Assembly: GCF_002843565.1 (NCBI RefSeq) | Contig: NZ_CP025257.1 | Span: forward strand, 1-64,000 | DNA from: Mesoplasma syrphidae | GTDB lineage: Bacteria; Bacillota_I; Bacilli_A; Mycoplasmatales; Mycoplasmataceae | Reading direction: 5' to 3' | Length of the DNA: 64,000 nucleotides | In this document: positions 1-64,000 of the stretch, piece after piece | How positions within the stretch are numbered: the stretch's first letter is position 1 | Layout: every line of letters starts with the position of its first letter | Notes under the pieces: generated by a model | The model's input: only the letters and a program-made list of their open reading frames with translations | Told to the model about the DNA's origin: nothing | The model's database searches: none | Made by a program: the position numbers and the translations under genes

Positions 1-1347
1 ATGAATGAAACTGAATTATGATTGAAAATTAAAGAATCGCTTTCAACAAGTGAAATTGTCGATGAAGAAGTTTATAACGATTACATTACAACTGCTAAGT
101 TAATTAAAAACGATCAAGACGAATATAACTTAATTGTAAAATCACAGTTTGCTATTAGAGTTATTACTCCTTTAAAAGATGTCATTGTCAAAGCAATCAA
201 AAAACATTTGGGTCATTTGGTAATTTTTAATTTTATTACTGCAGCTCAATATAAAGAAAATCAAAAACAACTTAAAGAAGTTGTCGCATCAAAACCTGTT
301 TCACCATTTGCTACTAAAAAATACTCTGCGATGTTTGAAAATTTTATTGAGGGTGAAAGCAATAAGCAAGCATTTCTTGCCTCAAAAATGATTGCTCATA
401 ATCCTGGAAAGCAGTACATTCCTTTATTTATTTATGGTGATTCGGGACTTGGAAAAACTCATTTATTGCAGGCTATTTATAATGAAGTAACTGACAAAAA
501 ACCTGAGTTAAAAACTTTGTTTTTGACTAGCGAATCATTAATTAAGCGTGTTGTTGATGTATTGTATAAAGATCACGATGCAATTGAATCTTTTAAAGAG
601 GAACTAATGTCATATGATGTTCTTTTAATTGATGATATTCAATTTTTGGCAAAAAAGGAAAAAACAAATGAAATTTTCTTTACAATTTTTAATCATTTTA
701 TTGAAAATAATAAGCAATTGGTTTTTTCAAGTGATAAGTCTCCCGATAATTTAAATGGTTTTGATAAGCGAATTATTACTCGTTTCGATATGGGATTAAC
801 AACTTCAATTAAAACTTTGGATTTTGAAACAGCAGTTTTAATAACTAAAGCAGAAATTAAAATTCAAGGAATTAGGCAGTCAATTTCTTATGAAGCTTTA
901 AATTATTTGGCAACTTATTATGCCGATGATGTTCGTAAAATTAAGGGATCAATTTCTAAAATTAGTTTCTGAGGAATTCAAAATGAAGTTGTTAAAGAAA
1001 TAGATATGGATGTTATATCAACACTGTTCAAAGATGTCTCAACAGCAAATTTGGGAATTTTGAATGTTAAAAAAGTTAAGGAAATTGTTGGTGAAAAGTA
1101 TGGTGTTTCTGTTAAATCAATTGATGGTAAAGCTCGAACAGCAAATATTGCCAATGCTCGCCATTTATCAATGTATTTAGTTAAAAATATTTTAAATCAC
1201 TCATTGTCACAAATCGGAACTGAGTTTGGAGGCAAAGATCATACAACAGTAATTAATGCTGTTAATAAAATTGAAAATTTAATGAATACTGATAAAAATT
1301 TCAAATTGGTTGTTGAAGTTTTGAAAACTAAAATCTTATCGAAATAA
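1..1347 (+). CDS. dnaA: Chromosomal replication initiator DnaA
   Basis: DnaA binds DnaA boxes at oriC and opens the DNA for helicase loading. The 448-residue frame starts at base 1 and reads through TGA (Trp) at codon 7 and at 970-972. The AAA+ core carries Walker A GDSGLGKTH near residue 146 and Walker B with LLIDDIQF. The C-terminal domain IV has the DnaA-box-reading signature GGKDHTTVINAV. Length matches the family. It is followed by a strong terminator and the oriC-like spacer, then dnaN, the usual order in low-GC Firmicutes and Mollicutes. Confidence 0.98.
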
Positions 1348-1371
1348 GATTTTAGTTTTTTTTTTTTTTTT
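1328..1371 (+). terminator. Intrinsic terminator of dnaA
   Basis: A perfect 12-bp stem (1328-1339 with 1344-1355, loop CGAA) is followed by 16 T residues. The dnaA stop codon TAA (1345-1347) lies inside the right arm, so the hairpin overlaps the coding end. Confidence 0.9.
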
Positions 1372-1567
1372 GTGGGCAAAACTTTTTAAAATTTTCATTA
1401 ACTGCCTTACTCATATTTTGTTATCCACATATCCACATCATAATACTAATAAAGTATAGTAATGTAATAAGAAATAGCGCATAGGTCTTGCTACTAAAAC
1501 TTGAGATTTGCATAAAATGTCCTTAATATTTGTGAGATAATATTTTTAATAAAGCGGAGTATACAAA
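1348..1567. other. Probable oriC region (dnaA-dnaN spacer)
   Basis: The spacer is AT-rich and holds a perfect DnaA box TTATCCACA at 1421-1429. A second, one-mismatch box ATATCCACA follows at 1429-1437 and shares one base with it. Position between dnaA and dnaN is the classical bacterial origin location. No large array of further boxes is visible here; additional boxes could lie upstream of base 1, outside this window. Confidence 0.75.
1508..1543 (+). promoter_or_regulatory. Putative dnaN promoter
   Basis: An extended -10 element of the form TG-n-GATAAT lies at 1533-1541, about 27 bp before the dnaN start. A TTGCAT (1508-1513) upstream is too far (22 bp) for a standard -35, so the extended -10 probably dominates. 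The RBS GGAG at 1555-1558 precedes ATG 1568. Confidence 0.45.
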
Positions 1568-2695
1568 ATGAAATTTTCAATTAATAGAGCAATCTTACTA
1601 GAAGAAATTTATAAAGCCAATAAAATTTTGGATCTCAAAAACCCAAACCCAACAATCGGGGGAATTTTTTTAGAATTGACAATGGATAAATTGACTATAA
1701 TTTCAACAAATACTGTTTTGTCTTTTAAAAGTGTTTTAACAAATAATAATGCAGATTTGGATATAAATGAGCCAGGTAAAATTTTAATTAAGGGACGCTA
1801 TGTAATTGAAATGTTAAGAAGATTAGATGATCAGTATGTGAATTTTACAGCTGTAGAAAATTCGGAGTTACGAATTTCAACAACGTCTTCAGAGTTTAAC
1901 ATTAACATTTTGGATGCCGAAGATTATCCAAGTTTAGGTTTTAGAGAAAAAGGAACAATTTTAGAACTTGATGGTCAAGAATTTAAGCGCACATTGGCAC
2001 AAACTTTAATTTCAATTGATGAATGAAGCAAAAAATTATCGTTATCAGGGTTGAATGTTCATGTAACTAACGAAAGTGTAATTTTTTCGGCAACGGATTT
2101 GTTTAGAATTAGTCAAAAAACAATTAGTCTAACTGATAAAGAAACTGAAGAAATTAATATAACAATTCCATATAAGACTCTTTTGGAATTGCCCAAGTTA
2201 TTGGAGAATGCTGAAAAATTAAAAATTGTTATTTCAGAGGGGTATGTAACATTTGTAATTAATAATGTTTTATTTCAGTCAAATTTAATTGATGGGCAGT
2301 TTCCAAATGTAAGTGCAGCATTTCCACAAGAATTTTCAGCGGTTATTTTTGTTGAGTCTAAAAAACTTTTGAAAACCTTAAACAGAGCAGATTTACCAAA
2401 TGATGATGGGTTGCCACAAATTATCAATTTGCGAATTGAAGATGATAGTATTTATGTTAAATCAACCGTATCTGAAGTTGGGAATTACGAAGAAGAGTTT
2501 AAAGATTTTAAACTTGAAGGAACAGGAAATTTGGTTATTAGTTTTAATTCTAAATTTTTACTAGAAGCTTTAAAAACTTTTGATAACGAACCAATTAAAC
2601 TACAATTTGTTAATCCAACAAGACCTGTTGTAATTAGTAAGCAAAGAAATGATAAATTAAAGCAAGTTGTTTTACCAACATATTTAGGAAATTAA
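1568..2695 (+). CDS. dnaN: DNA polymerase III beta subunit (sliding clamp)
   Basis: The beta clamp is a ring-shaped dimer that tethers DNA polymerase to its template. The 375-residue frame reads through a TGA Trp codon at 2024-2026. It shows the three-domain clamp pattern: N-terminal MKFSINRAILLEEI, the typical IKGRYVIEMLRRL in domain I, and a C-terminal end with NPTRPVVI followed by the closing VLPTYLGN, equivalent to the usual LPMR-type terminus. It is the next gene after the origin spacer. Confidence 0.97.
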
Positions 2696-2697
2696 AA

Positions 2698-2725
2698 AAA
2701 TACAAGTTTTTATCAACTTGTATTT
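2698..2725. terminator. Bidirectional terminator between dnaN and the MreB-like gene
   Basis: The stem AAATACAAGTT (2698-2708) pairs with 2715-2725 around loop TTTATC, with A and T runs on either side. It can serve the convergent genes on both strands. Confidence 0.8.
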
Positions 2726-2742
2726 TTTAATCTTGATACCAG

Positions 2743-3711
2743 TTATTGAATCTTTTTATACTTTAAAGCCCCATCAATAACGGCATATCCACGATTTTTA
2801 GCTGTTTTAACTGGAACATCAAAGAAGTCAGCGAAGAAATCCTTAACCCCAATAATTCCTGCCAATTCACCGGTTATTTTAATCCCATTTTTAATAATAC
2901 TTGTACGAATGTACATTGGACAACTTTCCAATACCGTTGTCACCAATGCCTTATAACTTGTAAAAATTTGGGTAAAAATTTTCTTAAACTCCGAATCATT
3001 AACAGTAACAGTACGACGTTCGTTTGTAATCATATCTCTTCCATTAAGGATTAATTCTAAATCATCACGTAGTTTAATAACTGAGCCAAGTGATCATTTA
3101 ATTTTCTCAATAATCTCTTGTTCTACGACTAGACCAAAATTTTCTTTCAGAATTTGAATAAGCAAATCATCTAAATGTTTTTCCGCAAAAGTTGTCTGTT
3201 TATATGCCAAAATTTCTCGTTCTGCAATTACAGCTACAGTTGCCTTAAAATAATCAATATCCAAAATTATAGTTCCATATTCATCATCAATATCAGTATT
3301 TGCACCAACAGCTGCAAGGAAAATCTTTGGAACAAATTCAACGGAATCATATTTAAAATTATCAATAATGTTTAAAATAATTTTTTGAATTTGCTCATTT
3401 TCAATTGTTGGGGCAGATATAATCAACTCCGCTCCTTGAAAATGAACCTTAAAATTATCCAAAATAACTTTAACCATGTCCTTAAAAATTTCCAAATTTT
3501 GTACTTCATCGTTTTCTAAAGGTGCTACAACACGTAAAGGTTTGTCAACTCTGTCTATCATTTTTTTAGCATCTTTACCTAATACAACAACTTCGGTTGT
3601 TAAATCATTTCAGCATACTAATGATAAATCATCATAAAGCGTTCCGCTTTCGCTGGAAATAATTCTTGTGTATTCACCACCAAAAACAATTCCAATTCTT
3701 TTATTACTCAT
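2743..3711 (-). CDS. Divergent MreB-like actin-fold protein with degenerate ATP motifs
   Basis: The 322-residue frame uses TGA as Trp (for example at 3094-3096). Its layout follows MreB over the full length: an N-terminal block with KDAKKMIDRVDKPLRVVAPL (like the MreB DEAKKMIGRTP..IVAIRPL segment), a middle block ending LAAVGAN, and a C-terminal block KNGIKITGELAGIIGVKDF resembling MreB's RGIVLTGGGALLRGLD. The nucleotide-site motifs are altered: the first loop reads FGGEYT instead of DLGT, the second DIDYFKAT instead of DIGGGT, and the third TGEL instead of TGGG. It therefore looks like a pseudo-actin, possibly a non-hydrolysing partner of true MreBs. It is convergent with dnaN and divergent from rnmV. 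Confidence 0.7.
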
Positions 3712-3760
3712 AATTTACCCCTTTAATTGTTATATTTATAATAATAATTTATCATTTTTA

Positions 3761-3770
3761 TAAGTACTTA
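3761..3770. promoter_or_regulatory. Palindrome TAAGTACTTA in a divergent promoter region
   Basis: A perfect 10-bp palindrome with the core AAGTACTT lies between the MreB-like gene and rnmV, just before the rnmV ribosome binding site AAAGGA. The same core occurs before sugar genes elsewhere in the window. Here it may be chance in AT-rich sequence. Confidence 0.3.
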
Positions 3771-3785
3771 AAAAGGAAATGCGAT

Positions 3786-4325
3786 ATGAATGAACAAAAA
3801 ATCAAACAAATAATCATAGTTGAAGGCAAATCCGATACTCAGAAACTTAAAAAGATTTATGGCGAGAATTTGAAAACAATTGAGACTCAAGGATTAAGTT
3901 TGAGCAAAGAGACGTTAGAATTTATTAAAAAAGTAAATGACGAAATTGGTGTTATTATTTTTACAGACCCTGATGGTCCGGGCAAAAAAATCCGTGAGCG
4001 TATAATTAATTTTTTAGATGGAAAAGTTGTAAATGCCTTTATTACCAAAGAAAATATTGAATTTAATAGTAAAAAAATTGGAGTTGCAGAAGCAAATGAA
4101 GTAGCTATTAAAAAAGCACTTGAGGACCTAGTAATTTTCGACAAGACAAAAGAGTCTTTAACTTGAAAACAATATTTAGATAATGATTTTTATTTAAAAG
4201 AAAATCGCAGTATTATTTGCAAAAAAAATGGCTGAAATCAACAAATTAGTTCAAAAACTTTATTTAAGTGATTAAATTGAATTAATTTGAATGTAGAAGA
4301 TATTAAGGCGATATTAGGAGAATAA
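3786..4325 (+). CDS. rnmV: Ribonuclease M5 (5S rRNA maturation)
   Basis: RNase M5 trims precursor 5S rRNA. The 179-residue frame starts with a Toprim domain: IIVEGKSDT holds the catalytic Glu and FTDPDGPGKKIR the acidic DxD-like motif. TGA Trp codons occur at 4164 and later, and the frame ends at TAA 4323-4325. Length equals the family norm. The stop sits one base before the rsmA start, and the rsmA Shine-Dalgarno AGGAG lies inside the rnmV end, so the two are translationally coupled, a widely conserved pair. Confidence 0.93.
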
Positions 4326-4326
4326 A

Positions 4327-5133
4327 ATGGAAATACAGGCAAAGAAAAAATTCGGTCAAAATTTTATTAGTGATGAGAATTTAATTAATAAAATAATTGC
4401 GACATTAGGAAATAACCAAGATCAATTAATTATTGAAATTGGACCAGGAACTGGGGCATTAACAAAAAAGTTAGTTGAAAAATTTTCTAAAGTAATTGCA
4501 ATAGAAATTGATTCAGACATGGAGCCAATTTTAAAAAATAAAATTCAAAATGATAATTTTATTTTTTTCTTGTCTGATGTTCTTGAAGTTGATTTTGAGG
4601 AACTAATTAAATCTTATCGAACTTCGCCGCAACAAAAAGTTTCAATTATTTCTAATATGCCATATTACATTACAAGTGAAATTTTATTTAAGACGTTTAA
4701 ATTGCATAGCTATTTGGAAAAAGCGGTTTTTATGATGCAAAAAGAAGTTGCAGTACGGGTTTGTGCAAATAAGGGAGAAAATAACTACAATAATTTATCA
4801 ATTGCTGCAGAGTTTTTTGCAGACAAAAAGTATGAATTTACAGTTAGTAAAGGAATGTTCAGACCAATTCCAAAAGTTGACTCGGCCATTATTTCATTAA
4901 CGTTCAAAAATGAGAAAAATGATCTAGTAAAAGACAACGAAAAATTTATAGCTTTTGTTAGAAAACTATTTAACAATAAGCGCAAAACGATTCTGAATAA
5001 TTTGTCTATGCTGACAAACGATAAAGAGCAAGCTAATAAACTTTTAGATGAAGTTATGCTCAATAAAAATTTGCGTCCTGAAGCAATTGGAATTGATGAT
5101 TTTATTAAGCTTTATAATGCATATTCAAAGTAG
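4327..5133 (+). CDS. rsmA: 16S rRNA dimethyladenosine methyltransferase
   Basis: RsmA (KsgA) dimethylates two adjacent adenines near the 3' end of 16S rRNA using S-adenosylmethionine. The 268-residue protein shows KKKFGQNFISD at the N terminus, the SAM-binding IEIGPGTGALT, and the catalytic NMPYYITS (family NLPYYI). The helical C-terminal domain is complete. It forms a coupled unit with rnmV. Confidence 0.96.
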   Translation: MEIQAKKKFGQNFISDENLINKIIATLGNNQDQLIIEIGPGTGALTKKLVEKFSKVIAIEIDSDMEPILKNKIQNDNFIFFLSDVLEVDFEELIKSYRTSPQQKVSIISNMPYYITSEILFKTFKLHSYLEKAVFMMQKEVAVRVCANKGENNYNNLSIAAEFFADKKYEFTVSKGMFRPIPKVDSAIISLTFKNEKNDLVKDNEKFIAFVRKLFNNKRKTILNNLSMLTNDKEQANKLLDEVMLNKNLRPEAIGIDDFIKLYNAYSK

Positions 5134-5413
5134 TTTAATTTGATACTTAGTAATGCGAATCCGCAATAAAACAATCGTGCTTGAACTCCGATATTGTAGA
5201 GTAACTACAATTTGGATTTATTTTTTTAAAGCGAATGCCATCAAATTTTAGTTTCATTATTAAAGACAAATAAATACTTATTTAAATTTAACCACTTAGT
5301 TAACATTTTATAAAATTCAACCATACTATGCAAAGTTTATTTCAAAGTTAATATTAAAAGACACTAATTGCTTAGTGTCTTTTTGATCCAAAATTTTGCA
5401 GTGAAGTGTTTTT
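5134..5413. other. Convergent spacer with terminators
   Basis: This non-coding 280 bp holds a small hairpin TTGTAG/CTACAA (5204-5220) followed by a T run, and a stronger hairpin near its end. No gene or RNA was recognised. Confidence 0.6.
5356..5383. terminator. Bidirectional terminator
   Basis: A perfect 12-bp stem AAAAGACACTAA (5356-5367) pairs with 5372-5383 around loop TTGC. It lies between convergent genes and is flanked by A and T on both sides. Confidence 0.85.
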
Positions 5414-6787
5414 TTATTCAGATAATAATATTTCTTTGATAGTTTCGATGTCTTCTGGACTTTGAGAAGTCAGCTGAATCATTGAACTAGTGCCTCCACC
5501 TCTAAAAGTTGTTTTTGGCATAATTATATTAGTGCTCAATTCTTTAAGATCAATATTTAATTCTTTATTGCGAATAATTATTGCGTTAGCTCCATTTTGA
5601 TGCTTGTTTGTTATAACAATAACAAGATTTTTTTCCACGCTTGCTTCTTGTGTTACTTTAGGTAGCAAAATTTTATTACTATACATTTCACCGCTTAAAG
5701 AAAATAACTTGAATTTGTTATTAATAATTTCAAATGGTAAAACTTCAGAGGCCAAATTTTTAGTCATCTCAGCTTCACGCTCTTTTAAAAATTTATTTAC
5801 AAGCATAGTCACATCATTGTAAATTAAATTAATTTCTTTAATTGAAAGTGGATTTCAAATTTTAATTAGATGCTCACAACGAGTTAAAATTTTTAAAAAA
5901 TCGTAATTTATACCATAACTTAATCCTTTTTTGATGAATGCTTTGATTTCGCTAAAACGATCAACTAGCTTTTCATTGAAAAATTTAGCTGCATATTGCT
6001 CATTTGCTGTCAACTCTAACAAAATTCGTTTCGAATTTTTATCGTAAATTAAAAATCATATGTTTCCAAGTTCTTTAGTCCTTTTTGCATGAGTTCCGCT
6101 GCATGGTTCTATTACGATTCCAGGAAATTCTACCATTCTTACCATTTCGTCGCCAACAAGTTTTGTAAACTCAAGCAAATAATTTTTTTCAATCGCTTCT
6201 TGTTGGGTAACTTGGAAAATGTTTACTTTAATGTCTTGAGGAATAATTTGCTTATTGATTTTGTCAACAACTGTTAAAATTAGTTCCTCCGTAATTGTTT
6301 CATCCACAACAAATTGAATTTGGTATTTTTCATTATTTAGCTTGCTACCCAATTCTTCAACATAATGGCCAACTTCATTCAAAGTAGTTTGTCATGTTAT
6401 ATGCATAGCTGAGTGATTAATTGATGAGCAGTCTCGATATTTTTGGTCAATTTTTAAATGCAACTGATCACCAACTTTTAATTCACAATTATTTGTGTTT
6501 ATTTGATGAATATAAAAGCCATAAATCAAGTCTTTACGAACCTCTTCCAAATCAAATTTAATCTCATTAAATATCAAAAATCCTTTATCACTATCTTGTC
6601 CGCCACCCATTGCATAAAATGGAGTCTGATCAAAAATAATAAATCCTTTACCCATTAATGAATTTACTTCCTCATTATTTTCGTTAAATATTTTTAAGAT
6701 AGTCGCATCAATTTCTGAAACTTCATGGCCAACAAATCTTGTTTTTCTTATATTCAATAATTTTGAATAATGTTTAAAATTTTCCAT
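5414..6787 (-). CDS. Standalone alanyl-tRNA editing protein (AlaRS C-terminal half, AlaX-like)
   Basis: The 457-residue protein matches the editing and C-Ala parts of alanyl-tRNA synthetase but lacks the aminoacylation domain. Visible features are the PFYAMGGGQDSD segment typical of the editing domain entrance, the zinc ligands HSAMH and CSGTH (HxxxH and CxxxH), and a C-terminal DHHA1-like end with FRGGGTSS. It should hydrolyse Ser- or Gly-tRNA(Ala) in trans. The frame reads through several TGA codons. It is transcribed toward rsmA and divergently from the RpiR gene. An alternative is a decayed alaS copy, but the metal ligands are intact. Confidence 0.85.
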
Positions 6788-6865
6788 ATAAAACTCATTC
6801 TCATTTCCATTTTTTTAATAATAACATTTATTTGCTCAAAACCCTTTTTTTGCAAAAACATTAAG

Positions 6866-6890
6866 TATAATTTTTTATATAAAAGGAGAA
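6866..6890 (+). promoter_or_regulatory. -10 element and strong RBS before an RpiR gene
   Basis: A consensus TATAAT lies at 6866-6871 and a strong Shine-Dalgarno AAAAGGAGAA at 6881-6890. No well-spaced -35 was found. Confidence 0.5.
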
Positions 6891-6897
6891 GTTTGGT

Positions 6898-7647
6898 ATG
6901 AACTCAATAATTAACAAAATAATCATTATTAAGGATGAAAGTAAAGAATCATTAAATAAGAATATTGCAGTTCAACTTTTTGAAAACTTCTTACAAAAAA
7001 AGTTTTTATCTTCAAAAAAAATGGCAGCAAAGTTATTCATAAGCCAAGCCACATTGACAAAATTTGCTAAAAAAGTTGATTGCAAGGGATATAATGAAGT
7101 GATTTTGCGTTTGCAAGTAGAATGCGAAAATGTGAAGCCCTCATATGTTTCTGAAGTTCATGATTTGTCAACGCTAAACGACTTATTAAAAAATACAATT
7201 GCAGATTTAGATAAGGTTATGGGCGATATTGAAAAATTAGCTAAGAAAATTAAGTCCGCTCAAACTGTGCATATTGCTTCTGCTCACAATTCTTGAAATG
7301 AGGCACAATTTTTTCATAGTCTAATTGTAAAGCACCAGGAAAATACTCGAATTTATAATCCAAGTTTTTTTGGCGATGATACTACTTATAAAATAAATGC
7401 CAACGACTTAGTTATTTTATTTGTTTCGGGAAACGAAAATGCTAGCGCCCAGAAGTTATTTGAAACCGCCAAAAAAACTAAAAATGCTCAAACAGCAGTT
7501 TTCGTTTCCTCAAAAATGGGAGGAAAATTTCAAGAAGCAGATTTCATAATCACAGCGTCATCATCATTGTTATCAAGCAATTTACTATATTGGAAAATTA
7601 TTCTGGACTATATTTTTGCAGTAATTGAAATTTTTTTTAAAACTTAG
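6898..7647 (+). CDS. MurR/RpiR family transcriptional regulator 1
   Basis: The 249-residue protein has an N-terminal RpiR helix-turn-helix (residues about 20-75, with AAKLFISQATLTKFAKKVDCKGYNE) and a weaker C-terminal SIS-like sugar-phosphate domain containing VILFVSGNENA. TGA Trp occurs at 7294-7296. RpiR proteins sense phosphosugars and control sugar genes. Its neighbours are gyrB and an editing enzyme, so its target is not evident from position. Three paralogs lie downstream in the window. Confidence 0.8.
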
Positions 7648-7767
7648 CAAGAGTTAAAATTTTATACAAAAATGGGCAAATCACATAATTGCCATAAAAT
7701 TTGCTATATGTGGCTTTTTGAGCTTGGCAACACTATCTTTATTAGGCTAATGTAAAAACACCTAAAA

Positions 7768-7797
7768 TGACCTTTTAAATTCAAAATAAGATATAAT
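7768..7797 (+). promoter_or_regulatory. Putative gyrB promoter
   Basis: A consensus -10 TATAAT (7792-7797) lies 18 bp after a TGACCT (7768-7773) that is a weak -35. The gyrB start is 34 bp further on. Confidence 0.5.
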
Positions 7798-7813
7798 TAA
7801 TATAGTTATTTAG

Positions 7814-9736
<1,923 letters not shown>

Positions 9737-9762
9737 TAGTCAAAAAAAGAAAAGGAAAAAAT

Positions 9763-10338
9763 ATGAGAAATAATCAAAAAGTAATTTATAATGCTGGAAG
9801 CATGTTCACAGAAGCACAATGAGACGCTAGAAAAAACGAAGGAGCTGCCCTAAAAGCAATGTTCCCTGATTTCTGAATTGGAAATCCTGTTGATTTTGAT
9901 ACCAACCAAACAGAAAGACCAACAAATAAAGCAATTTTTGAAATGGATTTTGATGGTTTAACTGATGCTGATTATGTAATTTTAGAAATTGATGGATGAG
10001 ACTCAGGAACTCATATGGAATTTGGACTAGTTGTTCAACAAGCTATTGCTAACAAAAAGAAATATCTGTTCCCAATCATTTCTGATTTTAGATTTAAACA
10101 AGGAATTTTACATGGAGAAATTCCTGGTTTGGGAATTAATGAAATGATTACTGGAGCATTCTACTATGATGCTTTAAATCAGGGAGAAGTACCACAGTTA
10201 ATTGTTTGTGATTCTCATAAATCAGCTAGAGAAGCTATTAAAGCAATTGAAACTGGGGATACAAAAAACTATAGAGAACGTTTTGACATTAAAGATTTAT
10301 ATGCTCAAGATTCAATTTATCATGGTTTTAAAAAATAG
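9763..10338 (+). CDS. Nucleoside 2-deoxyribosyltransferase family protein
   Basis: The 191-residue protein resembles the nucleoside 2-deoxyribosyltransferase family, which swaps bases between deoxyribonucleosides in salvage. Visible features are the N-terminal VIYNAGSMFTEAQ (family YLAGPMF-type) and the acidic active-site stretch DADYVILEIDGWDSGTHMEFG, where Asp and Glu match the catalytic D..D.GT..E pattern. The start ATG 9763 follows AAAGGAAAA. It sits between gyrB and gyrA, 26 and 39 bp apart, and is probably co-transcribed with them. Confidence 0.85.
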
Positions 10339-10377
10339 TTTTTAGTTGTTGCTTATCAATAGAATGTAGGTGTAAAA

Positions 10378-12858
10378 ATGAGTAACGAAAATAAAATAGA
10401 ACATAATCACGGTACGATCAAACCAATGGATATTTCAGCTGAAGTTAGAAAAGACTTCCTAGAATATGCTATGAGTGTTATTGTTTCGCGTGCTTTACCA
10501 GACTTAAAAGATGGATTAAAACCAGTTCACCGTCGTATTATTTATGCGATGAATGATTTGGGAATTACTGCTGAGAAGCCACATAAAAAGTCAGCTCGTA
10601 TTGTTGGGGAAGTTATTGGTAAGTACCACCCTCATGGTGATTCTGCTGTTTATGAATCAATGGTGAGAATGGCTCAAGACTTTTCTTATCGTTATCCATT
10701 AGTTGATGGTCATGGAAACTTTGGTTCAATTGATGGCGATGGCGCAGCGGCAATGCGTTATACAGAAGCAAGGCTGTCAAAAGTGTCTAACTTTATTATT
10801 AAAGATATTGATATGGATACAGTACCTTTTGTTGATAATTATGATGCTTCTGAAAGAGAGCCAGCTTATTTGACAGGATATTTCCCTAACCTACTAGCTA
10901 ATGGCGCAATGGGTATTGCTGTAGGAATGGCAACTTCAATTCCACCTCATAATTTAAGAGAAGTTGTTAGTGCAATTTCTGCATATATTGATGATAACGA
11001 AATTACAATTGATGAAATTTTAAATAATCATATTAAAGGACCTGATTTTCCAACAGGAGCATTAATGACAAATGGTGCAAGAATGCGTGAAGGTTATAAA
11101 ACTGGACGTGGTGGAGTAATTATTCGTGCAAAAATTGATATTGAAGAAAATGATCGTCATTCACGTCTAATTATTACCGAAATTCCGTATCAAACTAATA
11201 AGGCAAAGGTTATTGAACGAATTGCTGAACTTGTTAAGGATAAGGCAATTGATGGAATTTCAGATTTGCGTGATGAATCTAATTACGAAGGAATTCGTAT
11301 TGTTGTTGACTTAAAACGTGATGCTAATCCAGATGTTGTTCTTTCGAAATTATATAAATATACGAACCTGCAATCTAGTTATTCTATTAACTTATTATCA
11401 TTACATAATAACATTCCATTGTTGTTAGACTTAAAAACGATTATAAAAAATTATGTCGAATTTCAAATTGCGATCATTATTAAAAGAAGCATTTACGAAA
11501 AAAACAAATTGGACAAGCGTCATCATATTTTGGGTGCTTTACATAAAGCACTAAGTAACATTGATCAAGTCGTAGCAATTATTAGAAATGCAAAAACTTC
11601 CGATCAAGCAAAAGAACAATTGACTGCAACGTTTGGTTTTGATGATGAGCAAAACAAGGCAATTTTGGATATGCGTCTGCAACGTTTGGTTGGTTTAGAA
11701 CGCGAAAAAATTGCAGAAGAAATGGCAGCGATTCAGGAGAGAATTACATATTTAAACTTCTTAATTGCCGATACGGCAGAACAAAATCGTGTTCTTAAAG
11801 AACAATTATCAGATATTGCTCTTAAATTTGGTGATAATCGTAGAACAGAAACAATTAGTGAATCAGTAATGAATATTCAAGACGAGGAATTAATTCCTGA
11901 TGAAAAAACAATGATTCTTTTGTCAGAGCAGGGATATATTCGTCGTGTTGACGCTGAAGAATTTAGAATTCAGAAACGTGGTGGACGAGGTGTTAGTGTT
12001 AATTCAGCTAACGACGACCCAATCTCAATTGCAACAATGGGAAAAATGCGAGATTGAATTTTATTCTTTACAAATTCTGGAAAAGTTTTTAGAACCAAAG
12101 CATACAATATTCGACAATACTCAAGAACAGCTCGTGGGTTGCCAATTGTTAACTTTTTAAATGGACTGACAAATGAAGATAAAATCACAGCTATTTTGCC
12201 ATTGAGAAATGTTAAAGAGAAATTTAAATATTTGACATTTATTACTCAAAACGGAATGATCAAACGTACAGATATATCTTTATTCGATAGTATTAATCAA
12301 AATGGAAAAATTGCGATTACTTTAAAAGAAAGCGATCAGCTGATAACAGTAATGCCAACAACTGGTGAAGACTCAGTATTTATTGCTAATAAATCAGGAA
12401 AAGTGATTCGAATCAATGAAAATATTGTTCGCCCATTGTCAAGAACAGCATCTGGAGTCAAAGGAATTAAACTTGACACTGATGACATTGTTGTTGGTGC
12501 TGTTTCATCGTTTGGAATTGAAAATATTACAACAATTTCTTCAAGAGGAAACTTTAAGAAAACAGCTTTATTAGAATATCGTATTTCTGGACGTAATGGT
12601 AAAGGAATTAAAGTCATGAATCTAAATGAAAAAACTGGAGATTTCAAAGCAATTATTGCTGCTCGTGAGACGGACTTAATTTTAATTATTTCAAGTGATG
12701 GTAACTTAATTAAATCTAAAGTCGCTGATATTCCAACATTGGGTCGCTCAGCTGCTGGTGTTCGTGGAATTAGATTATCTGGTGTAAATGAAATTAAGGC
12801 AGTTACACTACAATATCGTAAAAACGGTGAAGAAAATCAAGAATTCGAAGAGGATTAA
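10378..12858 (+). CDS. gyrA: DNA gyrase subunit A
   Basis: GyrA cuts and rejoins DNA during supercoiling. The 826-residue protein shows the conserved start of the breakage-reunion domain ([20 protein letters not shown]), the catalytic Tyr in AAMRYTEAR near residue 128, and [11 protein letters not shown]. The C-terminal beta-pinwheel contains repeated KKGKV-like strands and a GyrA-box-like segment [11 protein letters not shown] Trp is at 12055. Product assignment as GyrA rather than ParC rests on the gyrB neighbour and the GyrA-box-like motif. Confidence 0.95.
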
Positions 12859-12953
12859 CTGATATTAAAATTTAGTACCGCAGATTGAATATAAGCATCA
12901 AATGAGTTTTTTGATGTGATTGCTTAGATGTTCATATTCAGCTATAGCCTAAA

Positions 12954-12995
12954 TAATTAAAAAGCACATGACTTATTGTCTGTGCTTTTTAATTA
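12954..12995. terminator. Intrinsic terminator after gyrA
   Basis: A perfect 15-bp stem (12954-12968 with 12981-12995) containing the core AAAAAGCACA/TGTGCTTTTT is followed by a T-rich stretch. Confidence 0.88.
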
Positions 12996-13159
12996 TTATA
13001 TTTTTTATTGATAATTATTTTTCTAATCACCGATAAAACTTTTATGTTTTCTGGAATCTCATTTTTAATAATGCGTACTATTTTGGATTTTGTACTGATT
13101 TATATTTCTAAAGATTATAAAGTTATTGTGCATTTTATGCTTCCTCACTTTTAAATTTT

Positions 13160-13171
13160 AAAAGTACTTTT
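13160..13171. promoter_or_regulatory. Palindromic putative operator AAAAGTACTTTT
   Basis: A perfect 12-bp palindrome lies about 18 bp upstream of the predicted -35 of the following 6-phospho-beta-glucosidase. The same core occurs twice before the PTS gene at 15744 and once before that at 24688, suggesting one regulator, possibly of the RpiR family. Binding is inferred. Confidence 0.5.
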
Positions 13172-13188
13172 TTAATGATTAGAATTAA

Positions 13189-13218
13189 TTCACATTGCAT
13201 AATGTTGATCCATAATAT
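13189..13218 (+). promoter_or_regulatory. Putative promoter of 6-phospho-beta-glucosidase gene
   Basis: TTCACA (13189-13194) and TAATAT (13213-13218) are spaced by 18 bp. The RBS TAGGAG lies just before ATG 13249. Confidence 0.5.
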
Positions 13219-13248
13219 GACATATAAATAATAAATAGGAGTTTCATT

Positions 13249-14667
13249 ATGAAAATTAAAAATTTGAAAAAATTTCCTGAAGGTTTTCTTTGGGGAGCCT
13301 CAAGTTCAGCTTATCAATGCGAAGGTGGTTGAAATCAAGATGGAAAAGGTATGTCTGTTCAAGATTTGCATGAAGGTACTGCAGAAATAAGTGACTTCAA
13401 AGTAACATCAGATTTTTACAATAGATATAAGGAAGACATTGCAATGATGAAGGCAATGGGTTTCAAATCATATCGTTTTTCTATTTCATGAACGCGAATA
13501 ATTCCTAATGGCGATGGGGAAATTAACCAAAGTGGTATCGATTTTTACAATAAAGTAATTGATGAACTGCTTGATGCAAATATAGAGCCAATTATTACTA
13601 TGTATCACTTCGATTTGCCTTTAGAATTGCAAAAAAAAGGTGGATGACTAAACAGAGATGTCACAGTTCCGGCTTTTATGAAGTTTGCAAAAGCTATTTT
13701 CAAAGCCTATGGAAAAAAAGTGAAGTACTGACTGACAATTAATGAGTTAAATCTTTTAGTGTTAATGAATATGTTTGGTCAAGACTTTTTAAGTCCAACT
13801 GATAAAAAATACACAATTGGAGAAGCCTTTCAAATTGGCCATCACTTGTTTATAGCGCAAGCATTGGCAATGAAAGAATTACATGAAACATTTCCGAAAT
13901 GTTTAATTGGGCCCGCTCCAAATATATCATCAGTTTATCCTGCATCAAGTAAGCCCGAAGATGTTTTGGCAGCTCAAACTGCAGCAGTTTTTAGATCATG
14001 ATATTGACTAGATGCTCCCGTTCGTGGAGAACATAATCCAATTGTTATTAAGTGATTGGATGAACTTGGATTTAACTTGGAAATTCGTGATGGTGATGAT
14101 GAAATTCTTAAAGCCGCTAAACCAGATTTTGTGGCATTTAATTATTACAGCACAATGACAGTTAAGGCTTGAAACAATGAATCAACAACATCAAAAAAAT
14201 CTGATCAACAACAAGGTTTGGGAATTCCTAATATGTTTATGGATGCGAAAAATGAGCATTTAGGCAAAACTGAATTTGGCTGATCAATAGATCCAGTTGG
14301 ATTTAGAGTTACTTCAAGAGAAATTTTTGAAAGATATCGTTTACCTATGCTATTGACTGAAAACGGTATTGGTGTTCGCGAAGAGCTAAATTCTGATATG
14401 ACTGTTAATGATGATTATAGAATTGAATGATACAAAGATCATATTATTGAAATGCGAAAAGCAATTTCCGAAGGAATGGAGTTTATTGGTTTTAATCCCT
14501 GAAGTGCAATGGACTTAGTTTCAACACATGAGGGATTTCAAAAACGTTATGGATTTATATTTGTAAATCGTGATGAAAAAGATTTAAGAGATCTAAAACG
14601 TTATCGTAAAAAGTCTTCATATTGATATGAAGAATTAATTAAGAATAATGGAAACAACATTACCTAA
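13249..14667 (+). CDS. 6-phospho-beta-glucosidase (GH1) 1
   Basis: GH1 enzymes of this type split phosphorylated beta-glucosides imported by the PTS into glucose 6-phosphate and an aglycone or sugar. The 472-residue protein starts FPEGFLWGASSSAYQCEGG, has the acid/base Glu in LTINELN and the nucleophile Glu in LLTENGIG. The C-terminal segment with Ser-Ala-Met-Asp and KRYGFIFV fits the phosphate-binding Lys/Tyr of 6-phospho enzymes. Many Trp residues are encoded by TGA. A GH1 paralog lies at 26883, and a PTS gene follows one gene downstream. Confidence 0.93.
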
Positions 14668-14671
14668 AAAC

Positions 14672-14701
14672 AAAAATCTTTAGCCATTGCTAAAGATTTT
14701 T
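14672..14701 (+). terminator. Intrinsic terminator after GH1 gene 1
   Basis: A perfect 13-bp stem (14672-14684 with 14689-14701, loop CATT) ends in T residues. Confidence 0.88.
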
Positions 14702-14871
14702 AGTCTAAACTTAAAGATATATATATAAAAATTACAAAGTTTTAAAAAGAATTAAAAACGGCAAATTGTCTTTGATATGTAAATTTTTTTATTGCTGAAT
14801 CTTATTTTACTTTAAAGGCAATAAATTTGAAGGCATTTTTGTTTAAAATATTACTATAGATAGAGAGTTAT

Positions 14872-15639
14872 ATGAGCAAAATTATTAATAGAATTGAAAA
14901 TATTAAGGAAGAAGAAAATAAGATAGGCAGCTTAATTGCAAGATCACTTCACAATTCGTACTTGACCGGAAAATTTTTAAGTTTGAAGGAAATAGCTGAC
15001 GCTTGCTTTGTTTCTCAATCAACTGTTACAGTTTTTGCTAAACACTTGGGATGTAGTGGATATCGTGAATTGATTACAACGTTAAAAATTGAATCTAATA
15101 ATTTGCGCGCGAATTTACCTGATAAGGTTGATGATTTTGATCTATTAGCAGAATTTGAACGATCAACTATTAAGACATTTAAAGATCAAATACTTTATAA
15201 TGAAGAGCTAGTTAAAATATCAAACATCATTAAAAAATCTAACAATACTTTTGTTTTGGGTGCTCCTCAACTTTTAGATGAGACTCAGTATTTTTGTGAG
15301 CTGTTATCAGTTAAAATATCAAACATCTTTTTATTATCAAGACGACTTTCTACTTACATGTTTGATAAAGTTAACACAATTAGCAGTGGAGATACAGTTG
15401 TTTTATTTGTAGCAGGCAATGGAACAAAAACTGAAGTGGAACTTTATGATATGGTAACCGGAATTGAGGGAGTCAAAGCACTTGTGTTTTGCTCTGAATC
15501 ACAATTGTGAAAGTTTGAAAAAAAAGCCAATGATGATACAATAATTATAAATATTGATTCGGATTATTTTCCGCACCAACCGTTATTCAGAAAGTTACAA
15601 GTCAATTATTTTTTAATAAAATTGTTTTTACTAATATAA
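14872..15639 (+). CDS. MurR/RpiR family transcriptional regulator 2
   Basis: The 255-residue protein has the RpiR helix-turn-helix (about residues 35-70, EIADACFVSQSTVTVFAKHL and CSGYRELI) and a C-terminal SIS-like region with TVVLFVAGNGTKTE. Trp codons are TGA. It is separated from the downstream PTS gene by 104 bp holding two AAAGTACTTT palindromes, so it is the most likely regulator of that PTS gene and of the upstream glucosidase. The RBS is weak (GAGAG). Confidence 0.82.
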
Positions 15640-15646
15640 AAGATAT

Positions 15647-15675
15647 AAAGTACTTTTTCTATTTGAAAGTACTTT
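15647..15675. promoter_or_regulatory. Tandem palindromic operators AAAGTACTTT
   Basis: Two identical perfect palindromes at 15647-15656 and 15666-15675 are 19 bp apart centre to centre, close to two helical turns. They begin 8 bp after the RpiR stop codon and about 23 bp before a TTGCAC that may be the -35 of the PTS gene. This arrangement suits two dimers bound on one DNA face. Confidence 0.55.
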
Positions 15676-15743
15676 TTTAAATATGTTTTTTCTTATTTTG
15701 CACTTCTTTTAAAAATATTATTTAATTATGAAAGGATAAAAAT

Positions 15744-18467
15744 ATGAAAAATAGTATTATAAAAATATACGCCCCCGTAAATGGTGAAATAGGTTTAATT
15801 AAAGATCTAAACGATGGTGTTTTTAGTGAAAAAATGCTAGGTGATGGGTTTTATATAACATCAAATCAATCTGAAAATGCTACTTTTTACTCTCCGATTG
15901 AAAAAGGAAGTTTATCGCTGGTTACAGAAACAAAACATGCCTATTTCTTTGAAGTATCAGATGGTATAAGCATTTTAATGCATATTGGATTAGACACTGT
16001 GGCTTTAGGTGGAAAGCCCTTCAAGCAAATAATCAATGTCAATGATGTAGTTACAAACAAAACCGAAGTTGTAAATGTTGACATTAAAAGTATTATAAAT
16101 GCTAATTTAAATGTGGCATGCCCGGTAACAATTAATTCGGAAAAAGGAGATTACAAATTTAACTTATTAAATGAGTCAAAAAATGTTAAACAAGGAGATC
16201 TGATTGGTGAGTTTATTTTGTTGTCAGAAAAAGAGGTAATTAAAGATGTAGTTCCCAAATCTCCGACAGCTTTTTTCTTACGAAAAAATAAATATGAAAC
16301 TGCAGCTGAAGAAATAAATAAATTTGTTGGTGGTAGCAGTAATTATGATGAAGTGTACAATTGTATGACGCGTTTGAGATTCAAAATTAAAAATAAAAAA
16401 AAGGTTAATATTGATGCAATCACATCGTTATCACTTTCCAAGGGTGCAATCTGAAATGGCGATGAGTTACAAGTAATAATAGGTCAAGATGTTTATAATG
16501 TCAAAAATGCTGTCGATTTGGATAATAAGCAAAAATCACAATCTGAAATTGAATTTAATTTAGAAGCCAAGCAAAAACTTCCCCCGTTTAAAGCTTTTCT
16601 AGCAATGTTTGGTGGCATAATGACTATCGTAATTCCTGCAATGGTAGGAGCCGGAATTATACAGGCTATTATTGGAATTTTAACTCTGACAGAAGTAATG
16701 CCATCATTTGCAATCAATTCAGGAACAATTGGTCAAATATTAGCATTAAAAGGCGCAGACGTTTGATGATTTTTGCTGTTTAGTATTGGTAAAACAGCTG
16801 GTATGTTTATTGGAATTACAATTGCCTATTCTGCTTCAAAGTATTTTAAATTGCGAGGAGCAATCGCAGTTCCATTAGGTGTAATTTTATGTTCACCTTT
16901 ATTATTTGCTGGTGGAGGTGCTCTTGGTTTAGGAGGAGAATGAGTTATTCTTTCCTTAGGTAATGTTGATAATGTTGCAGATCCTCAGTTGAAATTAATA
17001 TTAAATAGACTTTTAAATATTTCAATAACTCCTGGAAACATCAAGATATTTGTCATCATTGCTGCAATTTTTGTAGCCAAAAAGTTAGATGATTGAATTA
17101 TTACATGAGTTCATCCAATGCTAGAACTTATGACTAGACCATTTTTAGTAATTTTACTAAGTTCATTTTTTGCATTGGGTTTGTTTACACCAGTTTGAAA
17201 CTTTTTTGAGGGTATACTATCAGTAATAATGTTTTATATTGGTAAAGCACCTTTGGGGATTGGATTGGGTGTTTATACTGCACTATGACAGGTGTGTGTT
17301 GTTTTAGGAATGCATTTAGCATTAGGTATAGTAGGAATGGTTCAAAGTATGGCCAGTGCTCAGTCTGGACTTGGTGGTTATGGAACTTTTGGACTTGGTG
17401 GGTCTATATCGGTATACGCTCAAATTGGAGCATTGGTGGCTATTATAATTATGACTAAGAATGCTCAGTTAAAAAGACAAGCGATATCTTATGTACCCGT
17501 CGGATTGTTGGGAATTACAGAACCGATAATATATGGAATTAACTTGCCTAGAAGAAGACCTTTAATAGCTGGTGTAATCGGCGCATTTATTGCTGGTTGT
17601 TTTGCTGGAGCTTTTGGAGTAACTCAAAGAATTGGAACTGGAATTGGTCTTTTTGAGATTATTGGATATTTCCAAAATACTATTTTAGATCCAACAGGAT
17701 CAATTGCTGCTAGTACAGGTCAACTTTCAAATGTGGCAAATGGGTTACTATATATTCTTTCTTGTATTGTAGCGCTAGGAGCTGGAATTGGATTTGGTAT
17801 TTTGCTGCATGAAGAAAGAAAATCTGAAAAAAAATCAATGAACGCTCTTTCAAAATCAATTTATAAATTAATTATTACTGCAAATAAGGCAAGCGGCGTT
17901 GCTTTATCAAAAAATGAAATGAAAAACTTAAAAAATGAGTTGATTGAAGTAAGCAAAGTATTTACAAAAGAAGAGTTAATTGAATTAAAATCTGTAGAAG
18001 ATACAATTATTAAAGAACTGAAATTGAAAACTAAGTTAGATTCATTAAATGATTCAGAGGCCAAAGCAAAAGAAAAGCTAATGAAAAATGGTAAGAAAGC
18101 TGTGAACAAAGGAAAAATGGTCAAAGCTGAAAAACTTATGTGTAAGTATAATGCTATTAATAATGCGCAGCTACGTTTAAATATAGAAAATGAAATTGAA
18201 AAAGCATCACAAGAAATTAATTGGAAATATATTTCTGAATTTAATAACAAATTGACAAAAGAAATCTATAAGCTGCTTCAAAAAATACAAAGCAAATATG
18301 AAAAAAATATGAAAAATACTTTGAATATTGATCAGTTGAAACCTAACATTGAAAATGTAGTCAATTTACTATCAATTTCATACAATATTGAAAAACCAAA
18401 GCCAGAATTTAATATTTCTAAAGAAATCTTAAAAAATCAAAACTTATTGAAACAAGTGAAAATATAA
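15744..18467 (+). CDS. PTS permease IIA-IIB-IIC, beta-glucoside type, with long C-terminal helical tail
   Basis: This 907-residue protein carries a complete sugar phosphotransferase chain. Residues 1-160 are a Glc-type IIA with the phosphorylated His80 in ILMHIGLDTV. Residues about 188-260 are IIB with the phosphocysteine Cys207 in YNCMTRLRF. About 280-690 is a multi-TM IIC with GITEPIIYGINLPR, typical of the glucoside branch. The order A-B-C differs from the common B-C-A of BglF-type proteins. From residue about 690 a charged, Lys/Glu-rich, probably coiled-coil tail of about 217 residues follows, with no known function. TGA Trp codons interrupt it many times. Its IIA could also serve the other two PTS genes of the window, which lack one. 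Confidence 0.92.
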
Positions 18468-18519
18468 GTATCCACATGAAGAGTAATAAAATTTTAATTA
18501 TAAAAAAAAGGGGACTACT

Positions 18520-19386
18520 ATGAGATTATGTTTAGATATTGGTGGCATGTCAGTAAAAGCTGCTGTTTTTAGTGGAACAAAAATTGTATATAGAAAAAAT
18601 GTGGTTTATGGTAAAATTATTGACAACGTTGAGCTGCTAAAAATCATTAATAATTTGATAACGGAAATTACGAGTCTTTATAGAGAAATTTCAGATATTG
18701 GAATTTCCTCTCCTGGAGTAATAGATGTAGCAACAACACAAGTTCATGGGTTTGCTGCAATTACAAATATTAACAAAATAAATTATCGTCGCGATTTAAA
18801 TACCGATTTGCCAATTTTTGTTGAAAACGATGCCTATGCTGTTGGACAATCACAAATAGCTTTTAACAAAAAAATAAGAGATAAGACTGCATTAATTTTT
18901 ATTATTGGTAGTGGTCTTGGTGGAGCAATGATTATTAATAATAAAATACACAAAGGAGCAACTTCATTAGGTGGGAATTTTGGTTTTATCGTTCATAATC
19001 TTGATTTAAAGAATCCGAGAATTGGAAATACAACATCAACTACTACAGTACTAATTAAAAATTATTTAGAAAAAACAGGCACACATTTAACCGGAAAAGA
19101 AATTGTTGAAGGTTATTATGAAGACGAAGCTAAGAAAAACGCTGTCAATGATTTCATTGATGAACTAGCAATAAATGTTCTTACTGCTAATGCTATTGCT
19201 GCAGCAGATATTGTCTTACTTGGCGGAGGCATAAGCCAAAGCAAGTTGATATTAGAATTATTGACAAAAAAACTTGATAATTGTTTAAATTTGGTTGGTG
19301 AACCATACACAAGAAAATTTAAAGTGGAGCAATGTCTTTATGCTCAAGATGCAAATCTTTATGGAGCCTTGGTCTTAAAGGAGTAA
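18520..19386 (+). CDS. ROK family sugar kinase
   Basis: ROK kinases phosphorylate hexoses such as glucose or N-acetylated sugars. The 288-residue protein has the phosphate-1 motif LDIGGMSVKAA, the catalytic Asp in VENDAYAVG, the GSGLGGAMI phosphate-2 motif and the adenosine motif VLLGGGISQ. The CxCGxxGC zinc motif of many ROK proteins is absent. It follows the PTS gene by 52 bp with an RBS AGGGG and is probably in the same operon, where it could phosphorylate the glucose released from beta-glucosides. Confidence 0.88.
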   Translation: MRLCLDIGGMSVKAAVFSGTKIVYRKNVVYGKIIDNVELLKIINNLITEITSLYREISDIGISSPGVIDVATTQVHGFAAITNINKINYRRDLNTDLPIFVENDAYAVGQSQIAFNKKIRDKTALIFIIGSGLGGAMIINNKIHKGATSLGGNFGFIVHNLDLKNPRIGNTTSTTTVLIKNYLEKTGTHLTGKEIVEGYYEDEAKKNAVNDFIDELAINVLTANAIAAADIVLLGGGISQSKLILELLTKKLDNCLNLVGEPYTRKFKVEQCLYAQDANLYGALVLKE

Positions 19387-19450
19387 GCGAATTAAAATTA
19401 CCGAGTTTAAATATTTCGTGTAAATATTATTTGAAACATTGACAAAAAGT

Positions 19451-19478
19451 AAAGAAACCTATTGGGGTTCTTTTTTTG
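19451..19478 (+). terminator. Probable terminator after ROK kinase
   Basis: An imperfect hairpin AAAGAAACC/GGGGTTCTTT precedes a run of seven T. Confidence 0.55.
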
Positions 19479-19581
19479 TTAAACTTTTTGATTTAATTCT
19501 TTGTCGTAAAATAAAATTATAAAATCTATTTTTAGGTATAATTAAGATAATTTTTAAATAAAATTTTGAAAGGAAATGCAA

Positions 19582-21552
19582 ATGAATAAGACAACACACA
19601 AAAGTAAAGATAAAAAAATAAAACCAGATCATAAAATAAAAAATGAAGAGTTTCAAAAAGAAGTTAAGGTTTTAGATGCAAGATTGCATAATGGGCAAAT
19701 TACTCAACAAGAATATACTGACGGAGTTGCAAGTCTGGTTGCAAAAGATATTGAGTGATCTAAAGGGCAGGGAACTTTTTTTGCCATGATTGCCAAGTAT
19801 TTCAAATTGGAATGAAAGTTAGCCTTAATTATTGTTTCGTTAAGTGTCATTTCCGTATTGGCTTCAATTGCCATACCTTTGCTGACAAGACAAATGACGA
19901 TGGATATCTTTAGTAAATATGGAACTCCAGCTGATTCAAGTTTTTGAGGTTTATCATGACAAACTACTTTAGCAATTGCACTTGGAGTTGTTCTTGGAAA
20001 TGCTGTTATATCATTTTTGACTCAATACTTTTCTGTGCTAATGTCTAAGCGTATTGAAATTGACTTGCGTAATAAATCTCTAGAAGCTCTTGTTCGTCAA
20101 GATATTTCATATTACTCTGACAAAAAAATTGGAGAGATTATTACAAAAGTAATATCTGATACGCAAATAGTTGGTGACCAGTCAGCACAAGTTCCGGTCA
20201 CATTGTTAAGTGCTTTTTTAACAATCATTGGTGCATCTGTAATGATGTTTGTTTTTGAAGCAACCCTAGCAGCATCAGTTTTAGGGATGTTTTTCTTAAT
20301 CCTAGTAGCCATGATGATATCATTTAGTTTCACAAAAAAACGTATAACAAAAGTTCGTGAGATTGTTACAGATATTAATGGAAATGTAACAGATCGTATT
20401 TCAACAGTACGCTTAGTAAAATCAACTGGAACAGAAAATTATGAGACACAAAGATTTAAAGAACTGCACAAAGATTATTATAGTGAATCTACTAAATTAG
20501 CAAAAGTTCAAGCTTTAATGATAACAATTCTTTTTTCTGGAATTAGCTTTATTCAATTTATTGCAATTGGAGTGGCAATGCTTAAATATGGAAACGTTGA
20601 CCCACAAGTTGGGATGTTATTTTTTGGAACAACGTTTGCTTCATTTACACTGGCGCAAGGAATCATGGTTGGACCTTTATTTCAAGTTGTTATGTCAGCT
20701 GTAGGAATTGCTCAAGCATCTGTTGCATCACAAAGAATTGATTCAACAATTAAATCAACTTCAATCTTGAATCCACACTACTTTGATGGAAAAAAAGTTG
20801 ATTCAATTGATGGTAATATTGAATTTAAAGGTGTTAGCTTTGCGTATCCGGAAAAACCATCAAAACAAATTCTACCTAAATTTGACTTTACTTTTAAAAA
20901 AGGTCGCTCATATGCTTTTGTTGGAGAAACGGGGTCAGGAAAATCGACAATCTCAAGATTGCTATTAAGATTTTATGATCCGACTGAAGGTGATGTCATT
21001 GTTAATGGCAAAGATAACTTAAAAGATATTAATCTTGCAAGTTACTTATATAATGTTGGGTATGTTGAACAAGACCCACAAATTTTATTTGGAGATGTTT
21101 ATGAAAATGTTCGTTATGGGCGTTTTGAAGCCACAAACGAGGAGGTAATTGAAGCATGTAAAAAAGCTGAATTGCACGATCTTATTATGACTTGACCAGA
21201 TGGATATGACACTATTTTAGGGGAACGTGGGTTTATGCTATCTGGAGGTCAAAAACAACGCATGATTATTGCAAGAATGTTTTTAAAAGACCCTCAAGTA
21301 TTGATTCTTGATGAAGCAACTTCTGCCTTAGATAATATTGTGGAAAAGGAAATTCAAGAAAAACTTGAATTGCTAATGGTTGGTAGAACTACCATTTCAA
21401 TTGCTCACCGTTTGTCAACAATTCGCAATGCTGATGAAATTATTGTTCTTGGAGCCGATGGAGCAGGAATTGTCCAAACAGGGACTTTCGATGAACTAAA
21501 AAATAAACCAGGTCATTTCCAAAAGCTTTATAAAGCAGGATTAATGGACTAA
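19582..21552 (+). CDS. ABC exporter half-transporter 1 (TM domain + ATPase)
   Basis: The 656-residue protein joins a six-helix type-1 exporter domain to an ABC ATPase. Visible motifs are Walker [10 protein letters not shown] near residue 448, signature LSGGQ, Walker [12 protein letters not shown] and the switch His in IAHRLST. A non-homologous charged N-terminal extension of about 60 residues precedes the first helix. ATG 19582 is preferred to ATG 19576 because the RBS AAGGAA abuts the latter with no spacing. It is the first of four paralogs in this window and pairs with the next gene. Confidence 0.92.
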
Positions 21553-21563
21553 TTGCAAATCTG

Positions 21564-21593
21564 AAATACTTTAATTGATTAAAGTATTTTTTT
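21564..21593 (+). terminator. Intrinsic terminator after ABC gene 1
   Basis: Arms AAATACTTTAAT (21564-21575) and 21578-21589 are perfectly complementary and run into T residues. The innermost pairs must open to form a loop. Confidence 0.75.
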
Positions 21594-21817
21594 ATGTAAA
21601 GTTTTTGTTTACCAAGTTAAGTTGATATAATTAAAAAATAGATGGTAGTCTTTACTCCTAGGAAAAATTCACATATGAAATACTGTATGTACTAAAAAAT
21701 TCTACTATCGGATAAGAATATATAATTGTTAAATTGAAAAGTATATAAGTAAAATAATAAAATTTAAGGCTTTTGCTTCAATACATATAAAAAGTAGTTA
21801 ATTTAGAGAGGTTAACA

Positions 21818-23647
21818 ATGAAAAAACAAATTAAAAATAAGTCTCAAAAATCGAACAAGACTTTTTGAAAAATGATTTCGAAATTTTATATCAAAGAGTG
21901 AAAATTTGCAATTGTAATTGGAATTTTAATGATCTTTATTGTAGCTTGTGGGCTAATGATTCCACTACTTACAAATCAAATGACAATGTCTATTATGATT
22001 GAAAAAGTCAACAAAGCTACACCTTCAGCAAATTTTTGAGGTGTTAAATGAGATAAGTTAGTTTATATTGCTATCTTAGCAGTCATTCTTAACTGCATAT
22101 GTTCTTATTTATTCAATTATGTTGGATATTTAATGGGTAAAAAAATTGAGATTGAGTTAAGGAATAAATCGCTGGAGCGACTTGTAAGACAGGATATATC
22201 ATATTATTCTGATAAAAAAATTGGGGAAATATTGACAAAAGTGGTTTCTGATACTCAAATGGTAGGAGACCAATCTGTCATGATACCAATGCTAATTGGT
22301 ATTTCTGTTTTTCAAATTGTTGCAGCCCTGATTATGATGTTTGTTTTGCAATGACAATTAGCTTTGGTAGCATTCGTTACATTTGTAACGATTATGATAA
22401 TCATGTATGTGACATTTAATGTAACAACAAAACGTTTTCATAAAGTTCGCGCAGTTATCACTGAGATTAATGGTAATGTTATTGATAGAATCGCGACAGT
22501 TAGACTAATTAAGTCAACTGGAACTGAAAATTATGAAACAAGTAGATTCAAAGAAGTACATCAAGAATATTATGCAAAATCTGAGCTGGTTGGAAGGATG
22601 CAAGCACTGATGCTAACCACTTTGTTTGGAGGAGTTTCACTTTTGCAATTTTCAACGATTATTGCAGCAATGCTGATTTTTGGTAATTCAGGAAATGATA
22701 AACAAGTGGAAACATTCTTTACAGTTACGTTTGCTGCTTTTGCTTTAGCTCAAGGAATGATGATTGGGCCTTTATTTAATGTCATGAATGCAGCATTTGG
22801 ATTGGCACAAGCAAGTGTTGCTGCATCAAGAGTTGAAGAAACAATTAACTCTAAATCAATTATGGAGCCGCATTATTTTGATGGTAAAAAAATTGTTTCT
22901 ATCGAGGGAGATATCATTTTTAAAGGTGTAAGTTTTGCGTATCCAGAAAAGCCGACTAAAAATGTGCTTCCAAAATTTGACTTTGTTTTTGAAAAAGGAA
23001 AGTCTTATGCTTTTGTAGGGGAAACCGGATCAGGTAAATCGACTATTTCAAAATTGTTATTAAGATTCTATGATCCTACCGAAGGAGAAGTCTTAATAAA
23101 CGGAAAAGAAAATTTAAAGGATCTTAATTTAGCTAGCTATTTAAAACATATCGGATATGTTGAACAAGAACCACAGATTATGTACGGCGATGTTTATGAA
23201 AATGTTCGTTATGGAAGTTTTGAAGCTACTGACGAAGAAGTAATTGAGGCATGTAAAAAAGCTGAATTGCATGATTTAGTGAAAACCTGACCAGAAGGCT
23301 ATGAGACAATTCTTGGAGAGCGTGGGTTTATGTTATCTGGAGGTCAAAAGCAACGTTTAGTAATTGCAAGAATGTTTTTAAAGAACCCTGAAATTTTAAT
23401 TTTAGATGAAGCCACTTCGGCATTGGATAATATTGTGGAAAAAGAAATTCAGGAAAAACTTGAAACATTGATGGTTGGAAGAACTACAATTTCAATAGCC
23501 CATCGATTGTCAACAATTAAAAATGTTGATCAAATTATTGTATTGGGAGCAGACGGTGCAGGTATTGTTCAGATTGGAACTTTTGAGGAACTAAAAAATA
23601 TCCCAGGGCATTTTAAAAGGCTTTATGAGGCAGGTTTAATGAATTAA
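21818..23647 (+). CDS. ABC exporter half-transporter 2
   Basis: The 609-residue protein has the same architecture as the preceding gene: exporter TM helices, the conserved linker [16 protein letters not shown], Walker [15 protein letters not shown] and [11 protein letters not shown]. Its ATPase end is nearly identical in wording to that of gene 1 ([20 protein letters not shown] versus [20 protein letters not shown]). Start ATG 21818 is preceded by GAGAGG. It lies 265 bp after gene 1 beyond a terminator, so it has its own promoter. The two may form a heterodimer. Confidence 0.92.
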
Positions 23648-23699
23648 ATGAAATTTGAAGCTAGCAACATGAGTGCAAAATTAATTCAGAATAAAAATA

Positions 23700-23721
23700 C
23701 TGATGCTATTCTGATGCTATT
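23700..23721. repeat. Tandem 11-bp direct repeat
   Basis: CTGATGCTATT occurs twice back to back (23700-23710, 23711-23721) and is followed by ATCAG, which can pair with either CTGAT. It may belong to a weak terminator of the upstream ABC gene. Confidence 0.5.
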
Positions 23722-23828
23722 TTATCAGTTTCAAAACCAAATGCAGGAAAGTTCTTGTTCGGCTAATAAAGCGATGTAAAAAATGTATAATATTTTAAAT
23801 AAAAGCTTTTGAAAAGGAAATATATAAA

Positions 23829-24602
23829 ATGGCTTCTGCAGTATTAGCGCTTTGCAAAGTAATTGAATACAGAAAAAATGAAACATTTTATCAAATATCA
23901 AAAAAGATTTTGAAGCTTTATAATCAAGGAGTTTTTTTGTCTCAAAAAGAATTAGCTGTTCAGTGTTTTGTATCAGAAGCTTTGATAACACAATTTGCGC
24001 AGCGCTTAAAATTTTCTGGTTATAGAGAATTACATTTGAGATTAGAAATTGAATATGAGACAGCTTTGTTAAATAAACAGGATAAAATTTCTAGCCAAGG
24101 CGAAACTTTTGATGACATATTGGTCATTCATAATTTCATCAAAAAAAATTTAAAAATAATCACCAAAATAGCTGACGCAATTTTGGCAAATGAAAGAGTT
24201 GCTTTTATAACATCAGGTCAAGCTAATGATGCATCAAGAATATTTATCGACAGTATAAAAAGTAAAGGATTTTTAAATATCAGTTTAATTAACCCTTATG
24301 CATCTGGAAGATCTTCAAGATTTAATGAACCGCTTTTTGGCTGTGACAAATATTTTTTTATTTTCATTGGAATGATTAATCCAACCGAAATATCTTTTTA
24401 TGAAGAATGCTTACAAAAGGTTGACCATAGTAAAATTTTTTCGCTAATAACGAAGGGCAAGAAAATTGATACCCTTAATGAAAATAATATTAATCTTAAT
24501 CTTGATGTTAAGTTTTCTGACACAATTTATAGAAACATAATACTTAATTTCTTGTTCTTAGAAATCATTAATTCAATTAATAAAATGTTAACTACTTTAT
24601 AA
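23829..24602 (+). CDS. MurR/RpiR family transcriptional regulator 3
   Basis: The 257-residue protein has an RpiR helix-turn-helix (QKELAVQCFVSEALITQFAQ, then FSGYRELHLRLEIEYE, closely like paralogs 1 and 2) and a C-terminal SIS-like domain with VAFITSGQANDASRIF. The frame contains no TGA. It is 85 bp upstream of a IIB-IIC PTS gene, with an AAGTACTT palindrome and a terminator between them. Confidence 0.82.
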   Translation: MASAVLALCKVIEYRKNETFYQISKKILKLYNQGVFLSQKELAVQCFVSEALITQFAQRLKFSGYRELHLRLEIEYETALLNKQDKISSQGETFDDILVIHNFIKKNLKIITKIADAILANERVAFITSGQANDASRIFIDSIKSKGFLNISLINPYASGRSSRFNEPLFGCDKYFFIFIGMINPTEISFYEECLQKVDHSKIFSLITKGKKIDTLNENNINLNLDVKFSDTIYRNIILNFLFLEIINSINKMLTTL

Positions 24603-24606
24603 ATAC

Positions 24607-24618
24607 TTAAGTACTTAA
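24607..24618. promoter_or_regulatory. Palindromic putative operator TTAAGTACTTAA
   Basis: A perfect 12-bp palindrome with the AAGTACTT core lies 4 bp after the RpiR stop codon and 69 bp before the PTS gene. It matches the sites at 13160 and 15647-15675. Confidence 0.45.
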
Positions 24619-24626
24619 CATTAAAT

Positions 24627-24655
24627 AAAAAACACCCCTTGTGGTGTTTTTTTTA
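24627..24655 (+). terminator. Intrinsic terminator after RpiR gene 3
   Basis: Arms AAAAAACACC (24627-24636) and GGTGTTTTTT (24643-24652) are complementary and followed by T residues. Transcription of the PTS gene would need to start after it or read through. Confidence 0.8.
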
Positions 24656-24687
24656 TTTTAGAATATAAATTGTAGAAGGAAATTTTT

Positions 24688-26877
24688 ATGAATCTATTTA
24701 AAAAAAATACACAAGAAAACGGTTTATACGATCTAGAGATTAGGGAGTTTAAAAGTAAGTATAGAGTTACGGCAGAACTTATATTTGATGCTCTTGGTGA
24801 AGGCAACTACATCAAACCCTACAATTGCATGACTCGTTTTCGAGCTAACATAAAAGACAAAAAGAATGTAAAAGTGGATGAAATTTTGAAAATACCTTTG
24901 GTAAAAGGAGTTAATTGAAATGGACCTGAACTGCAAATAATTATTGGTGGTGAAGTTCAAAAAGTCGTAGATGAATTTAAAGCATATGAAATTGAAGGTA
25001 AAAAGAAAAAAGAAAGTATACTTGAAAATCGTATTGTCAAAAAGCCTACTTTAAGTAAAAGATTTATGGCTGCAATTGTTGGAATAATCCAACCGGCCAT
25101 TGCCGTAATTATAGCTGGAGGAATGCTAGTCGCACTATATTCGTTGCTTTCTATGGATGGCGGGCCTCTTCAAAATTCAATTGAAATAGTTACAGCAACT
25201 GGAGAAACTGAAAAAGTCTTAATTAGTATGCAAACTTTATATCTATTTGGAGTTTGAGATTCGCTATTTTTTATTTTGGCAAACACCGTTATGCCATCAA
25301 TTGGTCTGTTTTTTATTTTTAATACGGCAAGATACTTTGACGCTAATCCATGATTTGCTATAACTGTAGGATTATTTTTATTATCCCAAGGTTTTTTTCC
25401 GCTAGTTTTAGGAGATAAATACGATATTGCAACTAATATATCAGATGCTCATTTCGGTGAATGAATTAGTGATAAGGCATCAGGTAAAAGTGGTTTTTTC
25501 CTTTTTGCATTAGGAAGTTTCCCTATTGTTATAATGGGTTATCAAGGCTCAATCATTCCGTATATTGTGGGAGGATTATTAGTTGTATTTATAGATAAAT
25601 GAATTAAAACATGAATGCCAGCAGCATTAGATATTACTTTTCGAGGATTATTAGTAATTTTAATGACAATGATGTTATTATGATTTGTTTTGGCACCAGT
25701 ATCTAGTTTAATTGAATTTGGATTATTTAAGTCAATGACATGATTGGGGGCTATCCCATATGGGTTTGGAACTGCGTTGTTTACTATGCTGTGGCAACCA
25801 TTAGTTATTATTGGTTGTCACACGCCATTGGGTGTAATGATTGATACAAACATTTCCAACGGAACGCCTCAATTATTGGGAACAGCAAATGTGACGGCAT
25901 ATTGAGGACAATTAGGAGCAGTAATAGCAGTTGGTATAACAACAAAAAATATGAGTCTTAAGAAAATGGCATTTGCAACTGTGCCAGCGGGTATTTTTGG
26001 AATAACAGAACCAATCATTTATGGAGTAAATTTACCCAGAGTTAAACCCTTTATTTATGGCTGTATGGGCGCATTGGCTGGTGGATTTCTTATTGGTATT
26101 CTAGATATTGATATGGATTTATTTGGTACATTTGGTATTCTAAGCGCTTTGAGGTTTAATGATCATGCAAGCATTATTAATCCAAGTTTTGAACACCGAA
26201 TAACTTATAGTCAAGCAACTGAAGTAGGATTATTATTTATGGTTTGAGCGATAACATTTGGTGTTGGATTTGTTATTACATTTTTATGCTATAGAGAAAG
26301 AACTAATGAACTAAAAGGATTTAAAAAAAGCTTAAAAGTAATGGCAAAATGATTAAATGTTAAAACTGAAATTTTGTATATTGAATTTAATTCGGAAATT
26401 AAACAATTGCAAGCGATGAAAAATCAATATAAAGAAATTTACAACTACTATGGTGATTTATCAAAAATTGAAAGCAAAATGCTAAACATTGAATTAAAAG
26501 AAAACGTTAAGCGAAGTAAAATGTACCGCAAATTAGTTAGAATGCAAAAGAAAGTAAAGAAAATTGGTAATAACGAAATATACGCCAAATTTTTAAATTT
26601 AAACAAAGAATATGAGTCATTTGCGTTGTATCAAGAAAAAGCCAAGGAAGAAAAACATAAAGCTGACTTAATTGAATCAAAGGCACAAACATTGAAAATT
26701 TTTAGTTCATCGAAAGAGCAAATTTACAACAGTATTTTATTAAAAATTAATAAAAAAAATATTAGCAGTGATGAAAAAGTAGTTTCATTAAATAAAATTT
26801 GAAATTCGCTTGAATCAGTTGAAATTGCTTTTGATTCAGTTGAGTCAAGAAATGTGAGATTGAAAATTAAGGAGTAA
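24688..26877 (+). CDS. PTS permease IIB-IIC, beta-glucoside type, with long C-terminal helical tail
   Basis: The 729-residue protein has an N-terminal IIB domain with phosphocysteine Cys47 in YNCMTRFRA, followed by a multi-TM IIC (about residues 120-535) with GITEPIIYGVNLPR. It lacks IIA and must borrow one, for example from the PTS protein at 15744. From about residue 538 a 190-residue Lys/Glu-rich helical tail follows, similar in style to that of the other protein but not obviously alignable by eye. The GH1 gene starts 5 bp after the stop, so the two are one operon. Confidence 0.92.
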
Positions 26878-26882
26878 AATAT

Positions 26883-28283
<1,401 letters not shown>

Positions 28284-28725
28284 AAGATCACAAATATTTG
28301 GAACAACTGATAGTATGATATGGTCGTCTGTTTTAGTTTCAATTTAACGTTATAGTAAGGACATTTTATTTTTGGAACTATGATATTTATTTTAAAATTT
28401 AATAAAACTCAAAAAATGGAGCAATCCATTTTTTATGTCATTTTTTTTGAGCATATGAAAGGTTTTGTTGACATGTGAAAATAAAAAAGGGAAAGTTTTT
28501 TACTAATAATTGAGAAACATCATTTTTCAAAAATCCCAATATTCTCTAAAACTATTTTTACCCGTAAAGCAATTTATTTTATATTATGATAAACTCGTTA
28601 TAAAGCCGCTAATTGGTAATGATGTGCCTTGGGACAGCAAAATAAAAAGAAGTAATTAGGCTGAAGAAAAAATAATTTCAATACCAATAGTAGTTTCAAA
28701 GCGTGTCATATTATAAAGGAGAACT
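28284..28725. other. 442-bp non-coding spacer with terminator and possible structured leader
   Basis: The first half holds a strong terminator (28411-28434). The second half is less AT-rich than its surroundings around 28605-28660 and contains complementary arms GCCGCTAATT (near 28604) and AATTAGGC (near 28655) enclosing a G-rich loop, followed by the RBS AAAGGAG of the ABC exporter. No known riboswitch class was recognised. Confidence 0.5.
28411..28434 (+). terminator. Intrinsic terminator of the PTS-GH1 operon
   Basis: A perfect 10-bp stem AAAAAATGGA/TCCATTTTTT encloses the loop GCAA. Confidence 0.85.
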
Positions 28726-30567
28726 ATGAGTAAGAAAAAGAAAATATCAAAAAATAGTGAATTCTTTAAAATTATTTGAAGTTACTATTTAAAAGAATGA
28801 AAATTAACGTTGCTAATGTTGGTGATGATTATTTTGTTTGCTCTAACAAGAATCATGGTTCCAATGCTAACTCAGCAAATGACTATGAGTATTAGGAATG
28901 AAGCAAATATAAATGTAGGAAATAATGAAGCAATACCGTCAAATTTTTGAGGGTTACACTGAGTTGAATGTATTTATATAGCGGTTGGAATTATTTTATT
29001 GGATATTGTAGCAACATTTATTTTTAGTTACTATGGCTATATTTTAGGACGTAAAATTGAAGTTGATTTACGTAATCGTATTTTGGAAAAATTAGTTCGT
29101 CAGGATATTTCATATTATTCAGACAAGAAAATTGGAGAGATTTTGACGAAAGTTGTTTCTGATACTCAGGTTGTTGGAGAATGAGCCGTGACAATACCAT
29201 CTTCAATTGGAATTTCGGTTTCTCAAATTATTGTTGCTGTAATTATGACATTTGTTTTTGATTGACAAATAGCAGCTGCTGGATTTACAATATTCGTAAT
29301 AATCTGTGTAGCATTTGTATTTGCTTATCAAAACACAGTCAAGAAATACGAAAAAATCAGAGAAGAAATTGAAAAAGTTAATGGAAGTGTTACTGACCGC
29401 GTAGCGACAGTTCGTTTAATTAAATCAACTGGAACTGAAAGCTATGAAGCAAATAAGTTTAAAGAAACTCATCAAAAATATTATCAACTGCAAAAACCCA
29501 CTGCAATTAGTTTGTCTTGAATGTTAACAATTATTTTTGCCGGTGAGTGTATTATTCAATTGTCAACACCAATTTTTGCTGGAATTTTTTATGGATTAGG
29601 TGATAATCCAGAAAAAGCAAAAATATTTTTTGAAACAATTTTTCCTTCTTATATGTTAGCTCAAGCAATTCTAATTGGACCCCTATATAATTTATTGAAT
29701 TCTTCTTTCGGATTAGCAATGTCTGGTGTTGCAGCGTCACAAATTTCAGAAACATTTAGAGTAGAGTCAATTTTAAATCCAAACTATTTTGGAGAGAATA
29801 CTGTCAAATCAATTAAGGGAGACATAGTTTTTAATGATGTTGAATTTAGATATCCAGAAAAACCTGAGCAATTAATCTTGCCAAAATTTAGCTTTAAATT
29901 TGAAGAAGGAAAATCATATGCTTTTGTTGGAGAAACAGGGTCAGGAAAATCAACAATTGCTCGATTGCTTCTTAGATTTTATGATCCAAGTAGTGGAGAA
30001 ATTATTATTAATCAAAATCAAAATCTTAAAGATGTCAATTTGGCTTCCTATTTAAGACATGTTGGATATGTTGAACAAGAACCTCAAATTTTATTTGGTG
30101 ATGTTTATGAAAATGTCCGCTATGGACGTTTTGATGCCACAGATGAACAAGTAATTGCAGCATGTAAAAAGGCGGAAATTCATAAGTTGATTTCAGGATG
30201 GCCAGAGGGATATAAAACAATTCTTGGAGAGCGTGGATTTATGCTATCTGGCGGTCAAAAACAACGTTTGGTAATTGCAAGAATGTTCTTAAAAAATCCT
30301 GAAATCTTAATTTTGGATGAGGCAACTTCAGCATTGGATAATATTGTAGAAAAAGAAATTCAAACTAAGCTAAATGAATTAATGAAAAACCGTACTAGTA
30401 TAACAATTGCGCACCGTTTATCAACAATTAAAAATGTTGATGAAATCATTGTGCTGGGAGCAAATGGTAAAGGAATTGTTCAACAAGGAACATTTGATGA
30501 ATTGGTTCAAAAGCCTGGACATTTTAAAAATCTTTATGATGCTGGGTTAATGAGTAAACAGAGTTAA
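28726..30567 (+). CDS. ABC exporter half-transporter 3
   Basis: The 613-residue exporter has TM helices, [16 protein letters not shown], Walker [15 protein letters not shown] and [11 protein letters not shown]. The next paralog begins 15 bp after its stop with an RBS AAAGGAG, so the pair is one operon and likely a heterodimer. Its C-terminal third is very similar to those of the other three copies, while the TM part is more diverged. Confidence 0.92.
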
Positions 30568-30582
30568 GAAAGGAGTTAAATT

Positions 30583-32400
30583 ATGGAAAAAAGAAAAATA
30601 TCTAAAAATAGTGAATTTTTTAAAATTATTTTTCGCTATTATGTAAAAGAATGAAAGTTAAGTATTCTAATGATTCCTTTAATTTTGATTTATGGTGTTA
30701 CTGTAATGATGATTCCTTTATTAACTCAGCAAATCAATTTGGATTTGACAAACTCAACAGCAAATACTTCATCATTTCTTACGGGCTACTGAAATTTATC
30801 TTGAGAGTACCTAGTGTTAATTGGGATTGTATCTATTGTAATCAACACAATTAATACTTTTGCAATTAATTATTTGGGGTATTTAATGGCAATTCGTATT
30901 GAAATTGATTTAAGAAATAAAATTTTAGAAAAGCTTGTTCGCCAAGATATTTCATATTATTCAGATAAAAAAATTGGAGAGTTATTGACAAACGTTATTT
31001 CTGATTCAAAGTTTGTAAGTGACTGAGCAATAAATATTCCTGTTGGGGGTATTATTTCAGTTTTTCAAATTATAATTGCTGTCACAATGACATTTATTTT
31101 GGATTGAAAAATTGCTCTTGTTGGAACAGGAATATTTATTGTTATTTTATGTGGATTTGTATTTGTTTACATAATGTTAGTTAATCGATATGATAAAGTT
31201 CGTCAAACTTTGGAAAAAACTAATGGAAATGTAATTGACAGGATCGTGTCAGTTAGATTAATTAAGGCTTCAGGAACGGAAGCCTACGAGACTGAAAACT
31301 TTAAAGCGAAGCATGTGGATTATTTTGAGCAGACTAAGCCAGTTGCGAGTTGATTATCACTGTTATTTACGGTTGTATTTGCAGGAGATTTCATTATTTC
31401 GTTTACTGCTCCAATTTTTGCTGTAATCTTTTATGGATCTTCAGGCGATTCGCAAGAAACATTGGATTTTTTTAATAATACGTTTGCAGCGTATTCTTTA
31501 TCACAAGGGTTATTGATTGGTCCACTATTTACTTTACTAAATATGTCTGGAGGATTTGCTTCAGCAGGAGTTGCTTCAGCCAGAATCAGTACAACTTTGC
31601 AAGCTGATTCAATTATCGATTTTCACTATTTTAATGGAATTAAAATTAAAAAAATTACTAGTGATATCGTTTTCAAAGATGTTGAATTTAGTTACCCAGA
31701 AAAACCTGAAAAGCTAATTTTGCCAAAATTTAATTTTAAATTTGAGCAAGGAAAATCATATGCTTTTGTTGGAGAAACAGGGTCGGGAAAATCAACGATT
31801 GCTAAGTTATTATTAAGACTTTATGATCCAAGTAATGGGAAAATTATTATTAATGAAAAGTATGATTTGAAAGAACTTAATTTAGCAAGTTACTTAGAGC
31901 ATTTGGGATATGTCGAACAAGACCCACAAATTCTTTTTGGAGATGTTTTTGAAAATGTTAAGTATGGAAGTTTTGGGGCGACAGACGACGATGTTGTTAT
32001 GGCATGTCAAAAAGCTGAATTGCACGGATTAATTATGAGTTGACCAGAGGGATATAAAACGGTTCTAGGTGAACGTGGGTTTATGTTATCTGGAGGTCAA
32101 AAGCAACGTTTGGTAATAGCAAGAATGTTTTTAAAAGATCCGCAAATTTTAATTTTGGATGAAGCGACTTCAGCATTGGACAATATTGTTGAAAAAGAAA
32201 TTCAAGCCAAATTGGATGAATTAATGAAAAATCGTACTAGTGTAACAATTGCTCACCGCTTATCAACAATTAAAAATGTTGATCAAATTATTGTCTTGGG
32301 AGCAAATGGCAAAGGAATTGTTCAGCAAGGAACATTTGACGAATTAATAAACACACCTGGACATTTTCAAAACCTTTATCATGCAGGCTTAATGAGCTAA
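30583..32400 (+). CDS. ABC exporter half-transporter 4
   Basis: The 605-residue exporter has the same motifs as gene 3 and starts with the related [14 protein letters not shown]. Both ATPase sites of a gene 3/gene 4 heterodimer would look intact, since Walker B DEATSALD and the switch His are present in each. The substrate is not evident from the sequence. Confidence 0.92.
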
Positions 32401-32407
32401 AAAAACT

Positions 32408-32435
32408 AACCCACAAGTGTGGGTTTTTGTTTTTC
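32408..32435 (+). terminator. Intrinsic terminator after ABC pair
   Basis: Arms AACCCAC (32408-32414) and GTGGGTT (32419-32425) form a GC-containing stem followed by a T-rich tail. Confidence 0.85.
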
Positions 32436-32503
32436 AGTGCAAAATTTGTTTGATAACTTAGTCTCTTTTATTTATAAGATTAACTTTGAAAGAAGGCCCT
32501 TTT

Positions 32504-33259
32504 ATGAATTTACTGAAAGAAATTAAACATAGTTATCACAAATTGACAAAGCAACAAAAAATGATTGCAGATTATTTTGCAGTTCATTACAAAATTATTG
32601 ATGCCATTTCAATTAAAAAAGTAGCTACAGATTGTAACGTTAGTCCTAGTACTATCACGAAAGTATGTAATAAAATTGGATTTGAAGGATTCAAAGATAT
32701 GATTAAAAAAACTTACAATTCAACTGTAAATGATGATGACAAAGAGAGTTTCAATGCTCGTATCTATCAAAAAAATTTGTGTGATCCAATTATTAAGACT
32801 TTAAGTGAAATTAACTTAAAAATAGTTAAAAAGGTTTCTAGAGAAATCATTAAAGAGAAGCGTTTGGTAATTATTTTTGCTTCTGGTAAAACTTTGATTT
32901 TGGCAAAATATATGTTTTCAACTTTTTTGGATATGCATATTAATGTCAAATTAATCTATGATAAATACGATCCGCAGCTATTTGATATTGAAGGGAAAAT
33001 AATTTTCGTATTAAGTGCATCAGGTTTCAATAGTCAAATTAAGGAGTATCTTAAAAAAGTTGCCTTATTTAAGCCCTATACAATAATTGGAATTACGGGT
33101 TCTCAAAAAACTAATTTTGAAAAATATCTTGATTATCATTTGCACGGTAGTTATCAAGATGAGTTTGTTTTAGAAAGCAAAAGATTCCCGATGACAGCAA
33201 AATATATTTTACTCTTAATAATTGATCAATTTATTTTAGATATCCTAAATTATATTTAA
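32504..33259 (+). CDS. MurR/RpiR family transcriptional regulator 4
   Basis: The 251-residue protein is the most typical RpiR member here: LLKEIKHSYHKLTKQQKMIA, a helix-turn-helix with VSPSTITKVCNKIGFEGFKD, and a SIS domain with IIFASGKTL and IIFVLSASGFNSQI. ATG 32504 is chosen because the RBS AGAAGG lies 7 bp before it; an upstream TTG would overlap that RBS. It is 106 bp upstream of the third PTS gene and probably regulates it. Confidence 0.88.
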   Translation: MNLLKEIKHSYHKLTKQQKMIADYFAVHYKIIDAISIKKVATDCNVSPSTITKVCNKIGFEGFKDMIKKTYNSTVNDDDKESFNARIYQKNLCDPIIKTLSEINLKIVKKVSREIIKEKRLVIIFASGKTLILAKYMFSTFLDMHINVKLIYDKYDPQLFDIEGKIIFVLSASGFNSQIKEYLKKVALFKPYTIIGITGSQKTNFEKYLDYHLHGSYQDEFVLESKRFPMTAKYILLLIIDQFILDILNYI

Positions 33260-33306
33260 TTTCTAATACTTCTAGAAAATATTTTCCATAAAAAAAGAAA
33301 AAGTGT

Positions 33307-33330
33307 AAGGTAATTCTACCTTCTTTTTTA
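33307..33330 (+). terminator. Terminator after RpiR gene 4
   Basis: The short stem AAGGTA/TACCTT with loop ATTC is extended by flanking A-rich and T-rich arms. Confidence 0.65.
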
Positions 33331-33365
33331 TCGTCAAATTAATAAAATATTTTCAAGGAGGAAAA

Positions 33366-34988
33366 ATGAAAAAAGCACAAATTATAAAAAATAAAATTTT
33401 CAGCGCGCAATCTTCGCTGGAAAGCTTTGCTCGTGCAATTTTAATTCCAATCTCGATTATTCCATTGTTGGCCTTAATTGGAGCAATGGGATACGCTGTT
33501 CAAGCAATTGCGGTGTCTGCTGGCACATATTCTGGAAATACCAAAATTGCTGCAGATGCTATTAAAAATATAGGAATGATTGCAATTACAAATATCGACT
33601 TTTTGGTAGCTGTTGGATTAGCTGCAGGTTTAGCCAAAGAAGAAAAAATTGCTGCTGCTTTATCTGGGTTAATGGCCTTAGCTGCACTTTATGTTTCAGG
33701 CAATATGATTATGTCAATTGTTTCCCCAAAAATGCTTGTTGGCAATGGACCAAAAGAAAATGGCCTAATTACCAGATTTGGAGTAATTGGATTTCAATAT
33801 TCTGCATTAGGAGGTATGACTGCTGGGATGTTAGGATACGGAGTTCACCGCTGAACTTACAAATTAAAATTTCCAACATACTTGGCCTTTTTTGGTGGTC
33901 CCCGATTTTCGCCAGTAGCTGCAACCTTGGTAGCTTGATTATTTGGAATGCCATTAGCCTTAACATGAATTCCCATTTCCGGAGCTATTAAAAGTTTTGG
34001 AGAGGGTCTCACTAGCATGGGAGTTGCTGCACCATTTATTTATGGGTCATTTATTAGAATGTTAATTCCTTTTGGTTTGCATCACGTTTTGAATTATTTT
34101 TTGTACTATACAGAAGTTGGAGACACCTGGGTAAATCCGCAAACCAATGAAACGATTAAAGGAATTTACAGTATTGCTATTGCTAAAATAGGGGCTGGAG
34201 AATTTGTTACAGCAAAGTCTTCCTGAATTATTAATGGAACATTTCCTACAAATATGTTTTCTTTAACCGGAGCTGGTTTTGGAATGTGAATTTGCATTCC
34301 AAAAGAAAATAGAAAAGTCGGGGGGAGCATAATTTTTTCAGCGATGTTGTCTTCATTCCTATCAGGAATTACAGAACCAATTGAATTTACGTTTTTATTT
34401 TCAGCACCAATTCTATATGTTATTCATATTATTTTTACAGGTTGCACATATATGTTCATGTATATAGGAAATTTCGCTCAAGTTTCAACAAGAGGATCAG
34501 GATTGATTACATGAATTATCGTAAATGGAATTAATTTTAAAAATATTGAGCGAGTATGGGGGATTTTTATAATTGGCCCTATGATGTTTGCAATATATAC
34601 AACAACCTTTGTAGTTCTTATTAAAAAGCTAAGGTTAAGAACACCTGGAGTTAATGGAACTGAAATTAAGTTACATTCTAAAAAAGATTTCAAAGAAAAA
34701 ATAAATCCAGAGCTAAATTTTGTAAAAATGAATGACGATCAAGAATTAAACTTAATAGTAACAATAATTGAGGGTTTTGGAGGAAAAGAAAATATTTTAG
34801 TACTAGCAAATTGTGTTTCGCGTTTGCGAGTAACAGTTGCTAATGAAAAGTTAGTTGACGAAAATATCTTAAATTCTACTGGAAATTTTGGTATTAAAAA
34901 AATGCAAAATAAATATCAAGTAATTTATGGTCCTAAAGTAATTAATATTGCTACAGAGCTAAAAAAATACTTAAAAATGGAGGAATAA
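33366..34988 (+). CDS. PTS permease IIC-IIB, glucose/maltose type
   Basis: The 540-residue protein has a glucose-family IIC (residues about 15-430) with FARAILIPISIIPLLALIG, FFGGPRFSP and GITEPIEFTFLF, then a C-terminal IIB with phosphocysteine near residue 483 in LANCVSRLRV. This orientation and the motifs match glucose, maltose or GlcNAc permeases rather than the beta-glucoside type. IIA is missing. Its stop codon overlaps the start of a phosphatase gene (TAATG), so they are translationally coupled. Confidence 0.9.
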
Positions 34989-35482
34989 TGACACGTAAAT
35001 TAATTGTCAATAATTTAACTCTTGGGGATCAATTTTCTGCCCCAAGCAATATAGCAAAGGAAGTAAAAATTAGCGATATCTATTATAATTTTTTTAAAAA
35101 AAATACAAACATAATAATTCGAGATAAGGACTTTATTTTGCTACCCGATAAAATTATTTTAAATATTGTAGATATTCATGATGTTAATACTTTATCAGAA
35201 AGAACGTTTATTGCTGGATTAAAATTTTTAATTGAAAATGAAGATGCAGATACATATGTTCATTGTCAACTTGGAGTAAGTAGGAGCCCATCGCTTGTAT
35301 TTATTTATTTAGTTTCACAAAAGTTTATTAAGGCTGATAATTTTTCAGATGCTATTGCTGATTTTATAGATAATTTTTATCCGTATATGAAATTAAATCA
35401 GGGAGTTTTTGACTTTTTAAAAACAAAATTTCCTTTTGTTGATATAGCCAAAAAAGCCAAACAGGAGTGAGGTAATTTTTAA
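34988..35482 (+). CDS. Dual-specificity/tyrosine-type cysteine phosphatase
   Basis: The 164-residue protein carries the phosphatase P-loop HCQLGVSRS, i.e. HCx5R, with Cys93 and Arg99, preceded by an Asp-containing loop VDIHDVNT that may supply the general acid. This is the signature of dual-specificity phosphatases acting on phospho-Tyr/Ser/Thr, phosphoinositide or phosphosugar. It overlaps the PTS gene by one base upstream and the next gene by one base downstream, so the three are made together. A role in removing sugar phosphates or reversing protein phosphorylation is possible but not shown. Confidence 0.82.
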
Positions 35483-36237
35483 TGAGCAATAAGATTATTA
35501 AATTTGGAAATTATTTTGTAGAAATTTTTCAAAATGACAAATGTATTTTTCGTGAATCAAATTTGGTTGCATATGATTTGAAATCTTTAAAATTGATTGG
35601 GGCAGGTTTATATGCTGAGAATAAAATTCGTGAAGAGGGTAACTTTTTGTCAACGCGATTTTTTGAGAATGATAAGATGATCAATATTGAAAGTTTCATT
35701 TTTTACTTAAGATATTTAAAAAATACAAATATTTTGCCTAAAGATGAAGAAATCACATTTATCAAAATGAGCAAATTTTTGCAAGAAATCTGTAAAATGG
35801 AGTTTCCAAAAGCTCAATTTATAACTCAAAGAAAATTTTATAAAAATATAATTAGTAGTAATGCAGATTTTTATGTTGATTTAGAATATCATGCAACTTG
35901 AATCTATGAAAAAAATTATGGAAAAATATTTAAAATTGATTTTGGAATATTAAAGATTCAGAAATCTTTAAATGAGTATTTGTCTGTTAATTTTAATGGT
36001 CTTTTAAATACAAAGAAAACACTTGCTTTGCTAGATATTATTTCTAAAAAAGATTTTGACTCAACAGAAGTTGAATTAAGGGCAATTGGTACAGGTAGAC
36101 CATTTAAAGTAAAAATTTTAAAAAATTCTGAATCGCTAAAACCTATCGAAGACCTAAAATCTCAAATTATGAAAATTACTAATAAAAAAGTAGTCGAAGG
36201 TAATATTGATTTTTTGAAAATTATTGAGAGACAATAA
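35482..36237 (+). CDS. Truncated MreB-like pseudo-actin
   Basis: The 251-residue protein is not an obvious enzyme. Its start, with FRESNLVAYDLKSLKLIGAG, resembles the MreB strand pair NEPSVVAYDKKTGKVIAVG, and the region VELRAIGTGRPFKVKIL matches MreB's MEVRGRDLVTGLPKTIEV. The order and spacing of these blocks also fit. Nucleotide motifs DLGT and DIGGGT are absent and the C-terminal third containing the last glycine motif is missing. It is translationally coupled to the phosphatase gene and followed by a small membrane protein gene. Similarity by eye is weak, so the fold assignment is an inference. Confidence 0.5.
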
Positions 36238-36238
36238 C

Positions 36239-36445
36239 GTGTTAGCAGATATTATCTTAATTATTTTTGGTTTGTTATTGATTATTTTTGGAACATTAAT
36301 TTACTTTAAATATAATAAACGAAAAAATAAAAACTTTACTTCTAAGCAAATGTCACTTACATATTGATTTAAAAAATCAATTTGATTAATTTTTATTGTG
36401 AGTGGAATTATCTTGTTAGCTCTTTGTATTGCTGTTAACATGTAA
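36239..36445 (+). CDS. Small two-TM membrane protein (GTG start)
   Basis: A 68-residue frame starts at GTG one base after the previous stop and includes two TGA Trp codons. It has two hydrophobic segments (ADIILIIFGLLLIIFGTLIY and IWLIFIVSGIILLALCIAV) separated by a basic loop rich in Lys. Tight spacing argues that it is real and belongs to the PTS-phosphatase-pseudoactin operon. Function unknown. Confidence 0.65.
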
Positions 36446-36475
36446 AATTACAAAACTGTAAAAGTAATTTTTTTG
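36444..36475 (+). terminator. Terminator of the PTS-phosphatase operon
   Basis: Arms AAAATTAC (36444-36451) and GTAATTTT (36464-36471) precede a T run; an alternative inner stem TTACA/TGTAA exists. Confidence 0.75.
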
Positions 36476-36527
36476 TCTTTAAAATACTTAAGAAAGTATA
36501 TAATTAAATTAACAAAAGAGGTATTTT

Positions 36528-37786
<1,259 letters not shown>

Positions 37787-37793
<7 letters not shown>

Positions 37794-37811
37794 GACTTTA
37801 CGTCTTATTTT
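37787..37811 (+). terminator. Intrinsic terminator after serS
   Basis: Arms AAAATAAGAC (37787-37796) and GTCTTATTTT (37802-37811) form a 10-bp stem overlapping the serS stop codon. Confidence 0.8.
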
Positions 37812-37841
37812 TTATATAATAGTATTTAAGCGAGGTATAGA

Positions 37842-39200
37842 ATGGCAAAATTAAATGACACAATTGTTGCGCCAGCAACCAGTATTGCAACACAGGCCAT
37901 TGCCTTAATTCGAATTAGCGGTGATGATGCATTTGTAATTATTAATAATTTATTAAAAAAGAAAATTCTTACTCAAAAAGGTGTTTTTGTTCGCAAACTT
38001 TATGAAAATAATAATTTAGTTGATGAAGTGGTTCTAACAACTTTTGTTAACCCTCAATCATTTACTGGCGAAAATGTTGTTGAAATTGCTTGTCATGGAG
38101 GAATTTTAAATACAAATAGAATTATTAGATTAATTTTAAATTTAGGTGCTCGAATGGCAATGAAAGGTGAGTTTTCGCAACGTTCATTTTTGAATGGTAA
38201 AATTGACTTAATTCAAGCTGAAGGAATTAATGATTTAATTCACGCAACTAATGATTTAGCTTTAAAAGTTGGAATTGATAATATGAGTGGAATTAACAAC
38301 AAGGCGATTGTTGAATTAAAAGCAAACTTAATAGATATTATTTCACGAATTCAAGTGTCAATTGACTATCCCGATTATGATGACATTGAGGGGTCTAGTG
38401 TTGAAGATTTAATTAAACTGTTGACTTTAATAGAGCAACAAGTTACAAAACTACTAGTTCGTTCAAAAATGGCTAATAAATCTGTTGAAGGAATTAAAAC
38501 TGCAATTGTTGGTCAAACAAATGTTGGAAAATCGTCAATACTTAATACTTTATTAAACGAAGATAAGGCAATTGTAACTGATATTCCGGGTACGACTAGA
38601 GATATTGTTGAAGGTCAGATAAGTTTGGGAAATGTCACTTTAAATTTAGTTGACACTGCAGGGATTCGTCAAACTGACGATGTTGTAGAATCTTTGGGAA
38701 TTAAGAAATCTAAAGATCTAATTAATAAAGCTGACTTAGTGATTTTCGTTATGACAAAAAATAATCTTGATAGCCCAGAAAATGTTGAAATTTTAAAGCT
38801 TTTAAAAAATAAGTCACATATTCTGACAGTCAACAAAAATGAGTTGTTAACTAAAGAAGAAATAAAATTAATTGTTTCAAAATATCCACAAGCCGTGTTC
38901 ACGAGTGCAATTAATAATGAAATTGATGATTTAATTTTTAAGATTAAAGAAATGTATGTAAACGAAGAAATTTTAGCTTCTAATGAGCTAATTTTGATTA
39001 ATATTAATCAAATAGCTTTAATCGAAAGCGTTCAAGAAAAAATTAAGCAGGCATTACAAGCAATTCAAAATTTTATGCCAATTGATATTGTGAATGTAGA
39101 TTTGTATGAAGCCTGAAACTATTTAAATGAATTAATTGGGGAACAATATGATGAAGAAATTATCGATAATATATTTAGAAAGTATTGTTTAGGTAAATAA
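37842..39200 (+). CDS. mnmE: tRNA modification GTPase MnmE
   Basis: MnmE with MnmG modifies wobble uridine 34 of tRNAs, important here because UGA is read by tRNA(Trp). The 452-residue protein has the N-terminal tetrahydrofolate-binding domain ([20 protein letters not shown]), a G domain with P-loop GQTNVGKSS near residue 224, TDIPGTTRD and DTAG, and the C-terminal catalytic Cys motif CLGK as its last residues. TGA encodes the Trp at 39114. Confidence 0.97.
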
Positions 39201-39270
39201 AAAAACTAGAATATTGTTGCTTAATTGGTTATTAAACATATTGGTACATTAAAAATGACAAAGAAATTAA

Positions 39271-39302
39271 AAAAAGTAAGTAATTAAATTACTTACTTTT
39301 TT
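39271..39302. terminator. Bidirectional terminator between mnmE and azoR
   Basis: A 13-bp stem AAAAAGTAAGTAA (39271-39283) pairs with 39289-39301; A and T runs flank both sides and the genes converge. Confidence 0.85.
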
Positions 39303-39303
39303 A

Positions 39304-39906
39304 TTAAAATATTTTAGCTGCAGCTTGAATTTCTTTTTCAATTGTCTTGACTGCATCAACTGGTGTTAATTTGTTTAAAGGTTCAGTTTTTGTTCCTGCT
39401 AGCAAAACTGGTGTGTTAACTTTAGCAGCAACAAATTCTCAAGTACCTTTTAAATATTCAGTATGATTACCTCATAAATATCAACCATAAGGTGCTCCTT
39501 GTGTAGTTAATATTTGAACTTTTAAATGATCTAATAATCCAATTGCATCACCCTTTTTTGAATACTTGTAAGAAAAAGTTTCGTTTGCTAATAAAATATG
39601 ATCCAAATAATTTTTTATTAACGCAGTTACATTAAAGTTATGCATTGGACTTACCATGATAACCTTATCGACACTTTTTAATTGACTAATGTATTTTAAT
39701 GAATCCTCTTCATTAAAATATGTTCCCATGTTTGATCTTGTCAGTGTTTTTGATGCCATAGCAATTTCATTCAAATCCAAATACTCAAAAGTATCATCTT
39801 TGTTTAATTTTTTATATTCTTCAATAAATTTTTTTGCTAGTTCAGCAGAATATGAAGCTTCAACAGGGCTAGCAGAACCTGAAACAACTAATATTTTATT
39901 ACTCAT
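39304..39906 (-). CDS. azoR: FMN-dependent NADH:quinone/azo oxidoreductase
   Basis: The 200-residue flavodoxin-fold protein reduces quinones or azo compounds with NADH. It has the N-terminal FMN phosphate region LVVSGSASP and the family block SPMHNFNVTALIKNYLDHI followed by TFSYKYSKKG and GLLDHLKV. The Trp codon TGA at 39481-39483 joins the two halves of the frame. An RBS AGGAGG lies before ATG 39906. Confidence 0.88.
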
Positions 39907-39989
39907 ATTAATATACCTCCTATGTTGTATATGTAATTATTATAACTTTATTTTTGATAAGATATAATTTAATAAAGGGATGGTGTAAA

Positions 39990-40790
39990 ATGATTGACAA
40001 TAAAAAAATTTTTGATGCTCATATTCATTTTAACGATGAAACTTTTTTTAATGATGAAATGATTGCCGATTTGCTTGAAGATGGATATGAAAATAATGTG
40101 GGTGGATGGTTATGTGCTTCATTTGATATTGCCTCTTCATTAAAAGCCATTAGATATGCTGAAAAATACGATGATATTTATGCAGCAATCGCGATTCACC
40201 CTAATGAAGTTAGTAATCAAGATTTTAGTAATTTTGAAATATTGAAAGACCTTGCTACTAAATCAAAAGTTATAGCAATTGGTGAAACAGGGCTTGATTA
40301 TTTTTACACCAAAAAAGATATGGAATTGCAAAAAGAATGGTTCATTAAGCATATTCAGCTTGCCAATGAAAATAATTTAGTGTTACAAATGCACATTAGA
40401 GACGAAAAAGATCAATATCAAGCGTATGATGATACTTTAGAAATTTTAAAAGTTTATCAACCCAAAAAAATGATCGTTCATTGTTTTTCAGCTAACATAG
40501 AGTATGCTAAAAAGTTTTTAGAAATTGGCGCATATATTAATATTGGGGGAGCCGTTACTTTTAAAAATGCTAAGGATTTACAAGCTGCCGCTGAGTATAT
40601 TCCGTTAGATAAAATTTTACTAGAAACTGATGCACCTTATTTAACACCGCACCCTCATAGAGGAAAAACTAATTACCCAAAGTATATTTTTTTAACTGCT
40701 CAAAAAGTAGCAGAATTGAAAAATACTAGTCTTGAAAATATAATTGAGGCTACAACAAAAAACGCAAAAAAAATTTTTGAAATAGAGTAA
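39990..40790 (+). CDS. TatD family metal-dependent DNase 1
   Basis: The 266-residue TIM-barrel hydrolase carries the metal ligands in FDAHIHF, AIGETGLDYFY, LQMHIRD, IVHCFS and LLETDAPYLTP. TatD proteins are 3'-5' exonucleases linked to DNA repair. ATG 39990 is chosen over 39954 because AAAGGGATGG lies just before it. A second, more diverged copy is at 43857. Confidence 0.92.
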   Translation: MIDNKKIFDAHIHFNDETFFNDEMIADLLEDGYENNVGGWLCASFDIASSLKAIRYAEKYDDIYAAIAIHPNEVSNQDFSNFEILKDLATKSKVIAIGETGLDYFYTKKDMELQKEWFIKHIQLANENNLVLQMHIRDEKDQYQAYDDTLEILKVYQPKKMIVHCFSANIEYAKKFLEIGAYINIGGAVTFKNAKDLQAAAEYIPLDKILLETDAPYLTPHPHRGKTNYPKYIFLTAQKVAELKNTSLENIIEATTKNAKKIFEIE

Positions 40791-40861
40791 ATGCCTAATG
40801 AAACTAAAAATTAGAGTGTTATAATTAAATAATGTTTTAAAGCTCAGGAGGAATTATTATC

Positions 40862-43774
40862 ATGAGTACAAATAATACTGTCAAATTTAAAAAAGATTTG
40901 AAACGTTGATATGCAATGTCAAATAAAGAAATATGTAATAAATTTGATGTTGATCCAAATGTTGGATTATCTTCACAAGAAGCTCAACGTCGTTTAGAAT
41001 TAGAGGGCCCAAATAAACTTGAAGAAGCCAAGCAAACATCAAATATAGTTATTTTTCTTAAAACTTTTTTAGATCCGTTAGCAATTTTAATGGTTTTTGC
41101 AGGTATCCTATCTGTTATCTTACCTTTAGCTTTGAAAATTACTTTAAAGGGAGAAAATATAGCTGGAATTTGTGTAATTTTTGGAGTCGTGTTGGTTAAC
41201 TCTTTAATTTCATCAATTCAAGAAATTAAAGCACACAAATCTTTAAATGCTCTTAAATCGTTGGCTGAACCAAAGACAATTGTTATTCGAGATGGTAAAC
41301 AAATTGAAATTCCCGTCGAAAATATTGTTAGAGGAGATATTGTATGTATTGAAACAGGAAAATTTATTCCTGCTGATATTCGTATTATTGAATCGCCAAA
41401 GTTAAGAGTTGATGAATCTGCATTGACAGGAGAATCATTACCAGTTGAAAAAATTACTAAATCTTTAATGAATAAAGAAATGGTGTTAGGAGATCAAATT
41501 AACTTAGGCTTTATGTCTACTTTCATTACCGATGGAAGGGCAGTTGGTGTGGTATTTGCAACTGGTAAATATTCTGCAGTTGGTCAAATTGCATCAAGTA
41601 TTGCTAATACGAAGCAAAAAAAATCTCCGTTACAAAATAAGTTAAGTCAGTTAACATTATGAGTTTCAATTTTTGCTGTTTTGTTAGGAAGTTTAATTTT
41701 TACAATTATGTTTTTAGAAAGTAATCGTACTCCTGAAAATTTAGTTGATGCTTTAATTTTCTCAATATCTGCTGCGGTTTCTTTAATTCCTGAATCAATT
41801 ATGATTATTGTTACGATTGCTTTGTCTATAAGTGCTCGAAAAATGGCAGATCGTAAAGTTATTGTAAAAACATTTAATGCAATTGAAACATTGGGAGCAG
41901 TTAATGTAATTTGCTCAGATAAAACAGGAACTTTAACTCAAAATAAAATGACTATTTTAAAAGTTTTTAGTAATAATCAAATTCAAGATCAAAGACTATA
42001 TCGCTATAATAAAAATGATCCACAATCATTCCATTTTATAAATGCTTTAATGTTATGTAGTGATTCAATAAGTGAAGGTGGAGTTCAAATTGGTGATCCG
42101 ACTGAGTTAGCGTTAACTAATTGAACACAGTTATTAAAGCTTAATGAATTAAAGTATCGTGAAATGTATCCAAGATTAGATGAAATTCCCTTCAATAGTG
42201 ATAAAAAATTAATGACTACTGTTAATGAAGTTGATGGAAAACGAATTGTTTATACAAAAGGAGCATTGGATGAGTTGTTAAAACGCTGTTCAAAGACTTA
42301 TGTTGATGGAGAAATTGTTACGCTAACTAAGGCAATGAAAATAGAAATCCAAGAAAAATGTACTCCTTTATTGGAAGAAGCATTACGTGTTTTAGGTTTT
42401 GCATATACTGTACAAAATCCCAGATTAGACGAATATGATCAACATGAAGTTTTCTTAGGTTGTGTTGCAATGATGGACCCACCTAGAAATGAAGCAAAAA
42501 CTGCCATTAAAAGAGCAAATGATTCAGGAATTCGTGTAATTATGATTACAGGTGATCATAAAATTACAGCGTTGGAAATTGCAAAACGTTTGGGAATTTC
42601 AAATACAAAATTTTATGAAGGCTTAACTGGTGAAGAAATTGATCAGCTAAATGATGCTGAATTTAATGAAAAATTAAAGACAACAAATGTATTCGCAAGA
42701 GTTAACCCAGAACATAAAACCCGAATAGTTGAAGCTTTACAATCTCAAGGAAAAATTGTCGCAATGACAGGAGATGGAGTAAATGATTCACCATCACTTG
42801 CAAAAGCTGATGTTGGAATAGCAATGGGAATGAGCGGAACTGATGTTGCAAAAGAATCGGCAAAAGTAATTTTAGCAGATGATAATTTCGCAACAATTAT
42901 TTCAGGAGTTCGTGAAGGACGTAATGTTTATGAAAAAATTAAGCGTTCAATTGCCTTTTTATTGGGAGCAAATTTATCTCAAATATTAACAATTTTAATT
43001 GTTTTATCAATAACAGCTCTTAGTGGTGAAAAATATGGAACGCCAGATGGAATTATTAAAGCATTGGGAGATATTAATGTTTTATGACATATTTTAGCTG
43101 TCGAGACAATTTTGGCAATTCCGATTGGAATGGCTCATTCTAAAGAAACATTAATGGCTTATGCTCCTCGTAATGCTAAAGAATCTGTTTTCAAATGGAT
43201 TTTGTGAGAAATATTATCGATGGCAATTATACATACAACTTGTGCAGTAGCAGCTTTCTTTATAGCAGCTGTTTCAATGGATGACGCACAAGCTGGTTCT
43301 ACTGCTGCTTATGTTGTAATTATTTTTGCCCCAGTATTTTATGTATGAACTACACAAACTCGTAATTATAGTGTTAAGGTTGCTCGTGATAAAGCAGAAA
43401 AAATGCGTATTAATGAATGAATGATTGCTGCAATGGTTTTTGCATTTATCTTAAACATTGGAACACTTGTAGTTCCAGGAATTAACTCAGGGTTTAAAAT
43501 AGCAATGAATATGCATTTCTGAATATGAGGTGTTTCATTTGCTTTAGCTTTTGCAACATTTCTGTTAAAATGATTTGAAAATTATTGCTTCCGTAAAATT
43601 TATCAACACATCCATCGTGATGAGTTGACAGTTGCAAGTTTTAACTTTAGAAAAAAACAAATTCGAGATGAAAAGAAAAAACTTCGTACTGCTAAAAAAC
43701 TTCGTGTTCAAATTCGTAAACAAAAAATCAAATCAAAAATTGCAAAATTGAGCAAAGAGCTAAGAAATTCTTAA
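40862..43774 (+). CDS. Cation-transporting P-type ATPase
   Basis: The 970-residue protein matches P2-type (calcium/PacL-like) ATPases: an N-terminal cation ATPase domain, SALTGESLPVEK, the phosphorylated Asp in SDKTGTLTQNKMT, and GDGVNDSPSLAKADVGIAMG. In M4 the ion-site motif reads IPESI instead of the calcium-pump PEGL. In M6 the usual N-x-x-TD is not visible; the segment reads INVLWHILAVET. The ion is therefore uncertain. A strongly basic C-terminal tail of about 45 residues follows the last helix. An AGGAGG RBS precedes the start. Confidence 0.92.
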
Positions 43775-43775
43775 T

Positions 43776-43808
43776 AAAATAGAAATCTTTAGGGTTTCTA
43801 TTTTTTTT
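43776..43808 (+). terminator. Intrinsic terminator after P-type ATPase
   Basis: Arms AAAATAGAAA (43776-43785) and TTTCTATTTT (43795-43804) are followed by more T residues. Confidence 0.82.
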
Positions 43809-43856
43809 GACAAAATTAACACTTATAATTAATTTAATAAGAAAAGAGGACTACTT

Positions 43857-44666
43857 ATGCCATCAGGAATTTACGATATTCATTGTCACTTAAATGATAG
43901 TGCGTATGCAGAAATGGAAATTACATCATCAGAAATTGTTAAAGAAGCAAATAGGGTTGGAGTAGCTCTTATTAATAATATTGGTTTCGACATTAAATCT
44001 TCAAAAGTTGCTATTATTCAAGCAGAAAAAAATAAAAATGTATTTGCAGTTGTTGGGATTCATCCTAATGAAGCTCACTTGTTTACAGAAGAAGCGTATG
44101 AATTTTTAGAAGATTTAGCTCATGCAGATAAAGTTGTTGGAATTGGGGAAATTGGCTTAGATTATAATCGTTCAACCAAATATATTAAACAACAAAAAGA
44201 ATCTTTCATACATCAAATTAAAATTGCTCAGCAATTAAACCTACCAATTATGTTACATATACGTGATATCAATGGATCGACTAATGCTTATGATGACGCG
44301 CTAGAAATTTTAAAAAAACAAAAAGTTACTTCTGGTGTTGTTCATTCTTTTGAAGGAACTTGAGAAATTGCTCAAAAGTTTATTAAGCAAGGAATTTCGA
44401 TTTCTTTAAATGGTGAAGTTACCAAAGTAGCAGAAATTCAGCGAATTGCTAAGAATATTTCGCTTAATTACTTAATGGTAGAATCAGATGCACCATATTC
44501 AGCACCAATACCTTTTGATAAACGTATTAACCATTGTAAATATTTACCATTAACGGTCCAAAAAATTGCTGAAATTCGTGGAACAACAAGTGGGGAAATT
44601 GCAGCAGCTACTCGTGACAATGCACAAGAATTATTTAGAATTAAAAACAAATTAATATTAGAGTAA
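43857..44666 (+). CDS. TatD family metal-dependent DNase 2
   Basis: The 269-residue paralog has the ligand set YDIHCHL, GIGEIGLDYN, MLHIRD, VVHSFEG and MVESDAPYSAP. Its length and motifs are complete, with one TGA Trp at 44361. Compared with copy 1 it uses Ser in place of Cys after the third-His strand (VHSF versus VHCF). RBS AGAGGA precedes ATG 43857. Confidence 0.92.
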
Positions 44667-44688
44667 ACATCTTTCGATGTTTTTTTAT
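44665..44688 (+). terminator. Intrinsic terminator after tatD 2
   Basis: Stem AAACATC/GATGTTT with loop TTTC overlaps the stop codon and runs into T residues. Confidence 0.82.
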
Positions 44689-44710
44689 TTCTTAGGTTAT
44701 AATGAAAGAG

Positions 44711-44809
44711 AAAAGGCAGAGGTAACTGAAAAGTTTGAGAAATACTCTTAGAACCTGATCTAGTTAATACTAGCGTAGGAAGTCCTTATAATTTTATATT
44801 CTGTCTTTT
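44711..44809 (+). promoter_or_regulatory. TPP (thiamine pyrophosphate) riboswitch
   Basis: The sequence contains the conserved thi-box elements TTGAGAAATACTC, GAACCTGATCTAGTTAAT and ACTAGCGTAGGAA in the right order. The closing helix P1 can form between AAAAGGCAGA (44711-44720) and TCTGTCTTTT (44800-44809) with one G-U pair. The ribosome binding site GAGAGGA begins 2 bp after P1, which suggests control of translation initiation. It precedes a ThiT-like transporter gene, the expected target. Confidence 0.93.
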
Positions 44810-44823
44810 CGAGAGGATAAAAT

Positions 44824-45714
44824 ATGCAAAGAAAATTATTTTTTTGGGCAAGTGTCGCATACAGTATTTTATTTGTAAGTGCATTTATTGCTTTGACAAC
44901 AATTTATATTAAAGAAAGATTAGCCAATGATTCATCGGGTAATTTAGTTATTTTAATTTTTGCAATGGTAGTATTAAATATTATTATTATAGCAGTACAA
45001 ATTTTGTTAGGATTTTCTTTTTTTGAGGATACTGATATTGAAACAACAGATGCTAAACAATTTTTAATTTTATCATTCATAACTTTAAATTTTGTTTCTA
45101 TTATTTGAAATAGTTTGAACATTAATTGAAGATGAAAAAAAATAAGAATTCAAAAGTTTAAAGTAATTGATATTACCTTTATGGGAATGATTGTTGCAAT
45201 GTTTATAATTTTGGATTATCTTATGGGATTTGTACAATTGCCAGCGTATACATCATTGTCATTAAAATTTTTACCATTATTTTTTATGGCTTATAGTTCA
45301 GATTTTTTTAAAACAAGTTTAGTTTGTATGATTTGTGGAGTAATCTCTTGATTTATGCCAGGTAATTTAGATGCTGGAATGCCAGGAGCATTTATGTTTG
45401 ACTACTTCTTACCAATTATGGCTATTTCTGGTTGTTGCTTTTTGAGACCAGTTAAAACCACTTCAAAAATATTAGATTTTACAAGTTGATTTATTTTTGT
45501 AACTGTTCCAACTATTTTAATATATCTATTTAGAGTTATTGCTGGTGTCTTGTTTTATGGAGCCTATGTTTGAGAAAATTATAGTATTTGAATTTATTCA
45601 TTAGCACTAAATGCTATTAATACGACTGTCGATTATGTTTTATTTTTAATAACTGTTCCGTCAATGTGTAAAACTTTGAAATATATTGTAAATAGGTTAA
45701 ATCAAAATCACTAA
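44824..45714 (+). CDS. thiT: ThiT-type ECF thiamine transporter S component with N-terminal membrane extension
   Basis: ThiT binds thiamine for an energy-coupling factor ABC transporter. The 296-residue frame is rich in TGA Trp codons. Residues about 110-296 match ThiT (about 190 residues): FVQLPAYTSLSLKFLPL, the FRVIAGVLFYGAYVWENY loop-helix and a last helix YVLFLITVPS. About 105 N-terminal residues with three more hydrophobic segments precede it, making the protein longer than usual. The TPP riboswitch directly upstream supports a thiamine role. Confidence 0.85.
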
Positions 45715-45893
45715 TTTGGATAAAGATTATTTAAGTCATAATAAAAATAAATAAACACTTTTATAAATAACCATATACAATTACATAAGAGATACTAAAA
45801 CGTGAATAAGTTGCCAAGAGTTATTATGTTGTAAGGTCTTGAAAAAGAGAGATCCCGTACCAAAAGCTGGACGTAAGAGATCGTAAAGGAAAA
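45715..45893. other. Leader region of the RGG-protein gene
   Basis: This 179-bp region is non-coding as far as seen. The frame of the next gene is open upstream to 45810 but without a usable start codon. A GATC-bounded imperfect hairpin (45851-45883) ends just before the RBS and could regulate the gene. Confidence 0.35.
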
Positions 45894-46343
45894 ATGGAAA
45901 AAAGAGATAGAAATTCATCAGATAGAAATTCTGATAGAGGATTTTCACGTGATCGTGAAGATAGAAGAGATAGAGACCGTAATGGCGATAGAGATCGCGG
46001 TGAAAGAAATTACGGCGGAGATCGTGGATCAGATAGAGATCGTGGATCAGATAGAGATCGCGGCGGAGACCGCGGTGGAAGAAACTTTGGTGGAGACCGT
46101 GGTGGCAGAACTTACGGTGGAGACCGTGGAAATAGAAGCTATGGTGGAGATCGCGGTGGAAATCGTGGCGGTGGAAGAAGCTTTGGCGGAGATCGTGGCG
46201 GAAACCGTGGTGGTAGAAGCTTTGGTGGAGACCGTGGCCCAAGAAGAGAAGGACCAAGTTTTGGAGAAAGAATTGAAGCTTTAGAAAAACAAGTAGCTCA
46301 ATTAGTGGCAATTATTAGTGGAGAAACAGAAGTTTCGGAATAA
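45894..46343 (+). CDS. Arg/Gly-rich low-complexity (RGG-box) protein with C-terminal coiled coil
   Basis: The 149-residue protein starts with an Arg/Asp-rich stretch (DRN, DRD, DRG units). Six copies of [NST][FY]GGDRG follow (NYGGDRG, NFGGDRG, TYGGDRG, SYGGDRG and SFGGDRG twice). A short predicted coiled coil RIEALEKQVAQLVAIISG ends the protein. Lys is almost absent after the start. RGG/RG-rich tracts bind RNA and can drive condensation in many proteins. The DNA of this gene is far more GC-rich than its surroundings because of Gly/Arg codons. ATG 45894 follows AAAGGA closely. No standard family was recognised; a detached helicase or SSB tail is an alternative. Confidence 0.75.
   Translation: MEKRDRNSSDRNSDRGFSRDREDRRDRDRNGDRDRGERNYGGDRGSDRDRGSDRDRGGDRGGRNFGGDRGGRTYGGDRGNRSYGGDRGGNRGGGRSFGGDRGGNRGGRSFGGDRGPRREGPSFGERIEALEKQVAQLVAIISGETEVSE
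45940..46245 (+). repeat. In-frame degenerate repeat tract encoding GGDRG units
   Basis: DNA units of the type GGTGGAGAYCGTGG recur about every 24-40 bp, and a 15-bp unit (GGATCAGATAGAGAT-CG) is duplicated near 46025-46055. The tract could change length by slippage or recombination. Confidence 0.7.
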
Positions 46344-46350
46344 TAAAAAT

Positions 46351-46376
46351 AAAACGTCATATTTGACGTTTTTTTA
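46351..46376 (+). terminator. Intrinsic terminator after RGG-protein gene
   Basis: Stem AAAACGTCA/TGACGTTTT with loop TATT (46351-46372) continues into T residues. Confidence 0.85.
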
Positions 46377-46421
46377 TAGTTTTTTAGCCTTTTAAGATAA
46401 AATTTAAATGATGAGGTAAAG

Positions 46422-47078
46422 ATGAAAATTAAAGAGTATTACGCAAATCCACTTGTAAAACTTAATGAAGCAACACATGAATATTATTGAACAGCAACTA
46501 ATGAAATTATTCAGGGTCCAAGCATTACAAAATTAATTGAAGTTGTTTATCCTTTTAATGTTAAAGATATTCCAATTAAGGCTTTAAAAGCTGGAATTGA
46601 AAAAGGAATTTGTGTTCATAATCGATTGAGTGAATACATAAAAAATAATAATGAAGGCACTTGCGACCATAAATACAATGGTTGACCAATTCAAACACAT
46701 ACAAGAGAATATTTATGAATTAAAGAAAATTTATCAAATGTATTACCTAAAGAAATTTATAGTGAAGTTTCACTTTCAAATGGACGTTATAATGGAACAT
46801 TTGACTTACTTTATTTGGATCAAAATGATAAATGACATTTGGTTGATTTTAAAACTACTGCTCGACTAAATAAACAAAAAGAAATTTTGCAACTCAAGTT
46901 TTACGAAGATTTGATTACTACTGCTTTTGAAGACATTGATGAAATTCATTATTATGAAATTTATAATTCTAAAAATCAGGAACATTATAATTTTGATGAG
47001 TTTATGCATAAGCAAGCAATCTTTGAGAAAGAAAAAATTATGAAAGAATCAGAATTTAGTTATTTATTTGAGGAATAA
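46422..47078 (+). CDS. PD-(D/E)XK superfamily nuclease (RecB/Cas4-like single domain)
   Basis: The 218-residue protein has the RecB-type nuclease pattern: an early His in GIEKGICVHNRLSEYI, a strand Glu in YSEVSLSNGRYNGTFDLLY with the catalytic Asp, VDFKTT with the D-x-K pair, and the downstream EILQLKFYEDL matching the QxxxY motif. Such enzymes are metal-dependent DNA exo- or endonucleases. Trp codons are TGA. It stands alone between the RGG gene and a convergent permease, with no CRISPR array or helicase nearby. Its role (repair, phage remnant or DNA uptake) is open. Confidence 0.75.
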
Positions 47079-47107
47079 AAAGTTAGAGTAATCTCTAACT
47101 TTTTTTA
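47077..47107. terminator. Bidirectional terminator
   Basis: A 12-bp stem AAAAAGTTAGAG/CTCTAACTTTTT with loop TAAT separates the convergent nuclease and permease genes. Confidence 0.87.
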
Positions 47108-47108
47108 T

Positions 47109-48554
47109 TTATTTTGCAATTAATTGATTAATAACAGGGAGGTTTAATGTACCAAATTGCTTAATTTTAGATTCATTATATAAAAATAGTCCTACTAATA
47201 TAATCATAGTTACTATAAAAATTGTTGGCTCTATCATTGTTTTGGAATCAACAACTTTTGAAAATAAGTCGTAATAAATATATGCAAGAGATAATGAAAG
47301 AGCAATTGAAGGTAACAGAGCAATACCAAATAAATATTTCATTTTATCAACTTCTATTTTCTTTGTAATGCGATTTTTAATCACTCCAAAAATAAGTAGT
47401 AGATATATGGTAAACGTTGCAATTGCTACGCTATTAGATATTAAATCAACAACTTTAATAATATCTTTGTAAAAAATTCAACCCAAAATAATATAAATTA
47501 TGGCATGAAACACAGTAACTAATGATTGAATAACTCCAGCTTTAATTAATGAAACTTTGAAACCTTGCTTAGCATAAAATAAGCCATCTTCAAAACTAGA
47601 AAGAATTCCTTTTGTTCCAGTTATAGCATATCCATTAACAACGCTTGTGGCTGTTATAGCGACAATAACTTTGAAAAACATTGCTCATCCTGGAGTTTTT
47701 TGAAATAGATTGTCAAATAATGTAAACACGTTGCCATCTTTGCTTCCGAAAAAGATAGCAATTGAAATTAATACATAAAATAGTGAAACTCCGATGACTC
47801 CAAAAAATAATGCGGGCGCAACGACTTCCTTATTTTTAATGTCTTTTTGCAAACTAGCAGATTCAATAAAGCCCATAAATGAAAACATAATGGGAGTGAC
47901 TGTTAAAATTATATGACTTATTTCCCACTTCCCGCTTGAGTTAGTAAAAGCATTCTCATTTCCTTGTGAACGAAGAATGATACCACCAATAATTACTAAA
48001 ATTAAAGGAACAAATTTTAGTAAGGCAGTGACTGTTTGAACTATTACACCTGGTTTTGTTGTAAAAATGTTCATAATCATAAACCCTAGCAATACTGCTA
48101 AAGTAAAAAGAGTCCTTAATGTTAAACGTAAAGATTCTCCGGCTCATTCTTTACCGTAAAGTGCATCGATTCCATCAAAAACAACTTTTACTGATAAGAA
48201 AGCTCCAACACAAGTTAATACAGGAGTGAAAAATATCACAAAAAAGAGAGAAAAGAATGAACCAGTTTTTCGTCCCAAAAATTTTGATCCTCAGTTTTGT
48301 AAAGTTGAATGGCCCTTGTTTTTTGTAGACGATGCGATTTCAATAAAAACTAATATAATCATTGTGGCGATGACACCAAATATCGATCACATCATAATTG
48401 CAATTCATGGATTGTTTCCGGCATTTCCTAATATTCCACCAATGCCAGAATGATTTTTAATGTATATTCCTGATCCAATCATCATTCCCATTACCATGGT
48501 AATAAGAGTCATAAATTCATATGCTTTATTTACTTTTTTTGCGTTTTTTAGCAT
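47109..48554 (-). CDS. APC family amino acid permease
   Basis: The 481-residue membrane protein begins with AYEFMTLITMVMGMMIGSGIY, the APC superfamily motif in the first helix. It has about twelve hydrophobic segments. It is the last gene of the operon with threonine dehydratase, RidA and alanine dehydrogenase, 25 bp after ald, so serine, threonine or alanine are likely substrates. Many Trp residues are TGA. The RBS AAGGAA lies before ATG 48554; an out-of-frame ATG at 48561 is not used. Confidence 0.85.
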
Positions 48555-48579
48555 ATTCCATTATTCCTTTCTATAACTA

Positions 48580-49689
48580 TTAAATAAGATCAACAAAATC
48601 TATAAACTCTTCTTTAAACGCTTTAGCAACCACTTCCAAAGTTATATTATTTTTAAAAATATTGATTCCAGTCTTAATAGTTTTATTCTCTAATGCTGCT
48701 GCAACTATTCCTCTATTAGCAATTTCTAATGCATAAGGAATAGTAGAATTTGTCAAAGCGAAGGTCGCTGTTTTTGCAACTGCACCTGGCATATTAGGAA
48801 CAGTATAGTGAATGACACCATGTTTTACAAAGATAGGACTTTCGTGACTTGTAATTTTTTCAGATGTTTCAAAAATTCCTCCCTGATCGATGGGGATGTC
48901 AATTACTACCGATCCAGGTTTCATTTTTTTAATGTATTCTTCTTTAACAATTTTTGGGGCAACATCTCCGGGAATTAAAACGGCTCCAACCACTAGATCT
49001 GCCTGAGCTACTGCTTCTGAAATGTTTGTTGAGTTAGAAATTAGCAATCTCACACGGCCATTAAAAATGTTGTCAAGTTCTCGTAGGCGATTTGGATTAA
49101 TGTCTAAAAGAGTTACTTCGGCGCCTAATCCAACAGCTGTTTTTGCGGCATTGTACCCAACTATACCTCCTCCAATAATCGTTACCCTTCCAGGTAGTAC
49201 TCCAGATATTCCACCCAAAAGAACTCCACTACCCCCATTATTTTTTTCTAGAAAGTGAGCTCCAATTTGAACTGACATGCGACCTGCCACTTCTGACATT
49301 GGAGTTAGTAATGGCAAGTCATTTTTTGTTCCAACCATTGTTTCGTAAGCAACTCCAATCGCTCCTGATTTTTTTAAAAAATCAGTTAACTTTTTATTAG
49401 CAGCTAAATGCAAGTAAGTAAATATTATTTGGTCCTTTTTAATATACTTAAATTCTTCTTCTAAAGGCTCCTTAACTTTAATTATCATATTTGCATCTCA
49501 TACTTTAGAAATGGAAACAATTTCTGCTCCAGCTTCGGCATACTCGCTATCTGTAATTCCAGATCCTAATCCTGCTTCTGTTTGAACAAAAACAGTATGG
49601 CCATTTTCAACTAATGTACGAACTCCGGCAGGAACAATTCCAACTCTATTTTCGTTATTTTTAATTTCTTTAGGTATTCCAATAATCAT
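48580..49689 (-). CDS. ald: Alanine dehydrogenase
   Basis: Ald interconverts L-alanine and pyruvate plus ammonia with NAD. The 369-residue protein starts [17 protein letters not shown], as in the family, has the substrate region VKEPLEEEF, the catalytic His in YLHLAAN, the Rossmann motif [19 protein letters not shown] and [10 protein letters not shown]. One TGA Trp joins the halves near 49495. In the operon it can use pyruvate formed from serine, making alanine while regenerating NAD. Confidence 0.95.
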
Positions 49690-49704
49690 ATATTCTCCTT
49701 AACC

Positions 49705-50079
49705 TTAATATTGTGCGATTACTTCTATTTCAATTAATGCTTCTTTAGGTAAATTACTTACTTCAAAACAACTACGTGCCGGTTTGTGGTCCTCAAAAAA
49801 GTTAGCGTATATTTCATTGACAATTATGAAGTCGCCAATATTTTTTAACATAATTGTTGTTTTAAAAATATCGCGCTTAGTATAACCAGCGTCATTTAAA
49901 ATGCTATTAATATTTTCTAAGATATTTAATGTTTGTTGCTCAACATGTTCGGGTAGAATCATAGTTTTCATATCAAAACCCAACTGCCCTGAAACAAATA
50001 TTTTTTTGTCATCTAAAATAATAGCTTGTGAATAAGGCCCAACAGCTTGAGGGGCATTTTTTGTATTGAACATTTTCAT
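49705..50079 (-). CDS. ridA: 2-iminobutanoate/2-iminopropanoate deaminase RidA
   Basis: RidA hydrolyses the reactive enamine/imine released by PLP-dependent dehydratases. The 124-residue protein has NAPQAVGPYSQAI, VSGQLGFD and the active-site Arg in KPARSCFEVSNLP, ending with the conserved IEIEVIA. It follows the dehydratase gene by 3 bp, its classical functional partner. Confidence 0.95.
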   Translation of the reverse strand: MKMFNTKNAPQAVGPYSQAIILDDKKIFVSGQLGFDMKTMILPEHVEQQTLNILENINSILNDAGYTKRDIFKTTIMLKNIGDFIIVNEIYANFFEDHKPARSCFEVSNLPKEALIEIEVIAQY

Positions 50080-50082
50080 ATT

Positions 50083-51324
50083 TTATAAAATTGCTTTTAA
50101 ATAACTTTCATTATTTAAAACAAATCCCTTCTCTTTAATTTGATTTATAATACTTATCAATTCTTGAGGGTCGTTTATATCAACACATACATGATATGTT
50201 TCTTCATTTATTTTTAAATAATTTTCTTGTTGCGATTGAAATATTGAATGAATTTGAACTTTGTTATGAGAAATGATAGTTGTTATATTTGCCAAATTAT
50301 TTTTATCAATAGCTGCTTTAATTTGCAAAACAACACGACGATGTAAATCAATTAAAGCACGATTAGTAATATTTAAAAATGAAGTGACATCTATGTTTCC
50401 GCCCGACAAGACGCACATTATTTTTTTATTCTTTAACGCTAATTTGTTAAACAAAACTGCGGCAATAGCAGTAGCTCCCGCTCCTTCTGCAACAATTCTG
50501 CAATGCTCAAAAAGAAGTAAAATAGCTTGAGCAATTTCTTCTTCAGAAACTAATACAACGTCATCAACTACATCTTGAAGAATTTCAAAAGTTAAATTTC
50601 CTGTTTCTTTTACAGCAATTCCATCAGCAATTGAGGTTTTGCCTTTTATCAAAATTGGTTGCTTCAAGTTGCGAGCTTCAAAATAAGAAGGAACGTTTGC
50701 ACTTTCAACAGCAATAATTTTACAGTTTGGATTAACTAATTTAACATACTGTCCGATTCCAGAACAAAGGCCACCACCACCAACGGGAATGAAAATGTAT
50801 TCCAAATCTTTAACAGCTTCTAAAATTTCAATTCCGATTGTTCCTTGACCTTTAATTATGTCCAAATCATTGAAAGCATGAACTAGGGCTTTTCCAGTTT
50901 CGTTTGCTATCTCTATAGCTTTATTATTTGCATCATCAAAAAACTTTCCATGCAAAATAACTTCCACTCCATATTTTTTTGTACCTTTTATCTTAGCATT
51001 TGGTGCATTTTCAGGCATTACGATAGTTGTCATTTTTTCAATCCCAAGCATTTTAGCAGCGTAGGCTACTCCCTGAGAATGATTTCCAGCAGAAGCAGCA
51101 ACAATTCCCTTTGCCAAAACTTTTTCATCAATTGAAAGAATTTTTGCTAAAGCTCCACGAAGTTTAAAAGAACCCGCTTTTTGCAAGTTTTCTAATTTCA
51201 CATATACATCATTTTCAGTAATATTGCTTAAATTAACAGCGTGAATAGTTGGGGTGATATTTATAAAATCGCATATTTTGTCATATGTCGACTCAAAATC
51301 AAGTTTTGAAATTTTTGGTTTCAT
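50083..51324 (-). CDS. Threonine/serine dehydratase (PLP-dependent)
   Basis: The 413-residue enzyme converts threonine to 2-oxobutanoate or serine to pyruvate plus ammonia. The PLP Lys is Lys54 in AGSFKLRGA, and the phosphate-binding loop is PVGGGGLCSG. A C-terminal domain of about 85 residues resembles the small ACT-like domain of catabolic threonine dehydratases. No other isoleucine-biosynthesis genes are present here, which supports a catabolic role. It is the first gene of the minus-strand operon. Confidence 0.92.
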   Translation of the reverse strand: MKPKISKLDFESTYDKICDFINITPTIHAVNLSNITENDVYVKLENLQKAGSFKLRGALAKILSIDEKVLAKGIVAASAGNHSQGVAYAAKMLGIEKMTTIVMPENAPNAKIKGTKKYGVEVILHGKFFDDANNKAIEIANETGKALVHAFNDLDIIKGQGTIGIEILEAVKDLEYIFIPVGGGGLCSGIGQYVKLVNPNCKIIAVESANVPSYFEARNLKQPILIKGKTSIADGIAVKETGNLTFEILQDVVDDVVLVSEEEIAQAILLLFEHCRIVAEGAGATAIAAVLFNKLALKNKKIMCVLSGGNIDVTSFLNITNRALIDLHRRVVLQIKAAIDKNNLANITTIISHNKVQIHSIFQSQQENYLKINEETYHVCVDINDPQELISIINQIKEKGFVLNNESYLKAIL

Positions 51325-51366
51325 ATTGTGTAATACTTTCCTTTAATCAATTCTTTTTACACCTTA

Positions 51367-51395
51367 ATAATTAATTTTTTTAAAGATGCAGTCAA
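51367..51395 (-). promoter_or_regulatory. Promoter of the dehydratase operon
   Basis: On the minus strand TTGACT (51390-51395) and AATTAT (51367-51372) are separated by 17 bp, a good sigma-70 type promoter. The RBS AAAGGA lies about 10 bp before ATG 51324. Confidence 0.65.
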
Positions 51396-51419
51396 TTTTT
51401 TTCTTGCCTTTGGTTCAAA

Positions 51420-51464
51420 AAAAAAAAAAAAATGGGGGACCAATTTTGGTCCCCCATTTTTTTT
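51420..51464. terminator. Strong GC-rich terminator
   Basis: A perfect 12-bp stem ATGGGGGACCAA/TTGGTCCCCCAT (51432-51443, 51446-51457) is bordered by A and T runs on both sides. It terminates the minus-strand HU-domain gene and insulates the dehydratase promoter. The GGGGG/CCCCC core is unusual for this AT-rich genome. Confidence 0.9.
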
Positions 51465-51479
51465 AATTAAAGTCAAATT

Positions 51480-52406
51480 TTAATCGTTGTATTCAATTAC
51501 AATAGTTTTTTCAACTTTTCTTTTAACTTTATACTTACCAGTTCAACTAGCATCAGTCATCTTTTTACGAAGTTGCTTTGATGTTTTGAATTTGACAGTA
51601 TTTTTTGCAGGCACAAAAATTGGTTCTCCAGTTAAAGGATTAACTTTTTCACAAGGATCAGTTCTTACAAAATTTAATCTTCCAAAGTTTGAAATAGTTA
51701 TTTCTTCACCATTTAGTAATTTTTTTTCAAAAATTTTAAAAGTTTTTTCAAATACTAAGTTTACTGTCTTTTTGGTTTCATTAGGAAAAGTATCATATAG
51801 CTGATTTAAAATATATTTTGTAGAAACTCGTTGATAATGCTTTTTGTTTACAACCTTATTTTCAAAAATTGTTTCATTTTTGTATTTAGTTATTTTTTCA
51901 GTGTCTTCAAATACTTCAGTTGCGTTTAATTTAAGCACATTGTTTTTTTCAATTTTAGAAGTCTTGTTTTCATTAAAGATATAATTAATTTCAATATTAG
52001 CACCTTGAGCTTTTTGATTTTCAAGCTCTTCTTTTGCTTCATCTTTTGTAAAAAAAATAATCTTAGTAAAGAAAGCAAATCAAGCAACAAGAGCTATAAT
52101 AAAAAATCAATTAATCAGCAGATCTCAAAAAACAGGTTCAATAAAAAGACCATTATAATTTAGATCAAACTGTGTAAATGACTTAAAACCAATTGGTCCC
52201 GTTAAATAGCTGATAGCCCCGCTTTGAGAATTAAACCAGTTTTCCCTTAGGACATTTGGAAACGCATCACCAAATAAATTTATTGACTCAGGATTTCCAA
52301 AATACAGGTGATTAATTATTTTAAAAACAATTGTCAAAGTTATTATTAAAAAAAATAATACAAAAATCATTCATCATCTATAATTCTTGCTAAAATTTAA
52401 CTTCAT
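51480..52406 (-). CDS. Membrane-anchored HU/IHF-domain protein
   Basis: The 308-residue protein joins two TM helices to a DNA-binding domain. Residues 12-31 and about 94-119 are hydrophobic, enclosing a 60-residue loop; the basic N terminus suggests N-in topology, which leaves the C-terminal part in the cytoplasm. After a charged linker (120-190), residues about 192-284 follow the HU fold: helical dimerisation part, LLNGEEITISNFGRLNFV, and the DNA-arm motif VNPLTGEPIFVPAKNTVKF with the conserved N-P-x-T-G and Pro. TGA Trp codons join the segments. The start follows AAGGAAG, and the gene begins one base after the stop of the large surface-protein gene, so both are one operon. No described family with this architecture is known to me. 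Confidence 0.85.
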
Positions 52407-52407
52407 A

Positions 52408-55400
52408 TTACTTTTCTTCCTTATCTTTTTTTTGTTTTCTTACAAATAAAGTGGCAGCAATTATTCCCAATATATTAATAGCTGCTATTCCTCATAGGAG
52501 CCCCAAACTAACCTTATTATTGCTATTTCTTATACCTTTTTCAATCTTCATATCTGATGTAAATGTGACTTTTTGAATTCCACGATAAACACTTTGATTT
52601 GTTGATCTAACAATCGCAGAATACTTATATGGCTCATTTTTTTCAGAACTTTGTTTAGTGATTTCGCTAATTGAAATTGAGTCAATATCAAGTTCAGGGT
52701 TATTTTGCTTTAAGACTTTTAAGTAAGCTTCAACACTTGGCTTACCACTTAATTCAAAATGAGTTTTCGTAATAACATCTTTTAAATTTTTTGAAACAAC
52801 GTAAACTAATTCGACGCTTCCTGTATATAAAGTGTTTTCATTTTTTGCAGAAACCAAAATCTTTTTGGTATCGCTATTAATATTAATTTCAAATGTTTCT
52901 CAGTCAAAAGTATATCCATAATTTTTCAAAAATTCTTGAACGTCTTCATCTGTTGGCTCTTGCTCTAATATTCCTAAGTCAAGACTATCTCCAATAATTA
53001 CCTTAGCAATTTCAGATTTTATAGTAAACGATATATTTACGTGACTTTTATATAATTCTGAGTCTTTATTAGCAATAATGATTGCAGAGTTGTCACTCAA
53101 CAGTTTTATAGTAATATCTTCAATCTCAAACTTTGGCATTTTTTTCTTAAGTCTTGATAACATATCCTTTTCAAATTCTTCAAGAGTGGTTTCTTGGTCA
53201 TATTGAGTCTTATCAAAGTTTCCCAGATCACGGTCAAATTCATTAATAACATTTCCTAGTTCTTCTCTTTCCAAATACAAATCGATTTGCTCAGCCGCAC
53301 CGCTAACACGAGCGCTTTCATTTTTAGCTCTGATAATGATTTTTCCTCGTTTTTCGATTGTTGATTTTTCTTGAATTTCAATTTCCAAATCTGAAGAAAC
53401 AATATTTGTTCAATTCTTAACTTCAGTTAAGTATTCTAAAACGTCATCCTCAGTTGTTTCATTAAAAAACTTAGCATCCTTAAATAAGTCTCTGTCACTT
53501 AAATCGTAAACTTTTTGAATTACAATTGTCTTTCGTCCAAATAGGTGATTTGGATTTGTGTCATTATTGGCTTCAATAGTTATTGATCCTTCAGATGCGG
53601 TACTTGCCTTGGTTAACGTAAAATTAAACTCGTCAAGAGTTACCATTTCTAAGCCAATAATACCATGAATTTTTTCTAAGAAATTTTCTTTAGTCGCAGC
53701 ATTAGAGCTTATAGTTTCATCCAATAATGCCAAGTTAAATTTAAGTCATTCAGTCTTAAATTCATAGTCATACTTAACAATTGTGGATTCAGGTTTGGCA
53801 ATAATCGAAATGCTTCCTTTTGAACCATATTTTGGCAATACTCTTACAATTTCAATATTTTCCTTAAACTCTTCAGATTTGATTTCCTGAGCATCGGGAT
53901 ATTGTTTTTTAATTGCATTGTTAATAACAAAAAGGATATCATCTTCGCTACTTTCGTTAGTGATTTTGTCAACTTCATATTCCAGCGTTGAAAGATCAAT
54001 TGCATTAAGCGCTGGTAAAATTACTTTTTGTGAACCAACTAATAAATTAGAATCTTCTATCGCCTTTATAGTAAATGATCCATTGGTTTTTTCCATTGGT
54101 TGCAGTAAAGATTCGACCTCATATTGGTCATTAATTGACCCTTGATAATTGGTTTCTTTTTGAATTTTTTCCGTTACATTTTTTTTAATCTCTGTTTCAC
54201 TTTTTTCCTTCAATATTTCAGCAATTTTGCCAAGGTTCAAATTTGCTAAATCATATTTTAATGGTGGAATAGTTAAGTTTTGTTTTCCCTGAACTAATTT
54301 AGAAGTATCAATTGCCTGAATAAGTATCTCACCAGAAACCCCATAATTAGCATTTTTCTCTCTAGTTATCTTAATGTCTTTTTCAATAGCTAAATTTTGT
54401 CCTACTTTATTTTTTAATACTGCCAATATTTCCTCGTCGCTTAAAGAATTAGTTAAACTTAAATCTTGGTCAATTCAATATTTCCTTTCAGATATGTCAA
54501 TTCGCGTTTGTACAATATTTGCAATCGTAATTTTTCCTACACTCGTAAAACCAGCATTTTCAGAATCAAAAAATTGTATATATAAGTCATATCCGTTCGT
54601 TTCTGATTCTTTAGGAATTGGAACAACTCATCCCTTATTCTTATCAAGTTTAACTCCCTGAATTTCTTCTTCAGTTCCAGATTTCAATAGTTGAACTTTT
54701 GTAATGTAAGAATTCGGACTAATTATTAAAGCTGCATTATTATTACCTACTTGGTATACATTTATACGCCCGTTTTCATCAATTGTATAATCAACGTCCC
54801 CAGGCTCATGCCCAAGATTTGTAAAACGCAATACTTCTTGAAATTTGTCACTCACAACACGTTGTACCATTCCACGTTCACGATTTTTTGTTCCAAATGA
54901 TTCGTCTGACTGAAACATCAAACCGTAATCGAACATTCCACTATAACCCTCTAAATTATGAACAACAACATCTGAGGCATTTTTTTGAACGTAAGTGTAT
55001 TTCGATTGAGTACTAAAGTTTGATTTTATTTCTGCTCAATGGTTAAAAACAGTATATTTAGTTGTATCGTTAATTCAAATAATATCCCTTAGCCATGAAT
55101 CTCTTCCATTTCCCTTAATTTCAATAACTGTTTTATCAAGATTGTTCAAGAAAAAGGTTTTGGGCTCAGCTGGATTATTTTCGCCGTTAAAAAGCGAAGA
55201 AGTTCCAACTCAAAATCCGTCTTTTTCACTAACAAATTTATATACATGATCAGAGTTAGGAATTGCACCTATTTTTTCGATATCATCTTTGTCGATAACT
55301 CGAAAAATATTACCTGAAATTGTATAAAAAATGTTTTTTGAAGTTGAGTTATTGTCAGTTGCCAATTTTGGTGACAAGCTTTTACCGTTAGCGGCTTTAT

Positions 55401-56148
55401 TAATGACACCTTCAGCAATTACTTCATTTTTGCTACCATTTTCGTCGCTTTTGTTTATTCTTCAAACATTTTCAACTGAATTCTCTGTTACGTAATAAAG
55501 TGATTTATTATTTATTGAATAAATTGCATCAGTAATTTTTTCTTGATTTGCTCTATACAAGATAACTTCTTGCCCACTATATTCAACTGGTTTTGGTTTA
55601 GCAGGAGTTAAAGCGCTACCCAAACCTGATAATACAAGACCAAGGCCACCAACAATTCCTCCCAAAAGTCCACCAAGACTTCCAATTAATCCGTCAGTAT
55701 TTGCATCATCATCTCAGTGAAATCTAGTGATACCATGTTCACTGAAATAATAAGTATTAAAATCGTTACCATAAAAAATAGTTTGGCCTTCCATATTAAT
55801 ACCTTTTTTCTTTTCTCGTAAACTGTTACCCGCTCATCCTAAGGTGTTAGTTCTAGAGTCGATTGCCTTTCTCATTGTTGATCCAGAAAAATCTGATTTC
55901 ATTTTAGATGAGACTAGAGCTTGGCGGGTCCCTAAAGTTCCTGATCAATACGTTGTTCCACTGTTTTCGTCAAATATTGATTGCTTAATTTTTGTACCAT
56001 AAGCAATGTTTGCTCTGTTGATTGCTTCATACTCAGTAATTTCATTGGTGTCATCTTTAACAACGTTTGAAATATTGTTGGATGCTAAAAATTCAGCTGG
56101 CAATTGACCGGCTGTTACTGCTGCTAATAAAGATAAATATAATTTCAT
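52408..56148 (-). CDS. Large surface-exposed, membrane-anchored repeat protein
   Basis: The single 1246-residue frame (TGA read as Trp) starts with a signal peptide MKLYLSLLAAVTAGQLPAEF that lacks a lipobox Cys. A Gly-rich hydrophobic segment lies at about 154-180, followed by a beta-rich region (about 190-540). From about 540 to 1195 come at least seven repeats of about 80-90 residues, each with a core such as GSFTIKAIEDSNLL, GSITIEANNDTN or GKIIIRAKNESARV. A C-terminal TM helix (near 1208-1230) and a basic tail RKQKKDKEEK end the protein. It should be exposed on the cell surface, perhaps as an adhesin. It is coupled to the HU-domain gene. Confidence 0.82.
52780..54400 (-). repeat. Protein-level tandem repeats in the surface protein
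   Basis: Seven diverged units of about 240-255 bp encode a strand motif G-x-[FI]-x-I-x-A followed by a small polar loop and a second strand. The units are too diverged at DNA level for simple recombination. Confidence 0.65.
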
Positions 56149-56238
56149 GGTTCTCCTTTGTTTTTACCATTTTTATTTTTTATAAACATGTCTTTCATTT
56201 AAAAGACGGCAAAAGAATTTTAGAACAAAAAAAAAAAA

Positions 56239-56279
56239 AAAACAAGAAATATTCTCGAAAAGAGAAAATTTCTTGTTTT
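56239..56279 (-). terminator. Intrinsic terminator of the ABC-F gene
   Basis: Arms AAAACAAGAAAT..TTCTC and GAGAA..ATTTCTTGTTTT pair around GAAAA; in the minus direction a run of about 16 T follows. Confidence 0.85.
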
Positions 56280-56302
56280 CAAACATTTATTTTTTTGAGT
56301 AT

Positions 56303-57838
56303 TTATTGAACTAAATCTTCAAAATTTAATACTTTATCTGCTCAATTTGTTTCAAAGTTAATATCGTGAGTTGTTATTAGAACTGTACCCTCAAAGGCTT
56401 GAATTGCTTCAAGCAAAGCGTCTTTTGCTAACACATCAATGTGATTTGTTGGCTCATCCAAAATTAGCAAACTTGCTGGTACCAAACTTAAAGCAGCTAA
56501 CCTAACTTTAGTTTGCTCTCCTCCAGATAGTAGTTTCATAGGATTCATCATTAATTCTGATTTGACTCCAAATTTACCAATTGTGGCGCGAACTTCGCCT
56601 TCCAACATTTGAGGGTAGAGACTCATTAAATAAGCAATTGGCGTCATTTCATTATTTTCTTCAACTTGATGAAAAAATGCAGTTTCAACTCCATTTCCAA
56701 CCATTACATTTCCGCCAACTTTGGGTATTTCACCAGCCACAGTTTTTAAAAAAGTTGTTTTACCGATTCCATTATAACCTTTGACAATACATTTTTGACC
56801 TTCACGAAGCTCAAAAGTTAGTGGTTCAGTTAAAGCAAAACCATAACCAATTTCCAAACTTTCGGCTTTAACAATTACTGCTGAATTTGGACGTTTATAT
56901 TTAAATGACATTTTCGGCTTTGCTAGTTTACGTCGTTCATCTAATACGTCCATTTTATTAAGTTGTTTTTGACGCGACTGGGCGCTTCGAGCCGTTGATG
57001 CTCGAGCAGCATTTTTTGCGACGTATTCTTTCAATTTTGCTATTTGTTGTTGCTGCGACTCACGTGCTCGGTCATATTGATCTGCACGTTGTGCAGAAAG
57101 CTCTACATACTTCTCATAATTTCCGACATATCGGTTAATTTCTAAGTTCTCGATCGCATAAATTACATCAACAGTTTTATTAATAAAGTCCTCATCGTGA
57201 GAAACTAGTAAAAAAGCATTTTCATATTGCTGCAAAAATTTTGCCAATCATTCCACTTGTTCAATGTCCAAAAAGTTTGTTGGTTCATCTAGTAAAATAA
57301 AATCATCTTGTTTCAAAAGCAATTTTGCCAACAAGACTTTTCCCCTTTGACCACCAGATAATTGTCCTAGTTGCTTTTTAAGGTTATCAGCGTTAATTCC
57401 TAAACCAGCAACCAAATTTCCAATTTCCTTTTCAATAGTATCAAAACCCCGTAAACTCAAATCTTCTTGCATTGCCAAAGCTTTAACAAGATCTTCTTCG
57501 TTATACTCGATCGCCATATTTTCATATATTTTATGAATTTTAGCTTCGATTTCGTAAAGTTCTTTATAAGTGTCCTTTAAATAATCTTCAACAATAATTG
57601 TCATATCCACATCTTGGTGTTGATCAAGGTAACCCATTTTTGAGCGAGGGTGTAACTCTATAGTTCCATGATCAGGAATATTTTTTCCGGCGATAATATT
57701 TAATAATGTTGTTTTCCCAGTTCCGTTTGCTCCTAATAAGGCAATGTGCTCACCTTTATTAATGCGCATTGTTGAATCCTGGTATAATTTTTTTCCACCG
57801 TTTTGGTGCGTTAATCCTTCAATTAAAACAATACTCAT
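56303..57838 (-). CDS. ABC-F family ATPase (ribosome-associated)
   Basis: The 511-residue protein has two ABC domains and no TM helices. Domain 1 shows GANGTGKTT, LSGGQRGKV and LLDEPTNFLD; domain 2 shows GYNGIGKTT, LSGGEQTKV and LILDEPTNHID. A charged linker with many Arg, Lys and Gln (about residues 235-300) is the P-site tRNA-interacting motif of ABC-F proteins, which resolve stalled ribosomes or give antibiotic resistance. TGA Trp joins the halves at 57248. The specific subfamily is uncertain (YkpA/YbiT-like by eye). Confidence 0.9.
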
Positions 57839-57939
57839 AATTGGGTTCCTTTCTAAAATATATTTCTTTTTAAGAATAATTTTTTTTCATAATATTAATT
57901 ATATATTTTTCTTTTAAATATTCAAAAGTTATATAATAA

Positions 57940-58011
57940 AATAATAAAGTTTAGAAGCACAAAAGTATGAATGTAAATAATAAAGTTTAGGAGCACAAAA
58001 GTATGAATGTA
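57940..58011 (+). repeat. 36-bp tandem duplication including RBS and start codon
   Basis: Units 57940-57975 and 57976-58011 differ only at one base (A at 57955, G at 57991). Each contains a Shine-Dalgarno region and ATGAATGTA. The change makes TTAGAAG in unit 1 and the canonical TTAGGAG in unit 2. Confidence 0.95.
57967..57990 (+). CDS. Possible 7-residue leader peptide (MNVNNKV)
   Basis: The first copy of the duplicated start region opens a frame of seven codons that ends at TAG 57988-57990. It lies 12 bp before the MATE start and repeats that protein's first six residues. It may be a by-product of the duplication or may influence translation of the downstream gene. Confidence 0.3.
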   Translation: MNVNNKV

Positions 58012-59895
58012 AATAATAAATTTTGAAATTGACTGTTTGAAGTTAAAAGACCTTCTACAAAAATTATTTCTCATACAAATTTACCTAATCAATCCTTAGA
58101 AGAACAACAAGAAAAATTAATAGAGCCAATGACTAAACGTGAAGTAATGCTTCGTTATTCAAGTGTTTGAAAAACAATCATCTTTTTTTGTTTGCCAACC
58201 GTAATTTTAATGCTTGTTCAGGGCTTGTATAATATTTTGGATAAATCATTGGCATTACAATTTGCAACTCCACATGCAATTAAAAATTGGAAGTATATTG
58301 AACTAATGATAATTGGTGATGGACAAGGAAATCATAGTATTTTGGCAGATTTTTTGCAAACTAATACTCACGAGCAAGCTGTCAATAAACTATTTGGTCC
58401 CTTGAATTCTGGTGATTACAGCAAAGTACTAAACATTATCAAAAGTTATGATCCTCAGGACCCTTATTTAGCTTTTGAGCAACTTAAAGAAATTTCAAGT
58501 TTAACAATTAATGAAGAATTGATGAAAAAGTACATTAATATTACAACTCAATATACAGCACAGACATATAATTTAGCTTATTCGTTTAATCAAATTATGG
58601 CAATTGGTGCTGGAATGGTTTTTGCGATTGAATTTGGTCGAGGAAATAAACGAGAACTTGGAAAAATTTCAGGAAATGGATTAACATATAGTTTTTTGGT
58701 TTCTCTATTTGTAGGAGCGCTACTTTTTTCACTATCATTTCGCCCTTGAGGCCAGGTCTTAATTAGTTCACAAATGGGTAATCACAAAAATTTAATAATT
58801 GAAGAGTTGGCTTGAAGAGATGTTGAACCATTAATTTATGGAATTTGAGTCTTATTTATGGCTAATTTCTGTATGAATATGGTTCGCAGTGAGGGCAAAA
58901 TGGTTCATATTATGATTATGACAATTAGCTCATTGGGAGTTAAATGCGTAGTATCAATTTTTTCAATGGATATTTTGGGTTGAGAATTAACTGGAGCACA
59001 ATTAGGAACAGTAATGGCTTATTTTTATCAACTAGTTTATTGTTTAATTGTGATATTTTTTTCAAAAATAACTTACTCCAATTTTAGTTTTAGGGACTTA
59101 TATATACTAAATCCCAAAAACTTTACCGAAACTATTAAAGCGGGAGTTCCCAATTTTGTAATTTATTTTGCTGTTTTCATAAATGCATATGTAGCAACAT
59201 CATTAGTTGTTCAACTTCCGATTCCAAATGGATATCCAAGCATTGAAGACAGTGGAGGGACTTCAATAGTCCAGCAATTAATTTCTTCGATGACTCCATG
59301 AAATGAATTTATTTTATCAGCAGTAATTGGTTTAAATCAAGGAGTTAGAACTATTATTGCTTTCAACTATGGAGCAGGAAATAATAAGCGTATTTTGGAT
59401 ATTTTAAGAAAATCATCATGACTAATGTTTGGATGATTTATGTTTATCTTCGTGCTAATTATTGTTGCAGGACCATGAATGTTAACAATGTTTGCTTTTC
59501 CATCAGAGCATGTTGGTTATGGGACCACATTCTACTGATATCAATTTGTGAATTTCATGACATATCCATTAGCATGCCTAACATATATATCTTTAGGATT
59601 ATTTCAAGGAACAAAACGTAGTAAAGTTGCTACCTGATGTACATCACTAAGAACTATGACTATCTTATTACCAATGATCGGAATTGGGTTCGCAGTTTCA
59701 AAATCAACGAATAATGCTTTTTGGTTTTTCTTTTTTTCGGGACTAACTGATTTAATAGTTGCTATATTAATTGCACCATTGCTATATGTATTTTATAAAC
59801 GAACAAAAATTAATGGAAAATTAGTAACAAGAGAAGATAGCGAAGATATTAAAGCGTCTTATGCTTTGTATTTACAAAATCAAGGAGTAAAATAA
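58003..59895 (+). CDS. MATE family efflux transporter with large first-loop insertion
   Basis: The 630-residue membrane protein matches MATE/MatE transporters, which export drugs or metabolites with a cation gradient. The MATE features LPTVILMLVQGLYNILDKS (helix 1) and a helix 2 region with GAGMVFAIEFGRGNKRE are separated by about 100 residues (about 87-188) instead of a short loop, making this protein about 150 longer than usual. Around 400 there is a second-half repeat with GLNQGVRTIIAFNYGAGNNKR. Start ATG 58003 is the second copy of a 36-bp duplication and has the better RBS. Trp codons are mostly TGA. Confidence 0.88.
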
Positions 59896-59927
59896 TATTT
59901 GATAAAAGTTATTTACAAAGGAAGCCT

Positions 59928-60404
59928 ATGACACAAGATATAAAGTATAAAAAATCAAAACGAGTTATAACTGAGCTAAGAATTGCAAAATGAAGTAACG
60001 ATACTTTGTCACCGTTGTCAATTAAGCGTTACTGAGAATTAGCATCAAGATTGATTCCTGAAGATGAGAAATGTAAAACTGCATTAATGGCAAAATCCTT
60101 TGCCTCATCTTTGTCACCAAAATATTTTTTGTTAATTGCAACAGAAAATAATATATATATGGCTAGTTCAACCGGAGAGCGAAGATTATCTAATCGTAAT
60201 TTTGATTTTAGCAATTTTAAATATATAAACTTAAAGCAAGACTTAAAATTGAAGTCGCGAATTTATATTAAAATCAAAGTTTCATGATGAAAAACAGTTT
60301 TTCTAGAAACAGCTGATCCGACAAGCGCGATTCATTTTAAAAAGTATATTGATAAAATTAACAAAATTGAAACTGAAAGACAAAAAAATGCACTTAATGC
60401 TTAA
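59928..60404 (+). CDS. Hypothetical basic cytoplasmic protein
   Basis: The 158-residue frame follows the MATE gene by 32 bp with RBS AAAGGAAG and contains TGA Trp codons at 59991, 60033 and two adjacent at 60285-60290. It is rich in Lys and Arg, has no TM or signal segment, and shows no motif I recognise. Operon position suggests expression with the MATE gene. Confidence 0.7.
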
Positions 60405-60530
60405 AAACATAGTTTTTATTTAGCACAAAAAAATATTTCTATAAAGGTTTGTATTTAGAAACATCTTTATGGTTTTTTTTATATAAAGTATAAAAAGTTT
60501 AATGATATTATTTATTCAAAGGGGTTTAAA

Positions 60531-61565
60531 ATGAACAATAAAAATGAAATAAGTATTTTTGGGTTAAGTTCAAATCAACGTTTAACAAACGAGGTTTGTA
60601 ATGCATTAGGTATTACACAACAAAGAATTCAGACTGTAACATTTGCAGACGGGGAAATGCTTGTAGAAGCGCTAGATTCAGTCCGTGGGAAAGAAATTTA
60701 TGTTATTCAGTCTACATCAACGCCAGTTAATGATAACATCATGGAACTTTTAATTGCAATTGATGCCTTTAAGCGTGGTAGCGCTGAAAAAATTAATGTT
60801 GTAATTCCATATTTTGGCTATGCAAGACAAGATCGTAAAGCAAAAGGACGTCAGCCAATTACTGCAAAATTAGTAGCAGATTTGCTGACTAAAGCAGGTG
60901 CTGATAGAGTAATTACAGTAGATATTCATTCACAACAGTCAATGGGCTTTTTTGATATTCCGATGGACAATTTTCAGACATCGCAAATTTTGGCAAATGA
61001 AATTATTGATACAATTATTGCGAGCAAATTTGACAGAAATGAGTGTATTTTGGTTTCTCCCGATCATGGAGGGTTGACTCGTGTTCACAAAGTTGACTCA
61101 TACACAGGAGCAATGACAAATGGTATTGCTGTTATTGCAAAACGTCGCCCTGAACCAAATAAAGCAGAGGTTGAATTTGTTTTGGGAGATATTGATGGGA
61201 AAATATGTTTCATTGTCGATGACATGATTGATACTGGTGGAACAATTATCAATGCTGCTAAAGCATTAAAGGAAAATGGTGCCAAGAAAGTTTATATTTT
61301 TGCTTGCCATGGATTATTTAATGGTATTGCAAAAAGTCGTATGGAAGAAGCAATTTCTGCTGGTTATGTTGATCAAGTTGTGGTTACGAACACAATTAAC
61401 ATTCCTGAAGACCGTAAGTTTAAAGGTTTAAAAATTATTTCAGTTGCGCACTTAATTGCAGATATGATTCAAGCTTCAGTAAATCATGAATCACTAACAA
61501 ATGTTTATAATCAAAAAAAACAAGCAATTTTAGACAAAACTGAAGAATACGTGAGAAATAACTAA
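60531..61565 (+). CDS. prs: Ribose-phosphate pyrophosphokinase
   Basis: Prs makes PRPP from ribose 5-phosphate and ATP for nucleotide and NAD synthesis. The 344-residue protein has YGFARQDRK-like PYFGYARQDRKAKGRQPI, the metal-binding VDIHSQQSMGFF and the PRPP loop FIVDDMIDTGGTI. A C-terminal tail of about 25 residues exceeds the usual length. It is followed 2 bp later by pth. Confidence 0.97.
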   Translation: MNNKNEISIFGLSSNQRLTNEVCNALGITQQRIQTVTFADGEMLVEALDSVRGKEIYVIQSTSTPVNDNIMELLIAIDAFKRGSAEKINVVIPYFGYARQDRKAKGRQPITAKLVADLLTKAGADRVITVDIHSQQSMGFFDIPMDNFQTSQILANEIIDTIIASKFDRNECILVSPDHGGLTRVHKVDSYTGAMTNGIAVIAKRRPEPNKAEVEFVLGDIDGKICFIVDDMIDTGGTIINAAKALKENGAKKVYIFACHGLFNGIAKSRMEEAISAGYVDQVVVTNTINIPEDRKFKGLKIISVAHLIADMIQASVNHESLTNVYNQKKQAILDKTEEYVRNN

Positions 61566-61567
61566 TT

Positions 61568-62140
61568 ATGAAAATGGTTGTTGGATTAGGCAATCCGGGT
61601 AAGGAATATTCAAAAACTCGTCACAATATTGGTTGAATTGCAATTGACTTATTTTTAGAAAAATATGGTTTTTCAGTTCAAAAAAACGAACACCATGCTG
61701 AAGTGTTTTTTTCTAATATCAAAGGAGAAAAAGTTTTATTTGTTAAGCCACAGACTTATATGAATAAATCCGGAATAGCAGTAAGAGAATTGATAGAATA
61801 TTACAAAATTTCTAAAAACGATGTAATTATTATGCACGATGAAAAAGACTTTCCAATAACAAAAAATCAATTCAAAATTCAAGGTTCTGCTGCAGGTCAC
61901 AATGGAATCAAATCGATTATTCAATATTTAAGTGGCGAAGATTTTAAACGTTTTCGAATTGGAGTTGGAAGTCCTGAGCCCGGTTGAAAAATTGTTGATT
62001 GAGTATTGTCAAAATTTACCGATGCGGAATTAGAAGAGATAACATTAAGCATTGCTAAAAGTTTAAATTTTTTATCTGAATGAAATGATGATCAAGATTT
62101 TAATAAAATAATGAGTAAATATAATCTTTTGTACAAATAA
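61568..62140 (+). CDS. pth: Peptidyl-tRNA hydrolase
   Basis: Pth frees tRNA from peptidyl-tRNA that drops off ribosomes. The 190-residue protein has MVVGLGNPGKEYSKTRHNIG with the catalytic His, LFVKPQTYMNKSG, the Asp in IMHDEKDFP and GSAAGHNGIKSII. TGA Trp codons occur at 61634, 61985 and after. The prs-pth order is common in Firmicutes. Confidence 0.96.
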
Positions 62141-62177
62141 AAACAAAAAAGATGGTTTCGCTACTTTTTTTTGTTTT
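62141..62177 (+). terminator. Probable terminator after pth
   Basis: An imperfect hairpin with A-rich left arm (62141-62151) and T-rich right arm (62164-62177) has a TTTCG loop region. Confidence 0.6.
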
Positions 62178-62247
62178 TCAATTACTTTTTTAGAAAAACA
62201 TTTCCTGCATAAACTTACAAAATATAATTTAACTTAGGAGGATAAAT

Positions 62248-62484
62248 ATGAGTTACGGAGAAAAAACATTGCTTATAGTCGGAATTTGCGGATTACTTTT
62301 CGGAATAGTTGTTTTGTTTTTATTTAGTTTTAGAAAAGTTCCGTTAGTAAAAACTGTTCTTTTGGGGTTGACTGCAATTGTCATTTTGCTAGTGATTGCT
62401 CTATCACTTTGAGCAATATTGCAGTCTACTGGAGTTGTAGATCAGGTTTTCTTAGAATGATTCAAGAAAGTTGTTGCTACATAA
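62248..62484 (+). CDS. Small two-TM membrane protein
   Basis: A 78-residue frame with a strong RBS TTAGGAGG contains TGA Trp at two positions. Hydrophobic segments LLIVGICGLLFGIVVLFLF and TVLLGLTAIVILLVIALSL are separated by a short basic loop; the C-terminal end is short and polar. No family was recognised. Confidence 0.7.
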
Positions 62485-62508
62485 AAGGACTTAGGTCTTT
62501 TTTTATTT
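62482..62508 (+). terminator. Probable terminator
   Basis: AAAGGAC-TTAG-GTCTTTTTTT (a short stem with one bulge) overlaps the stop of the small membrane protein gene. Confidence 0.55.
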
Positions 62509-62550
62509 TAAAATGATAAAATATTTTTATTGTAGAAAGAGGTATCATAT

Positions 62551-64000
<1,450 letters not shown>

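Follow-up and report, generated by a model that had tools for sequence, protein, structure and literature searches.

A two-helix membrane anchor fused to an HU domain in Mesoplasma syrphidae, a candidate nucleoid tether encoded beside a surface protein

HU is the usual chromosome-packing protein, and in its canonical form it is a small soluble nucleoid protein of about 90 amino acids with no membrane segment. The stretch analysed here (the window) comprises the first 64,000 nucleotides of contig NZ_CP025257.1 of Mesoplasma syrphidae, and at positions 51480–52406 on the minus strand it contains a gene for a protein of 308 amino acids in which a complete HU domain is joined to two transmembrane (TM) helices. 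We call this architecture TM-HU. The HU domain is a member of the canonical family; the membrane anchor and the operon appear to be new. We lean, with a little more than even confidence, towards a membrane-tethered HU, specific to this lineage, as an anchor of the nucleoid, with the window copy in a complex with a large surface protein. The two-helix hairpin would fix TM-HU in the membrane, and a flexible cytoplasmic linker would let the HU domain reach the nucleoid. There, it may dimerise with itself or with the ordinary soluble HU that the same genome encodes at C1:600.5 kb, and such dimers would hold DNA non-specifically at the membrane, leaving part of the nucleoid membrane-held. Nucleoid-membrane attachment is an old question, going back to the idea of Jacob, Brenner and Cuzin. 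In Mesoplasma, a near-minimal laboratory model, a dedicated membrane-anchored HU would be a physical tether that can be tested directly, and through its surface-protein partner the nucleoid would be tied to the cell exterior.

Frame, anchor and HU fold

The gene is read in genetic code 4 from an ATG at 52406 down to 51480, with six in-frame TGA codons and one TGG for tryptophan. The preliminary description of this DNA had already reported these coordinates and a single continuous frame with TGA as tryptophan, leaving the strand unstated; the plus-strand reading of 51480–52406 was rejected for its many stops. When the same letters were shuffled 20,000 times, the frame stayed open in none of the shuffles. 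A break by sequencing error, which had been raised as a doubt, is excluded because the frame is intact and purifying selection acts on relatives of this architecture. A chance frame or a misassembly is just as close to impossible, given the six TGA codons and the recurrence of the architecture in 12 genomes; the homologs refute any reading of the gene as an artefact.

TM1 (52314–52370, residues 13–31, from Kyte-Doolittle hydropathy and the family alignment) and TM2 (52050–52127, residues 94–119, with hydropathy placing its start at about 94 or 101) are separated by an outer loop (52128–52313, residues 32–93). AlphaFold2 (AF2) models helices at residues 7–36 and 89–139 across the same region, so that the two helices first placed at 12–31 and 94–119 are borne out by both methods. 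The loop had been called short, and is in fact some 62–69 residues long. It carries conserved GPxG (G70-P71-x-G73) and WF motifs, and TM2 has an N-W motif. In a 20-row alignment of the anchor, which includes one homolog with another domain in place of HU, K29 and N32 (just past TM1), D95 and N99 are invariant, and G70, P71 and G73 nearly so. The four invariant residues lie near the outer ends of both helices, which makes a contact between the lysine and the aspartate possible there. We propose to define the family by an anchor with K-x2-N, GPxG and D-x3-N followed by a C-terminal HU domain, all of which the window protein has.

Every one of the 26 TM-HU homologs has 3–10 lysines or arginines before TM1 and 0–2 in each 15-residue edge of the loop (none at either edge in the window protein). 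By the positive-inside rule this pattern predicts that both termini lie inside and that the HU domain faces the cytoplasm, as originally proposed; an extracellular C-terminus is not predicted. It bears directly on a topology with HU on the outside, where it would capture extracellular DNA or glue cells together, like secreted biofilm HU. HU can be an extracellular glue in biofilms (PMC8063757), and the paired gene does encode a surface protein, but with two TM helices that place both ends on one side, and with positive charges N-terminal in every homolog rather than at the edges of the loop, this arrangement is very improbable.

Behind TM2 follows the charged cytoplasmic linker that was already recognised in the preliminary description (51834–52049, residues 120–191). 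It is modelled by AF2 with low confidence, and its length ranges from 45 to 206 residues across the family. The HU domain itself (51549–51833, residues 192–286) matches Pfam PF00216 over residues 197–283 with E=2.7e-17, covering profile positions 4–89 of 90, and the PDB matches found by phmmer are HU/IHF proteins. An AF2 model from the single sequence had a pLDDT of 43.7 and was set aside. With an alignment of the window protein, its relative from Mesoplasma grammopterae and 13 soluble HU proteins, pLDDT reached about 89–92 across most of the HU core, and the secondary structure (helices 196–206 and 212–231, strands with the arm at 236–275, helix 277–285) follows the full HU order. The best Foldseek match is the Spiroplasma melliferum HU 5l8z (E=7e-8, target TM score 0.75). 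The complete HU-like domain claimed at the outset is thus supported by family, sequence and fold searches alike. Two extra strands flank the core in the model, at 178–188 and at 292–302, the latter within a C-terminal extension (51483–51548, residues 287–308) that carries a conserved WTG.

The residues expected to contact DNA give a mixed picture. The arm-tip Asn-Pro (N62-P63, in VNPLTGEP, with NPLTGE at the tip), which includes the intercalating proline, is present in the window copy and is kept in 19 of 26 TM-HU proteins, the window copy included; seven paralogs, of the L062/L063 type, have lost the proline. The window copy retains K80, K83 and R86 (HU numbering), and C-terminal basic residues persist across much of the family. 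The HU domain of TM-HU proteins has a mean net charge of +5.4 against +3.9 for soluble HU, and the window copy reaches +8. At positions 55, 58 and 61, however, the window copy has T, C and V where soluble HU has R55, R58 and R61; these three positions are basic in most soluble HU proteins, and 55 and 58 are basic (K55, K58) in many TM-HU relatives. We infer that the window HU still binds DNA. An altered DNA affinity or a scaffold role is a live rival, since the basic residues at 55, 58 and 61 are gone here and the arm proline is gone in seven paralogs, losses that also count against the tether. On the scaffold reading, HU would have turned into a module for protein dimerisation, docking or scaffolding on the inner membrane face, where the anchor organises surface proteins and no DNA is clamped. 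The extra strand pair around the core would suit such a role, and so would two proteins in which the anchor carries another domain instead of HU (L050:6291-7094 and L051:5705-6508). The Asn-Pro tip of 19 of the 26 proteins, the retained C-terminal basic residues, an HU domain more basic on average than that of soluble HU and its low dN/dS argue the other way, and we regard the scaffold as possible but distinctly the less probable account.

With soluble HU (PF00216; 5l8z) the window protein thus shares fold and family over residues 192–286 as well as the arm-tip Asn-Pro; it differs in its length of 308 residues, its two-TM anchor, its linker and its WTG extension, and in lacking the basic arm residues. 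IHF alpha and beta belong to the same superfamily and give a partial score, but identity with IHF was rejected at 35.3 bits against NCBIfam equivalog cut-offs of 111–115 (NF001222, NF001401). Proteins of the HU-CCDC81 and HU-SPOR types in Bacteroidetes (PF18174, PF18175, PF14908) also have an HU-like domain within larger, partly membrane-linked proteins. That likeness is one of architecture: there is no SPOR match here, PF00216 scores far higher, and membership in HU-CCDC81 was rejected at 21.7 bits against a Pfam cut-off of 26.1. The Lys-rich-tailed HU proteins of actinobacteria (HupB, HupS) likewise combine HU with an extended Lys/Ala/Pro-rich segment. Long N-termini have been noted in some Mollicutes HU proteins, in a section of PMC5683647 that makes no mention of membrane segments, and the same paper discusses PAKKA tails of other HU proteins, which the AKKP repeats in the linkers of the mnmG-linked TM-HU copies described below resemble. 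Compared with all of these long-tailed or long-N-terminus proteins, the extension of TM-HU is set apart by its two TM helices. A description of the TM-HU family was not found in the open-licence literature searched, in agreement with the preliminary description, which knew of no family with this architecture.

Distribution, descent and chromosomal setting

The fusion of two TM helices with HU was found in 12 of 60 family genomes, in the genera g1 (that of the window), g3 and g7; one of the g7 genomes is Mesoplasma grammopterae. Genomes have one to five copies among the loci read. A profile of the anchor gave no credible match outside these three genera in 248 genomes of the order. Weak matches elsewhere were mostly stop-filled or short, and the other long HU frames, among the matches listed and read, were soluble. 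The preliminary description had suggested looking for homologs with the same fusion in other Spiroplasma and Entomoplasma; they exist in the 12 genomes of three genera, and none was found in the 37 genomes of g8–g10, of which g8 was identified as Spiroplasma by the identity of its HU with the S. melliferum protein, and g9 and g10 were so assigned by inference. A search for related loci with the full 308-residue protein returned no relative; when the HU part was used instead, soluble HU made up most of the matches, and Mesoplasma grammopterae was also recovered. Neither the anchor nor the extra domain of about 75 residues discussed below had a match in viral contigs, and plasmids gave ordinary HU only.

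In a tree of HU domains (95 columns, inner branches uncertain), a branch with a support of 97/82 separates 27 TM-HU domains, one of them from a decayed copy, from 24 soluble HU domains. Because the TM-HU domains group apart from soluble HU, the tree is consistent with one fusion event. Pairwise dN/dS is 0.08–0.33 for HU and mostly 0.08–0.40 for the anchor (0.49 in one near-identical pair), which by these ratios indicates that TM-HU is under purifying selection. A 184-residue HU in G055 (L035:5956-6510) groups with TM-HU and has a polar, coiled-coil-like N-terminus without a TM helix; it is apparently a TM-HU derivative that has lost its anchor. In a separate case, both g11 genomes (G051, L057:3983-5891; G052, L058:5127-6836) have two adjacent soluble-HU genes of 228–246 amino acids with unrelated N-terminal parts.

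Two main lineages of TM-HU can be told apart by position: one linked to genes which we take from their sequence to be mnmG, purA and purB, with one copy per genome, and the surface-protein-linked kind of the window. The former lies directly behind mnmG in g3, g7 and G054 and behind purA-purB in the window genome (G000) and G055; in G053 the presumed order is mnmG-nudix-purA-purB. Its distance from dnaA is 15–21 kb in g3 and g7 and 49–80 kb in g1 where measurable, and it has a long linker of up to about 206 residues, in g7 with the AKKP-type repeats. The window genome has such a second copy of 351 amino acids behind purA-purB (L031:5679-6734, at about 79.7–80.7 kb of G000:C1), with an acidic and Lys-rich linker and a PF00216 match of 2.6e-24; it also passes the HU-HIG cut-off. 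This paralog at 80 kb was missed in the preliminary description, as was the co-encoded surface protein, although the architecture was seen correctly. Only in its gene position does the mnmG/purB-linked paralog agree with the suggestion made there that the protein holds the origin region. HU binding is not sequence-specific; origin specificity therefore finds no support, and origin-specific tethering was rejected on this ground. The closeness of the mnmG-linked copies is a consequence of synteny with mnmG.

None of the 12 TM-HU genomes has ParB. It is missing in g1, g2, g3, g7 and g12, and present in g4, g5, g6 and g11 and in all 37 genomes of g8–g10, so that TM-HU is confined to ParB-less genera. 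ParA is absent in five of six TM-HU genomes searched, with a weaker match in G053. The correlation between TM-HU and ParB loss is suggestive only, because the losses are nested in related genera and g2 and g12 have neither protein. The SMC hinge was searched for in 10 genomes, eight of which have TM-HU, and all of them keep it. The retention of SMC and the nesting of the ParB losses are both points against the tether. JCVI-Syn3A also lacks ParABS, and chromosome segregation without ParABS has been modelled in minimal cells via SMC alone (PMC13142093).

The neighbouring surface protein

Upstream of the window copy, and on the same strand, lies a gene for a protein of 1246 amino acids (52408–56148), whose stop is 1 nt before the ATG of TM-HU. 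The protein has a signal-like N-terminus, Spiralin domains (PF05215), a C-terminal TM helix at 1218–1236 and a KKDKEEK tail. A Shine-Dalgarno-like AAGGAAG (52416–52422, minus strand) lies inside the last codons of this gene, a position that suggests translational coupling of the two proteins. Just 3' of TM-HU there is a strong intrinsic terminator (51425–51464, minus strand) with an 18-bp stem and a T run. Judged by these signals, the Shine-Dalgarno sequence and the terminator delimit a two-gene unit of surface protein and TM-HU.

A surface protein is found directly upstream in all readable intact loci of the window type (the window, G008, G009 and twice in G013). These partners have 1200–1375 amino acids, a signal-like N-terminus, Spiralin domains (PF05215 was detected in the window and G008 proteins), a C-terminal TM helix and a KKDEE-like tail. 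The gap to TM-HU is 1 nt in the window and 3 nt in G008, G009 and one G013 copy, and the genes overlap in the other G013 copy. In G010 (L049:8002-15001) the region upstream of TM-HU is masked (N), and only the final part of it shows a match to the surface protein. At the syntenic locus of G055, no more than residues 977–1193 are left of the surface protein, and the TM-HU frame is broken; in G012 about ten fragments of the surface protein remain, and TM-HU is cut short with its frame disrupted. The mnmG-linked TM-HU copies are intact in both genomes. These two apparently independent losses support a shared function of the pair, because both genes decayed together each time. The pairing is not exclusive, as the window genome also has a full-length surface-protein paralog of 1463 amino acids without a TM-HU neighbour (L160:3450-7841, about 331.4–335.8 kb of G000:C1), which is a further point against the tether. 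On the evidence of gene order and co-decay, the window copy is probably part of a membrane complex with the giant surface protein, and a cell-surface assembly would in this way be linked to the nucleoid.

The same neighbourhood could also be read as a transmembrane reporter or regulator: surface protein and anchor would sense the outside, and HU would locally alter how the surface-protein operon or genes close by are transcribed. The co-transcription signals, the tight coupling and the conserved outer loop would all suit such a system. HU, however, has no sequence specificity, no signalling domain is present, and a surface-protein partner is missing from the mnmG/purB-linked copies; we think such a system unlikely.

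Other domains on the anchor

Other proteins have the same two-TM anchor followed by an undescribed domain some 75 residues long (ERAKxDGSxxIxExRSELQKxANxxR...LRDMTKKELIxYM). In all, 49 distinct copies of this domain were aligned (loci L112–L118, L121, L122–L151 and L153), and it occurs in 19 of 248 genomes of the order, two of the matches being marginal. Behind a Lys/Ala/Pro-rich linker it forms the C-terminus of ribosomal proteins S6, L20, S16 and S5, of PTS transporters and of FtsH, the carriers being named by eye from their N-terminal sequence and not by family search. One soluble HU (PF00216) has it as well, and in several TM-HU proteins it sits either ahead of the HU domain or after it. 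A Pfam scan of four carriers found no model for it, and a PDB search gave only weak chance matches (designed helical repeats, caspase-3), so that no fold was assigned. In the window genome it is carried by S16 (G000:C1:591392-592237, equal to L122:3393-4238, minus strand). One may speculate, with considerable doubt, that the ParAB-less lineage of the Entomoplasma/Mesoplasma type uses modular membrane hairpins with interchangeable heads, either HU or the 75-residue domain; such a scheme would link nucleoid, ribosomes and membrane throughout these wall-less, near-minimal cells.

Elsewhere in the window, positions 45894–46343 on the plus strand encode a low-complexity protein of 149 amino acids with DRGG and RDRD repeats and a short coiled-coil-like end. 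It has no Pfam match, and because of the repeats, overlapping frames are open there as well.
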